Positions 1 through 64,000 of a stretch of DNA of 64,000 nt are shown piece by piece. Source of the DNA: Bacteroidaceae bacterium. GTDB taxonomy: Bacteria; Bacteroidota; Bacteroidia; Bacteroidales; Bacteroidaceae. The notes beneath the pieces are model-generated. The model saw nothing but the letters and a program-made list of their open reading frames with translations, searched no databases and was not told the DNA's origin. Where the stretch lies: the NCBI GenBank assembly GCA_017560125.1, contig JAFYOS010000018.1, forward strand, positions 62,001 to 126,000, written 5' to 3'. Made by a program: the position numbers and the translations under genes. Position 1 is the first letter of the stretch; each line of letters starts with the position of its first letter.

Positions 1-1376
1 TCTATCATGGGGATGCGCACTTTCTTGCCATCGTTGCCATCCTTGGTTATCATGGTGATGGCGCCGTTGGGGCAGTGGCGTTCGCAGTTGTTACATCTCA
101 CTCCATCCTTGTTGGCGATGCAGTTATCGGCTACCCACACGGCTGTACCTATTTTTGTAGAGCTTTTCTGTTCGGGCACTATCGGTTTAATGGCTCCGGT
201 GGGGCACACATCGGCACACGCTGTGCATGCTGGGCGGCAGAAACCGCGCTCGAACGACATTTCGGGCTGCATCAGGCGGTCGATGCTTCCCGACGGGCGC
301 AACACATCGTTGGGGCATTTCGACACGCACAACTGGCATGCTGTGCAGTGTGTGGTGAAACTGCGTAGTGTAGCTGCACCCACCGGAACGATGGGGGTTG
401 TGCGTTTGGGTATTTTCTTCTCCTCGATGATCGCAAGGCCTCCATCGACCTTCTTGTTGGCCTGTGCAAAGAGCGAGCCGGTTGCCACCACTGCGCCTGC
501 GGTAAGGAATTCGCGTCGTCCGGGTGCGGCCTTCTGCTCCTCGGTCTGTGCCTTGCCGCGACGGGCATATTTATATGCAATGGCTCCTCTGCTGCAATTT
601 TCTATGCAGTCCATGCAGGCCACGCAACGGCTGTAATCTATTTCGTGAGCCTCGGCGTTTATGCACGATGCCTTGCAGTTGCGTGCACACACTTTGCAGC
701 CGGTACATTTGCTTGTATCTATTACAGGCTTCAATATCGAGTAGCGCGACACAGCTCCGAGCAGGGTTCCCACCGGGCATATTGTGTTGCACCATGTGCG
801 GCCGTTGCGCCATGCGAGCACAAAAAGAAGCACAAGGGTGATGGTGGCCACTGCGAGCGTTGCTCCGCTCTTTATCCACACATCGACGCTATAGAAGGCA
901 TAGCTGTCGGCCCTTTCGGCGATATATGCAAGCAGGTTATTGCCCCACAAATAGAGCGGCGACAGCAGGTTGTTCACCATGCGGCCGTATGCGCTGTAGG
1001 GCTCGATGAGTGCTGCCAGCCATGCGACGTTGGCAACGAGGGCGGCAACGAACAGCACCAGCATTGTCACACGCAGTGCGGTCTTTCCTTTGCTATATGT
1101 GAAGCGGCGTTTTTTGCGACGCGCAGCGAACCACGATACAATATCCTGCATGATTCCCAGCGGGCACACCACCGAACAATATACTCTGCCCATGAGCAGC
1201 GTCACAAGCAACAGGCCGATAATCACGGCAAGGTTCGTTGCAAGTATGGCAGGTATGAACTGCATTTTTGCCATCCAGCCAAGGTAGGCGGGCAATGCTC
1301 CCGTGAAATCGAGGAACAGGGCTGTTATTCCTGCGAAAAACAGCGTGGCTAGGGTTATTCTTATTTTGCGTAACAT
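1..1376 (-). CDS. NapH-like membrane polyferredoxin with C-terminal ferredoxin domains (3' end outside window)
   Basis: The frame is open from ATG at 1376 to the window edge (about 458 residues seen). The N-terminal half has hydrophobic segments and two CxxxCP motifs (C67/C71 and C196/C200), as in NapH/YccM/NosR-type quinol-side proteins. Two CxxCxxCxxxC 4Fe-4S motifs follow from about residue 224. Near residue 290 a twin-arginine-like RREFL plus a hydrophobic stretch ending FAQA interrupts the chain, and at least three more cysteine clusters follow, several ending CP. This looks like a NapH-type membrane part joined to a NapG-type exported ferredoxin, moving electrons between the membrane and the periplasm. 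It lies 41 bp downstream of an iron-sulfur aldo/keto reductase on the same strand, which may be its redox partner (inference). The substrate is unknown. Confidence 0.8.
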   Translation of the reverse strand, partial: MLRKIRITLATLFFAGITALFLDFTGALPAYLGWMAKMQFIPAILATNLAVIIGLLLVTLLMGRVYCSVVCPLGIMQDIVSWFAARRKKRRFTYSKGKTALRVTMLVLFVAALVANVAWLAALIEPYSAYGRMVNNLLSPLYLWGNNLLAYIAERADSYAFYSVDVWIKSGATLAVATITLVLLFVLAWRNGRTWCNTICPVGTLLGAVSRYSILKPVIDTSKCTGCKVCARNCKASCINAEAHEIDYSRCVACMDCIENCSRGAIAYKYARRGKAQTEEQKAAPGRREFLTAGAVVATGSLFAQANKKVDGGLAIIEEKKIPKRTTPIVPVGAATLRSFTTHCTACQLCVSKCPNDVLRPSGSIDRLMQPEMSFERGFCRPACTACADVCPTGAIKPIVPEQKSSTKIGTAVWVADNCIANKDGVRCNNCERHCPNGAITMITKDGNDGKKVRIPMI

Positions 1377-1417
1377 GATATTTCTGCTTTGCGGTTGATA
1401 CTATCTGTACATACTCC

Positions 1418-2800
1418 TTAGATTCTTCCGTCACCTAAGAGGTTCTGTACAAATTCGTCTATTTTTCTCATTTCGCGCGAAATTTTTATCCTCTGCGGGC
1501 AGTGGTGCTCACATTCGTGACAGCCTGTGCAGTGGTCGGCCTGTCGCAGCTTGGGCACACCTCTCTCGAGGCCCACAAGGAAGGCGCGACGCTGCTCCTT
1601 GTAATCCTCGTCCATTTCGTTCTGCGGCATGCGGCCCTCGTCGAGGCAGCGGTTGTAGTGCTTGAAAATAGAGGGTATATCCAATCCATAGGGGCAGGGC
1701 ATGCAATATTTGCAGTCGGTGCAGTCGATGTTCTCGAATCCCATTTTGCGTTTGGCTACATCCATCAACAGCTCCTTCTCGTCGTCGGTGAGGGGGTTCA
1801 GGGGCGAATAGGTGCGTATGTTGTCCTGCAAGTGCTCCATATAGGTCATGCCGCTGAGCACGGTGAGCACATGGTCGTAGCTGCCTGCGAAACGGAACGC
1901 CCATGATGCCACGCTCTTTTCGGGCTCGCGCTCCTTGAGCATAGCCATTGCCTGATAGTTCATCTTGGCCAGACGGCCGCCGAGCAACGGCTCCATTATC
2001 ACTACGGGGATGTTTTTCTCGGCAAGGCGGTTGTACATATATTCGGCAGTGGGGTTGCCGCGTTGCCAATCGACGTAGTTCATCTGTATCTGTATGAAAT
2101 CCCAGTGGACGCCCGCCTCGTCGAGCATGAAATCGAAGAACTCCTTTTCGCCGTGGAACGACCATCCAAGGTTTCTTATCTTGCCCTCGCGTTTCTGCTG
2201 TAACAGATAGTCGAGCAGTCCGTTATCCACAAATCGTTGGTTGTAGGCGTTTCTGTTGCCTAAATTGTGTAACAGCAGATAGTCTATGTAGTCGGTCTGC
2301 AGTTCGCTCAACGAATTGGCGAACATCTCCTTGCCGAATTCAATGCTGTTGTCGCCACGCATATTGGACAATTTGGTGGCAATGAAATAGCTGTTGCGAG
2401 GGTGGCGGCTCAGAGCAATGCCAGTGGCCTTCTCCGAAGCACCCTTGCAATAGACGGGGGCGGTATCGAAATAGTTCACACCATGGGCAAGGGCATAATC
2501 GACAAGCTCGTTTACGCGCTGCTGGTCTATTACATCCTCGTCCTTCTCGTTCTTGGTCATGGGCAGTCGCATCATGCCGTAGCCCAGGATAGATACCTTG
2601 TCGCCCGTGTTGTGGTTTTCGCGATAGGTCATGGCGTCGGTGGGTACATCACCACCTGCGCCCTCGGCTACATATCTGTTTGCACTGTTGCTGCCCGAAC
2701 AGCCGGCCAGTGCAACCGACGATGCGGCGACGGCGCTGCCACCTAGGCGCTTGAGAAATTCGCGGCGTTTGATGCCGTTACACACTTTTTTCTCTTCCAT
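1418..2800 (-). CDS. Tat-exported aldo/keto reductase with C-terminal 4Fe-4S domain
   Basis: 460 residues. The N-terminus has a Tat motif (R12 R13 E F L K) and a hydrophobic stretch ending in the lipobox LAGC (C34), so it is probably exported folded and perhaps lipid-anchored. Residues of about 55-360 form an aldo/keto reductase barrel: FDTAPVY supplies the usual Asp and Tyr, and FIATKLSN the Lys. The C-terminal 100 residues carry two cysteine clusters, CTDCKYCMPCP and CTGCHECEHHCP, typical of the AKR family with a fused ferredoxin domain. It precedes the polyferredoxin gene at 1-1376, suggesting a membrane-linked redox pair. The substrate cannot be told from sequence. A good TTG/TAACTTTG promoter lies just upstream. 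Confidence 0.88.
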   Translation of the reverse strand: MEEKKVCNGIKRREFLKRLGGSAVAASSVALAGCSGSNSANRYVAEGAGGDVPTDAMTYRENHNTGDKVSILGYGMMRLPMTKNEKDEDVIDQQRVNELVDYALAHGVNYFDTAPVYCKGASEKATGIALSRHPRNSYFIATKLSNMRGDNSIEFGKEMFANSLSELQTDYIDYLLLHNLGNRNAYNQRFVDNGLLDYLLQQKREGKIRNLGWSFHGEKEFFDFMLDEAGVHWDFIQIQMNYVDWQRGNPTAEYMYNRLAEKNIPVVIMEPLLGGRLAKMNYQAMAMLKEREPEKSVASWAFRFAGSYDHVLTVLSGMTYMEHLQDNIRTYSPLNPLTDDEKELLMDVAKRKMGFENIDCTDCKYCMPCPYGLDIPSIFKHYNRCLDEGRMPQNEMDEDYKEQRRAFLVGLERGVPKLRQADHCTGCHECEHHCPQRIKISREMRKIDEFVQNLLGDGRI

Positions 2801-2827
2801 GGTTTATTATATGATAGTATGTTTCGC

Positions 2828-2858
2828 CAAAGTTATGATTATGGCGAAACTAAAACAA
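2828..2858 (-). promoter_or_regulatory. Bacteroidales-type promoter for the iron-sulfur aldo/keto reductase
   Basis: On the minus strand, TAACTTTG (2835-2828) matches the -7 consensus TAnnTTTG, and TTG (2858-2856) sits 20 bp upstream, the expected spacing. It would give a 5' leader of about 20 nt for the gene starting at 2800. The -7 box lies within a 9-bp inverted repeat (2821-2829 with 2842-2850, GTTTCGCCA/TGGCGAAAC), which could be an operator. Confidence 0.6.
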
Positions 2859-2874
2859 TAGAAAAAAGGAAATT

Positions 2875-4362
2875 TTATCGAAAAAATCTGTTTACGAAGG
2901 GAATGCTCTTCAATGGCAAATCCTTTTTAACGAGATAGGCCACATACACCGCAAGCAACAGGGTGTTGACGGCAAGGCGCGCCGGCATGCTCTCTATGGG
3001 CAGCAACAGCGACACGCCATATAGCACTGCAAACAGCGCCACATATCCGAAAATGCCTTTGATGTCGTATTCGATGGGGTTGCGTTTCTTGCCCACGAAA
3101 TAGGAGAAAAGCATCGATACGAAGTAGGCCGAGAACGAAGCCCATGCACATGCCATGTATCCATACTCGGGCACGAACAATATGTTTATCGCAAACAGCA
3201 GCGCACATCCGGTGAACGAGAATATTGCTCCCCAGTATGTTTCGTCGTTCAGCTTGTACCAGAACGACAGATTGAAATAGATGCCCATGAATATTTCGGC
3301 AGCCATTATGTAGGGCACAACCTTCAGTCCGCTCCAGTAGTCGGGGTTGATGATGTGCTTTATCAGATCCATGTAGAAGACCACGCACAGGAATGCCATG
3401 AGCGCTATTATGATAAAAAATTTCATGGCCTTGGCATATAGCACCTTGCTGTCGCTCTTGTCGCGGTTGCCGAACACAAAGGGCTCGTAGGCGTAGCGGA
3501 AGGCCTGCATGAGCATGGCCATGATGGCGGCTATCTTCACGGCAGCGCCATATATGCTCAGCTCCATTTTACCCTGTTGTCCCGGAACCAGCTGTGGGTA
3601 GAGTATCTTATCGGCGTTCAGATTCAGAATGCCGGCAATGCCCAACAGCAGCAACGGCCACGAGTAGGCGAGCATCTTTTTCAGCAGAGCGGTGTCGCCC
3701 GTCGGACGGTACATTTTGAGCTCGGGAATGAAAAACAGCGTGATGAACGATGTGCAGAGCAGATTTATAAGGAACACGTAGTACGACAGGTTGTCGGGCG
3801 AATAGACCTTGCCTACAACATCGGGATATTGCTTGTACAGCTGTGGCAGCAACAGGAAGACAAACAGGTTCAATGCAATGTTTGTCAGTATGTTGAGCAT
3901 TTTAAGTGAGGCGAATTTTATTGGGCGTCCCTGAAAGCGCAGCAGACCGAAGGGGATTGATTGCAATGCGTCGAGTGCCACCACTATTGCCATCATGGTA
4001 ATGAATTCGGGGTGCTCGGCATATCCCAGCAACCCGGCCAGCGAGTCGATGCCACAGAAAATGCCCGTAAGGAACACAATGCACAACAGACCCACCACCT
4101 GCATGCACATCGAGAATACCTTCTGCACGTTGCCGCTCGCCTTGTCGGCAAATCGGAAAAAGGTCGTCTCCATTCCGAAGACCAGTATCATCAGTATGAC
4201 TGCCGTCCAAGCATACATGTTTGTTACAACACCATATTCGCCCGACTCCACACTCATTTTGGTGGTGTAGAGGGGCACAAGCAGATAGTTCAAGAAGCGT
4301 CCCACTATGCTGCTCAGTCCATAGATGACCGTGTCTTTGAAAAGCGAACCTAATTTTGACAT
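2875..4362 (-). CDS. Polysaccharide flippase of the MATE/Wzx-like superfamily
   Basis: 495 residues, almost entirely hydrophobic with about 12-14 membrane helices, starting MSKLGSLFKDTVIYGLSSIVGR, the usual N-terminus of oligosaccharide flippases in this phylum. Family members move undecaprenyl-linked glycans across the inner membrane for capsule, O-antigen or glycoprotein assembly. It begins 3 bp after ruvB ends on the same strand, so the two are surely co-transcribed. There are no glycosyltransferases beside it, so the glycan it handles cannot be inferred. Ordinary length for the family; no damage is seen. Confidence 0.87.
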   Translation of the reverse strand: MSKLGSLFKDTVIYGLSSIVGRFLNYLLVPLYTTKMSVESGEYGVVTNMYAWTAVILMILVFGMETTFFRFADKASGNVQKVFSMCMQVVGLLCIVFLTGIFCGIDSLAGLLGYAEHPEFITMMAIVVALDALQSIPFGLLRFQGRPIKFASLKMLNILTNIALNLFVFLLLPQLYKQYPDVVGKVYSPDNLSYYVFLINLLCTSFITLFFIPELKMYRPTGDTALLKKMLAYSWPLLLLGIAGILNLNADKILYPQLVPGQQGKMELSIYGAAVKIAAIMAMLMQAFRYAYEPFVFGNRDKSDSKVLYAKAMKFFIIIALMAFLCVVFYMDLIKHIINPDYWSGLKVVPYIMAAEIFMGIYFNLSFWYKLNDETYWGAIFSFTGCALLFAINILFVPEYGYMACAWASFSAYFVSMLFSYFVGKKRNPIEYDIKGIFGYVALFAVLYGVSLLLPIESMPARLAVNTLLLAVYVAYLVKKDLPLKSIPFVNRFFR

Positions 4363-4365
4363 GTT

Positions 4366-5391
4366 CTAAAAAAGCGTTCCTTGTCCGTCGTTGTATTTTG
4401 TGCGTCCCAAATGCTTGTATGCAAGCTCGGTAACCTCGCGTCCTCGCGGTGTGCGCTTGATGAATCCCTCTTTTATCAGATAGGGCTCATAGACCTCCTC
4501 AATGGTGCCTGCATCCTCGCTCAGTGCAGTTGCTATGGTTCCTATTCCCACGGGGCCACCTTTGAATTTGTCTATGATGACACACAAAATCTTGTTGTCT
4601 ATCTCGTCGAGGCCATATTTGTCTATGTTCAGTGCCTCGAGCGCCGTGCGTGCTATGCTCACGTCTATGTGGCCGTTGCCCATGACCTGTGCAAAATCGC
4701 GCACCCTGCGCAGCAGTGCGTTTGCTATACGGGGCGTACCGCGGCTGCGTCGTGCAATTTCGTATGTAGATTCCTCGTCGTATGTAACCCCCAGGATATC
4801 GGCCGAACGGCGTATGATGCCCGACAGCGTCTTGCTGTCGTAATATTCGAGGTGCATATTTATGCCGAAGCGGGCACGCAGTGGTGCTGTGAGCAGTCCG
4901 CTGCGCGTGGTGGCTCCAATCAGTGTGAAGGGGTTCAAATCAATCTGTATGGAGCGAGCCGACGGGCCCTTGTCTATAAGTATGTCTATGCGGTAGTCCT
5001 CCATAGCCGAGTAGAGGTACTCCTCTACAATGGGCGACAGGCGATGTATTTCGTCGATGAACAGCACGTCGTTGGGCTCGAGCGAGGTGAGTATGCCGGC
5101 AAGGTCGCCGGGCTTGTCGAGCACAGGGCCCGATGTCACCTTGAAGCCCACGCCCAATTCGTTGGCTATGATGTTGCTGAGGGTTGTCTTACCCAATCCG
5201 GGAGGGCCGTGAAGCAGTACATGGTCGAGCGACTCCCCGCGCATGCGTGCAGCTTGCACGAAAATGCCCAGGTTGCTCACAATTTTCTCCTGACCGCTGA
5301 AGTCTGAGAAAGAGAGCGGACGCAAGGCGTTTTCAAATTCCTTGTCGCTGCTTCTGTTCTGCCTGCCCCTTATGTCGAAACTGTCGTTCAT
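4366..5391 (-). CDS. ruvB: Holliday junction branch migration helicase RuvB
   Basis: 341 residues, the normal RuvB length. It has Walker [10 protein letters not shown], Walker B FIDEIHRL, sensor-type GATTRSG and the C-terminal winged-helix ending in [17 protein letters not shown]. RuvB is the hexameric AAA+ motor that, with RuvA, drives branch migration of Holliday junctions for RuvC. It is the first gene of a two-gene unit with the flippase downstream (3-bp gap). The 300-bp region upstream is shared with the divergent OPT transporter gene and holds palindromic repeats. Confidence 0.98.
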
Positions 5392-5463
5392 CGCTTTTCT
5401 GTTTTAGGTTGCTAAGATACAACAATAAATAAATATATTGGGGGTAACCCTATGAATATTTAC

Positions 5464-5663
5464 TGCGCCCGCTTTGAAAAATGTTCAGGCAAGCTCGACA
5501 TTTCTCACTCGTTTATACCTTGCACTCGTTGTAAAATATTAAAGCAAGCTTTATATTTTACTCGTTTGTGTGTATATTTGAGATATTCTCGAATATACAC
5601 TGCACTCGCTTTGAAAAAAAAGAAGCAAGCTTCATTTTTCTCGCTCGTTTGTGTGTATATTTG
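5464..5663 (+). repeat. Three tandem copies of a promoter-bearing palindromic repeat
   Basis: The 302-bp space between ruvB and the OPT gene holds three imperfect units: A about 5464-5520, B 5521-5600, C 5601-5663. Each has TGCxCxCG, an imperfect palindrome around GCAAGC, then CTCGTTT. B and C end in GTGTGTATATTTG, containing the -7 consensus TATATTTG; A has the weaker TATACCTTG. The palindrome arms differ between units yet remain largely self-complementary: in B 5531-5545 pairs with 5548-5561, in C 5613-5626 with 5629-5640. Related units occur at 59891-60032. Unit C supplies the promoter nearest the OPT gene. Confidence 0.75.
5656..5663 (+). promoter_or_regulatory. -7 box TATATTTG ahead of the OPT transporter
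   Basis: TATATTTG lies 30 bp before the start codon at 5694 and matches TAnnTTTG. A TTG at the usual distance is not clear. It is the end of repeat unit C; unit B carries an identical box at 5573-5580. Confidence 0.5.
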
Positions 5664-5693
5664 CACAATTACACAAAACTACGATAACAACCT

Positions 5694-7682
5694 ATGGATA
5701 AGAAAGAGAATTTCGAACTGCCCGAAAATGCGTGCAGGGAATTGAAGAATGGCGAGAAGTACATCCCGGTGATGTCGCCCGAGAAAAATTACAAAGAGGT
5801 TACCGCCTGGTCGGTATGTTGGGGTGTGCTCATGGCTATCCTCTTTTCGGCAGCGGCTGCCTATCTTGGATTGAAGGTGGGACAGGTGTTCGAAGCGGCT
5901 ATCCCCATTGCCATCATTGCCGTAGGTCTTTCGTCGGCCTTCAAGCGCAAGAACGCTCTTGGCGAGAATGTAATCATACAGTCGATAGGTGCAAGCTCGG
6001 GAGTAATCGTGGCCGGTGCCATATTCACTCTGCCGGCGCTCTACATTCTTCAGGATAAATACCCCGAAATCACAGTGAATTTCATGGAGGTGTTCCTCAG
6101 TTCGTTGCTTGGCGGTGCGTTGGGCATTCTGTTGCTTATCCCCTTCCGTAAATATTTCGTTAGCGACATGCATGGCAAATATCCCTTCCCCGAGGCCACT
6201 GCAACCACCCAGGTGCTTGTGTCGGGCGAGAAGGGCGGCAGCCAGGCGAAACCCCTCATATTGGCCGGCCTCATTGGTGGATTGTACGATTTTGTGGTGG
6301 CGTCGCTCGGATGGTGGAGCGAGACGGTAACCACCCGTATATTGCCCTTTGGCGAGGCTGTTGCCGAAAAGGCCAAATTGGTATTCAAGGTGAATACAGG
6401 TGCGGCGGTGCTCGGTCTGGGCTACATCGTGGGCCTTAAATATTCGCTCATCATCTGCGCAGGTTCGCTGCTTGTGTGGTTCATCATCATCCCTCTGATG
6501 TCGCTCTTCTTCGGTGGCGAGGTGCTACAGTTCGGTAACGACGCAATAACCGCAACGGTGGGTAGCATGAGCGCCGAGGCCATCTTCTCGACCTATGCCC
6601 GACACATTGGTATCGGTGGCATTGCAACGGCGGGAATCATCGGCATCATCAAATCGTGGGGCATCATCAAGGGCGCGGTAGGCTTGGCCTCGAAGGAGCT
6701 CAAGGGTGGCGACAAGAAAGAGAAAGTGAGCATCCTGCGCACACAGCGCGACCTGCCCATGAAGTTCATTGCCACAGCTACGCTCATCACCATTGTGCTT
6801 ATATTTGCATTCTTCTATATGACAGTAACCCCCAACCTGTTGCATGCAGTTGTGGGCCTGTTGCTTGTGGCTGTGATAGCCTTCCTGTTCACCACGGTTG
6901 CGGCCAATGCCATTGCCATTGTGGGCAGTAACCCCGTATCGGGAATGACGCTTATGACGCTTATCCTTGCCTCGGTAATCCTTGTGGCAATAGGTATGAG
7001 CGGTGCATCGGGCATGGTGTCGGCGCTCATCATCGGTGGTGTCGTGTGTACAGCGTTGTCGATGGCCGGCGGCTTCATCACCGACCTCAAGATAGGCTAT
7101 TGGTTGGGTACAACCCCCTCGAAGCAAGAGGGTTGGAAATTCCTTGGCACCCTTATTTCGGCTGCAACGGTGGGCGGAGTGATGCTCATACTCAATAAGA
7201 CATACGGATTTACCAGCGGACAGCTTGCTGCGCCCCAGGCCAATGCTATGGCAGCGGTCATCGAGCCCATGATGTCGGGTGCCGGAGCGCCTTGGTTGCT
7301 CTACGGAATAGGAGCGCTGCTCGCCATTGTGCTCAACTACTTCAAGGTGCCTGCGCTTGCCTTCGCACTTGGTATGTTCATCCCCCTGGAGCTTAATACC
7401 CCGTTGCTCATCGGTGGCGCCATAAGCGCATACGTTGGCTGTCGCAGCAAGGACGAGGCGCTGAACAAGGCACGTGTAGATAAGGGTACGCTCATGGCGT
7501 CGGGATTCATTGCCGGTGGTGCACTGATGGGCGTTGTGAGCGCTGCGCTCAAATTTGCCGACATCGACTGGATGAACGCCGCATGGGCCGACAGCCTTGG
7601 CGGCTCGTGGTGTGCAGTGGCAGTGTATGTGCTGCTGATACTGTTCCTTATACGTTCGTCGATGAAGGCCAAAAAAGAATAA
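5694..7682 (+). CDS. OPT family oligopeptide/metal-chelate transporter
   Basis: 662 residues with about 15-16 membrane helices; the sequence matches the oligopeptide transporter (OPT) family in its bacterial EspB-like branch. Family members import small peptides or metal chelates by proton coupling. The N-terminal 30 residues are hydrophilic, followed by TAWSVCWGVLMAILFSAAAAY. It starts a run of plus-strand genes; the gate-domain protein begins 3 bp after its stop, so the two are co-transcribed. The substrate is unknown. Confidence 0.9.
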   Translation: MDKKENFELPENACRELKNGEKYIPVMSPEKNYKEVTAWSVCWGVLMAILFSAAAAYLGLKVGQVFEAAIPIAIIAVGLSSAFKRKNALGENVIIQSIGASSGVIVAGAIFTLPALYILQDKYPEITVNFMEVFLSSLLGGALGILLLIPFRKYFVSDMHGKYPFPEATATTQVLVSGEKGGSQAKPLILAGLIGGLYDFVVASLGWWSETVTTRILPFGEAVAEKAKLVFKVNTGAAVLGLGYIVGLKYSLIICAGSLLVWFIIIPLMSLFFGGEVLQFGNDAITATVGSMSAEAIFSTYARHIGIGGIATAGIIGIIKSWGIIKGAVGLASKELKGGDKKEKVSILRTQRDLPMKFIATATLITIVLIFAFFYMTVTPNLLHAVVGLLLVAVIAFLFTTVAANAIAIVGSNPVSGMTLMTLILASVILVAIGMSGASGMVSALIIGGVVCTALSMAGGFITDLKIGYWLGTTPSKQEGWKFLGTLISAATVGGVMLILNKTYGFTSGQLAAPQANAMAAVIEPMMSGAGAPWLLYGIGALLAIVLNYFKVPALAFALGMFIPLELNTPLLIGGAISAYVGCRSKDEALNKARVDKGTLMASGFIAGGALMGVVSAALKFADIDWMNAAWADSLGGSWCAVAVYVLLILFLIRSSMKAKKE

Positions 7683-7685
7683 ACG

Positions 7686-8915
7686 ATGGTACTTAATTAC
7701 ATTTGGATAGCCTTCTTTCTGGTGGCGTTTGCCATCGCTCTTGTGCGGCTCATCTTCATGGGCGACACCGAGATATTCCCCGCAATAATGAATTCCACCT
7801 TTGCGACGGCAAAGACGGCATTCGAAATATCGTTGGGCCTCACCGGTGTGCTCTCGCTGTGGATGGGCATACTGAAAATAGGCGAGCGTGGTGGCATTGT
7901 GAATGTGGTGGCGCGTATGCTTGCCCCCATCTTCTCGAAAATATTTCCCGATATACCTAAGGGCCATCCAGTGACAGGCACCATGTTCATGAATTTCGCC
8001 GCCAACATGCTGGGGCTCGATAACGCAGCCACCCCCATGGGATTGAAGGCGATGCAGGAACTGCAGGAGCTCAACGACAAGAAGGACACGGCAACCAACC
8101 CCATGATAATGTTCCTGGTGCTCAATACCTCGGGCCTTACGCTCATTCCCATGAGTGTGCTTGTCTATCGCGCACAGATGGGCGCCGCACAGCCCACCGA
8201 TGTATTCATTCCCATACTGTTGGCCACCACCGTGGCTACGCTGGCCGGTCTTGTGGTGACAAGCATCTATCAGCGCATCAACCTGATGAACCGCACCATG
8301 CTGCTCTTCATCGTGGGGCTGTGCCTCTTCGTTGCGGCCGGCACCGTGGGCTTCATGCAGATGTCGAAAACGCAGGTCGAGGTGCTATCCACCTCGTTGG
8401 CCAATATCATACTGTTTACCATCATCGTTATTTTCATCCTATCGGGAATGATAAAGAAAATAAACGTCTATGAAGCGTTTATCGATGGCGCCAAGGAGGG
8501 CTTTACAACCGCCGTAAGGATTATCCCCTACCTTGTGGCCATATTAGTGGCAGTGGGCGTGTTCCGCGCATCGGGCGCAATGGATATGCTCATCGACGGG
8601 GTGTCGGCATGCGTGGCATTCTGCGGCGGCGACACCGATTTTGTGGCGGCACTGCCGACAGCCATCATGAAACCCCTTAGCGGCAGCGGTGCACGTGGAT
8701 TGATGATTGATACCATGACCACCTATGGCGCCGATTCGTTCGTAGGGCGACTGGCCTGCCTGTTCCAGGGAGCAACCGACACCACCTTCTATATACTTGC
8801 AGTCTATTTCGGAAGCGTGGGCATACGCCATACTCGCCACGCTGTGACGTGCGGCTTGTTTGCCGACCTTGCGGGCATATTGGCCGCAATAGCCATTGCA
8901 TATATATTCTTTTAG
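7686..8915 (+). CDS. SpmA/SpmB-like fused nucleoside-recognition (Gate) membrane protein
   Basis: 409 residues with many membrane helices. The N-terminal half resembles spore maturation protein SpmA, including NFAANMLGLDNAATPMG; the C-terminal half resembles SpmB, with a second Gate domain including LPTAIMKPLSGSGARG. In Firmicutes SpmA and SpmB are separate; a single fused protein is common in Bacteroidota, which do not sporulate. Gate domains are thought to form small-molecule transport paths, but no substrate is established. The tight link to the OPT gene (3 bp) suggests a shared transport job. Confidence 0.85.
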   Translation: MVLNYIWIAFFLVAFAIALVRLIFMGDTEIFPAIMNSTFATAKTAFEISLGLTGVLSLWMGILKIGERGGIVNVVARMLAPIFSKIFPDIPKGHPVTGTMFMNFAANMLGLDNAATPMGLKAMQELQELNDKKDTATNPMIMFLVLNTSGLTLIPMSVLVYRAQMGAAQPTDVFIPILLATTVATLAGLVVTSIYQRINLMNRTMLLFIVGLCLFVAAGTVGFMQMSKTQVEVLSTSLANIILFTIIVIFILSGMIKKINVYEAFIDGAKEGFTTAVRIIPYLVAILVAVGVFRASGAMDMLIDGVSACVAFCGGDTDFVAALPTAIMKPLSGSGARGLMIDTMTTYGADSFVGRLACLFQGATDTTFYILAVYFGSVGIRHTRHAVTCGLFADLAGILAAIAIAYIFF

Positions 8916-8936
8916 AAATAAATAATATCAGACAAT

Positions 8937-10088
8937 ATGAAAAGAACACTATTCGCTATCGTGGCGCTGCTCGCATGCACATTGGCAAGCGCACAGGATT
9001 TCACTATCAATCACGGCCCCTATTTGCAGAATATGGGCAGCGACGAGGTTACCATATATTTTACAACCTCGAAAGAGGCCTTCTCGTGGGTAGAGGTTAC
9101 GGGCGACAAATGGACAAAGCCCCAGCGCTTTGCCACCATGTTTTCCGGACAGTACAACGCCTACAACAAAGAGAACCGTGTGCGTGTCACCGGATTGCGC
9201 CCCGGCACCAAGTACCGCTACCGCCTCGTAGCGAAGGAGATTACCGAGTACCGCCCCTACAAGGTTACATATGGCGACAGCATTGCCACAGCGTGGGAGG
9301 AATTTACCACCGTGAACCCCAAGCAGCAGAGCCTCTCGTTTGTGCTCATGAACGACGGCCACGATAAACCACAGAAGATAAAAAATCTGCTTGGCAAGTT
9401 CCCCTTGAACTACGTGGACATGGTCATCTACCTTGGCGACATGATAAGCTACTACGAGAAGGAAGAGGCCCCCTACTATGGCTACATCGATCCTTCGGTC
9501 GAGCTTTTTGCCAAGAACAAGCCCTTTATTTCCATCCGCGGTAACCACGAAATGCGCGGCAAGCTCACACGCAACTACATGAACATCATCGGTTGCCCCA
9601 ACGACCGCTTCTACAACATCGCCTACTATGGTTGCACCGCCCTCATCATGCTCGATCCGGGCGAGGACAAGCCCGACACACAGCCCGTGTATGCGGGCAT
9701 GAACAGCTACGACGGCTACCGCATGGAGCAGCTCGAATGGCTCAAGAAAGAGGCGGCTACAAAGCAGTTCAAGGCAGCCAGGAACAAGATAGTGCTCATT
9801 CACATTCCCCCCATCGTTACCGACGATCCCAACAGCCCCGAGGAGTATGCCGCCACCGAGCTCGAAAGGATGTTCAAGCCCCTCTTCAACGAACTTGGCA
9901 TCGATATTGTAATCTCGGGACACACCCACAGACACATCGTGGTGGAGCCGGGCGAGCGTGGCAACGACTATCCCATCCTCACCAACGACAACGAGGATGT
10001 AATGCTCGTCAATAGCGACAAAAACGGCATCCGCATTAAAATCATCAGCGAAAAAGACCAATTGATACTCGACAGAAAATTCAAATAA
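8937..10088 (+). CDS. Secreted calcineurin-like metallophosphoesterase with purple acid phosphatase N-terminal domain
   Basis: 383 residues. A signal peptide (MKRTLFAIVALLACTLASAQ) is followed by a fibronectin-like domain typical of purple acid phosphatases (NHGPYLQNMGSDEVTIYFTT). The catalytic domain then supplies the metal-ligand motifs NDGH, YLGDM, RGNHEMRG, HIPP and SGHTHRH in the usual order. It should hydrolyse phosphate esters in the periplasm or at the cell surface; the true substrate is unknown. It starts 21 bp after the gate protein and precedes ybeY by 10 bp, so it probably belongs to the same transcript. Confidence 0.88.
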   Translation: MKRTLFAIVALLACTLASAQDFTINHGPYLQNMGSDEVTIYFTTSKEAFSWVEVTGDKWTKPQRFATMFSGQYNAYNKENRVRVTGLRPGTKYRYRLVAKEITEYRPYKVTYGDSIATAWEEFTTVNPKQQSLSFVLMNDGHDKPQKIKNLLGKFPLNYVDMVIYLGDMISYYEKEEAPYYGYIDPSVELFAKNKPFISIRGNHEMRGKLTRNYMNIIGCPNDRFYNIAYYGCTALIMLDPGEDKPDTQPVYAGMNSYDGYRMEQLEWLKKEAATKQFKAARNKIVLIHIPPIVTDDPNSPEEYAATELERMFKPLFNELGIDIVISGHTHRHIVVEPGERGNDYPILTNDNEDVMLVNSDKNGIRIKIISEKDQLILDRKFK

Positions 10089-10098
10089 CCATACAACC

Positions 10099-10509
10099 AT
10101 GATAAGCTATCAGACCGAGGGCGTCAAGATGCCCGCAATAAAAAGACGCGACACCAGCGCATGGATAAAAAAAGTGGCAGCCACCTATGGCAAAAAATGT
10201 GGCGACATCGCATACATCTTCTGCGACGACGAAAAGATATTGGAGGTGAACAAGGAGTACCTACAGCACGACTACTACACCGACATCATCACATTCGACT
10301 ACTGCGAGGATGATATCATCAGCGGCGACCTCTTCATCAGCCTCGACACCGTGCGCAGCAACGCCGAAATGGTGGGCGCTACATACGAACAGGAACTTCA
10401 CCGTGTAATCATTCACGGCATACTGCACCTGTGTGGCATCGACGACAAGGGCGAGGGCGAACGCGAAATAATGGAGGCTGCCGAAAACCGCGCCCTCTCA
10501 ATCAGATAA
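10099..10509 (+). CDS. ybeY: Endoribonuclease YbeY (16S rRNA 3'-end maturation)
   Basis: 136 residues. The metal-binding motif reads HGILHLCGIDDKGEGE; the classical motif is HGxLHLxGYDH, so the first two His are present and the third is Asp-Asp here. I recall that this substitution is usual in Bacteroidota YbeY, so it is probably still active. YbeY works in 16S rRNA maturation and ribosome quality control. It is packed between the phosphoesterase (10-bp gap) and the glycosidase-like lipoprotein (21-bp gap). Confidence 0.92.
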   Translation: MISYQTEGVKMPAIKRRDTSAWIKKVAATYGKKCGDIAYIFCDDEKILEVNKEYLQHDYYTDIITFDYCEDDIISGDLFISLDTVRSNAEMVGATYEQELHRVIIHGILHLCGIDDKGEGEREIMEAAENRALSIR

Positions 10510-10530
10510 TATAAAAAAAACATACCAACC

Positions 10531-12000
10531 ATGAAAAAAACTCAGTTCATTCTTGCTGCCGCAGTAGCTATCCTGTTTGCAGCATGCACATCGAATGATT
10601 GCACAGAAAAATGTTGCATAATAGAGGAGAACACCGGCAAAGAACTGTCGTTCGAATCGTCGGACAAGAACCTCGAGCTCGCGTTCCTTTGGGGACAGAA
10701 GATGGCGCTCTCCTATGCCCACCACGGCGACGATCCCGTAGGCTGCTGGTACGAAGCGGCGCTTCCCCACCGCAATGCCTTCTGCATGCGCGACGCCGCC
10801 CATCAGAGTATCGGTGCCGAGATACTCGGCCTGTCGAAGCACAACTACAACATGATGTCGAAATTTGCAGTAAACATCAGCGAGGCCAAGGATTGGTGCA
10901 CCTATTGGGAGATTGACAAGGACGACAATCCCTGCCGTGCCGACTATGTGAGCGACGACGATTTCTGGTACAACCTCAACGCCAATTTCGACGTGATGTA
11001 TGCCTGCTGGCGATTGTATGAGTGGACTGGCGACAAGCGCTACATCGACGATCCCGCGTTCAACAATTTCTATGCGCTCTCGGCAAAGGAGTATGTCGAT
11101 AGCTGGCAGCTCAACCCCGAGCAGATGCTCACACGCACACGCGAGGTGAACCGCAAGCCCGATGCCAAGAGCTTCCGCAGTTCGCGCGGTGTGCCCTCGT
11201 ATGTAGAGAGCTACGGCGGTCTTTTCAGCAGCTCCGACCTTGTGGCAACCATCTACGGCGGTTACGATGCATATAGCAAGATACTCGCCGAGGCCGGCAA
11301 CAGCGACAAGAGCTCGCAGATGGCGGCTCGTGCCGAGGAGTATCGCAAGCACCTCGACGAAAAATGGTGGAGCGACGACATCAACACCTACCACACCTTC
11401 TGGACGTCGAACGGCACATTTGCCGATGGCGAGGGCCTCACACATGTAATATGGTTCGGCGCCGTGAAAGAGGCTGCACGCATCAAGGGTACGGTAGAGA
11501 AAATGCTCGCACGCAAGGAGTGGAACATCGAAAATATCTCGTACTTCCCCCTTCTGTGGTACCGTTACAACTACAACGACGAGGCATACGACATACTCAA
11601 GGATATTGTGCTTGCCAAGCGTTGCGACTACCCCGAGGTGTCGTATGGCATGGTCGAGGCTATCGTCAGCGGTACAATGGGTATCGAGCCCAGCGCATCT
11701 AAAAAACGCATCGTCACACTGCCCAAGATTACAGGCGACAACCACATGCAGTTGAGCAACCTGCCCGTGCTTGGCGGTACAATCACCGTGCGCCACCAGA
11801 GCAACAAGCGCTCGGCGATGCTCAATAACACCCCCGCAGAAATCACATGGGAGGCTGCTTTCGTTGGCGACTACGACAACATCATCGTCAACGGCAAAAG
11901 CGTGAAAGCTATCAAGCGCACCGATGCCATGGGACAGACCATTTCCTATGCCGAAGTGCCCTTGGCCGTAGGCAAGAAGGCCTGCTGCTCGGTTGAGTAA
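10531..12000 (+). CDS. Lipoprotein resembling six-hairpin glycosidases
   Basis: 489 residues. MKKTQFILAAAVAILFAAC is a lipoprotein signal, with the lipid-bearing Cys at 19. The body is rich in Trp, Tyr and Asp, with WYEAALPHRNAFCMRDAAH, WRLYEWTGDKRYIDDPAF and WKASF-type C-terminal beta strands. This is the pattern of alpha/alpha six-hairpin glycoside hydrolases followed by a beta-sandwich (GMVEAIVSGTMGIEPSA onward). I cannot assign a GH family. A perfect terminator follows at 12022-12065, ending the transcript that probably starts near 5.66 kb. A role in surface glycan breakdown fits the neighbouring GH2 enzyme but is inference. Confidence 0.65.
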   Translation: MKKTQFILAAAVAILFAACTSNDCTEKCCIIEENTGKELSFESSDKNLELAFLWGQKMALSYAHHGDDPVGCWYEAALPHRNAFCMRDAAHQSIGAEILGLSKHNYNMMSKFAVNISEAKDWCTYWEIDKDDNPCRADYVSDDDFWYNLNANFDVMYACWRLYEWTGDKRYIDDPAFNNFYALSAKEYVDSWQLNPEQMLTRTREVNRKPDAKSFRSSRGVPSYVESYGGLFSSSDLVATIYGGYDAYSKILAEAGNSDKSSQMAARAEEYRKHLDEKWWSDDINTYHTFWTSNGTFADGEGLTHVIWFGAVKEAARIKGTVEKMLARKEWNIENISYFPLLWYRYNYNDEAYDILKDIVLAKRCDYPEVSYGMVEAIVSGTMGIEPSASKKRIVTLPKITGDNHMQLSNLPVLGGTITVRHQSNKRSAMLNNTPAEITWEAAFVGDYDNIIVNGKSVKAIKRTDAMGQTISYAEVPLAVGKKACCSVE

Positions 12001-12021
12001 CGCGCGCCTCTTCCACTGACC

Positions 12022-12070
12022 ATAAATCTGCCTCGGAAACGTCATATTCGACCTCCGAGGCAGATTTTTC
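12022..12070 (+). terminator. Rho-independent terminator after the glycosidase-like gene
   Basis: A perfect 14-bp stem, 12022-12035 with 12052-12065 (AAATCTGCCTCGGA and its complement), is followed by TTTTTC. Confidence 0.85.
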
Positions 12071-12137
12071 TTTATAAATAGCATGGAATAAATAAATTTA
12101 GCTATCTTTAACCCACTGAACAATACAATTATATATT

Positions 12138-15100
12138 ATGAGAAAGCATATCCTTACCGCGTTACTCTCGGCTATGGCGTTGGGCGTAGGCGCACAGACA
12201 TTCAACGAGTGGAAAGACCCCGGTGTGAATCAGGTAAACCGTGCTCCCATGCACAGCTACTATTTTGCCTACGAAACGGCCGAAGCTGCCACCGCAGGCG
12301 AGCGAGAGGCCTCGGGCAACTACATGACGCTGAACGGCGATTGGAAATTCAAGTGGGTAGATAATTCCGATGCCCGTCCCACCGACTTCTGGCAGAAGGG
12401 CTTCGACGATAAAGGGTGGGCCACAATGCCCGTTCCCGGCCTTTGGGAGCTCAATGGCTATGGCGACCCCATATATGTGAATATAGGATACGCATGGCGT
12501 AACCAGTTCCGCAACAACCCGCCCGAAATACCCGTAGAGAACAACCACGTGGGCTCGTATCGTCGCGAGATAACCGTTCCCGCCACATGGAAGGGCAAGG
12601 AGATAATAGCCCACTTCGGTTCGGTTACATCGAATATCTATCTGTGGGTTAACGGCAAGTTCGTGGGATATAGCGAGGACAGCAAGCTCGAAGCGGAATT
12701 CGACCTCACACGCTATCTGAAGCCCGGCGAAAAGAACCTCATAGCCTTCCAGGTGTTCCGCTGGTGCGACGGCACATATCTCGAAGACCAGGATTTCTTC
12801 CGTTACAGTGGAGTGGGCCGCGACTGCTTCCTCTATGCCCGCAGCAAGAAGCGCATCGAGGATATACGCATCACCCCCGACCTCACCGACAACTACACCA
12901 ACGGTACACTCGTCATCGACCTTAAGCTCAAGGGTGGCGGCAAGGCCGACCTCTGCCTCACCGATGCCGATGGCAAAACCGTTGCTCAGGCGACAGCCGA
13001 CGGCAAAAAGCCCGTTACCATAAATGTGGCCAATCCCAATAAATGGACTGCCGAAACCCCCTATCTCTACACCCTGATGGCAACCATGCAGGGCAGTGGC
13101 GAATACATCCCCGTGAAGGTAGGTTTCCGCAAAATAGAGCTCAAGAACTCGCAGTTGCTTGTAAACGGACAGCCCATCCTCATCAAGGGTGCCAACCGTC
13201 ACGAGCTCGACCCCGATGGCGGCTATGTAATCTCGCGCGAGCGCATGTTGCAGGATATTCAGATAATGAAACAATTCAATCTGAACGCCGTGCGCACCTG
13301 TCACTATCCCGACGACAACTACTGGTACGACCTGTGCGACCGCTACGGTATCTACATGGTTGCCGAGGCCAATCTCGAGTCGCATGGAATGGGCTATGGC
13401 GAGCACACACTTGCCAAACGCGACGACTACAAGAAGGCACACATGGAGCGCAACGAGCGCAACGTGCAGCGCAATTTCAACCATCCGAGTATCATCTTCT
13501 GGTCGCTCGGCAACGAGGCTGGCTATGGCCCCAATTTCGAAGCGGCCTACGATTGGGTGAAGGCCGAGGATCCCTCGCGCCCCGTTCAATATGAACGTGC
13601 CGGCTACGAAGGAAAAACCGATATCTACTGCCCCATGTATGCTGACTACAACTGGTGCGAGCGATATTGCAGCGACAGCAAATATACCAAGCCCCTCATT
13701 CAGTGCGAATATGCCCACGCCATGGGTAATTCACAGGGTGGCTTCAAGGAGTACTGGGAGCTCATTCGCAAATTCCCCAAATACCAGGGTGGATTCATAT
13801 GGGATTTCGTCGATCAGTCGGTTCGCTGGACAGGCAAGAACGGCAAGATGATTTACGGCTATGGTGGCGACTTCAACCGCTTCGATGCAAGCGATGCCAA
13901 TTTCTGCGACAATGGCCTCATCAGCCCCGACCGCGTGCCCAACCCCCACATGTACGAAGTGGGCTATTTCTACCAGAATATATTGACCACACTCACCAAT
14001 CCCGCAAATGGCGAGGTTGAAATATACAACGAGAACTTCTTCCGCGACCTGTCGGCCTACTACATGGAGTGGACATTGGTGAAGGATGGCGCTCCCATGC
14101 GCAGCGGTCGCATCGAAAATATCGTTGCGGCTCCTCAGCAGCGCATTAAGGCCAATATCCCCTACGGTGCAACGGACAACAGCGGCGAGTGGCTTGTGAA
14201 CCTCACCTACCGCCTGAAGAACAGCGAGGATTTGCTCCCCGCCGGCCACATAGTAGCCAAGGAGCAGTTGCGCCTCACCGACGCCCCTGTTGCGAACATG
14301 GAATTGGCTAACGCCGCAGCAAGCAACATCGTCATACCAGCGCCCACTATCAAAGAGAACGACTACAACTACCTTATTATCGAGGGTGGCTCGTTCAGAA
14401 TGGAGTTCAATAAGCACAGCGGCTACCTTACAAAGTATTCGGTAGAGGGTACAGAGATTATCAAGGAGGGTTGCGAGCTTAAACCTAATTTCTGGCGTGC
14501 TCCCACCGACAACGACTTCGGAGCAAACCTCCAGTACCGCTACAAGGCATGGAAGAAGCCCGCAATACGCCTGAAAGAGCTCAAGCAGCGCATAGAGAAC
14601 GAGCAGGCCATCGTGGAGGCAATGTACGAAATGCCCGAGGTGCAGGCCAAGCTGTCGCTCACATACACCATCAGCAACAGCGGTGCCATCAAGGTGACAC
14701 AGTCGATGACCACCACCAAGGATGCCAAGGTGAGCAATATGTTCCGTTTCGGTATGCAGATGCCCATGCCCTACGATTTCGAAACGGTTGAGTACTATGG
14801 TCGTGGCCCCGGCGAGAACTACATCGACCGCAACAGCTGCACCGACCTGGGCATTTACCGCCAGAGCGTCGATGAGCAGTTCTATCCTTACATCCGTCCG
14901 CAGGAGAACGGCACACGCAGCGACCTTCGTTGGTGGCGAGTGCTCAACGCAGCGGGCAAGGGTATCGAGGTTGTAGCCGAAGCGCCCTTCTCGGCATCGG
15001 CACTGCACTATACCATCGAGTCGCTCGACGAGGGCCTTCGCAAGCAGCAGGGACACTCGCAGGAGGTAGAAAAGGCCGACCTTACCAACCTGTGCATCGA

Positions 15101-15233
15101 TAAGGTGCAGATGGGATTGGGTTGTGTAAATAGCTGGGGACACCATGCCCTGCCACAGCATCAGGTGCCCTACAAGGACTATAGCTTTACATTTATAATC
15201 CGCCCCGTGAAGCACAAAATAGGTTTGAACTAA
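12138..15233 (+). CDS. lacZ: GH2 beta-galactosidase (LacZ-type)
   Basis: 1031 residues with a signal peptide (MRKHILTALLSAMALGVGAQ), so it acts in the periplasm or at the surface. The domains are the LacZ order: sugar-binding jelly roll, immunoglobulin-like domain, TIM barrel, second Ig-like domain, and the Bgal_small_N domain (YGRGPGENYIDR, W-rich). The acid/base Glu is E460 in WSLGNEAGYG and the nucleophile E524 in IQCEYAHAMGNS, matching E461 and E537 of the E. coli enzyme. It should release terminal beta-galactose from host or dietary glycans. It stands alone, with terminators on both sides and no susCD pair nearby. A weak -7-like TATCTTTA lies at 12103-12110. Confidence 0.95.
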   Translation: MRKHILTALLSAMALGVGAQTFNEWKDPGVNQVNRAPMHSYYFAYETAEAATAGEREASGNYMTLNGDWKFKWVDNSDARPTDFWQKGFDDKGWATMPVPGLWELNGYGDPIYVNIGYAWRNQFRNNPPEIPVENNHVGSYRREITVPATWKGKEIIAHFGSVTSNIYLWVNGKFVGYSEDSKLEAEFDLTRYLKPGEKNLIAFQVFRWCDGTYLEDQDFFRYSGVGRDCFLYARSKKRIEDIRITPDLTDNYTNGTLVIDLKLKGGGKADLCLTDADGKTVAQATADGKKPVTINVANPNKWTAETPYLYTLMATMQGSGEYIPVKVGFRKIELKNSQLLVNGQPILIKGANRHELDPDGGYVISRERMLQDIQIMKQFNLNAVRTCHYPDDNYWYDLCDRYGIYMVAEANLESHGMGYGEHTLAKRDDYKKAHMERNERNVQRNFNHPSIIFWSLGNEAGYGPNFEAAYDWVKAEDPSRPVQYERAGYEGKTDIYCPMYADYNWCERYCSDSKYTKPLIQCEYAHAMGNSQGGFKEYWELIRKFPKYQGGFIWDFVDQSVRWTGKNGKMIYGYGGDFNRFDASDANFCDNGLISPDRVPNPHMYEVGYFYQNILTTLTNPANGEVEIYNENFFRDLSAYYMEWTLVKDGAPMRSGRIENIVAAPQQRIKANIPYGATDNSGEWLVNLTYRLKNSEDLLPAGHIVAKEQLRLTDAPVANMELANAAASNIVIPAPTIKENDYNYLIIEGGSFRMEFNKHSGYLTKYSVEGTEIIKEGCELKPNFWRAPTDNDFGANLQYRYKAWKKPAIRLKELKQRIENEQAIVEAMYEMPEVQAKLSLTYTISNSGAIKVTQSMTTTKDAKVSNMFRFGMQMPMPYDFETVEYYGRGPGENYIDRNSCTDLGIYRQSVDEQFYPYIRPQENGTRSDLRWWRVLNAAGKGIEVVAEAPFSASALHYTIESLDEGLRKQQGHSQEVEKADLTNLCIDKVQMGLGCVNSWGHHALPQHQVPYKDYSFTFIIRPVKHKIGLN

Positions 15234-15269
15234 ATGGTGCTACGTAGCAACGGAATGACCAGCAATAGC

Positions 15270-15308
15270 AAATGCCTCCCCTTCACGGGGGAGGCATTTT
15301 TCTTTTTT
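15270..15308 (+). terminator. Rho-independent terminator after the beta-galactosidase
   Basis: A perfect 12-bp stem, 15270-15281 with 15288-15299 (AAATGCCTCCCC arm, 6-nt loop), is followed by a T-rich run. Confidence 0.88.
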
Positions 15309-15362
15309 TTCAGCGTGTCGCATCCGTTTTTCCGCGCCCTATGGCTCGTTGCGCATAAAAAA

Positions 15363-15399
15363 ATAGGGATTTCCTCCTAAATTATAGGGAATTTCCTCC
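15363..15399 (+). promoter_or_regulatory. Pair of 15-16-bp direct repeats upstream of the first Sel1/macroglobulin gene
   Basis: ATAGGGATTTCCTCC (15363-15377) and ATAGGGAATTTCCTCC (15384-15399) are spaced 21 bp start to start, two helical turns. They lie just upstream of the -7 box at 15422, where an activator would bind. There is no clear TTG at the usual -33 place, which fits activator dependence (inference). Confidence 0.5.
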
Positions 15400-15421
15400 C
15401 CTTTATTTGTCCTATAAATTT

Positions 15422-15429
15422 TATATTTG
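15422..15429 (+). promoter_or_regulatory. -7 box TATATTTG ahead of the first Sel1/macroglobulin gene
   Basis: TATATTTG matches TAnnTTTG and lies 24 bp before the ATG at 15454, which favours that start over an in-frame ATG at 15427 lying inside the box. Confidence 0.6.
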
Positions 15430-15453
15430 CAACAGATTAGATACGCACTTTCC

Positions 15454-18400
15454 ATGCTACGCAAACTACTGCATATAATCGTTCTGCTGTTCGTGGCAGC
15501 CGTCGTCCGCGCCCAATCGCCGTTGGATACCCTTGCTATGCGTGCAATCATGGTCAATCAGCTGTTTCCGCAGGAGAGGGTGTATCTCCATTTCGATAAC
15601 AGTGCTTACTACCTTGGCGAGACCATGTGGTTCAAGGCCTATGTAACCGGTGGCATTGCCGACGAAGAGAAACCGCAGAGCCGCGTGCTCTATGTGGAGT
15701 TGTGCGCCCCCGAGGGCTATGTGGTGGAAACGAAAAAATACAAGCTCGACGAGAATGGTCGCTGCCACGGCGAATTCGAACTGCGCAAAGAGCTCCTTTC
15801 GGGCTACTACGAAGTGCGCGCCTACACCCGCTACATGCTCAACTGGGGCGACGATGTGCTCTTTAGCCGCGTGTTTCCTGTGTACGATAAGGTAAACGGC
15901 GACAACTACGATTTCAAGAATATGCTCGACCGCCGTCGCGGCTTCATGTACCGCGGCGAGTGGAAGAGCAGCGAACTGCCCGAAGCCGATTTGCGCTTCT
16001 ATCCCGAGGGCGGCCACCTTGTAGATGGCATCGCCACCACCGTAGCCTATGAGCTGTTGGACGACGAGGGCAAACCCGCCGCCGATGCCATCACCATTCA
16101 TTCCGAGAAAGAGCGCCTGCTGACCACCCGTCCCACCCACGCGGGTATAGGCACTTTCGCATTTACCCCCAAGGCCGGTGTGAAGTATCGTGCCGAGGTG
16201 AAGCGTGGTAAAAAGAGCTACAAATTCGACCTGCCCAAGGTAGAGCCTCGTGGCGTGGTAATAAACCTTGTGCAGACGGCCGACGCCACCACCATCGCCA
16301 TCAAGAACAATATCGATTTCTCCACCCCGCTCGGCATTGCAGTGCTCAACCGCGGTTACCTTATAAATTACCAAACTACCACTTCCGACGAGAAGGAAAA
16401 ACGGATAACCATTGCCACCGACAGCCTTCCCGAGGGTGTAAACCGCGTGGTGGTCTTTGCCAACAGCAATATCCCGCTTGCCGAGCGACAGTTCTTCGTG
16501 CGTCACAAGCAGATACTCCCCGGCGACCGCCAGACGGTGAAACTGACCGCCAAGGTGAACGGCTTGAAGCCCAACGACATCATTCTGCAACCGCACGAGA
16601 AGGTCACCCTTACCGTGGAGCGCGAGGATGGCAAGCCCATAGACAAGGATGCCGATTTTTCGGTGTCGGTGAGCGATGCCGCCACTCGTCAGGTGATGTC
16701 CTATACCCATAATATGTACACCCACATGTTGCTCGGCTCTGAACTGAAAGGTTACATCCCCGATGCGGCGCAATATTTCACCGACAGCAGCGACAAGGCA
16801 AGAAAAAATCTTGACCTGCTGATGCTCACCCGCGGATGGACATCATACGATTGGAGCAAGCTCGCCACCAAGCACGTTTCGCTCTCGCAACCCATCGAGC
16901 GAGGCATCCTGCTTGGTGGTGAACTGCTGAAAATAGAGCCAAACAAGAAAATGGGCGAACTGGGCACGGGCTCGGTCGTTCCGATGAAGCAAAAAAGCCT
17001 CTCGATAGACATCTGCTACGACAATGTGAAAACCATCACCCATATTACAAGAACTAATAACCGTGGCTTCTTCCGTGGCATCACCAAGGATTTTTACGGC
17101 AGGCGCATTGCCTCTATCATCCCCAATCTGAACGAATATCTGCACGCTGATTCCACCTTCAAGATTAGGATGGATAAATATTTTTCGCCCCCGTTCAATA
17201 TGTACTCCTATTGGCAGCGCAACGTGGGCACTTCCATCCCCTGCGAGAACAGCGACACGGTAACCATTAAATTGTCGGAGTATGAATATCTGCTTTCGGG
17301 TGTCGATATTCAAGGCAATGCCACCAAAGAGCATTTGGGCCGTCCGCCCCGTAGCGAAATACGTTTCAATTTCCTCGACGAGTGGGAGTATGCGGTTGAC
17401 AACACCTACATACGAAAAATAGAGAGCAAAAAGGCTGTCAAGGAACAGGATGATATTCAGTATGTTATAGAAACGCTACGAGCATGCGACTCGGTTGCCT
17501 TTGACGACATGAAAGGGCGTGCGAGCAACGAGCCCGAACGGTGGGATACCACCCTCACGAAGAATATCATCAACGCGGCCGATGTGCTGAAGAGCGCCTT
17601 TTGGCGCTACAATTTCAACTGGGCCTATTGGGTGCAGCTGGTGGTTGTGGAGGGTGCATACAACCCCGATTCGATAGTGCGTCCCGATAACGAGTACTTG
17701 AAGGGAACAGATATCGAGAAAATGATGGCCTTCAAGGAATTTGTGATACGTAGCGACAAGGGCACCCGCGAGCAGTTCAAGAACTACGCAAGCCTGTGGG
17801 ACACCCGCGCCAACATAATGGAAATGAAAGGCCCCTACTGGACGGGCTTCCTATCGCGATTATACATAACGCCATACGCATATTATTTGGACAAATTCGA
17901 AAACAAGAAGATAGATGGTTTTCCGCAGTTGTTGTCACGTTTCTACGACCATATGAAGGGGACCGTCAGACACGACGGAATTGCATTAACAGGACACTAT
18001 AATCCTTTTCACCCCAACTATGTGGCCTGCTTCATTCCCTACAACGAAAAGGACAGAAGGACATCCATCATTCCCAATCTGAGCATTGCACAGACAAGGC
18101 GCTACACCGTGCTGCAGGGATACAACAAGAGCAAGCAGTTCTATTCGCCCGACTACAGCGGCAAGAAGCCCGAAGGCAAGAGCGACTATCGCCGCACCAT
18201 AATGTGGCACCCGTCGCTGCAAGGCGACTCGCTGGGCTCGGTTACATTCTACAACAACAGCAGCGCAACGAACCTTACGATAACCGTCGAGGGCGTGGGC
18301 AATAATAAATATTACAGCAGCGAGCCTACATTTGCCACGCGTGAGGTGGCAGCAGATGCATCCGCTCAGTCGCAGTACATAAATATATGGAAAAAGCTAT

Positions 18401-19251
18401 CGACAAGCATGCAAGAGAGCCCCGAGGTGCTTGCCCGATGCTACAAAGAGACGGTGAACGGCATAAAACTGTTCAACGAGCAAAGATACGACGAAGCGGT
18501 CGAGCGCTTCAGGTCGGCGGCGCTCAACGGCTACCCGAACGCAATGGCCTACCTGGGCTACTGCTACATACACGAAAAGGGGGTAGAGGAGAACAGGGAA
18601 ATGGGTTACCGATACCTGAAAATGGCTGCTGAGCACGACGACAACGCCGCTTGGTATTTCTTGGGTGAGTACCACGCCGCCGAAAGAAGCGAGAAGAGCG
18701 ATTCCATTGCCTTCGACTGCTACATGCGTGCTGCACAAAAGAGCCACAGGCAGGCACAGACGGCGGTTGCCACATTCTACGAGGAGGGCCGCGGCGTAGC
18801 CCAGAGCGATTCATTGTCTGTAAAGTGGTACATGGCGGCTGCCGAGAAAGAGGATGCCTATGCCCTCTACAGGATGGGCCTCTATCACGAGCAGCAGGAT
18901 TCGGCCAAGAACCTCAAGGGCAAGGAGCTCAAAAAATCTCCCACGTTCGGCTACATGCTGCGTGCTGCCGAAAAGGGTTTCCCCGAGGCATATACCAAGA
19001 TAGCCCAATACTACACCAACGGCGGATATGTGAAGAAAAGCAGGAAAAAAGCCTTGCAGTGGTACGAGCGTGCTGCCCAATATGGCAATTTGCAGGCACA
19101 GGAATATGTTGCCGAGTGTTACGAGAAGGGTCGAGGCACCGAGAAGAACGACGACGCGGCCTATGAATGGTACAAACGTGCCGCCAAGCAGGGCAGCGTG
19201 CTTGGAAAAACGAAAGCAAAGGAATTTGAACTGTTTAATTTTTACCGATAG
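15454..19251 (+). CDS. Giant exported macroglobulin-like protein with C-terminal Sel1 repeats, copy 1
   Basis: 1265 residues from the chosen start (MLRKLLHIIVLLFVAAVVRAQ is a clean signal peptide). Residues of about 30-130 contain the MG2-like stretch ERVYLHFDNSAYYLGETMWF, typical of a large Bacteroidota family of exported macroglobulin-domain proteins, followed by several beta-sandwich regions. The last 270 residues are Sel1-like repeats (AYLGYCYIHEKGV, FYEEGRGV, CYEKGRGT with AAA-type helices). Sel1 repeats usually act as protein scaffolds. The next gene, 6 bp downstream, is a paralogue with the same order. No protease-trapping thioester motif was noticed. The function is unknown; cell-surface or periplasmic assembly is a guess. 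Confidence 0.82.
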   Translation: MLRKLLHIIVLLFVAAVVRAQSPLDTLAMRAIMVNQLFPQERVYLHFDNSAYYLGETMWFKAYVTGGIADEEKPQSRVLYVELCAPEGYVVETKKYKLDENGRCHGEFELRKELLSGYYEVRAYTRYMLNWGDDVLFSRVFPVYDKVNGDNYDFKNMLDRRRGFMYRGEWKSSELPEADLRFYPEGGHLVDGIATTVAYELLDDEGKPAADAITIHSEKERLLTTRPTHAGIGTFAFTPKAGVKYRAEVKRGKKSYKFDLPKVEPRGVVINLVQTADATTIAIKNNIDFSTPLGIAVLNRGYLINYQTTTSDEKEKRITIATDSLPEGVNRVVVFANSNIPLAERQFFVRHKQILPGDRQTVKLTAKVNGLKPNDIILQPHEKVTLTVEREDGKPIDKDADFSVSVSDAATRQVMSYTHNMYTHMLLGSELKGYIPDAAQYFTDSSDKARKNLDLLMLTRGWTSYDWSKLATKHVSLSQPIERGILLGGELLKIEPNKKMGELGTGSVVPMKQKSLSIDICYDNVKTITHITRTNNRGFFRGITKDFYGRRIASIIPNLNEYLHADSTFKIRMDKYFSPPFNMYSYWQRNVGTSIPCENSDTVTIKLSEYEYLLSGVDIQGNATKEHLGRPPRSEIRFNFLDEWEYAVDNTYIRKIESKKAVKEQDDIQYVIETLRACDSVAFDDMKGRASNEPERWDTTLTKNIINAADVLKSAFWRYNFNWAYWVQLVVVEGAYNPDSIVRPDNEYLKGTDIEKMMAFKEFVIRSDKGTREQFKNYASLWDTRANIMEMKGPYWTGFLSRLYITPYAYYLDKFENKKIDGFPQLLSRFYDHMKGTVRHDGIALTGHYNPFHPNYVACFIPYNEKDRRTSIIPNLSIAQTRRYTVLQGYNKSKQFYSPDYSGKKPEGKSDYRRTIMWHPSLQGDSLGSVTFYNNSSATNLTITVEGVGNNKYYSSEPTFATREVAADASAQSQYINIWKKLSTSMQESPEVLARCYKETVNGIKLFNEQRYDEAVERFRSAALNGYPNAMAYLGYCYIHEKGVEENREMGYRYLKMAAEHDDNAAWYFLGEYHAAERSEKSDSIAFDCYMRAAQKSHRQAQTAVATFYEEGRGVAQSDSLSVKWYMAAAEKEDAYALYRMGLYHEQQDSAKNLKGKELKKSPTFGYMLRAAEKGFPEAYTKIAQYYTNGGYVKKSRKKALQWYERAAQYGNLQAQEYVAECYEKGRGTEKNDDAAYEWYKRAAKQGSVLGKTKAKEFELFNFYR

Positions 19252-19257
19252 ATAAAA

Positions 19258-22200
19258 ATGCTACGCAAGCTACTACATATAACCATTCTGTTGTTCGTGG
19301 CAACCATCGTCCGCGCCCAATCGCCGCTGGACACACTTGCCATGCGCGCAATCATGATCAATCAGCTCTTCCCGCAGGAGCGTGTCTATCTCCACTTCGA
19401 CAACAGCGCCTACTACTTGGGCGAAACCATGTGGTTCAAGGCCTACACCACCACCGGCATTGCCGATAGCGAAAAGCCCATTAGCCGCGTGCTCTATGTG
19501 GAACTGTGTGCGCCCGAGGGCTACGTGGTGGAAACGAAAAAATACAAGCTCGACGAGGATGGCACCTGTCATGGCGAGTTCGACCTGAAGCCCTCGCTGC
19601 TGTCGGGCTACTACGAAGTGCGCGCCTACACCCGCTACATGCTCAACTGGGGCGACGAGGCTGTCTTCAGCCGCGTATTTCCTGTGTACGATAAGGTAAA
19701 TGGCGACAACTACGAATTTAAGAACATGCTCGACCGCAAACGCAGCTTCATGTACCGCGGCGAGTGGCTGACCAATGAACTGCCCGAAGCCGATTTGCGC
19801 TTCTATCCCGAGGGCGGACACCTTGTAGAGGATATTTCCACCACCGTCGCCTACGAGCTCAAAGGGTACGACGGTGTGCATGGCAGCGACACCATTACTA
19901 TCCTTGCCGACGGGCAGGAGATAATGCGTACCGTGCCCTCGCACCTAGGTATGGGCCGCTTCGAACTACAGCCCAAGCGCGGTGTGAAATATCGCGCCGA
20001 GGTCACCATTACCCGCCACAAGAACGGCAAGCGAAAGACCTACAAATTCGACCTGCCCAAGGTCGAGAAAGAGGGTGTCGCCCTCGCTGCTCATAAGGCC
20101 GCCGGCAACATAAATATCACCATCCAAAACACCCTTTCGGGCACCACCCACCTCGGCTGCGTGATAGTGAACAACGGCTACATACAATCCTACGACGCCT
20201 TCACCAGCGACGAAAAGGAAAAGAAAATAGAAATGCCTCTCGCCAAGCTTGCCGAGGGTGTCAACCGCGTCATTCTGTTCGCCGATAGCGTGCCGCTTGC
20301 CGAAAGGCAGTTTTTCGTGACGCACGACACTGTCGCCGCCGGCGACATATCCACCGTTCACCTTACCGCAAAGGTCAACGGCCTCGATCCGAAAGCAATC
20401 ATCCTGCAGCCACACGAAAAAATCACCCTTACCGTGGAGCGCGAGGATGGCAAGCCCATAGCCCCCGATGCACACCTGTCCCTCTCGGTGAGCGACTTCG
20501 CCAACAGGCAGAAAATGTCCTACGAGCACAATATATACACCCACGCCCTGCTGGGCTCGCAGTTGAAAGGCTACATCCCCGATGCAGGTCGCTACTTCGA
20601 CCGCGAGAACAGCCGTCGCGACGACGAACTCGAGTTGCTGATGCTCACCCGCGGATGGACGGCCTACGACTGGAGCAAGCTTGCGCGCAGCCATGTCGAT
20701 GTGCGTCACCATGCCGAGGAGGGCATAGAGCTTAGTGGCGAGGTATATCTGCGCGAGCCCAATAAAAAGTGGGGACAGATGGGTTCATACCTTCTCTACC
20801 CATTGAAGCTGGGCACAATGAATTTCCAGTTTATGGCCGATAGCCTTCTCTATAAATTCCACACCACGCGCAACGGACGATTCAGATTGCGAACCGAGGA
20901 TTTTTATGGCAACAGGACTGCCTGCCTGTCGGCAAAGTACATTCCCTTCATGTCGAAAAGCAGCATAGGCATACGCTTTGTGCTCGACCGCTATTTCTCG
21001 CCCTCGTTCCGCTTCTTCGACTACTGGGAACGCAATACGGGTATGGCTGTGAACTACATTGCAGGCCTCGATACCACCGTGGCTCGCAAGGACGATTTGA
21101 GCTACCAGCTTGCCGAGCTCGATGTGGTGGAGGATAAAAAGGAGGACAAAAGAAGCCGTCCGCCACGTAGCGAGATACGCTTCAATTTCGTCGATGAATG
21201 GGAGTATGCCCAGGATGTGACCTATTTCAATCTGGAGCGCGATTTCGACACCACAAAAGTGGCCGTGTCGCTCGATGTGGCCAACATGAACAACCTTGAA
21301 CAGGATAGGAGCAACAGCACCTTAATAACCTACAAGGATGGCGTGAAGCCCTTAAAGGAAACGGGCGACGGCGATGTATATAATGCAGTGGGGCGTAATT
21401 TCTTTTATCCCCTGCTGAACAGCTTGACCTCGGCACAAGTGCTCAGGAGCATATTCTGGCGTCACAATTTCAATTGGGCCTACTATGTGCAGTCTATCGT
21501 TGTCGATGGTGAGTACCATAGCGACTCCATCCCCGAGCACAATGCCATGTATATAAGGCAGCGTCCGGGCAACGCCTTTGACATGATGGGGGCGCCCGTT
21601 AAAAACCAGTCGAGCATTTCCTATATGATGAATTTCAAGGAGGTGGTGATAAGAAGCGACGAGAAACTGCGCAACGAATATCCCAACGAGGCAAGAAGGT
21701 GGCATAATGCGACCTCGCCTCGCGGTCTCGATTCGTTGCTTACCGAGGGATTCCTCACACGACACTACATCCCCACCAAGGATAATAAGATGATTGACGG
21801 CTTCCCCGGCTCGCTCCTCTTCCACCAAAGAATGAGGGGAACAAGCCTTACGTTTACAAAGGACAATCCTACGCGTGAAGCTGCGGCATTTGGTAAGTTC
21901 CACCCCTATTATCCCAATTACGTGGCGTGCTTCATCCCATACACCGATAAAGAGAGGGCCGAAATGGAGATACCCGATTTCTCAAAGGCCGATAAGGTGC
22001 GCTACACCATGATGCGCGGATACACCGAGAGCAAACAGTTCTATTCGCCCGACTACAGTCGCGAAACGCCCGATGAAAACAGCAAGGACTATCGTCGCAC
22101 GTTGCTATGGACGCCCATTGCACGCAGCGACTCGTCGGGCAACGTGACGCTGACGTTGTTCAACGGCACAAATACCAAGTACCTGAATATAGATATCCAG

Positions 22201-23190
22201 GGCCGTGGCAAGAACACCCTGTATGGCAATGCGGCGAATATAAATACCCGCGAGGTCAGCGACAGCGTAGGCGAGGGAACCACCTACTTCGATGTGTGGA
22301 AGAAACTGTCGAAGACCGAGCTACCGCCGACAATTATTACAAGGTGTAACAATTTCACACGCGAAGGAGTGGTTTATTATATGGCTGGCGATTACGAAAA
22401 GGCTATAAAAAGCTTCAGCGAGGCTTCGAAATATGGTTACGCGCCGGCGCTCGCCAATCTGGGAAGATGCTACTACGACGGCAAGGGCGTGGACGAAAAC
22501 AAGCAGTTGGGTATGCGCTATTTTGAAATGGCTGCCGACAGGGGCAACAACCTTGCCATGCACTCGCTTGGCGACATCATATACGAGGGTAAACAGGTCA
22601 AGAAGAACGATTCGTTGGCCTATGAATATTACAAAAAAGCAGCCGAGAATAATTTCGCAAGTTCGCAGCGCATGATGGGCGAATTCCACGAAAAGGGTAT
22701 ATACGTGGCAAAGAACAGCGAAGAGGCCCTGAAATGGTACACCCTTGCTGCTGCACAGAACGATCCCGACGCGCTCTACAAGGTGGGCGAGCGCATAGTG
22801 GAGAAGGATTCCATAAAGGGATTGAGCAAACGCCAGTTGCGCCGCTCGTCGGCAATAGAGTATATGCGCAAGGCGGCTCGCGGTGGCAATAAAGAGGCAC
22901 AGCGATTTATTGTGAAATGCTTTGCCGAGGGAAAATACCTTAAAAAGAGCCGCAAGAAGAGCTTCGAATGGATGAAATCCATCGCCGATGTGGGTGACGA
23001 GGATGCGATGATGTACGTGGCCTACTGCTACGAGAAGGGACGCGGCACTGACGTGAACCATCCGCTTGCCTATAACATATACAAGAAGCTGGCCGAAAAG
23101 GGCAACGAATTTGCAATAGCCAAGGTCTATGAATTCGAGCAGTTGCGATTCTTTATGTACAACAGCCCCAAGCCTCCCGGAGTGAAGTAG
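19258..23190 (+). CDS. Giant exported macroglobulin-like protein with C-terminal Sel1 repeats, copy 2
   Basis: 1310 residues; signal peptide MLRKLLHITILLFVATIVRAQ. The first 140 residues are nearly identical to copy 1 (LDTLAMRAIM, ERVYLHFDNSAYYLGETMWF, CAPEGYVVETKKYKLDE), whereas the middle diverges and the Sel1 tail is only similar (NLGRCYYDGKGV, CYEKGRGT). It follows copy 1 by 6 bp and must share its transcript. Uneven similarity suggests a tandem duplication with later conversion of the 5' part, or constraint on it. A 50-bp perfect palindrome just downstream probably ends transcription. Confidence 0.82.
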   Translation: MLRKLLHITILLFVATIVRAQSPLDTLAMRAIMINQLFPQERVYLHFDNSAYYLGETMWFKAYTTTGIADSEKPISRVLYVELCAPEGYVVETKKYKLDEDGTCHGEFDLKPSLLSGYYEVRAYTRYMLNWGDEAVFSRVFPVYDKVNGDNYEFKNMLDRKRSFMYRGEWLTNELPEADLRFYPEGGHLVEDISTTVAYELKGYDGVHGSDTITILADGQEIMRTVPSHLGMGRFELQPKRGVKYRAEVTITRHKNGKRKTYKFDLPKVEKEGVALAAHKAAGNINITIQNTLSGTTHLGCVIVNNGYIQSYDAFTSDEKEKKIEMPLAKLAEGVNRVILFADSVPLAERQFFVTHDTVAAGDISTVHLTAKVNGLDPKAIILQPHEKITLTVEREDGKPIAPDAHLSLSVSDFANRQKMSYEHNIYTHALLGSQLKGYIPDAGRYFDRENSRRDDELELLMLTRGWTAYDWSKLARSHVDVRHHAEEGIELSGEVYLREPNKKWGQMGSYLLYPLKLGTMNFQFMADSLLYKFHTTRNGRFRLRTEDFYGNRTACLSAKYIPFMSKSSIGIRFVLDRYFSPSFRFFDYWERNTGMAVNYIAGLDTTVARKDDLSYQLAELDVVEDKKEDKRSRPPRSEIRFNFVDEWEYAQDVTYFNLERDFDTTKVAVSLDVANMNNLEQDRSNSTLITYKDGVKPLKETGDGDVYNAVGRNFFYPLLNSLTSAQVLRSIFWRHNFNWAYYVQSIVVDGEYHSDSIPEHNAMYIRQRPGNAFDMMGAPVKNQSSISYMMNFKEVVIRSDEKLRNEYPNEARRWHNATSPRGLDSLLTEGFLTRHYIPTKDNKMIDGFPGSLLFHQRMRGTSLTFTKDNPTREAAAFGKFHPYYPNYVACFIPYTDKERAEMEIPDFSKADKVRYTMMRGYTESKQFYSPDYSRETPDENSKDYRRTLLWTPIARSDSSGNVTLTLFNGTNTKYLNIDIQGRGKNTLYGNAANINTREVSDSVGEGTTYFDVWKKLSKTELPPTIITRCNNFTREGVVYYMAGDYEKAIKSFSEASKYGYAPALANLGRCYYDGKGVDENKQLGMRYFEMAADRGNNLAMHSLGDIIYEGKQVKKNDSLAYEYYKKAAENNFASSQRMMGEFHEKGIYVAKNSEEALKWYTLAAAQNDPDALYKVGERIVEKDSIKGLSKRQLRRSSAIEYMRKAARGGNKEAQRFIVKCFAEGKYLKKSRKKSFEWMKSIADVGDEDAMMYVAYCYEKGRGTDVNHPLAYNIYKKLAEKGNEFAIAKVYEFEQLRFFMYNSPKPPGVK

Positions 23191-23201
23191 TGCCGTGGCG
23201 G

Positions 23202-23251
23202 TAAAATAATTCATGGTGGGTCGGATATCCGACCCACCATGAATTATTTTA
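23202..23251. terminator. 50-bp perfect palindrome, probable bidirectional terminator
   Basis: Bases 23202-23226 are exactly complementary to 23227-23251 with no spacer (centre GGATATCC). The ends are AAAATAAT and ATTATTTT, so either transcript would form a GC-rich stem followed by a T-rich tail. It lies between convergent genes. Confidence 0.7.
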
Positions 23252-23491
23252 TCCTTCGGTCGGGCACTCCTTGTCGCTTTGGTCTTTCATTTGGTCTTTT
23301 GGGTGGCTCGATAACTCGTTCAGTTAGCTACGCTATCGCGTATCTAACTAGCATTCATACATATCTACCGCTATTCCAATAACTTAAATGATCTTTGGCT
23401 GATGTTTTGATGTCGCCGAAGGGGTTGGTATGTTACTTCTACGAAAAGGAAATCATTTGTAGGTGGTTGGTACGTGCAAACATGAATAACA
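23252..23491. other. Intergenic stretch with an imperfect hairpin; no gene seen
   Basis: Between the two terminator-like structures I see no convincing coding region. An imperfect hairpin pairs 23323-23332 with 23339-23348 (GTTAGCTACG against CGTATCTAAC, one mismatch, 6-nt loop). Nothing else was recognised. Confidence 0.4.
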
Positions 23492-23541
23492 AATCCGCTG
23501 AACAGTTGTTAGACCGTTCAGCGGATTGTTTACTTTTTCTG
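23492..23541. terminator. Terminator hairpin downstream of the TPR protein
   Basis: A perfect 12-bp stem, 23492-23503 with 23516-23527 (AATCCGCTGAAC arm), lies 20 bp past the stop of the minus-strand gene at 23548. The T-run is better on the plus strand, so it may serve both directions. Confidence 0.7.
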
Positions 23542-23547
23542 AAACAT

Positions 23548-25218
23548 TTATAGGTTCTTCAGTATATCTGCTGCATTGGGATGTCCGAGCGATACAGCCT
23601 TTTCGAGATGCTGCTTGGCCGCGCTCTTGTTGCCCTTCTCCACCAAGCAACGAGCAAGAATGTAATAGGCGTCGGCGTTGTCCGGTGCAAGGGCTATAGC
23701 CTTCTGCAACACGGGGATGGCATCGTCAATCATATTTACGCGGTAGCATATGCGACCTTTTTCCAGCAGGAACAATATATTTTCGGGTGCAAGCTCAATG
23801 GCCATGTCGATGTCGGCAAGCGCCAAACGGTACATTTTGCCATTGTACTCGGCCTGTTCGCGCATGTAATAGAAATTGGCGTTTACCTTGTTGCTCAACA
23901 GGTTGGCATAAATATTGTAGTCTATTACGGCTTCGCGGTAGCGTGCGGCGCGATATTTCACCAAGCCACGGTTGAGCACATAGGGCGCCATGGTTGTGAT
24001 GGGCACGCGACCGAATGTGCTTATTGCGCTGTCGAGCTGCAGTATGGCCGCGTCGCTGTCGCCAAGTATCTCCTTGCAGTTGGCTGCAAGAACGTAGTTA
24101 TCGGCGCTGCGCAGGTTGGTGGACGAGAGCGCCGAGTAGCATTCGAATGCCGCTGCGTAGTCGCGCATGGTGTAGTGCAGATTACCTTTCAGCTGCACAT
24201 AGACGGGCTCGTTGTTGGCCTCCACCGCCTTTGTGGCATATACCATGGCCGAATCGATGGAGTAGGCTATGCCGGCCACGCTGTCGGCATATAGCTTATT
24301 GGCATATATGGTGTTTGCACGGTGGTACCACACTTCGCCCTTCTTGTCGGTGAGCGTAAGTGCTTTTTCCCAGTCGGCAATGGCGCCGTTGTAGTTGTGC
24401 AGCTTCATCACGTTATACTCGGCCTTGTACAGATAGCCCTGATGGCTCGTGGGGAATTGCTCCATGAATTCGTTGAGCATGCTCTTGTAGGCTGTGCTGT
24501 CCGACGAGAACGATTGCAGCAACAGGCACGACAGCGCCTCGCTCTCGGTGGGTGGCAACGCCTTCTTTATGCCTATGCGCGCAAAGCGGTTGCTGTTGTA
24601 GCTGACCGCTTTTATCGTCAGGTTTTTTATGAACGAGGCCGAAAGGGCGTGGCAACGGGCTGTGTCGCTACCGGCAACGGGTTGCAGCAGCGCCACGAGC
24701 TCGCCGTTGGCGTTGAGCAGGGGTGCCGACACATATTTTTCGCGTGCGGGCATGCTGACCGTGTAGTAGGAGTGTGCTCCTGTGACAGTATCGACCTTGA
24801 CAACCTCGGTGGACTCTATCGGGCCGCTCTTTTTGGCGCCATAGGCTACCATGAACAGTTGCTCGCCCTTAGCGGCCGAGCGTGTGGCCACGGCAAGCGG
24901 TGCCAGTTTCTTATCGGGGGTTACGGTTACGCGTATGCAGTCGTACATCTCGTCGGCGCCGAATATTTTCACCACGGGGCGCACAATGCCACGGGGGTCG
25001 ATGGTTACGGCACTGTCGCAATCTACAAAAAGCGAGTGTGACGAGAGCATTTCGCCCTCGTTGCCCACGAATACTCCCAAGCCGCTACGCAGCAATTCGC
25101 CACCCTTGAAGACGAGGACGCTTGCCACCGAATTGCGGGCTGCATTGACCGTTTTCGGGGGCTTGGCCGATAGTGTTACGGCTGCGAGCAGCAAAATGAA
25201 AAGACCTATTTTTCTCAT
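23548..25218 (-). CDS. Exported TPR protein with a degenerate trypsin-like domain
   Basis: 556 residues; signal peptide MRKIGLFILLLAAVTLSA. Residues of about 25-200 follow the trypsin-like fold used by Bacteroidota HtrA-like proteins (SGLGVFVGNEGEMLSSHSLF). His61 and Asp93 (MYDCIRV) sit where the catalytic pair is expected, but the Ser motif reads YVSAPLLNANGELVAL, with Ala165 where the Ser of GSPLL-type sites would be. From about residue 225 on it is TPR repeats (VWYHRANTIYA, YILARCLVEKGN). It is probably an inactive protease used as a binding module, inferred from motifs alone. It is the last gene of a minus-strand group, 9 bp after rlmB. Confidence 0.8.
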   Translation of the reverse strand: MRKIGLFILLLAAVTLSAKPPKTVNAARNSVASVLVFKGGELLRSGLGVFVGNEGEMLSSHSLFVDCDSAVTIDPRGIVRPVVKIFGADEMYDCIRVTVTPDKKLAPLAVATRSAAKGEQLFMVAYGAKKSGPIESTEVVKVDTVTGAHSYYTVSMPAREKYVSAPLLNANGELVALLQPVAGSDTARCHALSASFIKNLTIKAVSYNSNRFARIGIKKALPPTESEALSCLLLQSFSSDSTAYKSMLNEFMEQFPTSHQGYLYKAEYNVMKLHNYNGAIADWEKALTLTDKKGEVWYHRANTIYANKLYADSVAGIAYSIDSAMVYATKAVEANNEPVYVQLKGNLHYTMRDYAAAFECYSALSSTNLRSADNYVLAANCKEILGDSDAAILQLDSAISTFGRVPITTMAPYVLNRGLVKYRAARYREAVIDYNIYANLLSNKVNANFYYMREQAEYNGKMYRLALADIDMAIELAPENILFLLEKGRICYRVNMIDDAIPVLQKAIALAPDNADAYYILARCLVEKGNKSAAKQHLEKAVSLGHPNAADILKNL

Positions 25219-25227
25219 TTCGCGGGG

Positions 25228-25974
25228 TTATTCGGTTAGGTGGCGCTGGCGCACGCACTCGTAGAGAACGACAGCGGTTGCCACCGACACGTTAAGTGAT
25301 TCAATTCGGCCATACTGCGGTATCGATACCCAGTCGTCGCACAGTGCAAGGTGCTCGGCGGGGATACCTGTGTCCTCGGCGCCCATCACAATGCAGACGG
25401 GGGCGTTGAAGTCGCTGTGGGTGTAGTTCATCTTGCCGCGTTCGGTAGCGCACACGATGCGCAGTCCGCTGGCCTTCAGATATTTGAGCGTTTCGGTGAT
25501 GTTCTTCTCGCGGCACACGGGCAGTGTGTGCAAAGCACCTGCCGAGGTCTTCACAGCGTCGGCGTTTACGGTAACGCTGCCGTGCATGGGGATAATCACT
25601 GCATCGACACCGGCGCAGTCGCATGTGCGGGCAATCGAACCGAAGTTGCGCACGTCGGTGATGCCGTCGAGCAGTACGAGCAACGGGTTCTTTCCCTCCT
25701 CGAAGAGTGTGGGAACCACTGTCTCGACGCTGGCATATTCCACCGCCGATATGAAGGCGATGACGCCCTGGTGGTTCTTGCGTGTGATACGGTTCAGCTT
25801 CTCTACGGGTACGCGCTGTACGGGTATTGTGCGTCCTTTAAGGGCTGCGAACAACTCGCGCGAGAGCTCGCTCTGTATGTCGCGCTTGATGAGTATCTTG
25901 TCTATCTCCTTACCGGCATCGAGTGCCTCGAGTACGGCGCGGACGCCGAATATCATTTCGTTATTTACCTGCAT
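25228..25974 (-). CDS. rlmB: 23S rRNA (guanosine-2251) 2'-O-methyltransferase RlmB
   Basis: 248 residues: an N-terminal substrate-binding domain (MIFGVRAVLEALDAGKEIDKI) and a C-terminal SPOUT knot with the family motifs LDGITDVRNFGSIARTCDC, IVMGAEDTGI and IPQYGRIESLNVSVA. The enzyme uses SAM to methylate G2251 of 23S rRNA; the close relative TrmH-type tRNA methylases are the alternative. It lies 15 bp after recN and 9 bp before the TPR gene. Confidence 0.92.
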   Translation of the reverse strand: MQVNNEMIFGVRAVLEALDAGKEIDKILIKRDIQSELSRELFAALKGRTIPVQRVPVEKLNRITRKNHQGVIAFISAVEYASVETVVPTLFEEGKNPLLVLLDGITDVRNFGSIARTCDCAGVDAVIIPMHGSVTVNADAVKTSAGALHTLPVCREKNITETLKYLKASGLRIVCATERGKMNYTHSDFNAPVCIVMGAEDTGIPAEHLALCDDWVSIPQYGRIESLNVSVATAVVLYECVRQRHLTE

Positions 25975-25989
25975 AGTATTTTGTTTTGT

Positions 25990-27654
25990 TTATTGTTGCG
26001 AAATAAGGTTGCGGGCTGTGTCGAGCGCCGCGTCGGTGAGCTGTTCGCCGCTCATCATCTGGGCTATCTCCCTGATGCGCTCCTCGGCGTCGAGCTGCAA
26101 TATGTCGGTGCGTGTGCCGGCCGCTCCCTCCTCTTTGTACACTTTGTAGTGACGGTTGCCAAGGGCGGCCACCTGCGGTAGGTGGGTGATGCTTATCACC
26201 TGTCGCTCGAAGCGTCCCATCTGCTGCATGAGGCGTCCCATGCGCTCGGCCAAGACGCCCGATATTCCTGTATCAATCTCGTCGAAAATGAGGGTGGGCA
26301 TGTCGGTGAAACCGGCGATTATCGATTTCAGCGCCAGCATCACGCGCGCCATTTCGCCACCCGATGCAACGTCGGCAAGGGGCTGCATGGGGCTTATGCT
26401 GTTGGCCGAGAAGAGGAATGTTACTACGTCGCAGCCCGTGGGGGTGAAGTCGGCGGTAGCCTCTATCGATGCCTCGAAGCGTATCATGGGCATGCCAAGG
26501 GTAACCAGTATGGCTGTAATCTTCTCCTGAAGCATCAGCGCGGCTTTTTTTCGTCCCTCGGTGAGTGTGGCCGACAGCTCGGCCAGCTCCTTGCGGTTGC
26601 GTTCGAGCTGCTTCTCCATTTCGGTAATGCGGTCGTCGCCGCCGGTTATGTTTTCGAGCTTGGAGCGATATTCGTCTGCTGTTGCTAGCAGTTCGCTTAT
26701 GTTGCTTACGCGATGTTTCTTGAACAGGTCGTACATAAGCGCCAGGCGGGCATCAACCTGTTCCAAACGGCCGGGCGAGAAGGTGTTGCTCTCCTGTCTG
26801 CGGCGCAGTTCGTTGCAGCAATCCTTCAGCTCTATGTAGTTGCTCTCGAGGCGCTCGGCCAGTTGTTCGGCCGGCGGGAAATGTTGCGATATGCGGGCAA
26901 GCGATGCAGCTGCTTCGCGCAGCGACTGCAGCATGCTCTTGTTGTCGTTGTCGATGAGCATTGCAGCGTTGTATAGCGCCGATTCAATCTCCTCGGCGTG
27001 GGCCAGCTGCTGCGATTCCTGTTCGAGCTGCTCCTGTTCGTCGTCGTGGAAGGCGGCGCCGTCAATCTCGTCCAGTTGGAAGCGCAGCCACTCCTCGTCG
27101 TCGCGCATGCTCTGCAGTTGCTCCTTGATGGCGGCCAGCTCCTTGCGTGTGGCCTCGTAGCTTCTGTATAGTGTGCGATAGCTGTCGAGGCGAGCCTGGT
27201 CGTCGGCAAGCACATCGAGCACATTCAGTTGGTAGTTCTTGTTGCCGAGCAACAGGTTTTTGTGCTGCGAGTGTATGTCTATCAATCTGTTACCGAGCTC
27301 CTTGAGTAGTGCTGCCGATACGGGCGAGTCGTTCACGAAGAAGCGTCCGCGACCGGTGGCCGAAAGCTCGCGGCGCAAAATGCACTCCTGCGGGTCGTAC
27401 TCGAGCTCGTTCTCCTCGAAGAAGCCTTCGAGCGACAGCGAGGATATATCGAAGCATCCCTCTATGATGCATTTGTCGGCGCCCTCGCGCACGAGCTTTG
27501 CATCGGAGCGCTCGCCCATGAGCATTGATATTGCGCCCAATAGCACCGATTTACCGGTTCCTGTCTCGCCGGTAATGACAGAAAAGCCCGAGGTGAAATC
27601 GACCTCAAGCCTCTCAATCAGCGCATAGTTCTTTATATGTAGCGATGTAAGCAT
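25990..27654 (-). CDS. recN: DNA repair protein RecN
   Basis: 554 residues, normal for RecN. The SMC-like ATPase has Walker A GETGTGKS near the N-terminus (LHIKNYALIERLEVDF before it) and the C-terminal signature and Walker B region VASGGEMARVMLALK and TLIFDEIDTGISG. Coiled-coil arms lie between. RecN tethers DNA ends in double-strand break repair. The order coaBC, DUF4835, recN is usual in Bacteroidetes, and here coaBC is fused to DUF4835 10 bp upstream. Confidence 0.97.
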   Translation of the reverse strand: MLTSLHIKNYALIERLEVDFTSGFSVITGETGTGKSVLLGAISMLMGERSDAKLVREGADKCIIEGCFDISSLSLEGFFEENELEYDPQECILRRELSATGRGRFFVNDSPVSAALLKELGNRLIDIHSQHKNLLLGNKNYQLNVLDVLADDQARLDSYRTLYRSYEATRKELAAIKEQLQSMRDDEEWLRFQLDEIDGAAFHDDEQEQLEQESQQLAHAEEIESALYNAAMLIDNDNKSMLQSLREAAASLARISQHFPPAEQLAERLESNYIELKDCCNELRRRQESNTFSPGRLEQVDARLALMYDLFKKHRVSNISELLATADEYRSKLENITGGDDRITEMEKQLERNRKELAELSATLTEGRKKAALMLQEKITAILVTLGMPMIRFEASIEATADFTPTGCDVVTFLFSANSISPMQPLADVASGGEMARVMLALKSIIAGFTDMPTLIFDEIDTGISGVLAERMGRLMQQMGRFERQVISITHLPQVAALGNRHYKVYKEEGAAGTRTDILQLDAEERIREIAQMMSGEQLTDAALDTARNLISQQ

Positions 27655-27664
27655 TTACTGAATA

Positions 27665-29740
27665 TCAAATGGTTGAAATCTTGTCCCACGATGAACTGAG
27701 CGAGGGGTTTATGCTCGAAAGTATCTCTACAACGCCCTTGCGTTCCTTGGCGCTGCCCTTGGAGAAAATGTTTATCAGTTCGTCCTGCTTGTACTCGGTG
27801 AACAATTTCGGGAAGTAGGAGAGGGGGCTGTCCTGATAGCCGCTGTGCAGGAGCTCGATGCTCTTTGCAATCTCGGCCCTACCCTTGTCGGCGTCGCTGA
27901 ACATGGTGTCGAAGCCCTTGCGATGGTAGTTGTACATCATCTGTCGCACCGAAATGAGCGCGTTGCTCAAATAGTCGTTGATGATGGTGTAGCGGTTGCG
28001 TGTGCTTGTGCCCGACTGCCATCCGGCACCGCCAAGGCTCTGTGCTCCGGTGGCTATGTTCATTGCCTTGTTCAGGAACTGTGTGCCGCCGAGCTCGCCC
28101 ATGGTGTCGAGGTCTATGCCTATTATCAGGTATGCATAGAAGGCTATTATAGCTGTCAGGTTGTTGTCGAGATTGTCCTCTTTGTACTCCAATCGGTCGT
28201 AGGCCATGTACTTGAACTGTATGTCGTTGTCCTGGTATTTGAACACAGGTGTGCTGTACGACGAACCATATATGGGGCGCAACGACTGCACCATCAGTGT
28301 GCCGCCGAACGAGCCGTCCTCGGAATAGGACTCCACTACGAACGAGAAATTGCACGAAATGCGCTCGAATTCCTCGTATTCGAATTCGGTCCATTTCGTG
28401 TTGTTTATTATTTCGTCGAGCGAGGTTTTCAGCACATCGAATACCTCGGTGTTGGTGCCTTGTATCTTCTCGGTGTTTAGGGTGATGTTGGCCTTCAGCT
28501 CCTGTGCCTGAATGGTGCATGGGAGTATTATCAACAACATGAATATGAAGAGTGTAGATAGGCGTGCGACAATGTCGCGTGCTACCTCGCGCTTGCTCTT
28601 CAGGGGGTATTTTGTGGCGCCTTCGGCGTCAATCATGGTCACCTTGTTGGTATCAACCGCAAAGCCGGCGCCCTTGTCCTCCAACGAATTGAGCACTATG
28701 AAATCGAGGTTTTTCTTGGCAAGCTTCTCGCGTGCATGTGCCTCGGCGTCGTTGGTCTCGAGTGCAAAGCCCACAAGGCGCTGTTCGGGGCGTTTCATGG
28801 CTCCGAGCGACGCGGCTATGTCGTGTGTGGGCTTCAGTTCCAGCGTCAGTCCGCTACCCTTTTCGCGTTTTATTTTTTCGTTGGCGCGGGTGTCGGGGGT
28901 GAAATCGGCAACGGCGGCACACAGGATGGCTGCATCGGACTGCTCGAATGCGGCGCATGAGGCCTCGTACATTTCGGCTGCCGATTCAACGTCTATACGA
29001 TGTATTGCGGGGTGGGGCGTCGCAAGCGACACGGGACCCGATACCAGTGTGACATCGGCGCCGCTTAGGGCACACTCCCTTGCTATGGCATATCCCATTT
29101 TGCCCGACGAGTAGTTGCCTATGAATCGCACGGGGTCTATTTTTTCGTATGTGGGGCCGGCTGTTATCAATATCTTTTTGCCTGCCAGTGCCGACGATGC
29201 GGCAAAATACTCCTCGAGTGCACGGACAATGTTCTCGGGTTCTTCCATGCGTCCCTTGCCCACAAGATGGCTTGCGAGCTCGCCTGCCGCCGGTTCAATT
29301 ATGTGGTTGCCGTATGCTTTCAGTTGTTCGATGTTGCGTGTGGTCGAGGGGTGGGCATACATATCGAGGTCCATTGCGGGCGCTACAAAAACGGGCGCTT
29401 TCATCGACAGGTATGTGGTTATGAGTAGGTTATCGGCTACGCCGTTAGCCATCTTGGCAATGGTCGAGGCTGTTGCCGGAGCTATAATCATGGCGTCGGC
29501 CCACAGTCCCAGGTTGACGTGGCTGTGCCACTGTCCGCTGCGCTCGTTGAAGAATTCGCTGAGCACCGCGTTGCCCGATAGGGTCGATAGAGTGAGTGGA
29601 GCTATGAATTCCTTGCCGGCCGGTGTCATCACCACCTGCACTTCGGCGCCACCCTTTACCAATAAACGAACAAGTATAGCTGCCTTGTATGCAGCTATAC
29701 TTCCCGTTATGCCAAGCACTATTTTTTTTCCTTTCAACAT
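27665..29740 (-). CDS. coaBC: CoaBC (phosphopantothenoylcysteine synthetase/decarboxylase) fused in frame to a DUF4835 protein
   Basis: 691 residues in one frame. Residues 1-395 are a full CoaBC: a flavin-dependent decarboxylase half (GKKIVLGITGSIAAYKA) and a CTP-dependent synthetase half (ILITAGPTYEKIDPVRFIGNYSSGKMG), making phosphopantetheine for CoA. Where CoaBC normally ends, the frame runs on through LFIFMLLIILPCTIQAQ, a secretion signal, into a complete DUF4835 protein (about 290 residues). DUF4835 is usually a separate exported protein between coaBC and recN. Either the stop was lost and a fusion is made, or DUF4835 is started internally at ATG 28540 (M401). The flow of topology, cytosolic then exported, makes internal initiation or cleavage likely (inference). 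Confidence 0.9.
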   Translation of the reverse strand: MLKGKKIVLGITGSIAAYKAAILVRLLVKGGAEVQVVMTPAGKEFIAPLTLSTLSGNAVLSEFFNERSGQWHSHVNLGLWADAMIIAPATASTIAKMANGVADNLLITTYLSMKAPVFVAPAMDLDMYAHPSTTRNIEQLKAYGNHIIEPAAGELASHLVGKGRMEEPENIVRALEEYFAASSALAGKKILITAGPTYEKIDPVRFIGNYSSGKMGYAIARECALSGADVTLVSGPVSLATPHPAIHRIDVESAAEMYEASCAAFEQSDAAILCAAVADFTPDTRANEKIKREKGSGLTLELKPTHDIAASLGAMKRPEQRLVGFALETNDAEAHAREKLAKKNLDFIVLNSLEDKGAGFAVDTNKVTMIDAEGATKYPLKSKREVARDIVARLSTLFIFMLLIILPCTIQAQELKANITLNTEKIQGTNTEVFDVLKTSLDEIINNTKWTEFEYEEFERISCNFSFVVESYSEDGSFGGTLMVQSLRPIYGSSYSTPVFKYQDNDIQFKYMAYDRLEYKEDNLDNNLTAIIAFYAYLIIGIDLDTMGELGGTQFLNKAMNIATGAQSLGGAGWQSGTSTRNRYTIINDYLSNALISVRQMMYNYHRKGFDTMFSDADKGRAEIAKSIELLHSGYQDSPLSYFPKLFTEYKQDELINIFSKGSAKERKGVVEILSSINPSLSSSWDKISTI

Positions 29741-29746
29741 AGGGTT

Positions 29747-30517
29747 CTATACTTTTAATGAACGCATTCTGATCTCGGTGAGCTTCTGTTTGGTGTTCAA
29801 CGGAAAATCGCCGTTAATCATCCAGCCATAGTAACCGGGGTCGCGTTGCAGCACATCGGTTACGAGCATGCCTTTGTAGCGTCCGAAATTGAATATCTCG
29901 CGTCCGGCCTCGTCGTAAACCATGCGTCCTGCGTAATCGACGTTGCGTGTGAACGACGAGTAGGCCGAAAGGAATTCTATGTCGTTCTTCAGTACGTCGG
30001 GGTATTTGTCGAGCTGCGCCATCAGTATCTCGTATGTGGCGCGTGTGTCGGCAAGGGCGCTGTGGGCATCCACCAGTTCGCCGCCGCAATAGAATTTATA
30101 TGCGGCCGATAGGGTGCGCTGCTCGAGCTTGTGGTATATTACCTGTACATCGACTGCCTTGTGGCGGCTCAGGTCGATATCGACGCCTGCACGCAGGAAT
30201 TCCTCGGCAAGCATGGGTACATCGAAACGATTCGAATTAAAACCGGCGATGTCGCATCCTTCGAAGTCCTTGGCAATGTCGCGTGCCACCTCCTTGAAGG
30301 TGGGGCAATCCTTTACATCCTCGTTGGTGATGCCATGCACGTCCGATGCCTCTTTGGGGATGGGCATCCCGGGGTTAATGCGCATGTTGCGCGAGAGCTC
30401 GTTGCCGTTGGGCATGACCTTTATGTAGCATATTTCCACTATGCGGTCGGCCGACACGTTTACGCCAGTCGTTTCGAGGTCGAAGAATATGATAGGTTTT
30501 TTTAGATTCAGTTTCAT
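29747..30517 (-). CDS. 3'-5' exonuclease of the DnaQ/epsilon family
   Basis: 256 residues. The DEDD-type motifs are visible: FFDLETTGVN (Exo I), NSNRFDVPML (Exo II) and DAHSALADTRAT (Exo III, His and Asp). The C-terminal 80 residues (FGRYKGMLVTDVLQRDPGYYGWM) resemble the small domain found after DnaQ-like exonucleases in Bacteroidetes. It probably proofreads or repairs DNA and is placed 4 bp after dnaN, supporting a replication role. Confidence 0.9.
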   Translation of the reverse strand: MKLNLKKPIIFFDLETTGVNVSADRIVEICYIKVMPNGNELSRNMRINPGMPIPKEASDVHGITNEDVKDCPTFKEVARDIAKDFEGCDIAGFNSNRFDVPMLAEEFLRAGVDIDLSRHKAVDVQVIYHKLEQRTLSAAYKFYCGGELVDAHSALADTRATYEILMAQLDKYPDVLKNDIEFLSAYSSFTRNVDYAGRMVYDEAGREIFNFGRYKGMLVTDVLQRDPGYYGWMINGDFPLNTKQKLTEIRMRSLKV

Positions 30518-30521
30518 TTTA

Positions 30522-31646
30522 TCAATCGGTTAACATCATGGGCATCAACAACATGAGCAGCTCCTGCTGTCCCTCTTGCTCGGCGGGGAACATTACACCT
30601 GCGCGTGAGGGGTCGGCAAGCTCGATTATTACCTCGCGTCCGGGGATGTTGTTCAGTATGTCGATGAGGAACGATGCGCTGAAGCCGATGTTCATGGGTG
30701 AACCTTCGTAGCTGCATGTGATGCTCTCCTCGGCAAATGTAGAAAAATCGGAATCCTGTGCCGATACAATCATGTTGTTGTCCTGAAGGTGCAGTTTCAC
30801 CAAGCTCACCTGTGACGAGAAGAGGGCTACACGACGCAATGCTCCAATCATGGCCAAGCGATCTACTGTTATCTTGCGGGGGTTGTTCTGCGGGATAACC
30901 GAGTTGTAGTTGGGATAACGGCCTTCGATAAGGCGGCACACGAGCTTGTAGTTCTCGAGCGCGAAGATGGCGAAGCGGTCGTCGAATTCAATAACCACCT
31001 CGTTGCCGCTCTCCTTGGCCAAAAGGCTCTTCAAAAGGGTAGCAGGCTTCTTGGGCAGGATGAATGCCGATTTCTCGGCGCCGGTAACCGACAGGTCGCG
31101 GCAACGTGCGAGCTTGTGACCGTCCGAAGCAACCATGGTGATGCTCTCGGGGGTGAAATCGAAATATACACCGCACATCACGGGGCGTATCTCGTCGTCG
31201 GCAGCTGCAAAGAGCGAGCAAGAGATGCCGCTTGCCAATACGTCGGCAGGAACGGAAATCTTGACTGCGTTTTCGCCCATTACGGGAGCCGAGGGATACT
31301 CGTCGGCGTTCATGCCGACCATGCTGTACTTACCGTTCTGGTAGTAGATTACAATTTCGAGCGTCTCTTTGTTTATTTCGAAACGAACGGGCTGCTCCGA
31401 AATCTCCTTCAATGAATCGAGAAGGATTTTGGACGACACGGCGAAACGGAAATCCTCGGAGCACTCTACAACGTCGAATGATGTGTTCAGGGTGTTGTCG
31501 TTGTCCGATGCTGTCAGACGCAGTGTGTTGCCTTCGAATTCGAAAAGGAAGCAATCGAGCACAGGTATTGTATTCTTGGAGTTAATCACGCGGCTGATAG
31601 CCTGCAAATGACTGGTAAGCACTGAGCTTGAAACAATAAAGTTCAT
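30522..31646 (-). CDS. dnaN: DNA polymerase III beta sliding clamp
   Basis: 374 residues, the usual length for three clamp domains. The start MNFIVSSSVLTSHLQAISRVI and the stretch LLLMPMML near the C-terminus are typical DnaN. The ring-shaped dimer tethers polymerase III and other enzymes to DNA. It is followed 4 bp later by a DnaQ-like exonuclease gene, and then coaBC. A promoter with good spacing lies at 31723-31752. Confidence 0.97.
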   Translation of the reverse strand: MNFIVSSSVLTSHLQAISRVINSKNTIPVLDCFLFEFEGNTLRLTASDNDNTLNTSFDVVECSEDFRFAVSSKILLDSLKEISEQPVRFEINKETLEIVIYYQNGKYSMVGMNADEYPSAPVMGENAVKISVPADVLASGISCSLFAAADDEIRPVMCGVYFDFTPESITMVASDGHKLARCRDLSVTGAEKSAFILPKKPATLLKSLLAKESGNEVVIEFDDRFAIFALENYKLVCRLIEGRYPNYNSVIPQNNPRKITVDRLAMIGALRRVALFSSQVSLVKLHLQDNNMIVSAQDSDFSTFAEESITCSYEGSPMNIGFSASFLIDILNNIPGREVIIELADPSRAGVMFPAEQEGQQELLMLLMPMMLTD

Positions 31647-31722
31647 ATATTTGTTTTTTTAATTTGTTTGCACTGTAATGTGGCAAAGCACGGCTTTGCC
31701 GTCACAATTTATTTTTGTGTTA

Positions 31723-31752
31723 CAAAAATAGCAAAAAGCACGAGCAAAACAA
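31723..31752 (-). promoter_or_regulatory. dnaN promoter
   Basis: On the minus strand TATTTTTG (31730-31723) matches the -7 consensus, with TTG at 31752-31750 separated by 19 bp. The leader would be about 70 nt and includes the hairpin GGCAAAGC-ACG-GCTTTGCC at 31682-31700. Confidence 0.65.
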
Positions 31753-31891
31753 AATAAACAGAGCTATTTTTGCATAGCTATGCAATGTAAAAATACCACA
31801 TAATGAGAATTTGTTTCCAAAAAAAGATGGAATAATGCTTCATATATCGAAGAAATGAATTACTTTCGCATTAAATATCGAAAACACAATT

Positions 31892-32263
31892 ATGGAAATT
31901 ACAGGAAAAATTATTGCAGTATTGCCCGAGAGAGGCGGTGTATCCAAGACCGGTAACGAATGGAAAATGCAGGAGTATGTATTGGAAACACACGAGCAGT
32001 ACCCCAGAAAGATGTGCTTCAACGTGTTTGGCGCCGACAAAATAGCTCAGTTCAATATACAGGCCGGTGACGAGATGACCGTGTCGTTCGACATCAACGC
32101 ACGCGAATATAACGGCCGTTGGTACAACGATATACGCGCATGGCGTGTAGAGCGTGGTGTAGCTCCCGCTGCGGCACCCGAATATGCTCCGGCTATCGAT
32201 GCACCCAAGGCCAATGCGGTAGATTTCTCGGCACAGAACGAGGCTGACGATCTCCCCTTCTAA
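31892..32263 (+). CDS. DUF3127 protein
   Basis: 123 residues. The sequence MEITGKIIAVLPERGG, SKTGNEWKMQEYVLET and YNGRWYNDIRAWRVE is characteristic of DUF3127, a small Bacteroidetes family with an OB-like fold reminiscent of single-strand binding proteins. The tail is acidic (NEADDLPF), as in SSB proteins. The function is not established. It is a single-gene unit divergent from dnaN and convergent with rho. TACTTTCG (31861-31868) is a weak -7 candidate. Confidence 0.85.
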   Translation: MEITGKIIAVLPERGGVSKTGNEWKMQEYVLETHEQYPRKMCFNVFGADKIAQFNIQAGDEMTVSFDINAREYNGRWYNDIRAWRVERGVAPAAAPEYAPAIDAPKANAVDFSAQNEADDLPF

Positions 32264-32296
32264 AAAACGCAAACGCCGTTCCGCTACGGACGGATG

Positions 32297-32340
32297 TAAA
32301 CATAAAAAAGAGTGCCCTGCGGCACTCTTTTTTATGTTTA
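32297..32340. terminator. Bidirectional terminator between the DUF3127 gene and rho
   Basis: A perfect 20-bp stem, 32297-32316 with 32321-32340, has a 4-nt loop CTGC. It carries A-run and T-run flanks, so it works for both convergent transcripts. Confidence 0.92.
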
Positions 32341-32353
32341 TGGTGGTTGGTTG

Positions 32354-34369
32354 TTATGAATTCATGCTTGTAAGGAATTCGGCGTTGTCCTTGGTGCGGC
32401 TCAGGTGCTCCTTTACGAATTCCATTGCCTCCAGCGAGGTCATGTCCGAAAGGTGCTTGCGCAGTATCCACATTCTGTCGAGCGTCTGCTTGTCGTGCAA
32501 CAGGTCGTCGCGACGTGTGCTCGATGCTATGATGTTGACTGCGGGGAATATACGCTTGTTGCTCAGTGTGCGGTCGAGCTGAAGCTCCATGTTACCCGTA
32601 CCCTTAAATTCCTCGAAGATAACCTCGTCCATCTTGGAGCCGGTGTCGATGAGGGCTGTTGCAATGATTGTGAGCGAACCGCCGTTCTCGATGTTACGTG
32701 CTGCTCCGAAGAAGCGCTTGGGCTTGTGCAGGGCGTTGGCATCGACACCACCCGAAAGCACCTTGCCCGATGCGGGCGAAACAGTGTTGTAGGCGCGTGC
32801 AAGGCGTGTTATCGAGTCGAGGAAGATTACTACATCGTGTCCACACTCGACCATTCTCTTTGCTCTTTCGAGCACAATGCCGGCGATCTTTACGTGGCGC
32901 TCGGCGGGCTCGTCGAAGGTCGATGCAATGACCTCGGCGTTTACGCTGCGTGCCATGTCGGTAACCTCCTCGGGGCGCTCGTCTATGAGCAACATAATCA
33001 TATACACCTCGGGGTGGTTGGCTGCAATGGCGTTGGCTATATCCTTGAGTAGTATGGTTTTACCGGTCTTGGGCTGTGCCACGATGAGGCCGCGCTGTCC
33101 CTTGCCGATGGGCGAGAACAGATCCACTACACGTGCCGACAGGTTGTCGTAGCTGCCGTTGCATAATGTGAATTTCTCTTCGGGGAAAAGCGGTGTCAGG
33201 TTGTCGAACGATACGCGGTCGCGCACCTGTTCGGGCGACAGGCCGTTTATTCTGTTAACCTTTACAAGGGGGAAGTATTTTTCGCCGTAGTTGGCAGGGC
33301 GTATGGTGCCCTCGACTACGTCGCCGGTCTTCAGGCCATATTGTCTTATCTGATATTGCGATACATATACATCGTCGGGCGATGCAAGGTAGTTGTAGTC
33401 CGATGAACGCAGGAAACCGTATCCGTCGGGCATTGTTTCGAGCACGCCCTCAATCTTCAGGATGTCGGCAAATTCGTATGTCATCTGTCGGGGATCCTGT
33501 TTGCGGTCGCCGGCCTGTACGCTGTTGTCGGCTGCGGCCTCTTTCTTCTCGTGCTTCTGGTGGCCGTTCTTTTCGTTGCGCTGCTGGTTCTGCTCCTTCT
33601 CCTTCTTGGCAAATTTGCCGACGAGCTCTGCGGGGATTTCCTCTTTGTTATCGACGGGGAGCTCCTCTATGGGGATGAATACATCCTCGGTGGCCTCTGC
33701 TACTGCGGGTTCGGTGCTTTCGATGGGTGCAACCTCCTCGGCAACGGGCTGTTCGGCCTTGTTCTTGGGCTTGCGGCCACGCTTTTTGCCGGCGGGTTTC
33801 TCGGCCTGCTGCTCGGTGGCCTCTGCCACTGCGGGTTCGGTGCTTTCGATGGGGGCAATCTCCTCGGTTACAGGCTGTTCGGTCTTGTTCTTGGGCTTGC
33901 GGCCGCGTTTTTTGCCAGCGGGTTTTTCGGCCTGCTGCTCGGCGGTTTCGGCTACCATGGGGGTTGCTTCGGGAGCGTCGTTTTTCTTTTCGGGCACTTC
34001 GATTGCAACGGGATTGATTTCCTTTATTTCGAATTTTATATCTTCCCAGTTATCCTGGTTTTCTTTGGGCTGGTTGTTCTTTGCTTCCGATTTGTCGAGC
34101 TTCATGGCCTTGTCGCCAGTGGCTGTATATACTTTGCTGCCGCCTTCGGCGCTTATGCGGGTGCGACGGTGGTTGCGGCGGTTCATGCGATTTTCCTCTT
34201 TTACCACAGCGGGAGCGCCCGATTGGCTGTTACGGAGAGCCTGTTCGTCAAGGATGCGGTAGATAAGGTTGTTTTTGTCCAATGCTTTGGCGTTTGACAC
34301 ACCAAGATCATGCGCAATGGACTGCAATTCTGTCAATTCCTTGCTTCTCAGTTGTTCTATATAATACAT
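32354..34369 (-). CDS. rho: Transcription termination factor Rho with repeat-rich N-terminal extension
   Basis: 671 residues against about 420 in E. coli. After a SAP-like start ([20 protein letters not shown]) comes a low-complexity region (about residues 60-290) rich in Glu, Ala and Lys. It includes two 42-residue copies with the AT-hook-like [10 protein letters not shown]. From about residue 295 the cold-shock RNA-binding domain ([13 protein letters not shown]) and RecA-type motor ([25 protein letters not shown]) are complete. Rho is a hexameric helicase that ends transcripts. Long N-terminal insertions are common in Bacteroidota. It is alone on its transcript, with a leader of about 120 nt. 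Confidence 0.96.
33692..33943 (-). repeat. 126-bp tandem duplication inside rho
   Basis: Two adjacent copies (33692-33817 and about 33818-33943), each coding a 42-residue unit with [15 protein letters not shown] and [14 protein letters not shown]. They differ by few bases, mostly silent, so the duplication is recent or under homogenisation. Confidence 0.8.
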
Positions 34370-34496
34370 AAATGTTAATACACTGAACGGAGTAAGCCCT
34401 TTGGGGACTTATGTTCATTGATGAATAATTAGAAATTGATTTTGGAAATTATTGTGAAAAAACGGGGCAACGCCCTCTGTTGTTTTATTTTCGGTG

Positions 34497-34504
34497 CAAA
34501 AATA
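34497..34504 (-). promoter_or_regulatory. Probable rho -7 box
   Basis: TATTTTTG on the minus strand matches TAnnTTTG about 128 bp upstream of the rho start. The leader between them holds a small GGGC-AAC-GCCC hairpin. No clear TTG partner is seen. Confidence 0.4.
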
Positions 34505-34572
34505 TGTATTTTGTTTTAATTATGCTCCATGTTTTACCATTTTTTTACATACTAAGCGTATAAAAACACGAA

Positions 34573-34613
34573 ATGACGGCGCCGTTGTAAGCAGTAAACA
34601 ACAGCACCGTCAT
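34573..34613 (-). terminator. Terminator-like hairpin after the TlpA-type gene
   Basis: 16-base arms, 34573-34588 and 34598-34613, pair with two C-A mismatches and a 9-nt loop. It lies 26 bp beyond the stop of the minus-strand gene at 34639. Confidence 0.55.
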
Positions 34614-34638
34614 TATGTTCGTTAGGGGTACGAATTTT

Positions 34639-35751
34639 TTATTTCATCAGCTCGTCTATTTTGTCGGCGAGGTCCTTGCCTGTCAATCCGCGCGAAACGA
34701 TGAGGCCATCCTTGTCTATTATCAGGACGGTGGGGATGAACTCCACGCCGTAGGCCTGTCCCACCTCGCGGCTGCCGCCATCGGGGTTGCACAGCTGTGT
34801 CCATGTCATGCCCAGCTCGGCTACGCTCTTTTTCCATGCTTCGGCGTCGGTGTCGAGCGAGAGGCTTACAACGGCGAGCCCTTTCTTTCCATGTTTTTCG
34901 TAAATGGCCTTCATTGTGGGCATCTCCTTGCGACAGGGACCACACCAACTTGCCCAGAAATCGAGGATGGTATATTTGTTGTTATCCACGATGTCCGAGA
35001 AGAGTGTCTTGTTACCGTTTATGTCGTTGAGCTCGAAGTTGATATATGCTCCGCCCTCGGATGTGCGCATTGCGCCGTCCTTGGTTATCATGTCCTGTTT
35101 GAACTGCTCGCAGAAGCGCTTGAAGCGTTTGTCGCGATAGATTTCGGGCACCGAATCCACGATGTTGTAGATGGCTTCGGGGTCGCACATCTGTCCCGAT
35201 GTAGATATAAGGAACGAACCTATGGGGTTCTCTATGTTCTTTCTGATGTGGGTGATTATCGTTTCGGATAATCTCTTCACAATGTTGTCGGTCTCGGCCT
35301 GCAGGCTGTCGCGCTTCTCGGGTGTGGCATATTCGGGAGTGCGTGCCGCACGGTAAATCGCCTCGGCGCTGCTGGTAACGGCGTCGAATTCGTTTTTGTA
35401 GGCCTGTATGGCGTTGTTGAGCTCGGTGCCCGATACGATTGCACCGTTCTCTATCTTCACTCTGATGTTGCCGTTCTCGAGCACCATGGGCACGATGTCG
35501 TCGCCACCGCTGTTGAGCGTATAGAAAAGGAAACGCACGGCAGGTATTTCCTGTGCGCCCACCATTTCGAAGCGTCCGTTCTCCACATCTGCGGAGTCTA
35601 TGTAGTTGATGCTCTCGTGAGTGAGTTCGGCCAGATATACTTTGCTTCCTTCGGGGGCATTTGCATATTCACCGCTTATTTTGTAGCTATCGGCAGGTGC
35701 GCAAGCAAAAAACAGCGGCATTGCAAGGAGGGTAAAAAATATTTTCTTCAT
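34639..35751 (-). CDS. DUF4369-TlpA family thiol-disulfide protein (probable lipoprotein)
   Basis: 370 residues. The N-terminus MKKIFFTLLAMPLFFAC has a lipobox-like end (FFAC, C17). Residues of about 25-115 match the DUF4369 beta domain (GSKVYLAELTH). The C-terminal 140 residues are a thioredoxin fold with the redox pair in DFWASWCGPCRKEMP. Such proteins reduce or exchange disulfides in exported proteins of Bacteroidetes. It lies 5 bp before engB's downstream end region on the same strand, so it is likely read through from engB. Confidence 0.88.
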   Translation of the reverse strand: MKKIFFTLLAMPLFFACAPADSYKISGEYANAPEGSKVYLAELTHESINYIDSADVENGRFEMVGAQEIPAVRFLFYTLNSGGDDIVPMVLENGNIRVKIENGAIVSGTELNNAIQAYKNEFDAVTSSAEAIYRAARTPEYATPEKRDSLQAETDNIVKRLSETIITHIRKNIENPIGSFLISTSGQMCDPEAIYNIVDSVPEIYRDKRFKRFCEQFKQDMITKDGAMRTSEGGAYINFELNDINGNKTLFSDIVDNNKYTILDFWASWCGPCRKEMPTMKAIYEKHGKKGLAVVSLSLDTDAEAWKKSVAELGMTWTQLCNPDGGSREVGQAYGVEFIPTVLIIDKDGLIVSRGLTGKDLADKIDELMK

Positions 35752-35756
35752 TGCTT

Positions 35757-36353
35757 TTATAGTGTTTTATTTATGTTGTCTATGTAATCGAGCATTTCGG
35801 TGCGGCCCACTGAGTGCTCCGACGAGGTAATCAGCATGGGGGGTAGTTCTTCCCACTGCTCCAGCAGTGTGGCTTTGTAGGCCTCTATATTGCTGTGGAG
35901 CTGCGAACGTGTGAGCTTATCGGCCTTGGTGAAGACGATGGCGAAGGGCACTCCGTTCTCGCCCAGCCACTCAATGAATTCGAGGTCTATTTTCTGTGCC
36001 GGGTGGCGCGAATCTATAAGCAGGAAGAGCATGGTCATCTGCTCGCGTCCCAGTATGTAGCCCGAGATTATGTCGGTGAGCTTCTCCTGCTGCGATTTGC
36101 TGCGCTTGGCATATCCATATCCGGGAAGATCGACAAGGTACCATGAGTCGTTTACCAAAAAATGGTTTATCAACAGTGTCTTACCAGGGGTTGATGATGT
36201 CATCGCCAGTTTGTTCTGTCGGGTGAGCATGTTGATGAGGCTCGACTTGCCCACGTTGGAGCGACCGATGAAGGCATATTCGGGCTTGCCGTCCTGCGGG
36301 CATTTGCGTACATCGGTGTTGCTTATTACAAAGCGTGCTGATTTTATTTCCAT
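35757..36353 (-). CDS. engB: Ribosome biogenesis GTPase EngB/YsxC
   Basis: 198 residues from the ATG at 36353 ([12 protein letters not shown]). An in-frame ATG at 36407 would add 18 unconserved residues (MHMHKP...), and I prefer the shorter form, which starts where the family does. G motifs are [11 protein letters not shown] (G1), TPGKT (G2 area), DLPGYGYA (G3) and FTKADKL (G4). It assists large-subunit assembly. A well-spaced promoter lies at 36433-36463, divergent from recR. Confidence 0.95.
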
Positions 36354-36432
36354 ATAAATTTTCTTTGGGCGAAAGGCGCTGTCTGCGATGGGTTTATGCA
36401 TGTGCATGCGGCACTCTTTCGCAACGTAGTTG

Positions 36433-36463
36433 CAAATATACGCTTTTATTTCTTTTCGTACAA
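36433..36463 (-). promoter_or_regulatory. engB promoter
   Basis: TATATTTG on the minus strand (36440-36433) with TTG at 36463-36461, 20-bp spacer. It is back to back with the recR promoter. Confidence 0.7.
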
Positions 36464-36472
36464 CATGGCAAT

Positions 36473-36503
36473 TTGGGCATTTCCCCTATTTCCATTATCT
36501 TTG
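36473..36503 (+). promoter_or_regulatory. recR promoter
   Basis: TTG (36473-36475), 20-bp spacer, TATCTTTG (36496-36503), 25 bp before the ATG at 36529. Confidence 0.72.
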
Positions 36504-36528
36504 CATGAAAATGCAATAAGATAGCAAG

Positions 36529-37149
36529 ATGAGTCAGGAGTATCCGTCGGCGCTGTTCGAGAGGGCGGTAGCGGAATTTTCGAAGCTGCCCGGCATTGGA
36601 CGCAAAACTGCAACACGCCTTGTGTTGCACCTTCTTAGACAACCCGAGAGCGAGGTCGAAAGCTTCGCCGGCGCCATTGTGCGCCTTAAAAAAGAGGTGA
36701 AATATTGCCGTCATTGCCACGGAATTTCCGATACCGAGGTGTGCCCCATCTGCGCAAGCCCGGTGCGCGACCACTCTGTGATATGCGTGGTGGAGAATAT
36801 TCAGGATATAATGGCGGTAGAGAATACCATGCAGTTCAAGGGTGTCTATCACGTGCTTGGCGGTGTCATTTCGCCCATGGACGGCGTTTCGCCCGGCGAT
36901 CTGCAGATAGCGAGCCTTGTAGAGCGTGTGGCGCAGGGCGATGTAAAAGAGGTGATCCTTGCCTTGAGCCCCACCATGGAGGGCGATACCACCAATTTCT
37001 ACATTTTCCGCAAATTGGCAGATTACGACGTGAAGCTATCGGTCATTGCGCGCGGAATATCTGTGGGCGATGAGCTGGAATATACCGACGAGGTCACCTT
37101 GGGACGCTCCATCGTGAACCGTACCCCCTTTACAGGAAAATCATTTTAA
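36529..37149 (+). CDS. recR: Recombination protein RecR
   Basis: 206 residues. The helix-hairpin-helix ([20 protein letters not shown]), the zinc finger ([16 protein letters not shown]) and the Toprim domain ([29 protein letters not shown]) are in the family order. RecR with RecO loads RecA at gaps. It is the first gene of a four-gene plus-strand unit that continues with a membrane protein 22 bp away. Confidence 0.97.
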
Positions 37150-37171
37150 TAGACAACATACAGAACAGACT

Positions 37172-37588
37172 ATGACACGACAGCAGAAACTATTTTGGGC
37201 GTTGCTTTTGGTGGCAGCGGTTACCGTAGCTCTTTTCGAGGTGGGCGTGATGCCTAAGGGCGGATTTGCGCAGTATGGCACAGGACGATATTTGCTCGAT
37301 GTGCTTGCCATTTTCCTGACCATAGGCCTCATTCCGCTTGCGCTCAAGAAATATAGCAGTGCCATGGCCCGTGCTGTGGATGCCGACGATGACACATTGT
37401 TGTGCACCTATCGCCGCGAGTGCGAGGTGCGTATTGCATTGCTTTTTGTCGTGATAATGATAAATGCAGGTCTTTTCTATGCCGCCGACAACGAGGGTGC
37501 TCTCTATTGTGCGCTTGTCGGTCTGTTGGCATATGTATATAGCTTCCCCAAGAACCGCAGCGCCGAACAGCTAAGAGAGAATAGATGA
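37172..37588 (+). CDS. Small membrane protein of unknown function
   Basis: 138 residues with four hydrophobic segments (about 7-25, 38-58, 85-103 and 106-124) and a charged loop (ARAVDADDDTLLCTYRREC) between the second and third. I do not recognise a named family. It sits between recR and a glycosyltransferase, and overlaps the latter by 4 bp (ATGA), which implies coupled translation. Its place suggests a Bacteroidetes housekeeping membrane protein, but no function is claimed. Confidence 0.8.
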   Translation: MTRQQKLFWALLLVAAVTVALFEVGVMPKGGFAQYGTGRYLLDVLAIFLTIGLIPLALKKYSSAMARAVDADDDTLLCTYRRECEVRIALLFVVIMINAGLFYAADNEGALYCALVGLLAYVYSFPKNRSAEQLRENR

Positions 37589-38766
37589 AACTATCGGTTG
37601 TCATAGTAAACTACAATGTAAAGTACTACTTGGAGCAGTGCTTGCGGGCTCTGTTGCGTGCAACCGAGGGCATCGAGTGCGAGGTGCTTGTCGTTGATAA
37701 CGCCTCGGAAGATGGCTCCATGGAGTATTTGAAGCCCCGCTTCCCCCATGTCGTGTGGATTGAGTGCAAAGAGAACGGCGGCTTCTCGCATGGCAATAAT
37801 ATAGGCTTCGCGCGTGCACGCGGCGAATATATATTGATGCTCAACCCCGACACTATTGTCACCAAAGAGGCGATAGAGGGGTGCGTGAGGTTTATGGACG
37901 AGCATCCCGAGGTGGGCGTTTCGGGCGTGAAGATGATAAACAAGGACGGTACATTTGCCATGGAGTCGCGTCGCGGCATTGTGAAGCCGTGGGTGGCCTT
38001 CTGCAAGGCTACGGGACTGTGTCGCCGCTATCCTCACAGCCGTTTGTTCGGCCACTACTACATGAGCTATCTCGATGTGAACGAGGCTAATCCCATTGAA
38101 ATGGTTTCCGGAGCCTTCATGTTCTTGCGCCACGACACGCTGAAGCGTGTGGGAACGCTCGACGAGGAGTTCTTCATGTATTGGGAGGACAGCGACCTGT
38201 CGTACCGCATACTGAAATCGGGCGAGAAGAACTATTATCTGCCCTATACCATATTCCACTACAAGGGTGAGAGCTCCATCAAGAGCAAGCTGCGCTATCG
38301 CTATTGGCTGTACTCGTCGTTGCAGACATTTTTCAAAAAACATTTTCCTCTATATAATATCCTCTTCTATCTGCCCATAAAACTGGCTGTGGCGGTGCTT
38401 AAATTCCGCATCCATCATGCCTATCCCATGGTGTATGGCAAGAACTGGGAGCAGTACAACGAGCCGCCCAAGCGCTTCTTGGTGATTGCGGGCGAGCAGG
38501 CATGTGAACAGATAAAAAACATCTGTCGCAAGAATAATCTTGGCGAAAATCACAGCTACGTTGTGGCTACCGAGGCAGACGCGCCGCAGGGGCACTTGGC
38601 GGTGCAGGATATAAAGGGCTTCACGCACGTTCTCTACGATGCCGAGGCCTATAGCTACGATACTATCCTGTCGTTGCTTCAACAGACACCCGGCAACACT
38701 CTGCGTCTGGCAACCTACTCTGCCGAAACGGGCAATCTGATAACCGAGGATGCTATATACAATTAA
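37585..38766 (+). CDS. Family 2 glycosyltransferase
   Basis: 393 residues. The N-terminal 240 residues are a GT-A fold: VVIVNYNVKYYLEQCL, VVDNASEDGS, MLNPDT (the DXD-like site) and FMYWEDSDL, as in rhamnosyltransferase-like GT2 enzymes. A basic amphipathic or membrane-contacting region follows (KHFPLYNILFYLPIKLAVAVLKF). The last 100 residues form an added domain I cannot name. It transfers sugar from a nucleotide donor to a cell-envelope glycan (inference). It overlaps the upstream gene by 4 bp. Confidence 0.9.
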   Translation: MKLSVVIVNYNVKYYLEQCLRALLRATEGIECEVLVVDNASEDGSMEYLKPRFPHVVWIECKENGGFSHGNNIGFARARGEYILMLNPDTIVTKEAIEGCVRFMDEHPEVGVSGVKMINKDGTFAMESRRGIVKPWVAFCKATGLCRRYPHSRLFGHYYMSYLDVNEANPIEMVSGAFMFLRHDTLKRVGTLDEEFFMYWEDSDLSYRILKSGEKNYYLPYTIFHYKGESSIKSKLRYRYWLYSSLQTFFKKHFPLYNILFYLPIKLAVAVLKFRIHHAYPMVYGKNWEQYNEPPKRFLVIAGEQACEQIKNICRKNNLGENHSYVVATEADAPQGHLAVQDIKGFTHVLYDAEAYSYDTILSLLQQTPGNTLRLATYSAETGNLITEDAIYN

Positions 38767-38776
38767 ATAGACTGCG

Positions 38777-39313
38777 ATGACGAAAAAATGGCTTGAAAAC
38801 GACAAGGTAAAGCTCCGTGCCCCCGAACCCGAAGATCTCGAACTGCTCTACAATATGGAGAACGACACCACGCTGTGGAGCGTGGGCGATACCATGCTGC
38901 CCTATTCGCGCCACACACTGCGCGCCTACATAGAGCAGACACGCAACGATCTCTACGCCGAGCAGCAGGCGCGCTTCATCATTGAACTGCCGAGTGGTGA
39001 AACAGCGGGTGTAATCGACCTTGCCGATTATTCGCCCCACAACGGTCGTGCCGAGGTGTGCATAGGTTTACTTGGTAAATATCGTGGCAAGGGGGTGGCT
39101 TACGAGGCGCTGATGCTGCTAAAAGAGTACGCTTTTTGCTATCTGAACATGCATCAGCTGTATGCTTTTATCCCCTCGGAGCACGTTGCGAGCAAAAAAT
39201 TATTCGAAAAAGCAGATTTTTTGCATACATCGACCTTGAAAGAGTGGAAGCGCGACGGACGAAATTTTATCGATATAGAGCTATTTCAAGTGCTAAATAG
39301 TTATAATTCTTAG
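38777..39313 (+). CDS. GNAT acetyltransferase, RimJ/RimL type
   Basis: 178 residues. The start KVKLRAPEPEDLELLYNMENDTTLW, the acetyl-CoA loop IGLLGKYRGKGVAYEAL and the C-terminal HVASKKLFEKADF are typical of the Acetyltransf_3 branch that includes ribosomal-protein acetylases and spermidine acetyltransferases. The substrate is unknown. It begins 10 bp after the glycosyltransferase stop and closes the recR operon. Confidence 0.88.
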   Translation: MTKKWLENDKVKLRAPEPEDLELLYNMENDTTLWSVGDTMLPYSRHTLRAYIEQTRNDLYAEQQARFIIELPSGETAGVIDLADYSPHNGRAEVCIGLLGKYRGKGVAYEALMLLKEYAFCYLNMHQLYAFIPSEHVASKKLFEKADFLHTSTLKEWKRDGRNFIDIELFQVLNSYNS

Positions 39314-39383
39314 TGGAAAAATGCGCTTCTCGAAGATTTTTCAAAAAAAATCGCAGAAAAATGAAAAAAAAGTCGCAAAACAT

Positions 39384-39413
39384 TTGCAGGTTCGAAAAAA
39401 GTGCGTAACTTTG
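39384..39413 (+). promoter_or_regulatory. tRNA-Asp promoter
   Basis: TTG (39384-39386), 19-bp spacer, TAACTTTG (39406-39413), about 41 bp before the tRNA. Directly after it, TGCACTCGCTTTGA matches the start of the palindromic repeat seen at 5601. Confidence 0.65.
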
Positions 39414-39454
39414 CACTCGCTTTGAGACACGAAGCACACACATACAAACAACAT

Positions 39455-39528
39455 GGTGCGTTAGTTCAGTTGGTTAGAATACATGCCTGTCACGCATGGG
39501 GTCACGGGTTCGAGTCCCGTACGCACCG
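39455..39528 (+). tRNA. tRNA-Asp (GTC)
   Basis: 74 nt. The acceptor GGTGCGT pairs with ACGCACC (39521-39527), anticodon stem CATGC/GCATG, loop CTGTCAC with anticodon GTC. The T arm is GGGTTCGAGTCCC and the discriminator G. CCA is not encoded. Confidence 0.96.
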
Positions 39529-39530
39529 CA

Positions 39531-39562
39531 AAAGAGTTCCAAGAAATTGGAGCTCTTTTTGT
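39531..39562 (+). terminator. Terminator after tRNA-Asp
   Basis: 12-base arms 39531-39542 and 39547-39558 (one G-T pair) with a GAAA loop, followed by TTTTTG. Confidence 0.8.
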
Positions 39563-39609
39563 TTATTGGAATTTCTCGAAAATTTGCGAAATTAGCGTTA
39601 TGTAAAATA

Positions 39610-39646
39610 AAATCCGATGGCATCGCTTGCGCGGGCCATCGGATTT
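39610..39646. terminator. Terminator of the secreted protein gene (minus strand)
   Basis: A perfect 11-bp stem, 39610-39620 with 39636-39646 (AAATCCGATGG arm), lies just past the stop at 39669. The minus strand continues TTTTATTTTA. Confidence 0.75.
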
Positions 39647-39668
39647 ATTGTATAGGCAATATCAACGG

Positions 39669-40625
39669 TTACTTATTGAGGATTTTCTTTCCGTTTCTTA
39701 TGACAATGCCTTTGGTGTCGTCTTTCACTCTTACGCCGTCCATGTTGTATGTGGCGTTATCCGTTGTTTCTGCGGATGTATCGGCCACTTTGGACAGGCT
39801 GGTTGTGGCGGTTGCTATTTTGTATAGTCCATATTTCGATAGCTGGTAGTCGTAGGCCGAAACGTAGTAGTTGCCATTTATTGCCACGACGGTTCCAAGT
39901 GATGTGATGCCTGGCAATATTTTCTTTATCTCCCCGTCCAGCGATACAATCTCTATGCCTGTATTTTTCACGCCACCATAGACCTTGGTTCGGATGAGCG
40001 TTACTACCACTCCGCCCAGTTCGTCATCATAGTCGCTTGTGTAATTGTCGCACTCTTCGCCGGCGAAGCTCATGTGTATATTGGTGATGCCATTCGATTT
40101 GTCGTCGGCTGCGCAGTATGTCAATGGCATGATGTCGTAATGGTAACGGGCGAATTCGAAATCGTCGTCGTCGTTGAAAAGGGTTTGCGACAGATACATG
40201 GCTCTTGAATGGTAATTATTGTCGTCCTCATATACCTCGGGGCCCTGAATCCACATGTTCTTTTCGCTTTTGTTCTCGATAACATCGCTCGTTACTGTCC
40301 ATTCGTCGAGAAAATATCCCTCGTTCTTATATTCGTCTTTAATGAAGTATTTTCTTTTGCTTGTGATGGTTCTTGTGGCGTAGTTCAGGATTTGTGCATC
40401 TATCTCGGCCTGTTTGACGATTTTTACTTCGTCGTCAAAGACGGTGAACCATGTTTTATGTGCGCTCCAATCCTCTTTGCAGCTGTACATGAACGCTGTG
40501 CCCTTGGAGGTGAGCTTGGCGGGGATGAAATAGAGGTCGCCACCGTCGTAAGTGGCAACGGCCTCCAATTGGGCGTATGCATTTGTAGATAATGCGAGTA
40601 GCAGGGCGAATACTATTTTCTTCAT
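39669..40625 (-). CDS. Secreted protein with a type IX-like C-terminal motif, function unknown
   Basis: 318 residues from the ATG at 40625 (MKKIVFALLLALSTNAYAQ signal peptide); an upstream in-frame ATG at 40649 sits inside the -7 box, so it is not the start. The body is beta-rich with many aromatic residues and no motif I know. The C-terminus TYNMDGVRVKDDTKG followed by IVIRNGKKILNK resembles the short sorting-like tails (YNxxGxRV...KGIxIxNGKK) common on exported Bacteroidales proteins, consistent with the PorZ gene nearby. Single-gene unit. Confidence 0.75.
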   Translation of the reverse strand: MKKIVFALLLALSTNAYAQLEAVATYDGGDLYFIPAKLTSKGTAFMYSCKEDWSAHKTWFTVFDDEVKIVKQAEIDAQILNYATRTITSKRKYFIKDEYKNEGYFLDEWTVTSDVIENKSEKNMWIQGPEVYEDDNNYHSRAMYLSQTLFNDDDDFEFARYHYDIMPLTYCAADDKSNGITNIHMSFAGEECDNYTSDYDDELGGVVVTLIRTKVYGGVKNTGIEIVSLDGEIKKILPGITSLGTVVAINGNYYVSAYDYQLSKYGLYKIATATTSLSKVADTSAETTDNATYNMDGVRVKDDTKGIVIRNGKKILNK

Positions 40626-40646
40626 AATATGTAATTTGTTAGAGTG

Positions 40647-40678
40647 CAAATATAACGATTTGTTTCAAAGCGCTCCAA
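40647..40678 (-). promoter_or_regulatory. Promoter of the secreted protein gene
   Basis: TATATTTG (40654-40647, minus) with TTG at 40678-40676, 21-bp spacer; leader about 15 nt to the ATG at 40625. Confidence 0.68.
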
Positions 40679-40784
40679 TATGGGCCTGTAAATGTGTCTA
40701 AGCGCAAAAAGCGTTTGTGTGTAGATTACTTCGCTCTTTGCGCCGGGCTGGCTGTGAATAGGTGTGCGTGGGGGTATATAAAAA

Positions 40785-40812
40785 ATAAAAACAGCTACCT
40801 TTGGGGTAACTG
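40785..40812 (-). terminator. Terminator after tRNA-Cys
   Basis: Arms 40805-40812 and 40792-40799 pair (one G-T), followed on the minus strand by TTTTTATTTTTT. Confidence 0.6.
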
Positions 40813-40818
40813 CTTCGG

Positions 40819-40889
40819 AGGTGCCTGGCAGATTCGAACTGCCGTGGACGGTTTTGCAGACCGCTACCTAGCCTCTCGGTCAAGGCACC
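40819..40889 (-). tRNA. tRNA-Cys (GCA)
   Basis: 71 nt on the minus strand. The acceptor GGTGCCT pairs with AGGCACC, the anticodon loop CTGCAAA gives GCA, the T arm is GGCAGTTCGAATCTGCC and the discriminator T. CCA is not encoded (CCG follows). Confidence 0.95.
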
Positions 40890-41070
40890 ATATATATTGA
40901 TGGCCTCTCGGCTCAATTGCGGTGCAAAGGTACTACTATTTTTCTTAATTACAAGCGATAACGGCATTTTTTTTGAGCAAAGCGTCACTTTTCTGTTGTT
41001 GTGGGCGGTTTCGCGGTACTTTTCCCGTGGATGTATTCCTGTTTGTGCTTATGTGCATACAGATAGGCTG

Positions 41071-41967
41071 CTATTTCTGTGGTTCCATATGTATGCCGAT
41101 ATGGGTTTCCTGTCCAAATTCCTTTTTTAGCGATGCCTCTATCTTTTTTGTAATGTCGTGGGCTTCTTTAAGTGGCATTGAGCCATTCATGCGTATGTGA
41201 ACCTCTATCGCTATATGATTGCCGATGTGTCGTGTGCGAAGGTGGTGGGGTGAGCTTACCCCGGGGTGTGAAAGAATAATCGATAATATCTTCTCCTCTG
41301 TTTCTTTGGGTAGTGATTTTTCCAATAGCTCGTCTATGCATGGTTTTATCAGTGTCACAGATACCTTTATGATAAACAGGCTCACGATAAAAGCGGCAAT
41401 GGGATCAAGAACTCGCCATTCGGTGCCTAAAAATATGGCACCGCCGATGCCTATCAGCGTGCCTATTGATGAGAATGCATCGCTGCGGTGGTGCCAAGCA
41501 TTGGCTATTAGGGCTTTTGAACTAAGCTTTCCCCCTTTTGATATTGTGTATTGGTATAAAATCTCTTTTGATACGATTGAAACAAATGCTGCCACCAATG
41601 CCGATGTACCAGGCTTTTCAAGTACTTTGCCTCGGATGACATCGGCTATGCTGCTTGCCGAATCGGCGAGTATTCCAATGCCTACGAACAGCAGGATTAC
41701 TCCTATGATTGCGGTTGCAAGCGTTTCGTATTTACCGTGTCCGTAATCGTGTCCCTCGTCCTGTGGCTTACTCGATATGCGAATGAATAGGATGACAATG
41801 ATATCTGTAATAAAATCGGACAGCGAGTGTACGGCATCGGCTATCATTGCAGAGCTGTGCCCAACAATACCTGTTACGAATTTGAATACCAGCAGCATGA
41901 AATTAACTACGCTGCCGGTCCAAGTGACACGGAAGATTTCCTTTTCGCGTTTAGCGCCTGGTTCCAT
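41071..41967 (-). CDS. Cation diffusion facilitator (CDF) metal efflux transporter
   Basis: 298 residues from the ATG at 41967 (MEPGAKREKEIFRVTW); the frame is open to 42075 but those residues look untranslated. Six membrane helices with the zinc-site motifs HSLSDFITD and HHRSDAFSS (HxxxD/DxxxD type), then a cytoplasmic C-terminal domain (HLRTRHIGNHIAIEVHIRM) that dimerises and senses metal. It exports zinc, iron or manganese by proton exchange. It lies downstream of the HlyD and TolC genes in the same direction, 167 bp away. Confidence 0.92.
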   Translation of the reverse strand: MEPGAKREKEIFRVTWTGSVVNFMLLVFKFVTGIVGHSSAMIADAVHSLSDFITDIIVILFIRISSKPQDEGHDYGHGKYETLATAIIGVILLFVGIGILADSASSIADVIRGKVLEKPGTSALVAAFVSIVSKEILYQYTISKGGKLSSKALIANAWHHRSDAFSSIGTLIGIGGAIFLGTEWRVLDPIAAFIVSLFIIKVSVTLIKPCIDELLEKSLPKETEEKILSIILSHPGVSSPHHLRTRHIGNHIAIEVHIRMNGSMPLKEAHDITKKIEASLKKEFGQETHIGIHMEPQK

Positions 41968-42133
41968 TTTTTTCGATTGCTGTTTAGTGTTGCTGTTTGC
42001 GAAAATACGAATAAGGTTTAATAGGTAAAAGGTTTTTTCGTTTTTATTTCTATGTGCGGAATAAAAGCAGCGCATACAAGTGGTGTTTATTCCGCTGTAT
42101 GCGCCGCTGATATTTTGTTTATGTGTGTGGCTG

Positions 42134-43207
42134 TTAGAGCTTGGCCTTTACCACAACCATCATTCCCGCTGCAAATTTGTCGTTGTCCTCGGGACTTAGT
42201 CCGGTGAAATCTATTCTTACGGGGATGCGCTGCTGTATCTTCACGAAATTGCCGGCCGAATTGTCGGTGGGTACGAGCGAGTATTTTGAGCCTGTAGCCG
42301 AAGCTATTGCTGTTACCTTTCCGTTGAATTCGCGGCCTTTAATGGCATCGACGGTTATCACCACATCCTGGCCCATGTATATGTTCTCAATCTGTGTCTC
42401 CTTGTAGTTGGCAATAACCCATTTCTGTGTATTGGGCATTATGTAGGTGATGCTCTGTCCTGCCGAGATGTACTGGCCCTCTTCCAATGCACGGCGGCCC
42501 AGTTTGCCGTCGCAGGGGGCGAGTACCACGGTGTATGAGAGGTTTAGGCGTGCCATTTCGAGGGCTGCTTCGGCGCGCTGTATGGCGGCAGCGATGCTCT
42601 CCTTGCGGTTGGCTACCTCGTTTACGCCCGAGAAGGCTGCGTTCTGCTGTCGTTTAACCGATTCGAGCTTTTTCTCCAATGCCTTGTACTCGGTTTCTAT
42701 GTGCTCGAGCTGTATGGGGGTAGCCGCCTTGCGCTCCACTAGGTTGCGGTAGCGCTCTCTGTCCTTGGCGAGCTTGGCCATGCGTATCTCTATTTCGGAA
42801 ATGCTCGATTCGAATACCTGTGCCGAGGTCTGTGTGCGGTCGAGGGTTGCGTCGATGACGGTTGCACCCGTCTTGGCGTCCTTCAGGGCTGCTTCGGCCT
42901 CCATTACGCGTATCTTGTGCTCGCGGTCGTCGAGGACAAGAAGGGTATCGCCCTTGCGCACGCTCTGGTGCTCGGTGAAGTATATCTTTTTAATATATCC
43001 CGAAGCGCGCAGGTTAACGGGCGAAATGTACTGCTCAATCTGTGCGTCGTTACTTGTTTCGTTGCTCTTGTAGCCTATGAACATGCATACAATCTCCACC
43101 AATCCCCATAGGAGGATGGCAATACCTGCCGTTGATGCTATTATGCGTGAAAAGCGGAGCTTCTTCATGCCTTTCACCTTCTTTTCGTTGCTGTTTGCTT
43201 TTTCCAT
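42134..43207 (-). CDS. HlyD/EmrA-type membrane fusion protein
   Basis: 357 residues: a short cytoplasmic tail, one membrane helix (about 22-45), a biotinyl-lipoyl-like half (INLRASGYIKKIYFTEHQSVRKGDTLLVLDD), a long coiled coil (about 90-215), the second half (LSYTVVLAPCDGKLGRRALEEGQYISAG) and a beta-barrel. It bridges an inner-membrane pump and TolC for drug or small-molecule efflux. It is 27 bp downstream of the TolC gene, but no MFS or ABC pump is present here. Confidence 0.92.
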   Translation of the reverse strand: MEKANSNEKKVKGMKKLRFSRIIASTAGIAILLWGLVEIVCMFIGYKSNETSNDAQIEQYISPVNLRASGYIKKIYFTEHQSVRKGDTLLVLDDREHKIRVMEAEAALKDAKTGATVIDATLDRTQTSAQVFESSISEIEIRMAKLAKDRERYRNLVERKAATPIQLEHIETEYKALEKKLESVKRQQNAAFSGVNEVANRKESIAAAIQRAEAALEMARLNLSYTVVLAPCDGKLGRRALEEGQYISAGQSITYIMPNTQKWVIANYKETQIENIYMGQDVVITVDAIKGREFNGKVTAIASATGSKYSLVPTDNSAGNFVKIQQRIPVRIDFTGLSPEDNDKFAAGMMVVVKAKL

Positions 43208-43234
43208 ATTTCAGTGTGTTCTATTTTGCTGTTA

Positions 43235-44569
43235 CTATTCTGCCGACGGTATCAGTTGTCCTGCGCGGCCGGTGAGTTTTATCAGTTTCAGATTGGCAAG
43301 GCGGTAGTTCAGATAGGCGCTCAGGTAGCTGTTCTGTGCCTCGCTCATGCGCATTTCGTCCTGCAGCACCTCGGTCATCGAGGCGATGCCTTCGCGATAG
43401 CGTTCGCCCGTTACACCGCATACCTCCTCGGCAAGGCGGCAGTTCTCTTTCTGTCGTTCGAAATTGCGACGGTGGTTCATCAGGTCGTTCGTGGCGTTCA
43501 TGTACTCTGTTTCGAGCTGCTTCTGTGTATTCTCCTGTGCCAGGCGGCTGTTGGTGATGTCGATGTCGGCCTTGCGCAGTTTGTATTTCTTGTCGAAGCC
43601 GTCGAATATGGGCACGCGCAACGACAATCCCAATCCGTAGGAACGGAACCAATGGTTCGAGGGGCCCGAGTGGAACCAGTTGCTCAGTTCGTCGGTGAAG
43701 GCTGTGTACATCCAGTTTCCGGTGAGTGTGAGCGAGGGCATGTATCCGCTGCTGACGATGCTGCGGCGCTGCTGTGCTATGCTGTTCTGTCCGGCGAGCA
43801 TCTGCAGTTCGAACAGCTCGGGCGAGAGGCCTGTGAGTGCTACCTCCTCGAAGCTGTTTGCGTCGCTCGGGGCAAGGGTAATCTCCGCAGTGGCGGGGTA
43901 GTCTATTATATATTTCAGGCTGTTGAGCTGCTGTTCGAGCATCGACATTGCGTTGTTGTACTGCACGCGCAGATTCTGCAGATTTATATCCACACGCTTC
44001 ACGTCTATGTCGAGCACCATCTGATTGTCGTAGAAGGCCTCTGTAATCGATTTGAGCTCCTCCAGACGGGTTATATTGGATTTCACTATGGCAATCTGCT
44101 CTATGGTTGTCTGCCCGATGTAGTACATGCGTGCAATCTGCAAGGCAAGATCCTCGCGTGCCTTCTCGTATGACAGATTATTTATGTTATCGACCAGCTT
44201 GGTTATCTCCATGGTCGCATATATAGTCTGGTTGAAGAGGGGCATGCTCAGTTGCAGGCCTGCCGAGGCATTGTATTGCAGTGTGTGTGTCACGTTGTAG
44301 GGCACGCCATAGGACGAGCCGTCGGTCACCGACACGGGTGGATCGAAATTGTCGTTGAAATTGGCAAATGCATTCAATTTGGGAAGCAGCATGGCGCGGT
44401 TTTCCGAAATTGTGTATTTGCTTTTCTGTAATTCGCCGCGTTTGCTCTTGAGCGAAAGGTTGTTTTCCATAGCAATGCTTATGCATCGTTCGAGCGTGAG
44501 CAGCTCCTGTGCGCCGATGGCGCTGTGCATAAACAACAGCGTTAATACCGTTAATAGTAGTCGTTGCAT
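43235..44569 (-). CDS. TolC-family outer membrane channel
   Basis: 444 residues with signal peptide MQRLLLTVLTLLFMHSAIGAQ and the duplicated outer membrane efflux domain (LTLERCISIAMENNLSLKSKR; repeated long helices). It forms the trimeric outer-membrane duct of efflux systems. It is co-transcribed with the fusion protein downstream, and begins 36 bp after porZ ends, so porZ transcription may run into it. Confidence 0.92.
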   Translation of the reverse strand: MQRLLLTVLTLLFMHSAIGAQELLTLERCISIAMENNLSLKSKRGELQKSKYTISENRAMLLPKLNAFANFNDNFDPPVSVTDGSSYGVPYNVTHTLQYNASAGLQLSMPLFNQTIYATMEITKLVDNINNLSYEKAREDLALQIARMYYIGQTTIEQIAIVKSNITRLEELKSITEAFYDNQMVLDIDVKRVDINLQNLRVQYNNAMSMLEQQLNSLKYIIDYPATAEITLAPSDANSFEEVALTGLSPELFELQMLAGQNSIAQQRRSIVSSGYMPSLTLTGNWMYTAFTDELSNWFHSGPSNHWFRSYGLGLSLRVPIFDGFDKKYKLRKADIDITNSRLAQENTQKQLETEYMNATNDLMNHRRNFERQKENCRLAEEVCGVTGERYREGIASMTEVLQDEMRMSEAQNSYLSAYLNYRLANLKLIKLTGRAGQLIPSAE

Positions 44570-44605
44570 CTGTTTCTTTTTTGCGATGTCTGTTCTTAAT
44601 TATGT

Positions 44606-46945
44606 TTATCTGATTATCAATATTTTTGTGGCTGCGCCTTCGTTGCCGTTCTCGTCGTATGCGAGCACATAATAGACGCCGGCGCCCACTCGCTTGCCGC
44701 GCATGTTGCAGCCGTCCCATGTAATCTGACCGCCCGTGGAGGTTGTTTCGTACATGAGTGCTCCAGCGGCGTCGGTTATCTTCACATTGCAATCCTTGGT
44801 GAAGCCTGTTACCGAAATGGTGCCTGTGTAGTCCTCGCGCACGGGGTTGGGATAGGCGTGTATGCTGTTCTCGTTCAGTGTGGCCGATGGCGCTGTTGCG
44901 TCGGCCATGTAGCTCACAAGGCCGTTTTCGGTGCCTATGAACAGCTCGCCTGTGGTGCCGTCGATGGCAAGGCTCACTACGCTGTTCGATGGCAGGGGCG
45001 AATTGTCGGTGGTGAAGTGGTGTATGGTTTCAAGGCCGTCGGCGCTCACCAGATAGAGGCCGTTGTCCTTGGTGCCTATCCATTTGCGGTTGGCGCCATC
45101 GACGCATATTGTCTGTATATAGACGCTGTTCAGCAGGTAGTCGGCAAGGCCTGTGCCGTCGTTGCGGGGCACCTTTATCTGTGTGAAGGCCACATTGTCG
45201 TCGAAGAACTTTTTGGGGTTCTGAAGCACGAAAAGACCTTTGTCCGTACCTATCCACATCTGTCCGTTGTGGTCTTCGGCCAAGGCGCACAGTTGGTTTA
45301 TCTCGTAGCTCACGCCATCCTGGTTTTTGAAGTGCGATGCCACAAACATTGTCTCGTCGTCGCTTGTGTCGAGCGGAGTGCCGTTCAGCTTGGCGCAGAA
45401 GAGGCCTGCATCCTGCTGCAGCGATGTCACCCACAGCCATCCACGCTTGTCGAAGAGTATCTCCGCCATTGTGGGCATATAGGTTATAGCGTCGTAGCGG
45501 AGCGTTTGCCATGTGCCATCGTTTTTCAGCACCTTAATGCACTGTCTGAATTTGTCGGGGGCGGATTCGAAGTGTTCGGGGTTGTTCATCCACAGATTGC
45601 CCTGAGCGTCATATTTGATGCGAGCCACACGAACATATCTCTCCCTGTAGCTTTTGCCGGGCAACAACACACTTTCCAGTTCTGAATTTTCGTGGTTGTA
45701 GTGCTTTACAAATTCGCCGTTGCGGAATTCGTATAGTCCATATCCGAACGAGCTTGCGAAGTAGTGTCCCTCCTCTGCGGGGTCCTCTGCAAGCGAGGTT
45801 ATATTATGATATAAGAGCCCGGTGGCGGCCTTCACTTCATCTTCCTGGAAATTGAGCCACTCGTCGCCATCATAGACCATTGCTGTGCCGTCGTAGAAGG
45901 TAGTGCCGCGCCAGTTGATGTTACCACCTGCTACAAGCAGCTTGCCGTTGGATGTGAAATCCATGTATTCGCAATAGTTTCTGTTGGGGCTGGCGGGCTG
46001 TATGCCGCTCATGCGTTCGTTCATTTTGCCATCCTTGGGGGTGAGCAGCGAAATGCCCGATGCGCCGTTGCAGCTCCAATAATCTGCGCCGTCCTCGCAC
46101 ATGTAGAGCGACTTGCCGTCGAGTGCGAAAGATGTGTACTCCTCTGCCGAATCGTAGGCATACAGCTTAGTGGCGTTGCCTACGAGCATCTTCTCGCCGA
46201 TGTTCTGGTACGAGAAGGGTACTCCGTTCTCGTTATTCAAGAGCTTTACGAGGCGACCGTCGGCATCCATACTGTAGAAGCCGAATTTGGGCAGTATGCA
46301 ATAGAGCTTGCCGTCGAAGCAGTCGAGTGCGCTGATGTGGTAGGGCTCGTTGAATAGCTGTTTCCAGTTCTTTTTGTCGAGCAGGTTGTCGGCCACCTTG
46401 CCACGGTAGAGGCCCTTGTCGGTGCATGCATACAGGTAATCGCTGTACTGAAGCACGGCAAGCACATTTTGGTTGAGTGTGTATGTGTTGCTGAGTTCGG
46501 CGCGTTTCAAATTGAGCTGCACAATGCCGAAATTGGTCGATATGTATGCGATGGAATCGGCTATTTGCAGGTTGTTTATCTGCTTGTCGGTCATCATCTT
46601 GTTTTTGAAGTCGGGGATATTGTACACCGACTCGTCGTCGTAGAGGAAATCGATGTTGGCATTCTCGTAAACCACTACGAGAGCGTCGATGGCCTTGCTG
46701 TACTCTATGCAGGAAATCTTTACATCGCTCAATGTGTTTATATGGTCGTAAACGCGAAGCTCGTTATCCTCTTTGTCGTAGGAATAGAGAGCTCCTGCGC
46801 TCAGTACATACACCTTGTCGCCCACAACGCGGCAGTTTGTCGCATGGCGGTACGAACTGTAAGCGCGCCAGTCGCCAATTGCGGCATGCAATGTGGCGAA
46901 AAGCGTCGTCAGGGCAATGAGCGATATAATGAATCCTTTTTTCAT
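44606..46945 (-). CDS. porZ: Type IX secretion system surface protein PorZ
   Basis: 779 residues, matching the usual PorZ length. Signal peptide [21 protein letters not shown], then the family start [26 protein letters not shown] and two beta-propellers with blades such as [27 protein letters not shown] and [13 protein letters not shown]. The C-terminal 85 residues are a T9SS sorting domain ([38 protein letters not shown]). PorZ belongs to the attachment complex that links cargo to A-LPS on the surface. It overlaps rdgB by 4 bp. Confidence 0.9.
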
Positions 46946-47517
46946 AGTGTCTGTAGATATTCGTTAAGTGCGGCTGCGGCACGTGCGCGATGGCTCATGG
47001 AGTTCTTCTGCTCGGCCGGCATTTGTGCAAAGCTCTCGGCAAAGCCTTCGGGGACGAATATGGGGTCGTATCCGAAGCCGGCTGTGCCCATGCGCTGCTC
47101 GGCAATGGCGCCACGCACCACGCCGTCGAAGAGCTTCTCCTCGCCATTTATTATTAACGCGATAACCGTGCGAAATTGTGCATTGCGGTCGGTTTTTCCT
47201 GTTAAATTGTCCAACAGCTTGCGCATGTTGGCCTCGGAATCGTTGCTCTCGCCCGCATATCGCGCCGAATATACACCCGGCTCGCCACCAAGCGCGTCAA
47301 CCTCCAGGCCGGTGTCGTCGGCAAAGCACGAACAGCCATATTTGCTGTATATGTGTCGTGCCTTTATCAGGGCGTTGCCCTCGAGCGTGTCGGCTGTTTC
47401 GGGAATATCGTCGTGGCAGTCGATGTCGGCAAGCGAAAGCAGCTCCACCTTGTCGCCAAGGATGGCGCGCATTTCGTCGAGCTTGTGCTTGTTGTTAGTA
47501 GCAAAAACCAGTTTCAT
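46942..47517 (-). CDS. rdgB: Non-canonical purine NTP pyrophosphatase (RdgB/HAM1)
   Basis: 191 residues. Family motifs are [14 protein letters not shown] at the N-terminus, [36 protein letters not shown] and [10 protein letters not shown]. The enzyme hydrolyses dITP, XTP and related bases to keep them out of DNA. It is packed between the YitT gene (its start at 47517 abuts the YitT stop at 47518) and porZ (4-bp overlap). Confidence 0.97.
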
Positions 47518-48429
47518 CTATTTTACCTTTATCTTGTCGAAACCGTATCCGAAGACACCCGATACGCGTGCCTGTGAAACGAATGCATTGGGGTCAATTT
47601 CTTTCACTATTCTCAGTATCTCTGCCGCCTCGCGACCACCGCGAACCATGGTAACAATTACCTTTGTGTCCTCTTTGCTGTAATAGCCCATGCCGTCGAG
47701 CAGTGTGACGCCACGACGCAATTCGGTGGTAATGTAGCTCGAAATTTCATCGTACTTCTTCGAGAATATCATGAACTGTGTGGTGCGGCGGTTGCTGTTC
47801 ACCACAAAATCGATCATGGTTGACGAGATAAGAAGTGTTATCAGACCGTAGAACACCTTCGACAGGTCGCAACCATCGATGATGAAGTAGCTGCTGATGA
47901 CGATAGCGATGTCGATATAGACGATGATGCGTCCGAGGCTGATGTCGCGATACTTGTTCACTACGGCTGCGATGATGTCGGTACCACCCGAACTGCCGTT
48001 GTTTACAAAGCAGAGGCCTATTCCGAGTCCACAGAAGGCAGCACCGATGATACAGGCTTCGAATGTGGCGTTGGGACCCAGCACCGACAAGGCGTTGAAG
48101 TCGTATTTTGCAAGTATTTCCTTCATGAAACCAAGGAAGAAGGTAACTACGAAGACCGCATAAATGGTCTTTATGCAGAATTTCATACCAAGCTCCTTAA
48201 TGGCCACTATCAACAGTATGGCGTTGATAATGAGGAATGAGTACTGGATGGGGAAACCGGTTGAATACTGTATGATAGCACCGATACCTGCAACGCCTCC
48301 CGAAACAAGTTCGAAGGGCAACAGGAAGAATGCCCAACCCAATGAATAGACTACAAGGGCGAGGGTGATGGCTACGTAGTCTTTAAGCTCAACCCACAGA
48401 CTCTTTTTAGGAATTTTAAAACCTGCCAT
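47518..48429 (-). CDS. YitT-family membrane protein
   Basis: 303 residues: five or six membrane helices (GWAFFLLPFELVSGGVAGIGAI) then a cytoplasmic DUF2179 domain (GVTLLDGMGYYSKEDTKVIVTMVR). The exact function of the family is unknown; membership rests on architecture. It follows leuS by 66 bp and is directly followed by rdgB, making the unit leuS-yitT-rdgB-porZ. Confidence 0.92.
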   Translation of the reverse strand: MAGFKIPKKSLWVELKDYVAITLALVVYSLGWAFFLLPFELVSGGVAGIGAIIQYSTGFPIQYSFLIINAILLIVAIKELGMKFCIKTIYAVFVVTFFLGFMKEILAKYDFNALSVLGPNATFEACIIGAAFCGLGIGLCFVNNGSSGGTDIIAAVVNKYRDISLGRIIVYIDIAIVISSYFIIDGCDLSKVFYGLITLLISSTMIDFVVNSNRRTTQFMIFSKKYDEISSYITTELRRGVTLLDGMGYYSKEDTKVIVTMVRGGREAAEILRIVKEIDPNAFVSQARVSGVFGYGFDKIKVK

Positions 48430-48495
48430 GATGAAATTTATTTAACGGTTTCTAAAATAGCCGGTGCGCACAGGGCGCACCGGTTCTGTTTTTTA

Positions 48496-51330
48496 TTATC
48501 CTATAACGATGTTTACAATCTTCTTGGGAACAACGATTACCTTCTTGATAGATTTGCCGTCGATGTACTTCTGCGACTGCTCGTTGGCAATGACTGCTGC
48601 TTCGATTTCCTCGCGTGAAGCTTCTGTTGCAAAATCCATTGTGAAGCGTGCCTTTCCGTTGAAAGAGATGGTGTACTTGATGCTGTCCTCTTTCAGATAC
48701 TCCTCGTTGTATGCAGGCCACTCGGCGTCGCACACGGTGGTGTTGTGGCCAAGAGCCGCCCACAGCTCCTCGCACATGTGGGGCGCGAAGGGCGAGAGCA
48801 CAATTGCAAACAGCTCCATCACCTGGCGCTTGTTGCACTTGAGTGCTGTCAGCTCGTTTGCACATATCATGAAGGCGCTCACTGCGGTGTTGTACGAGAA
48901 GTTGGGGATGTCCTCCGATACCTTCTTTATGAGCTTGTGGATAGATTTCAGCTCATCGCGCGAGGGTGCCTCGTCGCTCAGGGCAAGGTTGTCCTCCTTA
49001 TCGAAGAAGATGTTCCATATCTTTCTCAGGAAGCGGTGGCAACCGTCAATGCCGTTGGTGTCCCAGGGCTTAGACTGCTCGAGGGGGCCGAGGAACATTT
49101 CGTACAAGCGCAATGTGTCGGCACCGAAGTTCTCGACAATGGTGTCGGGGTTCACCACGTTGTACATAGATTTACTCATCTTCTCTACAGCCCAACCGCA
49201 GATGTATTTGCCATCCTCGAGGATGAATTCTGCGTTCTCGTATTCGGGACGCCATGCGCGGAATGCCTCGATGTCGAGCTCGTCGTTCTTCACGATGTTT
49301 ACATCCACGTGCAAGGGGGTTACGTCGTATTCTTTTGTAAGGCCGAGCGATACGAATGTGTTTGTATCCTTTATGCGGTAAACGAAATTGCTTCGTCCCT
49401 GTATCATACCCTGGTTCACCAGTTTCTTGAAGGGCTCCTCCACTGCGCTGTAGCCAAGGTCGAAAAGGAACTTGTTCCAGAAGCGCGAGTAGATGAGGTG
49501 ACCTGTAGCGTGCTCTGTACCTCCTACGTAGAGGTCAACGTTCTGCCAATATTTATCGGCCTCTTCCGATACGAGCGCTGTGCCGTTCTTGGGGTCCATG
49601 TAGCGCAGATAGTATGCGCTTGAACCGGCGAAGCCGGGCATGGTGTTGAGCTCCAAGGGGAAGATGGTCTTTTCGTCGATGAGGGCTTTATCTACCACGC
49701 AGTTGTTTGCTGTGTCCCATGCCCACATTTTGGCGTGACCCAAGGGAGGCTCGCCGCTCTCGGTGGGAAGGAATTTCTCGACCTCGGGAAGCTCCAAGGG
49801 GAGGCACTCCTCGGGGATGGGGCAGGGGATGCCGTTCTTGTAGTAGATGGGGAAGGGCTCGCCCCAGTAGCGCTGACGGCTGAAGATGGCGTCGCGCAGA
49901 CGGAAATTGACCTTGATGCGGCCAAGCTTGTTCTCGGCAACATATTTTTTGGTGGCTGCGATAGCCTCAATTACGGTGAGTCCGTTGAGCGAAAGACCGC
50001 ATGATGCGAATTCGGCCTTAGGCGAATTGATGATGATACCCTCCTTGGCGTCGAAGCTCTCCTCGCTCACGTCGCAACCCTCGATGAGGGGACGGATTTC
50101 AATGCCGAAGTGCTTTGCAAATGCGTAGTCGCGGCTGTCGTGTGCGGGAACAGCCATGATGGCTCCTGTTCCGTAGCCCGAGAGCACATAGTCGCTCACC
50201 CAGATGGGGATGTTCTCGCCTGTGAGTGGGTTCACTGCGTACGAGCCGGTGAAGACGCCCGATACCGAACGATCGACCATACGCTCGCGCTCTGTTCTCT
50301 TCTTGGTGCGCTCTATGTAGGCGTTTACAGCCTCGCTCTGCTCGGGGGTGGTGAGCTCGGCAACGAGCTCGCTCTCGGGAGCAAGTACCATGAATGTCAC
50401 TCCGAAGATGGTGTCGGCGCGGGTGGTGAAGATGGTGAAGTGCTTCTCGCTATCCTTCACGTAGAATTCCATTTCGGTACCCTCGCTGCGGCCTATCCAG
50501 TTGCGCTGTGTCTCTTTGAGTGAATCGGTCCAGTCGATTGTGTCGAGGCCGTCGAGCAAGCGCTGTGCATATGCCGATACGCGCAAGCACCACTGCTTCA
50601 TCTTTTTCTGTACCACGGGGTATCCGCCACGCTCCGAAACGCCATCGACAACCTCGTCGTTGGCAAGCACGGTACCCAGCTGGGGACACCAGTTAACCAT
50701 GGTTTCGCCCAGGAAGGCGATGCGCCAGTTCATCAGTGTTTCGTCCTGCTCCTTCTCGTTCATGGCGTTCCAAGCCTCGGCTGTGATGTCGAGCTCCTTG
50801 CCACATGCTGCGTTAAGGCCGGCTGTGCCCGATGTCGCAAGCTTCTCGCGAAGCTCGGCAATGGGCTTGGCACTGCAAGCGTCGTTGTCGTAGTAGCTGT
50901 TGAACATCTTGATGAACGCCCACTGTGTCCAATGATAGTAGTCGGCGTCGCATGTTCTTATTTCGCGCTCCCAGTCGAAGCAGAAACCAATCTTGTCGAG
51001 CTGCTCGCGGTAGCGGTTAATGTTCTGTTCTGTAGTAACGGCAGGGTGCTGTCCTGTCTGTATAGCATACTGCTCGGCGGGCAAGCCGTATGCATCGTAA
51101 CCCATGGGGTTAAGTACGTTGAAACCCTGCAAGCGTTTGAAACGCGCAAAAATATCCGATGCAATGTAACCCAGAGGGTGTCCCACGTGCAAGCCCGCTC
51201 CCGAAGGATAGGGGAACATGTTCAGCACATAGAATTTCTCTTTGTTTGCATCCTCGACTACACGATAGGTCTTGTTTTCTTTCCATCGTGCCTGCCACTT
51301 CTTCTCAATCTCTATAAAATTGTATCCCAT
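48496..51330 (-). CDS. leuS: Leucyl-tRNA synthetase
   Basis: 944 residues. The HIGH motif is [18 protein letters not shown], the KMSKS motif [15 protein letters not shown], the editing domain [19 protein letters not shown], and the zinc-binding insert area is present. It charges tRNA-Leu and edits misactivated amino acids. First gene of its transcript; the -7 candidate TAAATTTG (51406-51399) lies about 70 bp upstream. Confidence 0.98.
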
Positions 51331-51398
51331 ATGATGTGTAATTTATTTATCTCATGTGTGTTACTGCCGCCATGGGCATAGTCGGTATTATAATCGGG

Positions 51399-51406
51399 CA
51401 AATTTA
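51399..51406 (-). promoter_or_regulatory. Possible leuS -7 box
   Basis: TAAATTTG on the minus strand matches TAnnTTTG; no TTG at the expected spacing. Confidence 0.35.
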
Positions 51407-51486
51407 CAAAAAAGATATATATAATATGTATAATAAGGGTATAAAAGCGCTTTTTATTATTTTTTTGATGAAAAGATGAAAAAAAC

Positions 51487-51517
51487 TTGTTGTTTTCAAA
51501 AAATCTCCATATCTTTG
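51487..51517 (+). promoter_or_regulatory. Promoter of the CAT tRNA
   Basis: TTG (51487-51489), 20-bp spacer, TATCTTTG (51510-51517), 18 bp before the tRNA. Confidence 0.72.
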
Positions 51518-51534
51518 CACCGCTTAAATGAGAT

Positions 51535-51611
51535 GGCGAGATAGCTCAGCTGGTTAGAGCGTCGGATTCATAATCCGGAGGTCGTGGGATCGTGCCCCAC
51601 TCTCGCTACCA
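51535..51611 (+). tRNA. tRNA-Met (CAT), elongator type; tRNA-Ile2 possible
   Basis: 77 nt with CCA encoded. The acceptor GGCGAGA pairs with TCTCGCT (G1-T72 wobble) and the anticodon loop is TTCATAA. The T loop reads ATCGTGC instead of TTCRANY, so bases 54 and 58 are A and T rather than T and A. CAT may also mark the lysidine-modified Ile tRNA; I favour Met without proof. Confidence 0.85.
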
Positions 51612-51642
51612 AAAAAGAGATGCACTTGTGCATCTCTTTTTT
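51611..51642 (+). terminator. Terminator after the CAT tRNA
   Basis: 15-bp perfect arms 51611-51625 and 51628-51642 (AAAAAAGAGATGCAC and complement), ending in six T. Confidence 0.9.
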
Positions 51643-51715
51643 GGTTATATACCCCCTTGATATCGTTGGGTGGTTCTCTTGTCGCCATAGATTGGTGTTT
51701 CTCCTTGGTAAGTAA

Positions 51716-51760
51716 CTAACGCCCACTAATGCACACTAACAAACGCTAACGCCCACAAAT
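51716..51760 (+). repeat. 10-bp-phased CTAAC repeats
   Basis: CTAAC/CTAAT/CTAAC/CTAAC/CAAAT start at 51716, 51726, 51736, 51746 and 51756, exactly 10 bp apart. Such helical phasing suggests binding sites for a recombinase, excisionase or replication protein. The rest of this gap up to 51789 shows nothing else. Confidence 0.6.
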
Positions 51761-51789
51761 AGCAACAGAAATTCCCACAAAAATAGACG

Positions 51790-51829
51790 AATAAATCCCG
51801 AAAGTTAGACTCGACTCTCGGGATTTATT
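51790..51829. terminator. Hairpin between the two phased repeat arrays
   Basis: A perfect 12-bp stem, 51790-51801 with 51818-51829 (AATAAATCCCGA arm), 16-nt loop. It may be a terminator or a structural part of a recombination site. Confidence 0.55.
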
Positions 51830-51868
51830 ATGCCTTAATGTCTTCAACAAAAATATCTCGCCAAGTTT

Positions 51869-51918
51869 GCAATGGTGTGCAATGAGGTGCAATGGAGTGC
51901 AACGAGCTGCAATAACAG
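51869..51918 (+). repeat. Five tandem 10-bp iteron-like repeats
   Basis: Units start every 10 bp: GCAATGGTGT, GCAATGAGGT, GCAATGGAGT, GCAACGAGCT, GCAATAACAG. They look like phased protein-binding sites of a mobile element. The 150 bp from here to the HTH gene has no gene. Confidence 0.65.
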
Positions 51919-52072
51919 GGCGAAGAGAATTGTACCTTCTACTAAAAAGGCATTGGTTGTCGGTGACGAAAGTCGTTAACAATTTTTTTACAAAAAATCA
52001 CCAATTCTCAAACCTTCTTACTAATGCCCTTCTATACTATATATGAATGTTTAATTTTAAAAAATAAAGACA

Positions 52073-52429
52073 ATGCAAGAAAAAACTTTATCATTTGAGC
52101 AGCTACCGGAGCTCATTCAAAATCTGGTAGAGAGAATCGAAGCACTCAAAAAGGCAGTTCGCGAGAAGCAGCAACCACAGCCACTCGAAGGGGAGCTGAT
52201 GAGTGTAGAGGATGTTTGCAAGCTACTTGGCAAATCCAAATCTGCGGTGTACCGGACGGTGAGGTGTCACGACATTCCGTTTATCCGCCAGGGTAACCGA
52301 TTGTATTTCGATCGACCGACTATCAAGAAGTGGCTCGAGAAGAAACAAAATATCGAGTGCATCACCAATATGGAGGAGTTCGAGAAGTTTATGACTCCCG
52401 ACCCGTGGCGTTATAGAAATCGACGCTAG
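52073..52429 (+). CDS. Excisionase-family helix-turn-helix DNA-binding protein
   Basis: 118 residues. After an N-terminal helix (QLPELIQNLVERIEALKKA) comes the HTH_17 MerR-like domain, MSVEDVCKLLGKSKSAVYRT with FIRQGNRLYFDRPTIKKWLEKK. Proteins of this form occur near integrases of Bacteroides mobilizable and conjugative elements, where they act in excision or copy control. No integrase is present here. It lies beside the phased repeats, which may be its sites (inference). Confidence 0.8.
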   Translation: MQEKTLSFEQLPELIQNLVERIEALKKAVREKQQPQPLEGELMSVEDVCKLLGKSKSAVYRTVRCHDIPFIRQGNRLYFDRPTIKKWLEKKQNIECITNMEEFEKFMTPDPWRYRNRR

Positions 52430-52460
52430 TAAGGCAATTGGTAGATTTGGCAAAGATTGA

Positions 52461-52486
52461 AAAGGCGGATTTAGTCCGCCTTTTTC
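52461..52486. terminator. Bidirectional terminator between the HTH and HNH genes
   Basis: A perfect 9-bp stem, 52461-52469 with 52475-52483 (AAAGGCGGA arm, 5-nt loop), flanked by A and T runs, between convergent genes. Confidence 0.8.
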
Positions 52487-52511
52487 TAATTAATATGATA
52501 TTGAGTAGATC

Positions 52512-53264
52512 CTATATAGCCCTTCTTCGCTGAATGTCGTTGATAAAATTTGCAAGGTCATCGCAACCTATATGGTTCTTATGTATAACCCTATGACAAT
52601 TAGGACAAACAGGGAGTAGATTTTCAAGAGCTCTTGCTACTTGTTGTTCGAAGGAATCGTCTTGATACTGAAAGATAGGTTTTTTGTGATGTATTTCTAT
52701 ACAATTCTTTCCATAGACATCACCATAGTAGGTCGGAAAATTAAATCCACAACAGTTACAATGTATCTCATTATTTCGAGAAAAATGTTCAATGGCGATT
52801 GATCTTAATTTATTGGAACGCTCACGAACTTGAACATTTTTAGTAACTAATCGCCCCTCTGATACAAATTCCTCTAATGGCAGTAACATTCTATTACCAG
52901 CAGCTGAAATATCATCTATTGCATTTTTTACATCTTCATAATTAAAATCTTCATTAAACAAATAAGATAAAGCATCTATATGAGTTAAAACGAACGTCTC
53001 CCCAAGAGGTGTGATTTTAAAACCATCGTCAAAATTATCAGCATATCCTTGTCTTTGAAGGGTGTCATGACTCTTAAGATTTCTTACTTTTTGGGAGAAA
53101 TAAGTATCTGCTCGTCCAGCAAGTATATCTGCATCTTGACCTGTAGGATGCATTACTTCAGTTAATTGGGTAATTAAATCGCTAGTGCTAACAAAACCAT
53201 TTTCAGATTTCGAAAGTAAATATAATGCTGGTAAAACTAATTGACTTTCAGTAATACGTGCCAT
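52512..53264 (-). CDS. HNH endonuclease (probable restriction enzyme)
   Basis: 250 residues. The N-terminal 140 residues look like a winged-helix restriction-associated domain (LVLPALYLLSKSENGFVSTSDLI). The C-terminal HNH module has CNCCGF, IEIHHKKPI, LLPVCPNCHRVIH: two CxxC pairs binding zinc and the catalytic His pair. It is the third gene of a restriction operon, 5 bp after the dual methyltransferase, and should cut DNA that the methyltransferases leave unprotected. The recognition sequence is unknown. Confidence 0.85.
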   Translation of the reverse strand: MARITESQLVLPALYLLSKSENGFVSTSDLITQLTEVMHPTGQDADILAGRADTYFSQKVRNLKSHDTLQRQGYADNFDDGFKITPLGETFVLTHIDALSYLFNEDFNYEDVKNAIDDISAAGNRMLLPLEEFVSEGRLVTKNVQVRERSNKLRSIAIEHFSRNNEIHCNCCGFNFPTYYGDVYGKNCIEIHHKKPIFQYQDDSFEQQVARALENLLPVCPNCHRVIHKNHIGCDDLANFINDIQRRRAI

Positions 53265-53269
53265 AACAA

Positions 53270-55273
53270 TTAATAATTAGTTATTAGTAAATGAGTAACT
53301 TTTTTATCATTCCTATTCATGAAACTTACAAGATACTCCTTGTCGAAAGTTCGGATATTTATACCCTCTTTGTTGTACAAATCATATATAAAATCCGTAT
53401 TCTTTATAATCAACATCCACTTAGCTTTACACTCGTTAATCATGAAATTTGCAAGTCTTTCATGGTCCGCTTTTGAGAATGCATTCTGTGCATATGTGCT
53501 AAATTCACTATCATATGGGGGGTCAAGGAATACAAAATCACTTTCACTAAGTTGCATTTCTCTAAGGAATACCTCAAAATCGAGATTATATATATGGGTA
53601 TCTGCAAAATGGCTGAGCAATGGCATTGAGCGGTAATAGTTGAGCTTTTTTGACATCAGTTTGCTGTTGTATGCAATACCTCCATACGGAACATTAAAAT
53701 CTCCTTTACTACTATATCGAAACATACCACTATAAGCATAGTTGCGCATAAAGAAAAATAATGCACAATGTAAAGCTTTATCACACTTTGTAATGCTAGC
53801 ATCATTATAAAGATGACGATAATTCATATACACAGCACTCTTTATAGCTGTCTCTATATTGTCTAATAAATCACTATCAGGCAAAACATGTTTTTTGATT
53901 TCAAGCTCACGCATTCTTTGCATCTTTCGAAATAGGTTTGTTTCCATTTCTTTAAGAAGAATACATGTGTGCGAAAAAAATGATTTTCCAATGATGTTAA
54001 GAATATCATTTTTTTTATCCTTACAAAATTGACAAATATGCGATTTTAGCTCTTCCTTGCTAATTTTTTCATTCCGATATTGCAAGTAAAGATCGACAAG
54101 TATCTTGTTTTTATTAAAGAATTTAAGAGCGTTGTTCCACGATTTGTCGATTAGCTCTACATAACGGAAGAATGATTTATCAGACGTAGCGATGTAATTA
54201 TACAACAAAACTAGTTCAGATGAAAAGTCATTAATATAATACTCACTCGCTTGTACTGCCATAAATACAGAGCCTCCTCCAACAAAAGGCTCAAAATATC
54301 TATTAAATTTGGGAAGGTTTGGCAATATGTATTTTAGTTCTTTTTCTTTACCTCCCGGCCATTTAATTATAGGCTGTAATCCTGTGGGTGTATTTTGACT
54401 ATCTCTCATTATCGTTTCTTTTGCATTGAAGAATTCCTCAAGTTCGCAAAATGCTGTATTGTATGAAACTGCAACATCGCAAACTATCGAAGAATTCACT
54501 TCGTTATCAGATGTGTTATACCTATCTGGATTTGACACCTGTTGTGAATATGGGTTGGTTTGTAATATGGTATCTATTCTTTTCTTTGCTGCATTAAAAT
54601 AATTTTCGTCGATTTCAACCCCGATAAATCTCCTATCAAGACTTAATGCTGCAACACCCATTGACCCCACTCCCATAAATGGATCAAAAATGATATCGTT
54701 TTTATTTGTTGCAATTTCAATCATCTTCTTCAAAATTGCAACAGGTTTCTGTGCGGGATGCTTTGGATCACTTAGCCTCTCTGGACGCATACAAATTGGA
54801 CTCTCAATAAAATTATGCATTTCTGACTGAGAAATAAAGTTCCATGTATGTTTTTTATTCCAGCAAGTGAAAATCATCTCGCAACTATTCAAAAATCCCG
54901 CTTTAAATATTTTAGGAGCAGGATTAGTTTTGTGCCAGACCATAAAATTGGATGTATCAAACTTATGATCAAGACAATTATACCATCTACCTAGTTGGTT
55001 GTAAGATGTAAAAATAAATAGATTTCCAGTTGGCTTGAGTATCCTTATAAATTCATCAGCCCACTCTTCAGGATTAAAATCAATCATATCCCATTCTGCT
55101 ACATCATTATTCATAGCAGAACGACCTGGCAATGGTATGTTGCCCGTTGAATGCTGTCCTAAATTATATGGAGGATCAGTGAGTATGAAATCGATAGAGT
55201 TATCTGGGATCCTTTTAATGATATCCTTGCTATCTCCTCGTAAAATGCACTTGCGCCAATTCGGATCTTTCAT
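53270..55273 (-). CDS. Fused pair of DNA methyltransferases (beta-class and Dam/D12 class)
   Basis: 667 residues. The first half (1-250) is a beta-class amino-methyltransferase: the catalytic TDPPYNLG (D33-Y36) precedes the SAM site DPFMGVGSMG (about 197-206). From about residue 290 a second enzyme begins, of the D12/Dam class: IIKWPGGKEKELKYIL, FEPFVGGGSVF (about 330) and FLDPPYDSEF (about 583). Both catalytic sites look intact, so both halves should methylate adenine (or N4-cytosine in the first). Two different methylases in one chain is expected for asymmetric type IIS-like sites. It overlaps the upstream nuclease gene by 1 bp (TAATG). Confidence 0.9.
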   Translation of the reverse strand: MKDPNWRKCILRGDSKDIIKRIPDNSIDFILTDPPYNLGQHSTGNIPLPGRSAMNNDVAEWDMIDFNPEEWADEFIRILKPTGNLFIFTSYNQLGRWYNCLDHKFDTSNFMVWHKTNPAPKIFKAGFLNSCEMIFTCWNKKHTWNFISQSEMHNFIESPICMRPERLSDPKHPAQKPVAILKKMIEIATNKNDIIFDPFMGVGSMGVAALSLDRRFIGVEIDENYFNAAKKRIDTILQTNPYSQQVSNPDRYNTSDNEVNSSIVCDVAVSYNTAFCELEEFFNAKETIMRDSQNTPTGLQPIIKWPGGKEKELKYILPNLPKFNRYFEPFVGGGSVFMAVQASEYYINDFSSELVLLYNYIATSDKSFFRYVELIDKSWNNALKFFNKNKILVDLYLQYRNEKISKEELKSHICQFCKDKKNDILNIIGKSFFSHTCILLKEMETNLFRKMQRMRELEIKKHVLPDSDLLDNIETAIKSAVYMNYRHLYNDASITKCDKALHCALFFFMRNYAYSGMFRYSSKGDFNVPYGGIAYNSKLMSKKLNYYRSMPLLSHFADTHIYNLDFEVFLREMQLSESDFVFLDPPYDSEFSTYAQNAFSKADHERLANFMINECKAKWMLIIKNTDFIYDLYNKEGINIRTFDKEYLVSFMNRNDKKVTHLLITNY

Positions 55274-56088
55274 TATGAGTTCGGCAGATAAGCTTTTTTA
55301 ATTTCATCCAAAGCCTCGTTGATATAATGAGCATTCTTATTATACTCGTCTATAACAATATCGTATCCACGATCCGACTTGCATACTAAATTCCAAAAGT
55401 CGCGACTTATACATAACTCTTCATTACAGAAGAATTGACGAACGCGGCCCTGAGTCCAAGGTTTGCCTTCTCCGTAACGATTGTATGCTGTCGCAAAAAG
55501 AATTTTTACTCTTTCCTCTCCAAGACGGTTGGTGAGAATGCAATATTGCTCAAGAAGTGCTTCCTTTTCAGAACGAGCCTTCTTATTATCCAAATCGCCT
55601 CCAATTTTTAGTTCTATAAGATAGTGCATACCTGTTTCTTCGTCAAGAAGATAATAATCGCTCTCATGACGTTTCGTCTCTGCAGTACCATGCATTTGAG
55701 AGATACCTTGATAATCCTCCAATTTTGGAGTTCTTCTATTATGACTTCTCTTATATTGCTCAAGGAGCTCGGCGATGTAATCCGTTTGTTCCTTGTAGAG
55801 TGTGCCCTCAACATGCTGACTAACCTCATAATGAAGTGATGCAATACTAATAGCCATACTTTCAAGCATATTGCCCAAAGAACTATCAAGAGAGCGGGCA
55901 AGTGCAGAATAGTATTGAATTTCCGGGCCAAGTGCAGCGATGAAGACGTTATGTTTCTTCATATTGATTACACCATTTTCATCATCTACTTCTGCGAGGT
56001 GACGAGTGGAGAAACCATTTGCATAAGATTTCACAGCGCTGCTCACAATGCTACGAATAGCTCTTTCTTTATCTATAGTTTGCGACAT
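55273..56088 (-). CDS. PD-(D/E)XK-type restriction endonuclease, TdeIII-like
   Basis: 271 residues. The likely catalytic core is D144 (ESDYYLLDEETG) and E159-L-K161 (HYLIELKIGGDL), with E76 a candidate upstream acid; this is the PD-(D/E)XK arrangement. General resemblance to the TdeIII restriction enzymes is my reading and not checked. It is the first gene of the operon with the dual methyltransferase and the HNH protein. A TATCTTTG box (56118-56111) precedes it by 23 bp. Confidence 0.65.
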   Translation of the reverse strand: MSQTIDKERAIRSIVSSAVKSYANGFSTRHLAEVDDENGVINMKKHNVFIAALGPEIQYYSALARSLDSSLGNMLESMAISIASLHYEVSQHVEGTLYKEQTDYIAELLEQYKRSHNRRTPKLEDYQGISQMHGTAETKRHESDYYLLDEETGMHYLIELKIGGDLDNKKARSEKEALLEQYCILTNRLGEERVKILFATAYNRYGEGKPWTQGRVRQFFCNEELCISRDFWNLVCKSDRGYDIVIDEYNKNAHYINEALDEIKKAYLPNS

Positions 56089-56110
56089 AGTTTTAATTCG
56101 TTTTGTTGCT

Positions 56111-56118
56111 CAAAGATA
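56111..56118 (-). promoter_or_regulatory. -7 box of the restriction operon
   Basis: TATCTTTG on the minus strand, 23 bp before the nuclease start. A well-spaced TTG is not evident. Confidence 0.45.
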
Positions 56119-56149
56119 CAGAATATTTTGCAACAATGTATATGATGTA

Positions 56150-57880
56150 CTACATTGCTCTACCCAGTATTTCTTTATAATATATTTCTGCCAATTCTTC
56201 TGCTCGTGTAGTTACTGCATTTTCATCCCAATTATCGTGGTTGTCAATAAATTCTTTTACCCATTTGTAATTAGATTCTTCATATATCGGTTTCTTTAAC
56301 ACATATGTTTCATTATTAGCCTTAACATTTATATCCCTTTCAAGAAGAATAAGATTTCCTATATTTAGTGAAAGTCCTTCTGTTTCAGGCAATATATGTT
56401 CTACTGAGCCATTATCATCAAACAACTCTTTTTTTTCAAAAAGACACATAAGTTTATTGAGAGCATATTTTGTTTTCATATTCGAAGGATTCTCTTTTTT
56501 CGAGTAAGTAAGGGCTGTAAACTTGGTTTTAAAATCTATATATGATGGATAATGCGGTTCTAAGTTATTCTTTAAATCCGAAACAGCTTTTTCAGAATCA
56601 TGTTGGTTTTGCGAGTTTCTCAATTTAATCGCAAAAGAAGAATAATGCTTATCAACTCTATTTGTTCCCTTAGACAAGATTGAAGTGTATGCAAAATGAA
56701 AATTTTCTACATACAGTACAATGTCTTTGAATGTCTTCATATTGATTACTCTTCGCTCTTTTGCATCCAATAAAGCAAGAAGAGGTATACGAATATTTAC
56801 AATATTAAATATTTTATTGAACACATCAAGACTTTGAACAAACCAATAGTATTCTTTCTTATTGTTGTAATCCTGTCGTTTCGGAGACACAATCTTTCTA
56901 TATAGAACTGCATTATACTCTAAATCTTTTATAAATTTATTATATTCAGACCTTTTTATCTCTTTTTTAAATTTATCATATAAATTTGCCTTGGTAACTG
57001 ATTTATATTTAGAAGAAAAATAATGTCTTAAAAAGGTTGCAAATCCTATACCTTCATCACAATCTTCCAGGTGATCGTGAATTTTATTCCACTTATCTAG
57101 TGCAAAATCTGCCGGCTCTATACTATCTAATTCCTCAAATACTTTATTCTTTATCATATCTACATTAGATAGCCCCTTTCCTTTTGCATTTAATATTTCA
57201 AACAGTGTATTTGCCACTTTCTTTTCTTCAGTCAATATTTCAATTACTGTTGCAGACAATACTTGATCTCTAATACCTTTAAGAAGGTCTATGTATGAAA
57301 TGCCGTCGCAATCTTTTCCCGTTTTTTTCTGGAATAATGTGCGTAAATTATCTTCTTGAAGATTCTTCTCAAAAAACTCATATGTCGTCTTAATATTTAT
57401 TTCCTCTTCTGACTCAGGCTCGTCTACATCAGCCTTATCCATAGATTGAATATAAAACGAGAAATAAGGATAACTAGATACTGTTTTTAATACACGCATA
57501 TCTTCACCATCATTATTCTTTGTCATAATATATTGGAACATAGAATCAGAGAGAGCTTGTTGTCCCAATTTCTTAAACAAATGAGCAATAACCGAAAAGA
57601 GGATTGTTACAGTTGTTAATCTTTGCTGACCATCTACAACATAAACAGGATCTTTTGTTGGCTTATCTTTATCTCCAACAAAAAGCATTGTCCCCATAAA
57701 GTACTGGGTTGTTTCAAGGTTGTCATCATTTACATTTACATTGGAAATCATATCCTCTAGAAACTCCTTATAATGTTTCTTTTCCCAAGAATACTCTCTC
57801 TGGAATCTAGGAATTTCATATTGTTTATTTTTTATATTGAGAATACTTCCTATTGTACTCTCTCGTGGGGTCATCTTCAT
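56150..57880 (-). CDS. DUF262/DUF1524 protein, GmrSD-like restriction factor
   Basis: 576 residues. The DUF262 nucleotide-binding signature is VVDGQQRLTT (D83 to T90) with YEIPRFQREYSWEKKHY upstream. Near residue 490 the DUF1524 HNH-like motif SVEHILPE is followed by IGNLILLERDIN. This is the joined GmrS-GmrD form, known in type IV restriction against modified phage DNA (glucosylated hydroxymethylcytosine) and in related defences. It sits 61 bp beyond the restriction operon's promoter and 43 bp after the AAA gene, as expected in a defence island. The target is unknown. Confidence 0.88.
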   Translation of the reverse strand: MKMTPRESTIGSILNIKNKQYEIPRFQREYSWEKKHYKEFLEDMISNVNVNDDNLETTQYFMGTMLFVGDKDKPTKDPVYVVDGQQRLTTVTILFSVIAHLFKKLGQQALSDSMFQYIMTKNNDGEDMRVLKTVSSYPYFSFYIQSMDKADVDEPESEEEINIKTTYEFFEKNLQEDNLRTLFQKKTGKDCDGISYIDLLKGIRDQVLSATVIEILTEEKKVANTLFEILNAKGKGLSNVDMIKNKVFEELDSIEPADFALDKWNKIHDHLEDCDEGIGFATFLRHYFSSKYKSVTKANLYDKFKKEIKRSEYNKFIKDLEYNAVLYRKIVSPKRQDYNNKKEYYWFVQSLDVFNKIFNIVNIRIPLLALLDAKERRVINMKTFKDIVLYVENFHFAYTSILSKGTNRVDKHYSSFAIKLRNSQNQHDSEKAVSDLKNNLEPHYPSYIDFKTKFTALTYSKKENPSNMKTKYALNKLMCLFEKKELFDDNGSVEHILPETEGLSLNIGNLILLERDINVKANNETYVLKKPIYEESNYKWVKEFIDNHDNWDENAVTTRAEELAEIYYKEILGRAM

Positions 57881-57923
57881 ATAATATAAAAATTTAAGTA
57901 TTTATTGTATTTTATGTATTAAC

Positions 57924-59249
57924 TTAATCTTTCAAGCATCCGAGCGGTATCACCTTTACGCCATCCTCGCGAGTATAGGCAAACTCTCCACCGGTCAGCA
58001 CAATCAACAGGTCTGGTTCACGGAGAGGCATCTGCTTCTCGGTTTTATTGCGCTCACGAATAAGTTCTTGGAGCTGTAGTAGATGTGTTGCTCCCTCATC
58101 AATATCTCGGCTACCCAACTTACACTCAATAAGTGCATATCGCTGATCATCAAGATGAAGAACAATATCAGCCTCCAAGCCATATCTATCATGGTAGTAT
58201 GACACTCTACCACCCATAGCCTGTGAATATACCCTCAAATCACGAATACACATACACTCGAAAATAAAACCAAAGGTTTTCAAGTCAAGTTCAAGCGATT
58301 TTGGGGATGCACCCATTGCTGCCACAGCGATAGATGGATCAATGAAGCACCTCTTCTTGCCCGAACGAATAGCAGTTGCCGAACGAATAGCCGGACACCA
58401 CGCATCGATATCCTCAAGAACAAATAGGCGTTTTAATGCATCAACATACTCATCAAAGGTTGCTTGCACAGTTGTCTCCATCTCGACTTTAACATCAGCA
58501 AGCATTGCCGTCTTCTTCGCCAGTGTGCATAGGTTACGAGCATAGGAACGCAAAATGAGTCTTGCAAGTTCCGGATTACGTTGCACTCCATCCACTCGCG
58601 AAATATCATCTTCGCACACCTTATTGAGATAATCTTTGGCAATAAGCAATTGTGCTTTTTCGCTTTTTACATTTAGCGAATCTGGCCAACCACCTCTACA
58701 CGCCAACATTATCAACTCCTCAATCGATAGTTTTGATGTGATACCATCAATGTCCAACGACTTATTGTCAAACAATTCGAGAAAAGATATTTCACCTGAT
58801 GACTCTTTCGACTCATAAAGGCTCATCGGATACATCGTCATAGTCGCAATCCTACCAGTGCCCGTATGCATTTGTCTTTGTTCCTCGGGAGTATCCTCAT
58901 CGCCATTATTCTTTATTACGGTAGAGCCGGTAAGAATAAACTGACCTTTCAGCCCCCTTTGGTCAACGGCATTGCGTACAGCATCCCACAAAATAGGTAT
59001 ATCCTGCCACTCATCAATCAGTCGAGGTGTTTCTCCCTTCAACAGAATTGAGGGCTTTGTTCTTGCTGTAGCCAAATAACCTTCGCGTTTATCAGGGTCC
59101 TGCAATTTGATAAAACTTTTGGCTTGTTGTTCCGCAGTAGTGGTCTTACCACACCATTTGGGGCCCTTTATTTGCACAGCTCCGAAAGCCTCTAATCTCA
59201 AAGCTAGTTCGTCGTCTGCTATTCTACTTAAATACTCCTTATCAGCCAT
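57924..59249 (-). CDS. AAA_14/DUF4143 ATPase
   Basis: 441 residues. Walker A GPKWCGKTTT (29-38), Walker B PRLIDEWQ (D79, E80), then sensor-like FILTGSTVI. The C-terminal DUF4143 part ends with GLEADIVLHLDDQRYALIECKLG, whose D...E-x-K pattern resembles a PD-(D/E)XK nuclease fold. Such ATPases are widespread in Bacteroidetes, often in accessory regions; their role is not settled. It begins at a good promoter (59278-59307) and may be transcribed with the DUF262 gene. Confidence 0.85.
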   Translation of the reverse strand: MADKEYLSRIADDELALRLEAFGAVQIKGPKWCGKTTTAEQQAKSFIKLQDPDKREGYLATARTKPSILLKGETPRLIDEWQDIPILWDAVRNAVDQRGLKGQFILTGSTVIKNNGDEDTPEEQRQMHTGTGRIATMTMYPMSLYESKESSGEISFLELFDNKSLDIDGITSKLSIEELIMLACRGGWPDSLNVKSEKAQLLIAKDYLNKVCEDDISRVDGVQRNPELARLILRSYARNLCTLAKKTAMLADVKVEMETTVQATFDEYVDALKRLFVLEDIDAWCPAIRSATAIRSGKKRCFIDPSIAVAAMGASPKSLELDLKTFGFIFECMCIRDLRVYSQAMGGRVSYYHDRYGLEADIVLHLDDQRYALIECKLGSRDIDEGATHLLQLQELIRERNKTEKQMPLREPDLLIVLTGGEFAYTREDGVKVIPLGCLKD

Positions 59250-59277
59250 ATCAAAATCAATTTATACTTACTACTTG

Positions 59278-59307
59278 CAAATATAATGATTATTCTTTAG
59301 ACAACAA
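59278..59307 (-). promoter_or_regulatory. Promoter of the AAA/DUF4143 gene
   Basis: TATATTTG (59285-59278, minus) with TTG at 59307-59305, 19-bp spacer; leader about 22 nt. Confidence 0.68.
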
Positions 59308-59890
59308 TACCAATTTACTTTTTTGTTGTGTTTTAACTTGTGTTTTTGTGGCAATACAACAAGAGTCTTTGCTAATATACATCTTGCGATTTTGCGGTGT
59401 CACCATATTAATGATCTAAACTAACCTAAAATGTATGTATAAAAAGTCCGTATTATGGCGTTACAACTACTCGAATTTCCAGATTTATGGCGTTTGACAT
59501 AAGGCCATTGACAATCTCAAAGTACCAAAATATCACTTTGAAATTAAGTTGACTATAAATTGTAGTCAACTGCATTCCCAAATTAGTTGTATTCTATCTG
59601 TATACAACTTAACATTCTACAATAGAAAGTGGGCATTCACAACCCCAAAAATCCATATCAAACACAAGCGAAATGGTCATTGGGGCTATGTTATTATTTA
59701 TCTATAATTTAACTCGTATTTTCTATGAAAAATTACTATCTTTGTGTCAGAATTAGGGCGCCGAGCGGCAAAAGCGAGAAGTCGCCATTAGTCACAATTG
59801 CAAGGCTCAATTGTTTCCCTTATTTTACCCTCAAGTCTGTAACTATCTGATTATCAAGGTGGTTTACTTTCTGCATCGGATATTTTGTCC
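59308..59890. other. Non-coding gap with two inverted repeats and an orphan promoter box
   Basis: No gene was found in these 580 bp. Two neighbouring inverted repeats are present: 59548-59555 with 59563-59570 (GTTGACTA/TAGTCAAC) and 59586-59592 with 59602-59608 (GTTGTAT/ATACAAC). A -7 match TATCTTTG lies at 59737-59744 on the plus strand with no reading frame after it, so a small RNA from about 59750 is possible. Confidence 0.4.
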
Positions 59891-60032
59891 GCTCGCTGTA
59901 AAATGAACTAAAGTGAACTTCGTTTTTCTCGCTCGTTTGTGGGTCTATTTGAGATAAATCTCGAATATTTTCTGCACTCGTTGTAAAATATTAAAGCAAG
60001 CTTTATATTTCACTCATTTGTGTGTATATTTG
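59891..60032 (+). repeat. Second locus of the promoter-bearing palindromic repeat (two units)
   Basis: Unit D (59891-59972) and unit E (59973-60032). Unit E is nearly identical to unit B at 5521: TGCACTCG, palindrome 59983-59997 with 60000-60013, then TGTGTGTATATTTG. The linker between D and E (TTTGAGATAAATCTCGAATA) also matches that after unit B. Confidence 0.75.
60025..60032 (+). promoter_or_regulatory. -7 box TATATTTG ahead of the aldo/keto reductase
   Basis: TATATTTG, the end of repeat unit E, lies 27 bp before the ATG at 60060. This supports the start at 60060, since an in-frame ATG at 60018 is upstream of the box. Confidence 0.55.
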
Positions 60033-60059
60033 TCGTGTAGCAGTAAATATAATATCAGC

Positions 60060-61043
60060 ATGAATTTGAAAAGCATATATACAGCCTCCGAAAATCGTTA
60101 CGCTGCCGGCGATGCCATGTATGCGCGTTGCGGACGTAGCGGTGTGTTGCTGCCGCGCATAAGCCTCGGCCTTTGGCAGAATTTCGGGTACGATACTACG
60201 TACGAAAAGAGCAGGGCTATCACCCATTACGCTTTCGACAACGGTATCACACACTTCGACCTTGCCAACAATTACGGGCCGCCCTATGGGGCTGCCGAGG
60301 AGGTGTTCGGTCGCTTGATGAGGGACGATTTTGCGCCCTATCGCGACGAGCTTTTCATAAGCACGAAGGCGGGCTACGACATGTGGCCCGGGCCGTATGG
60401 TAACTGGGGCTCAAGGAAATATCTGTTTGCGAGCCTCGATCAAAGCCTCCGTCGCATGAACCTCGATTATGTCGATTTGTTCTACATTCATCGTTACGAC
60501 CCGGTGACGCCACTCGAGGAGACGCTTCAGGCGCTGGTGGATATTGTGCGCATGGGCAAGGCGCTCTATGTGGGTATATCGCGTTGGCCGCTCGAGGCGC
60601 TGAAGGTGGCCTATGACTACCTTACTGCTCGCGATGTGCCGCCGCTCATCTATCAGGGGCGTTTGAACCTTATCGACCGCGAACCACAGGAGCAGGGCAT
60701 CGTCGATTTCTGTCGCCAGAAGGGCATAGGCTTCATATCCTTTTCGCCGTTGGCCCAGGGATTGCTCACAGACCGCTATCTGAACGGTATTCCCGAGGGT
60801 TCGCGCATGTCGCGCTCGGGCTCGCTCACAGCCGACAGGCTCACCCCCGAGATGATTTCCTATTTGCAGCGACTGAAAGATGTTGCCGACAGCCGTGGCG
60901 AAACGATGTCCGAAACGGCGCTTGCATGGGTGCTTGCACAGCAGGGTGTGACCTCGGTGCTTGCCGGTGCCAGTTCGGTGGAGCAGTTGCGCGACAATAT
61001 AAAATGTATTTACAGTGCGCCATTTGCAGGTGGCGAATTATAA
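60060..61043 (+). CDS. Aldo/keto reductase, L-glyceraldehyde 3-phosphate reductase type
   Basis: 327 residues from ATG 60060 (MNLKSIYTASENRY). The fold shows ITHFDLANNYGPPYGAAEEVFG (Asp and Tyr of the active site), ISTKAGYDMWPGPYG (Lys), FYIHRYDPVTPLEE and the cofactor stretch GVTSVLAGASSVEQL. This is the YghZ/Gpr-like group that reduces L-glyceraldehyde 3-phosphate and methylglyoxal with NADPH. Unlike the reductase at 1418, it has no Tat signal or iron-sulfur tail. It is 15 bp from the NikR-like gene. Confidence 0.9.
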   Translation: MNLKSIYTASENRYAAGDAMYARCGRSGVLLPRISLGLWQNFGYDTTYEKSRAITHYAFDNGITHFDLANNYGPPYGAAEEVFGRLMRDDFAPYRDELFISTKAGYDMWPGPYGNWGSRKYLFASLDQSLRRMNLDYVDLFYIHRYDPVTPLEETLQALVDIVRMGKALYVGISRWPLEALKVAYDYLTARDVPPLIYQGRLNLIDREPQEQGIVDFCRQKGIGFISFSPLAQGLLTDRYLNGIPEGSRMSRSGSLTADRLTPEMISYLQRLKDVADSRGETMSETALAWVLAQQGVTSVLAGASSVEQLRDNIKCIYSAPFAGGEL

Positions 61044-61058
61044 GAATATTTCAGCCGT

Positions 61059-61460
61059 ATGACACTAAAACGCTTCGGAGTATCGCTCGAAGAGGAACTT
61101 CTCGACGAGCTCGACAAATATGTCGAAAGGAATGGGTTCAGCAACCGTTCGCAGGCTATACGTTTCCTGGTCGAAAAGAATGTGGCCGAGGAGAAATGGA
61201 TGTGCAACCACACTGTGGCGGGCACCATTGTAATAATGTACGACAAGGAACGCAAGGATATCACTGCCCGCATAGCCGATATTGAGCAGGAGCACCAGCA
61301 GCTGATATTGTCGTCGTCGCAATATTTCATCAATAGCAATTTCTGTCTGCACATAGCGACGGTGATGGGCGAGGCCTTCCGTCTGACGGGGCTCTCCGAC
61401 AGGCTCATTGCCATCAAGGGCATCAAGCATGGTAAACTGGTGATGAGCAGGGCCGAATAG
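61059..61460 (+). CDS. NikR-family ribbon-helix-helix regulator lacking most nickel ligands
   Basis: 133 residues, the NikR length, with the RHH DNA-binding domain (RFGVSLEEELLDELDKYV; NRSQAIRFLV) and the ACT-like C-terminal domain ending VKHG-type GIKHGKLVM. Against E. coli NikR, only C96 matches a nickel ligand (Cys95); His76, His87 and His89 fall on Q77, Q88 and F90. H79 is nearby but out of register. So it may sense another metal or ligand. It sits 118 bp ahead of a TonB-dependent receptor, a likely target. Confidence 0.85.
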   Translation: MTLKRFGVSLEEELLDELDKYVERNGFSNRSQAIRFLVEKNVAEEKWMCNHTVAGTIVIMYDKERKDITARIADIEQEHQQLILSSSQYFINSNFCLHIATVMGEAFRLTGLSDRLIAIKGIKHGKLVMSRAE

Positions 61461-61477
61461 CTGTGCTTCTTTTTTCT

Positions 61478-61504
61478 ATTCCGGAAATTCCGGAATATTT
61501 TTTT
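61478..61504 (+). terminator. Terminator or operator between the NikR-like and receptor genes
   Basis: ATTCCGG (61478-61484) pairs with CCGGAAT (61490-61496), loop AAATT, then a run of T. It can be the end of the regulator's transcript; the dyad could also be its binding site. Confidence 0.6.
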
Positions 61505-61537
61505 GTCGAAATGTGACACGTTTCGATGAATTCGTGC

Positions 61538-61545
61538 TATTTTTG
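61538..61545 (+). promoter_or_regulatory. -7 box of the TonB-dependent receptor
   Basis: TATTTTTG, 33 bp before the ATG at 61579. No clear TTG partner. The in-frame ATG at 61513 lies before this box and is rejected as start. Confidence 0.5.
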
Positions 61546-61578
61546 CACCACGAACTAAACAACTTATTATATTTCCTT

Positions 61579-63435
61579 ATGAGAAAATTTTTATTGCTGT
61601 CGCTTGCTCTGTTGCTCGCTGTTGCGGCTTCGGCTCAGCAGACAGAAAAATATATCGACGAAATTGTGGTTACGGGTAGTAACAGCGCCGTGGGGCGTAA
61701 CCTGTTGCCCTACACGGTAACTACCGTCTCGGATGTGCAGATTGCTGCCACCGGCAAGGGACAGCTGTTGTCGGCGCTCTCGGGCATGGTGCCGGGGCTT
61801 TTCGTTACGGAGCGCAACATCCTGGGCTTCGGCGTGAGCAACGGCGGCGCGGGTGGCATTAAGATACGCGGCGTTGGCGGTTCGCCCACGAATGCCGTGC
61901 TGATGATGGTCGATGGCCAGCCCCAATTTGCCGGCATCTATTCGCATCACGTAGCCGATTTCTACGAAACGGAGTATGTAGATAGGGTGGAGGTGCTTCG
62001 CGGTCCCGGCTCGGTGCTCTATGGCTCGAATGCCATGGGCGGCGTGATAAATGTGATAACCAAGGAGGCTGCGCACGATGGTACGAAAACCACTGCAAGC
62101 ACGCAGTATGGTTCGTACAATACATGGCGCTCGTCTATAACCAACAGCACGCGTGTAGGCGGTTTTTCGTCGCTCGTTTCTGTGGCCTATGACCGCACCG
62201 ACGGCGTTGAGCGCAATTTCGATTTCGACCAGAAGAGCCTGTATGCAAAATTGGGCTACGATTTCAGTCGCCAATGGAACATGCGTGCCGACTATTCGCT
62301 GGTGAACAGCATCGGCGACGACCCTGTATATGCTCGCCTCGATAACCCCGAGGCCACCGACATCTACCACCAGAATATCACTCGTGGCGAGGCCTCGCTG
62401 TCGCTTACCAATAACTATGGTGGCACGAACGGCTGCATACGCACATACTACAGCTATGGTAATCACTACATTGACGACCCTCGCCATTTCCATAGCCTCG
62501 ACGACCGTTTCGGCATCATCGCATACGAAAATTTTGCCCTGTGGAACGGCGCAAATGCCACCACCGGTTTCGATTTCGATACATATACGGGACAGATACC
62601 CATGTCGGGTGGCAAGGAGCATGCGCCCGGTTCGCTCGCTACCATCGGTCGCAAAAGCATCACCGAGTATTCGCCCTATGTCACCCTGTCGCAACAGATA
62701 TTCCAGGGAAGGGCGGTGCTTAATGCCGGTCTTCGCATGGCCAACAGCGACCGTTTCGGCACCGAATGGGTGCCGCAGTGTGGCGTTGCCGTTCATCCCG
62801 GTGGTGGATGGATGATGAAGGCGTCGCTGGCCAAGGGGTATAGAAACCCATCGTTCAAGGAGCTCTACCTGTATCGCATGGCCAACCCCGACCTGAGCCC
62901 TGAGCGTATGATGAACTACGAGGCTTCGCTCAGCAAGCAGTTTGCTCGCGTAGCGCTGGAGGTGACGGCCTACTGTAGCAAGGGCGAAAATATGATACAG
63001 ACCGTGGATATGAAAAACGTAAATACCGGCAGTTTTACAAATAAGGGTGTCGAGCTGTCGGCTACGGCGCAGCCCGCAAAGAATCTGTTGCTCAGAACGT
63101 CGTGCAGCTACATGCATACCTCGCTCGATGGTCTTGTGGCTGCTCCCGGCAAGCAGTTCTATCTTGCCGCATCGTGGCGCCCATTGCCTCGCTTGGCGTT
63201 GGATGCATCGCTCAATGGCGTGGACGACCTGTATGTGTCGGCCGATGCTGCCGACGAGAGCTACATGCTGCTCGGTGCCATGGTGACATATACCGCAGCC
63301 ACAAACAGCGACGATACCAGCCTGCTCGACCTGTTTGTTACATTGGACAACATCACCGACTGCGACTACACCATTAACCGTGGTTACAAGATGCCCGGTA
63401 TCTCGGTAAGCGGTGGCGCTAAAATCCGTTTCTGA
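61579..63435 (+). CDS. TonB-dependent outer membrane receptor
   Basis: 618 residues with signal peptide MRKFLLLSLALLLAVAASAQ. The plug domain follows (EIVVTGSNSAVG, VLRGPGSVLYGSNAMGGVINVITK) then a beta-barrel ending VSGGAKIRF. It lacks the N-terminal CarboxypepD domain of SusC and there is no SusD partner, so it resembles metal, siderophore or cobalamin receptors. The upstream NikR-like gene suggests a metal complex as substrate (inference). No cobalamin riboswitch is seen upstream. Confidence 0.93.
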   Translation: MRKFLLLSLALLLAVAASAQQTEKYIDEIVVTGSNSAVGRNLLPYTVTTVSDVQIAATGKGQLLSALSGMVPGLFVTERNILGFGVSNGGAGGIKIRGVGGSPTNAVLMMVDGQPQFAGIYSHHVADFYETEYVDRVEVLRGPGSVLYGSNAMGGVINVITKEAAHDGTKTTASTQYGSYNTWRSSITNSTRVGGFSSLVSVAYDRTDGVERNFDFDQKSLYAKLGYDFSRQWNMRADYSLVNSIGDDPVYARLDNPEATDIYHQNITRGEASLSLTNNYGGTNGCIRTYYSYGNHYIDDPRHFHSLDDRFGIIAYENFALWNGANATTGFDFDTYTGQIPMSGGKEHAPGSLATIGRKSITEYSPYVTLSQQIFQGRAVLNAGLRMANSDRFGTEWVPQCGVAVHPGGGWMMKASLAKGYRNPSFKELYLYRMANPDLSPERMMNYEASLSKQFARVALEVTAYCSKGENMIQTVDMKNVNTGSFTNKGVELSATAQPAKNLLLRTSCSYMHTSLDGLVAAPGKQFYLAASWRPLPRLALDASLNGVDDLYVSADAADESYMLLGAMVTYTAATNSDDTSLLDLFVTLDNITDCDYTINRGYKMPGISVSGGAKIRF

Positions 63436-63477
63436 TACTTTATTCATTAAATTTGTCTGTTTTTTCGATTTATTAGC

Positions 63478-63485
63478 TAACTTTG
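63478..63485 (+). promoter_or_regulatory. -7 box of the GDSL hydrolase
   Basis: TAACTTTG matches TAnnTTTG. A TTG at 63453-63455 is 22 bp upstream, slightly long. Confidence 0.5.
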
Positions 63486-63540
63486 GCGCGATGAACGGAA
63501 ATTAAACAAACAAAATAATTATTCATTAAAAATTACAGAC

Positions 63541-64000
63541 ATGAGAAAAAGTATCTGGTTCAATTTGTTGATGCTTGCTGTTTGCATGTGCTTTGCACTC
63601 GAAGCAGGAGCTCAGAAACACGAGTTTGCATACTACAAACGCTATGCAAAGGCCAATTCAGAACTTCCCAAGATTGAGAAGAAAAACAAACGCGTTGTGT
63701 TCATGGGTAACTCTATCACAGAGGGTTGGCCTATGCACCGTCCCGAGTTCTTCAAAGAGAACCCCAACTACGTAGGTCGCGGTATCGGCGGTCAGACATC
63801 GTACCAGTTCGTTCTCCGTTTCAGAGAGGATGTTGTCAAGCTCAACCCCAAGGTGGTTATCATCAATGCTGGTACAAACGACGTAGCCGAGAACACAGGC
63901 CCCTATGACGAGGAACTCACATTCGGTAACATTGTTACAATGGTTAACATCGCCAAGGCTAACAAGATTAAGGTAATCCTTACATCGGTTCTTCCCGCTA
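63541..64000 (+). CDS. GDSL/SGNH hydrolase (3' end outside window)
   Basis: 153 residues are present. The signal peptide (MRKSIWFNLLMLAVCMCFALEAGAQ) is followed by the SGNH blocks: FMGNSITEGW (block I, Ser), GRGIGGQTS (block II, Gly), VIINAGTNDVAE (block III, Asn). Block V with the His lies beyond the edge. It is a serine esterase or lipase acting outside the cytoplasm, in Bacteroidetes often deacetylating sugars. The substrate is unknown. Confidence 0.92.
   Translation, partial: MRKSIWFNLLMLAVCMCFALEAGAQKHEFAYYKRYAKANSELPKIEKKNKRVVFMGNSITEGWPMHRPEFFKENPNYVGRGIGGQTSYQFVLRFREDVVKLNPKVVIINAGTNDVAENTGPYDEELTFGNIVTMVNIAKANKIKVILTSVLPA

Follow-up and report, generated by a model that had tools for sequence, protein, structure and literature searches.

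We read, with moderate confidence, a three-gene operon in the window (the whole 64,000-nucleotide stretch of Bacteroidaceae DNA analysed here) as a type II restriction–modification (R-M) system in which a single D12 adenine methyltransferase serves two restriction enzymes that differ in fold and act independently. The D12 enzyme is taken as the shared component because each nuclease occurs with it in the absence of the other. In the proposed mechanism, the TdeIII-family PD-(D/E)XK nuclease (R) would cut unmodified sites and the fused beta-D12 enzyme (M) would methylate host sites; the winged helix (wHTH) of the third protein would read the same or an overlapping site and place the HNH nuclease there when it is unmethylated. 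If so, a phage inhibitor of one nuclease fold would leave the other working. Active-site residues are conserved in both nucleases, each is found beside a D12 enzyme where the other is lacking, and the effector changes behind a conserved wHTH. We infer cleavage by both nucleases, a target common to them, protection from the HNH enzyme by D12 methylation, and an anti-phage benefit of the arrangement.

The genes are packed as tightly as the first-pass annotation had reported, with R and M overlapping by one base (55273) and a 5-bp gap between M and the HNH gene (Table 1). Pfam matches on all three proteins bear out its description of two nuclease classes and a beta/D12 fusion in one tight operon. 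Its naming of the third gene as an HNH nuclease holds for the HNH domain, but the protein is not a bare nuclease, the first ~100 residues forming a Mrr_N-like winged helix. The order TdeIII, fused methyltransferase, HNH gene is repeated in 13 of 80 loci (the best 80 of 125 TdeIII relatives), among which three pairs are near-identical (L011/L013, L027/L028 and L021/L056), and because of this recurrence the trio is not a chance assembly.

Table 1. Features of the operon, in window coordinates.
Feature	Positions	Strand	Evidence
Three-ORF operon (R, M, HNH gene)	52512-56088	minus	ORF bounds match exactly
R: RE_TdeIII-family PD-(D/E)XK restriction endonuclease, 271 aa, operon gene 1	55273-56088	minus	Pfam PF09520, 3.7e-37
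M: adenine methyltransferase fusion, 667 aa, beta-class half followed by D12 (alpha-class) half	53270-55273	minus	Pfam
Beta half of M, about residues 1-250	54524-55273	minus	Pfam N6_N4_Mtase at 27-231, 3.3e-38
D12 half of M, about residues 291-667	53270-54403	minus	Pfam MethyltransfD12, 1.3e-39
wHTH-HNH protein, 250 aa, second nuclease	52512-53264	minus	Pfam HNH in 14/14 aligned members including the window
Mrr_N-like N-terminal winged helix of wHTH-HNH, about residues 1-110	52935-53264	minus	Mrr_N match in homologue L073
HNH core, residues 169-229, Cys4 + IEIHH..N..H motif	52578-52760	minus	Pfam and alignment

R belongs to the TdeIII family of type II R-M enzymes, matching PF09520 in Pfam at 128.7 bits (cut-off 27.2), and its residues D144, E159 and K161 are invariant in 46 of 46 aligned proteins (the window, pA3H9 and 44 of the 80 loci, the shortened L085 frame lying outside the set). 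TdeIII recognises GGNCC, a site ill-suited to the window's methyltransferases because those methylate adenine; we presume that TDE0911 may be TdeIII itself. A TdeIII profile found nothing useful in the PDB, phage records searched with TdeIII gave no match, and scans of viral contigs with a single TdeIII or HNH-protein sequence produced no confirmed hit. Literature searches on TdeIII, PF09520, a second restriction endonuclease, and DUF3883 with an adenine methylase and HNH found no paper, and the available text of PMC8265222 mentions TDE0909/TDE0911 just in passing.

Within M, the nearest solved relative of the beta half is 5hek, annotated DpnA (1.8e-36), and that of the D12 half is DpnII methyltransferase 1 (2dpm, 3.4e-26); compared with DpnM, the D12 half carries about 98 extra residues between two aligned blocks. 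DPPY-type and PF.GGG motifs are present in all 68 D12 proteins long enough for scoring, and the glycine-loop pattern, which is of our own making, is missed by 5 of 70 beta proteins that keep DPPY (both among the best 80 of 125 relatives). It is the D12 half of M that is related to the D12 enzymes of systems without TdeIII.

The third protein matches HNH PF01844 (7.7e-05, 23.2 bits, cut-off 21.4), and H192, H193, N215, C169, C172, C220 and C223 are invariant in 14 of 14 aligned sequences. A degenerate second nuclease was considered and rejected, none being seen in the aligned sets, where catalytic residues are invariant. The inactivated core that the first-pass annotation had asked to be checked is likewise absent from the R and HNH sets, the damage that we did observe lying elsewhere: a shortened TdeIII frame in L085, both methyltransferases in pieces in L065, the beta gene in two frames in L040 and an HNH gene lacking ~30 N-terminal residues in L053. 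The wHTH region of the window protein has no match in Pfam; Mrr_N (PF14338) scores above its cut-off in homologue L073 (5.2e-08, 33.4 bits) and appears in 3 of 14 HNH members at E values up to 0.1 (best 0.00036). In the PADLOC search that had been proposed, no model matched R, and the sole match, the generic mREase_IV, fell on the HNH protein.

That match, the wH-HNH architecture, the McrA HNH domain as nearest solved HNH (6ghc, 1e-05 by profile search) and the 6mA sensing of tested wH fusion enzymes (available text of PMC11037411) would all suit a 6mA-dependent type IV enzyme comparable to HhiV4I or the DpnI relatives, directed against phages with their own adenine methylation. The preference for methylated DNA of the wH-HNH and wH-GIY-YIG enzymes tested in the same source also counts against our reading. 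We nevertheless consider a type IV role improbable. The adjoining D12 methyltransferase looks active by sequence, which would make such an enzyme self-destructive unless the sequence contexts differ, and a sequence-only profile of the wHTH matched nothing in the PDB, DpnI included. Nor does the gene stand alone: D12 lies in the operon, and a DNA methyltransferase gene lies within three genes of the wHTH in 19 of 23 records found without using TdeIII, which is not a count of independent events because several are on related contigs (L119, L120 and L122 being nearly identical) and eight of the assignments were made by visual inspection. In the selection of records, 12 of 18 genomes and 6 of 9 phage records were left out for matching just the HNH part, and one further phage-search record as a second Zymomonas plasmid copy; the 193 plasmid records from an HNH query, mostly covering the HNH part among the 20 matches listed, were not used. 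Scans of viral contigs with alignments as query found wHTH loci, and a tblastn search of plasmids with a single wHTH domain gave no hits.

The wider gene content was scored in a panel of the best 80 of 125 TdeIII relatives, with longest-ORF picks as genes and a gene counted as present on the TdeIII strand within three genes before or five after, contig ends hiding some. Both methyltransferases occur in 70 of these 80 loci (31 fused, 39 separate), D12 only in 2, beta only in 3 and neither in 5. TdeIII with both methyltransferases and no wHTH gene nearby accounts for 49 of the 80, some contigs ending soon after, and TdeIII with its methyltransferases is a predicted R-M core by itself. Directly after some wHTH-less TdeIII operons lies an AAA_13 gene (PrrC/RloC-type; L062 and L070) or an AAA_15 gene (L077 and L079), which in L079 comes with an OLD-type TOPRIM; in L021, DUF3644 directly follows the HNH gene. 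A wHTH gene is present in 22 of the 80 loci, where the effector behind it is HNH in 16, HEPN-like in 3, NOV_C in 2 and none in 1; a wHTH without a joined effector is found in L078 and on phage-type contigs. The locus pA3H9 combines TdeIII, D12 and wHTH-NOV_C with no beta gene. Together the relatives suggest that the second nuclease is an exchangeable part, gained and lost, with a changing effector domain, with the wHTH probably recognising the site on behalf of this swappable effector.

A constant wHTH with a varying effector (HNH, NOV_C, HEPN-like or none) also suits a second-layer guard, in which the wHTH would sense the state of the R-M system or its sites, or regulate the operon, and a damaging effector would be released on failed or inhibited restriction, as with PrrC for EcoprrI. 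A wHTH that is alone or joined to a HEPN-like domain fits a sensor or regulator equally well, which counts against two restriction enzymes; the accessory genes behind some operons point the same way, and HEPN families in R-M operons are interpreted likewise in the accessible part of PMC3710099. The HEPN call itself depends on the motif RHDLVHRNG (RHDLVH in 3/3 of L067, L068 and L073), Pfam, NCBIfam and the PDB giving no HEPN match for this part. Moreover, D12 and wHTH-HNH form a two-gene unit without TdeIII, in which no other restriction enzyme of the system is seen to guard, and we regard a guard as rather unlikely.

These two-gene units, D12 and wHTH-HNH with neither TdeIII nor an adjacent beta gene, comprise five loci (L107, L108, L109, L125 and L176). 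A search for TdeIII was negative in 5 of 5 genomes (G145, G292, G493, G503 and G776), the same query recovering G000 and G167. In G145, G493 and G776 the D12 beside the HNH gene is the sole D12 methyltransferase found (G292 being outside this search), and in G503 wHTH-McrB and McrC-like genes take the place of wHTH-HNH. L110 carries wHTH-McrB-like and McrC-like genes, with a weak AAA_5 match below the cut-off (5.5e-04) and a partner with DUF2357 and PDDEXK_7. Set beside the 49 loci with TdeIII and methyltransferases but no wHTH, the five favour the earlier suggestion that two systems have merged. The alternative offered with it, an obligate pair each nicking one strand, is rejected on gene content because each nuclease occurs without the other; one nuclease per methylase half fails as well, D12 being the common partner, while pA3H9 has no beta gene and the five HNH-only loci have none next to D12. 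The tight operon with two nucleases and two methyltransferase halves could otherwise have suggested that the proteins form a single heteromeric enzyme for an asymmetric site, in which each nuclease would cut, and each half protect, one strand, but the same findings make this very improbable. We give hardly any credence to the HNH gene as an unrelated mobile or homing-type passenger behind the R-M genes: its presence is patchy, the D12 tree requiring 17 changes or more, but the wHTH gene lies after the core in just 15 of the 22 loci (best 80 of 125), before R in 2 and between the methyltransferase genes in 5 (L067, L068, L072, L073 and L078), with gaps of a few bases to its neighbours in many, and it pairs with D12 alone in the five loci above.

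On the D12 tree of 80 rows, a starred clade of 41 rows (99/97) holds the window, TdeIII loci, the HNH-only loci L107 and L109, which carry a long-branch warning, and the wHTH-McrB locus L110, whereas L108 and L125 fall outside this clade. Partners have been exchanged repeatedly on this tree, with a minimum of 6 changes for TdeIII presence and 17 for wHTH presence (76 rows, four duplicates omitted), and an AU test rejects (p 0.0003) the grouping of five TdeIII-less loci in a single clade; these make up six rows, since L110 and L094 represent the same locus. Mantel r with D12 distances is 0.81 for TdeIII (67 rows), 0.80 for the HNH part (18 rows) and 0.47 for the wHTH (27 rows). The lower wHTH value counts against our reading; the correlations show co-inheritance, function being beyond the reach of these tests. 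D12 identity to the window is 48–57% in the compared HNH-only loci and 37–41% in L004, L072, L121 and L134, too low for us to assume that every wHTH system has the same target. Rows of the TdeIII-only, TdeIII+HNH, HNH-only and McrB kinds have in common the D12 stretch around YSGMFRY...FNVPYGG. A very similar stretch occurs in L121, L132 and L134, whose partners are different, which makes it weak support for a common target.

Site avoidance was tried as a guide to the target and rejected. GATC stands at 0.28 of expectation in G000 (129,483 sampled bases), but this is uninformative because the site is about equally rare in 20 genomes of the same genus that gave no TdeIII match (pooled 0.18, single samples 0.00–0.37); in HNH-bearing, TdeIII-less genomes the ratio varies (G145 0.55, G493 0.91, G776 0.98). 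Site counts in small plasmids and the window were uninformative.

If two nucleases do share the D12 mark, one protective methylase serves restriction enzymes of unrelated folds, phage inhibition or escape should be harder, and nuclease change in R-M systems without a lethal step becomes easier to explain, the methylase staying while nucleases come and go. The D12 and wHTH-HNH pair is small enough for laboratory testing and, set against TdeIII with its methyltransferase, offers a direct comparison of unrelated nucleases sharing one mark. It is possible, though somewhat doubtful, that the Mrr_N-like wHTH is a general partner of adenine methyltransferases that reads the state of their target and joins any effector, be it HNH, a NOV_C PD-(D/E)XK nuclease, an McrBC-like motor or a HEPN-like RNase, or in phages none at all; a single mark would then govern several stacked defences.

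Among known systems, the DpnII-type layout consists of the D12 enzyme DpnM, the beta enzyme DpnA and one R. The window resembles it in having one D12 and one beta adenine methyltransferase, with 2dpm and DpnA-annotated chains as nearest solved relatives, but differs in the fusion, the R family, the second nuclease and the ~98 extra D12 residues. TdeIII-family type II systems share the family of R and the adjacent methyltransferase genes, and lack the extra wHTH-HNH enzyme and the beta/D12 fusion. In LlaJI, as described in the available portions of two papers, an McrB-like specificity subunit directs restriction of unmethylated DNA (PMC1459862) and the reader is a B3 domain (PMC12707154). LlaJI is thus a precedent for our reading: the proposed restriction of unmodified DNA through a site-reading N-terminus and an effector would be analogous, and L110 is comparable, but LlaJI uses 5mC methyltransferases, whereas the window has HNH and no McrB-like GTPase or McrC-like nuclease in the operon. 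The wH fusion endonucleases also couple a winged helix to an HNH or other nuclease and swap domains; thought to be modification-dependent, they have no methyltransferase within three genes in 87% of >1,000 cases and read G6mATC where tested (PMC11037411, in part), whereas the window type adjoins methyltransferases, a contrast that favours our reading, and has no DpnI sequence match. The PrrC/EcoprrI and HEPN R-M operons (PMC3710099, in part) resemble the window's operon in layering their defence, an accessory effector being encoded with the R-M genes, but the effector here is HNH, HEPN-like domains occurring just in L067, L068 and L073. Finally, type IIS AlwI (GGATC) has two joined methyltransferases serving the two strands of one asymmetric site, according to the accessible text of PMC4081073; the window's R is not AlwI-like, but M likewise carries two methyltransferases in one chain, and L117 pairs RE_AlwI with a methyltransferase and a wHTH-HNH protein.

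The three genes that the first-pass annotation placed on the minus strand of the window (52512..56088) lie at exactly those positions, with the 1-base overlap and 5-base gap it had described. Pfam assigns RE_TdeIII to gene 1, N6_N4_Mtase (the beta half) and MethyltransfD12 (the D12 half) to gene 2 and HNH to gene 3. PADLOC methyltransferase models match gene 2, the sole model for gene 3 is a generic one for type IV HNH proteins, and no PADLOC model matches the TdeIII protein. The N-terminus of the third protein is an Mrr_N-like winged helix (wHTH), so called because a homologue sharing it (L073) exceeds the Pfam cut-off for Mrr_N and because a profile of wHTH N-termini also matches those of three NOV_C proteins (1.7e-08 to 8.8e-08) that were outside the profile's input. 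Upstream of the TdeIII gene, at a distance of 61 bp and likewise on the minus strand, comes a GmrSD/DUF262-type gene, followed by an AAA_14/DUF4143 gene, which gives a small defence island. Just past the operon end, on the opposite strand, an excisionase-type HTH_17 gene could indicate the border of a mobile insertion.

Features in the window and in compared loci (L numbers)
Feature	Location	Strand	Match or remark
GmrSD/DUF262-type gene	window 56150-57880	-	PADLOC HEC-06, 2.3e-66
AAA_14/DUF4143 gene	window 57924-59249	-	PADLOC PDC-S01
Excisionase-type HTH_17 gene	window 52073-52429	+	weak MAD1 match
Accessory gene directly after wHTH-less TdeIII operon	L062:3037-5379, L070:3189-5405		AAA_13 (PrrC/RloC-type)
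Accessory gene directly after wHTH-less TdeIII operon	L077:3044-4870, L079:1964-3742		AAA_15; L079 with OLD-type TOPRIM
Tandem TdeIII-like genes	L011, about 7100-8810		74% and 86% identical to window's
241-244 aa protein after TdeIII	L046:826-1551, L048:8816-9541, L053:1955-2683, L086:9591-10325		

An alignment of three TdeIII proteins served as the query against the genome collection and yielded 125 relatives, of which the best 80 were taken; their record titles include Bacteroidota, Spirochaetota, Campylobacterota, candidate-phyla bacteria, archaea and others. Fused beta-D12 methyltransferases occur in 31 of these loci and separate beta and D12 genes in 39; two have D12 only, three beta only and five neither, several of the contigs being short. 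The Psychrobacter plasmid pA3H9 carries TdeIII and D12 together with a DUF3883 protein; it lacks a beta gene. Taken with this plasmid, the counts make TdeIII with D12, usually plus beta, look like a complete restriction-modification unit. The fused methyltransferases belong to records titled as Bacteroidales-type organisms, except L035, titled only bacterium. In L011 the tandem TdeIII-like genes precede a single fused methyltransferase and a wHTH-HNH gene. On the branch where a 241-244 aa protein follows TdeIII, two copies were scanned: that of L048 gave weak Forkhead and HARE-HTH matches and that of L086 none. No beta or D12 relative was found near L046, L048 or L053.

The wHTH-HNH gene also occurs with D12 in the absence of TdeIII. 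A wHTH-HNH profile run against 393 genomes of the order gave 18 matches: six cover the wHTH part (G000, G410, G145, G292, G493 and G503), the remaining 12 just the generic HNH part. In G145, G292 and G493 the gene's neighbour is a D12 gene that shares 53-57% identity with the window's D12 half; neither TdeIII nor beta lies beside the pair. The same pair occurs in G776 (D12 48% identical) and on the viral contig L176 (49%), and Monoglobales phage CHVD 5762 has wHTH-HNH two genes away from a D12 methyltransferase. In G503, D12 is accompanied by a wHTH-AAA gene, weakly matched as McrB-like, and by a McrC-like gene with DUF2357 + PDDEXK_7. Whole-genome searches found TdeIII in none of G145, G292, G493, G503 and G776, the same query recovering G000 and G167. 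At 1e-10 they returned no beta relative for G145 or G493; weaker ones appeared in G292, G503 and G776. G145, G493 and G776 each gave one D12 gene, the rows being pieces of one gene. In L132 and L133 a 204 aa protein, perhaps a further restriction enzyme, comes after a D12 that shares 36-37% identity with the window's D12 half; the L133 copy of this protein has no match in Pfam or NCBIfam.

We lean, with moderate confidence, towards an account in which a single D12 methyltransferase serves two restriction enzymes that differ in fold. Both nucleases would cut, they would have a common target at which methylation would block cutting, and the arrangement would be of benefit against phages.

Of the 80 TdeIII loci, 22 have the wHTH gene, and the effector behind it changes: HNH in 16, a HEPN-like C-terminus carrying RHDLVHRNG in three, NOV_C in two and none attached in one. 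It comes after the other operon genes in 15 (among them L053, where no such methyltransferase lies nearby and the start of the HNH gene is shortened), precedes the TdeIII gene in two (L036, L037) and lies between the two methyltransferase genes in five (L067, L068, L072, L073, L078). The HEPN-like, solo and phage versions of the wHTH favour the chief rival explanation, in which the wHTH acts as a guard or sensor, as do the AAA_13 and AAA_15 genes that follow some wHTH-less TdeIII operons. HEPN proteins in restriction-modification operons are known and, in the accessible text of PMC3710099, are interpreted as second layers. On the viral contig L117, wHTH-HNH lies beside an AlwI-family restriction enzyme (1.5e-55) and an N6_N4 methyltransferase; this is another restriction-modification system with an unrelated restriction enzyme and the same extra nuclease.

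In the 80-row D12 tree, L107 and L109 (both HNH-only) and L110 (McrB-type) fall within a starred 41-row clade shared with the window and with TdeIII loci; L108 and L125 fall outside it. The tree programme gave a long-branch warning at L107 + L109. Forcing the five TdeIII-less loci together was rejected (p 0.0003). With four duplicates excluded (76 rows), wHTH presence requires at least 17 changes and TdeIII presence at least six. A D12 stretch that we take to match the DNA-reading hairpin of Dam is near-identical across all partner classes; it does not settle the target, because D12s with other partners (e.g. L132) are closely similar there too. The window's D12 retains the K, R and P residues that contact GATC in Dam. 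Its aligned blocks are separated by about 98 more residues than those of DpnM, so its target could exceed GATC in length or differ from it. In samples of 20 same-genus genomes (L136-L155), GATC stands at 0.00-0.37 of expected throughout; CATG is almost missing in G002, G007, G008, G009, G012, G013 and G015 (0.00-0.09), low in G014 (0.16) and at 0.54-0.88 in the other 12.

According to the accessible text of PMC11037411, tested winged-helix fusion nucleases sense 6mA, 87% of over 1,000 winged-helix fusion proteins have no methyltransferase within three genes on either side, and, as its authors reason, a winged-helix enzyme that is not modification-specific should adjoin a protecting methyltransferase. 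Searches that made no use of TdeIII gave 23 wHTH records; in 19 of them a methyltransferase lies within three genes. Many of the records being related, this forms a contrast with the published 87% and not a statistic. This contrast points to a wHTH in the operon that would read in a methylation-sensitive way. The rival in which wHTH-HNH is a 6mA-dependent enzyme is disfavoured, given the directly adjacent D12 methyltransferase. The 19 neighbours comprise eight D12 (L107, L108, L109, L110, L121, L125, L134, L176), a type III Mod (L126), an N6_N4 (L117) and nine of a small NPP(Y/F) type on viral contigs (L118, L119, L120, L122, L123, L124, L177, L179, L180; L119 checked, phrog_799, 7.3e-58, and eight assigned by eye). 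The wHTH gene of these nine contigs stands alone, encodes 102-116 aa (142 aa in L123) and is convergent with the methyltransferase gene. The four records lacking a methyltransferase are DinD fusions (L135 by annotation; L181, L182 and L183 by eye), with the same wHTH family at the C-terminus of the DinD or DinD-like protein.

A search of largely open-access literature returned nothing on TdeIII operons and no case of two unlike restriction enzymes with one common methyltransferase. Taken singly, each of the parts is already known: two-layer restriction-modification operons, winged-helix HNH enzymes, and type II systems that are McrBC-like. LlaJI restricts unmethylated DNA, its McrB-like subunit alone setting specificity (accessible text of PMC1459862), and the methylation-sensitive reading proposed for the wHTH of the operon agrees with this restriction of unmethylated DNA.
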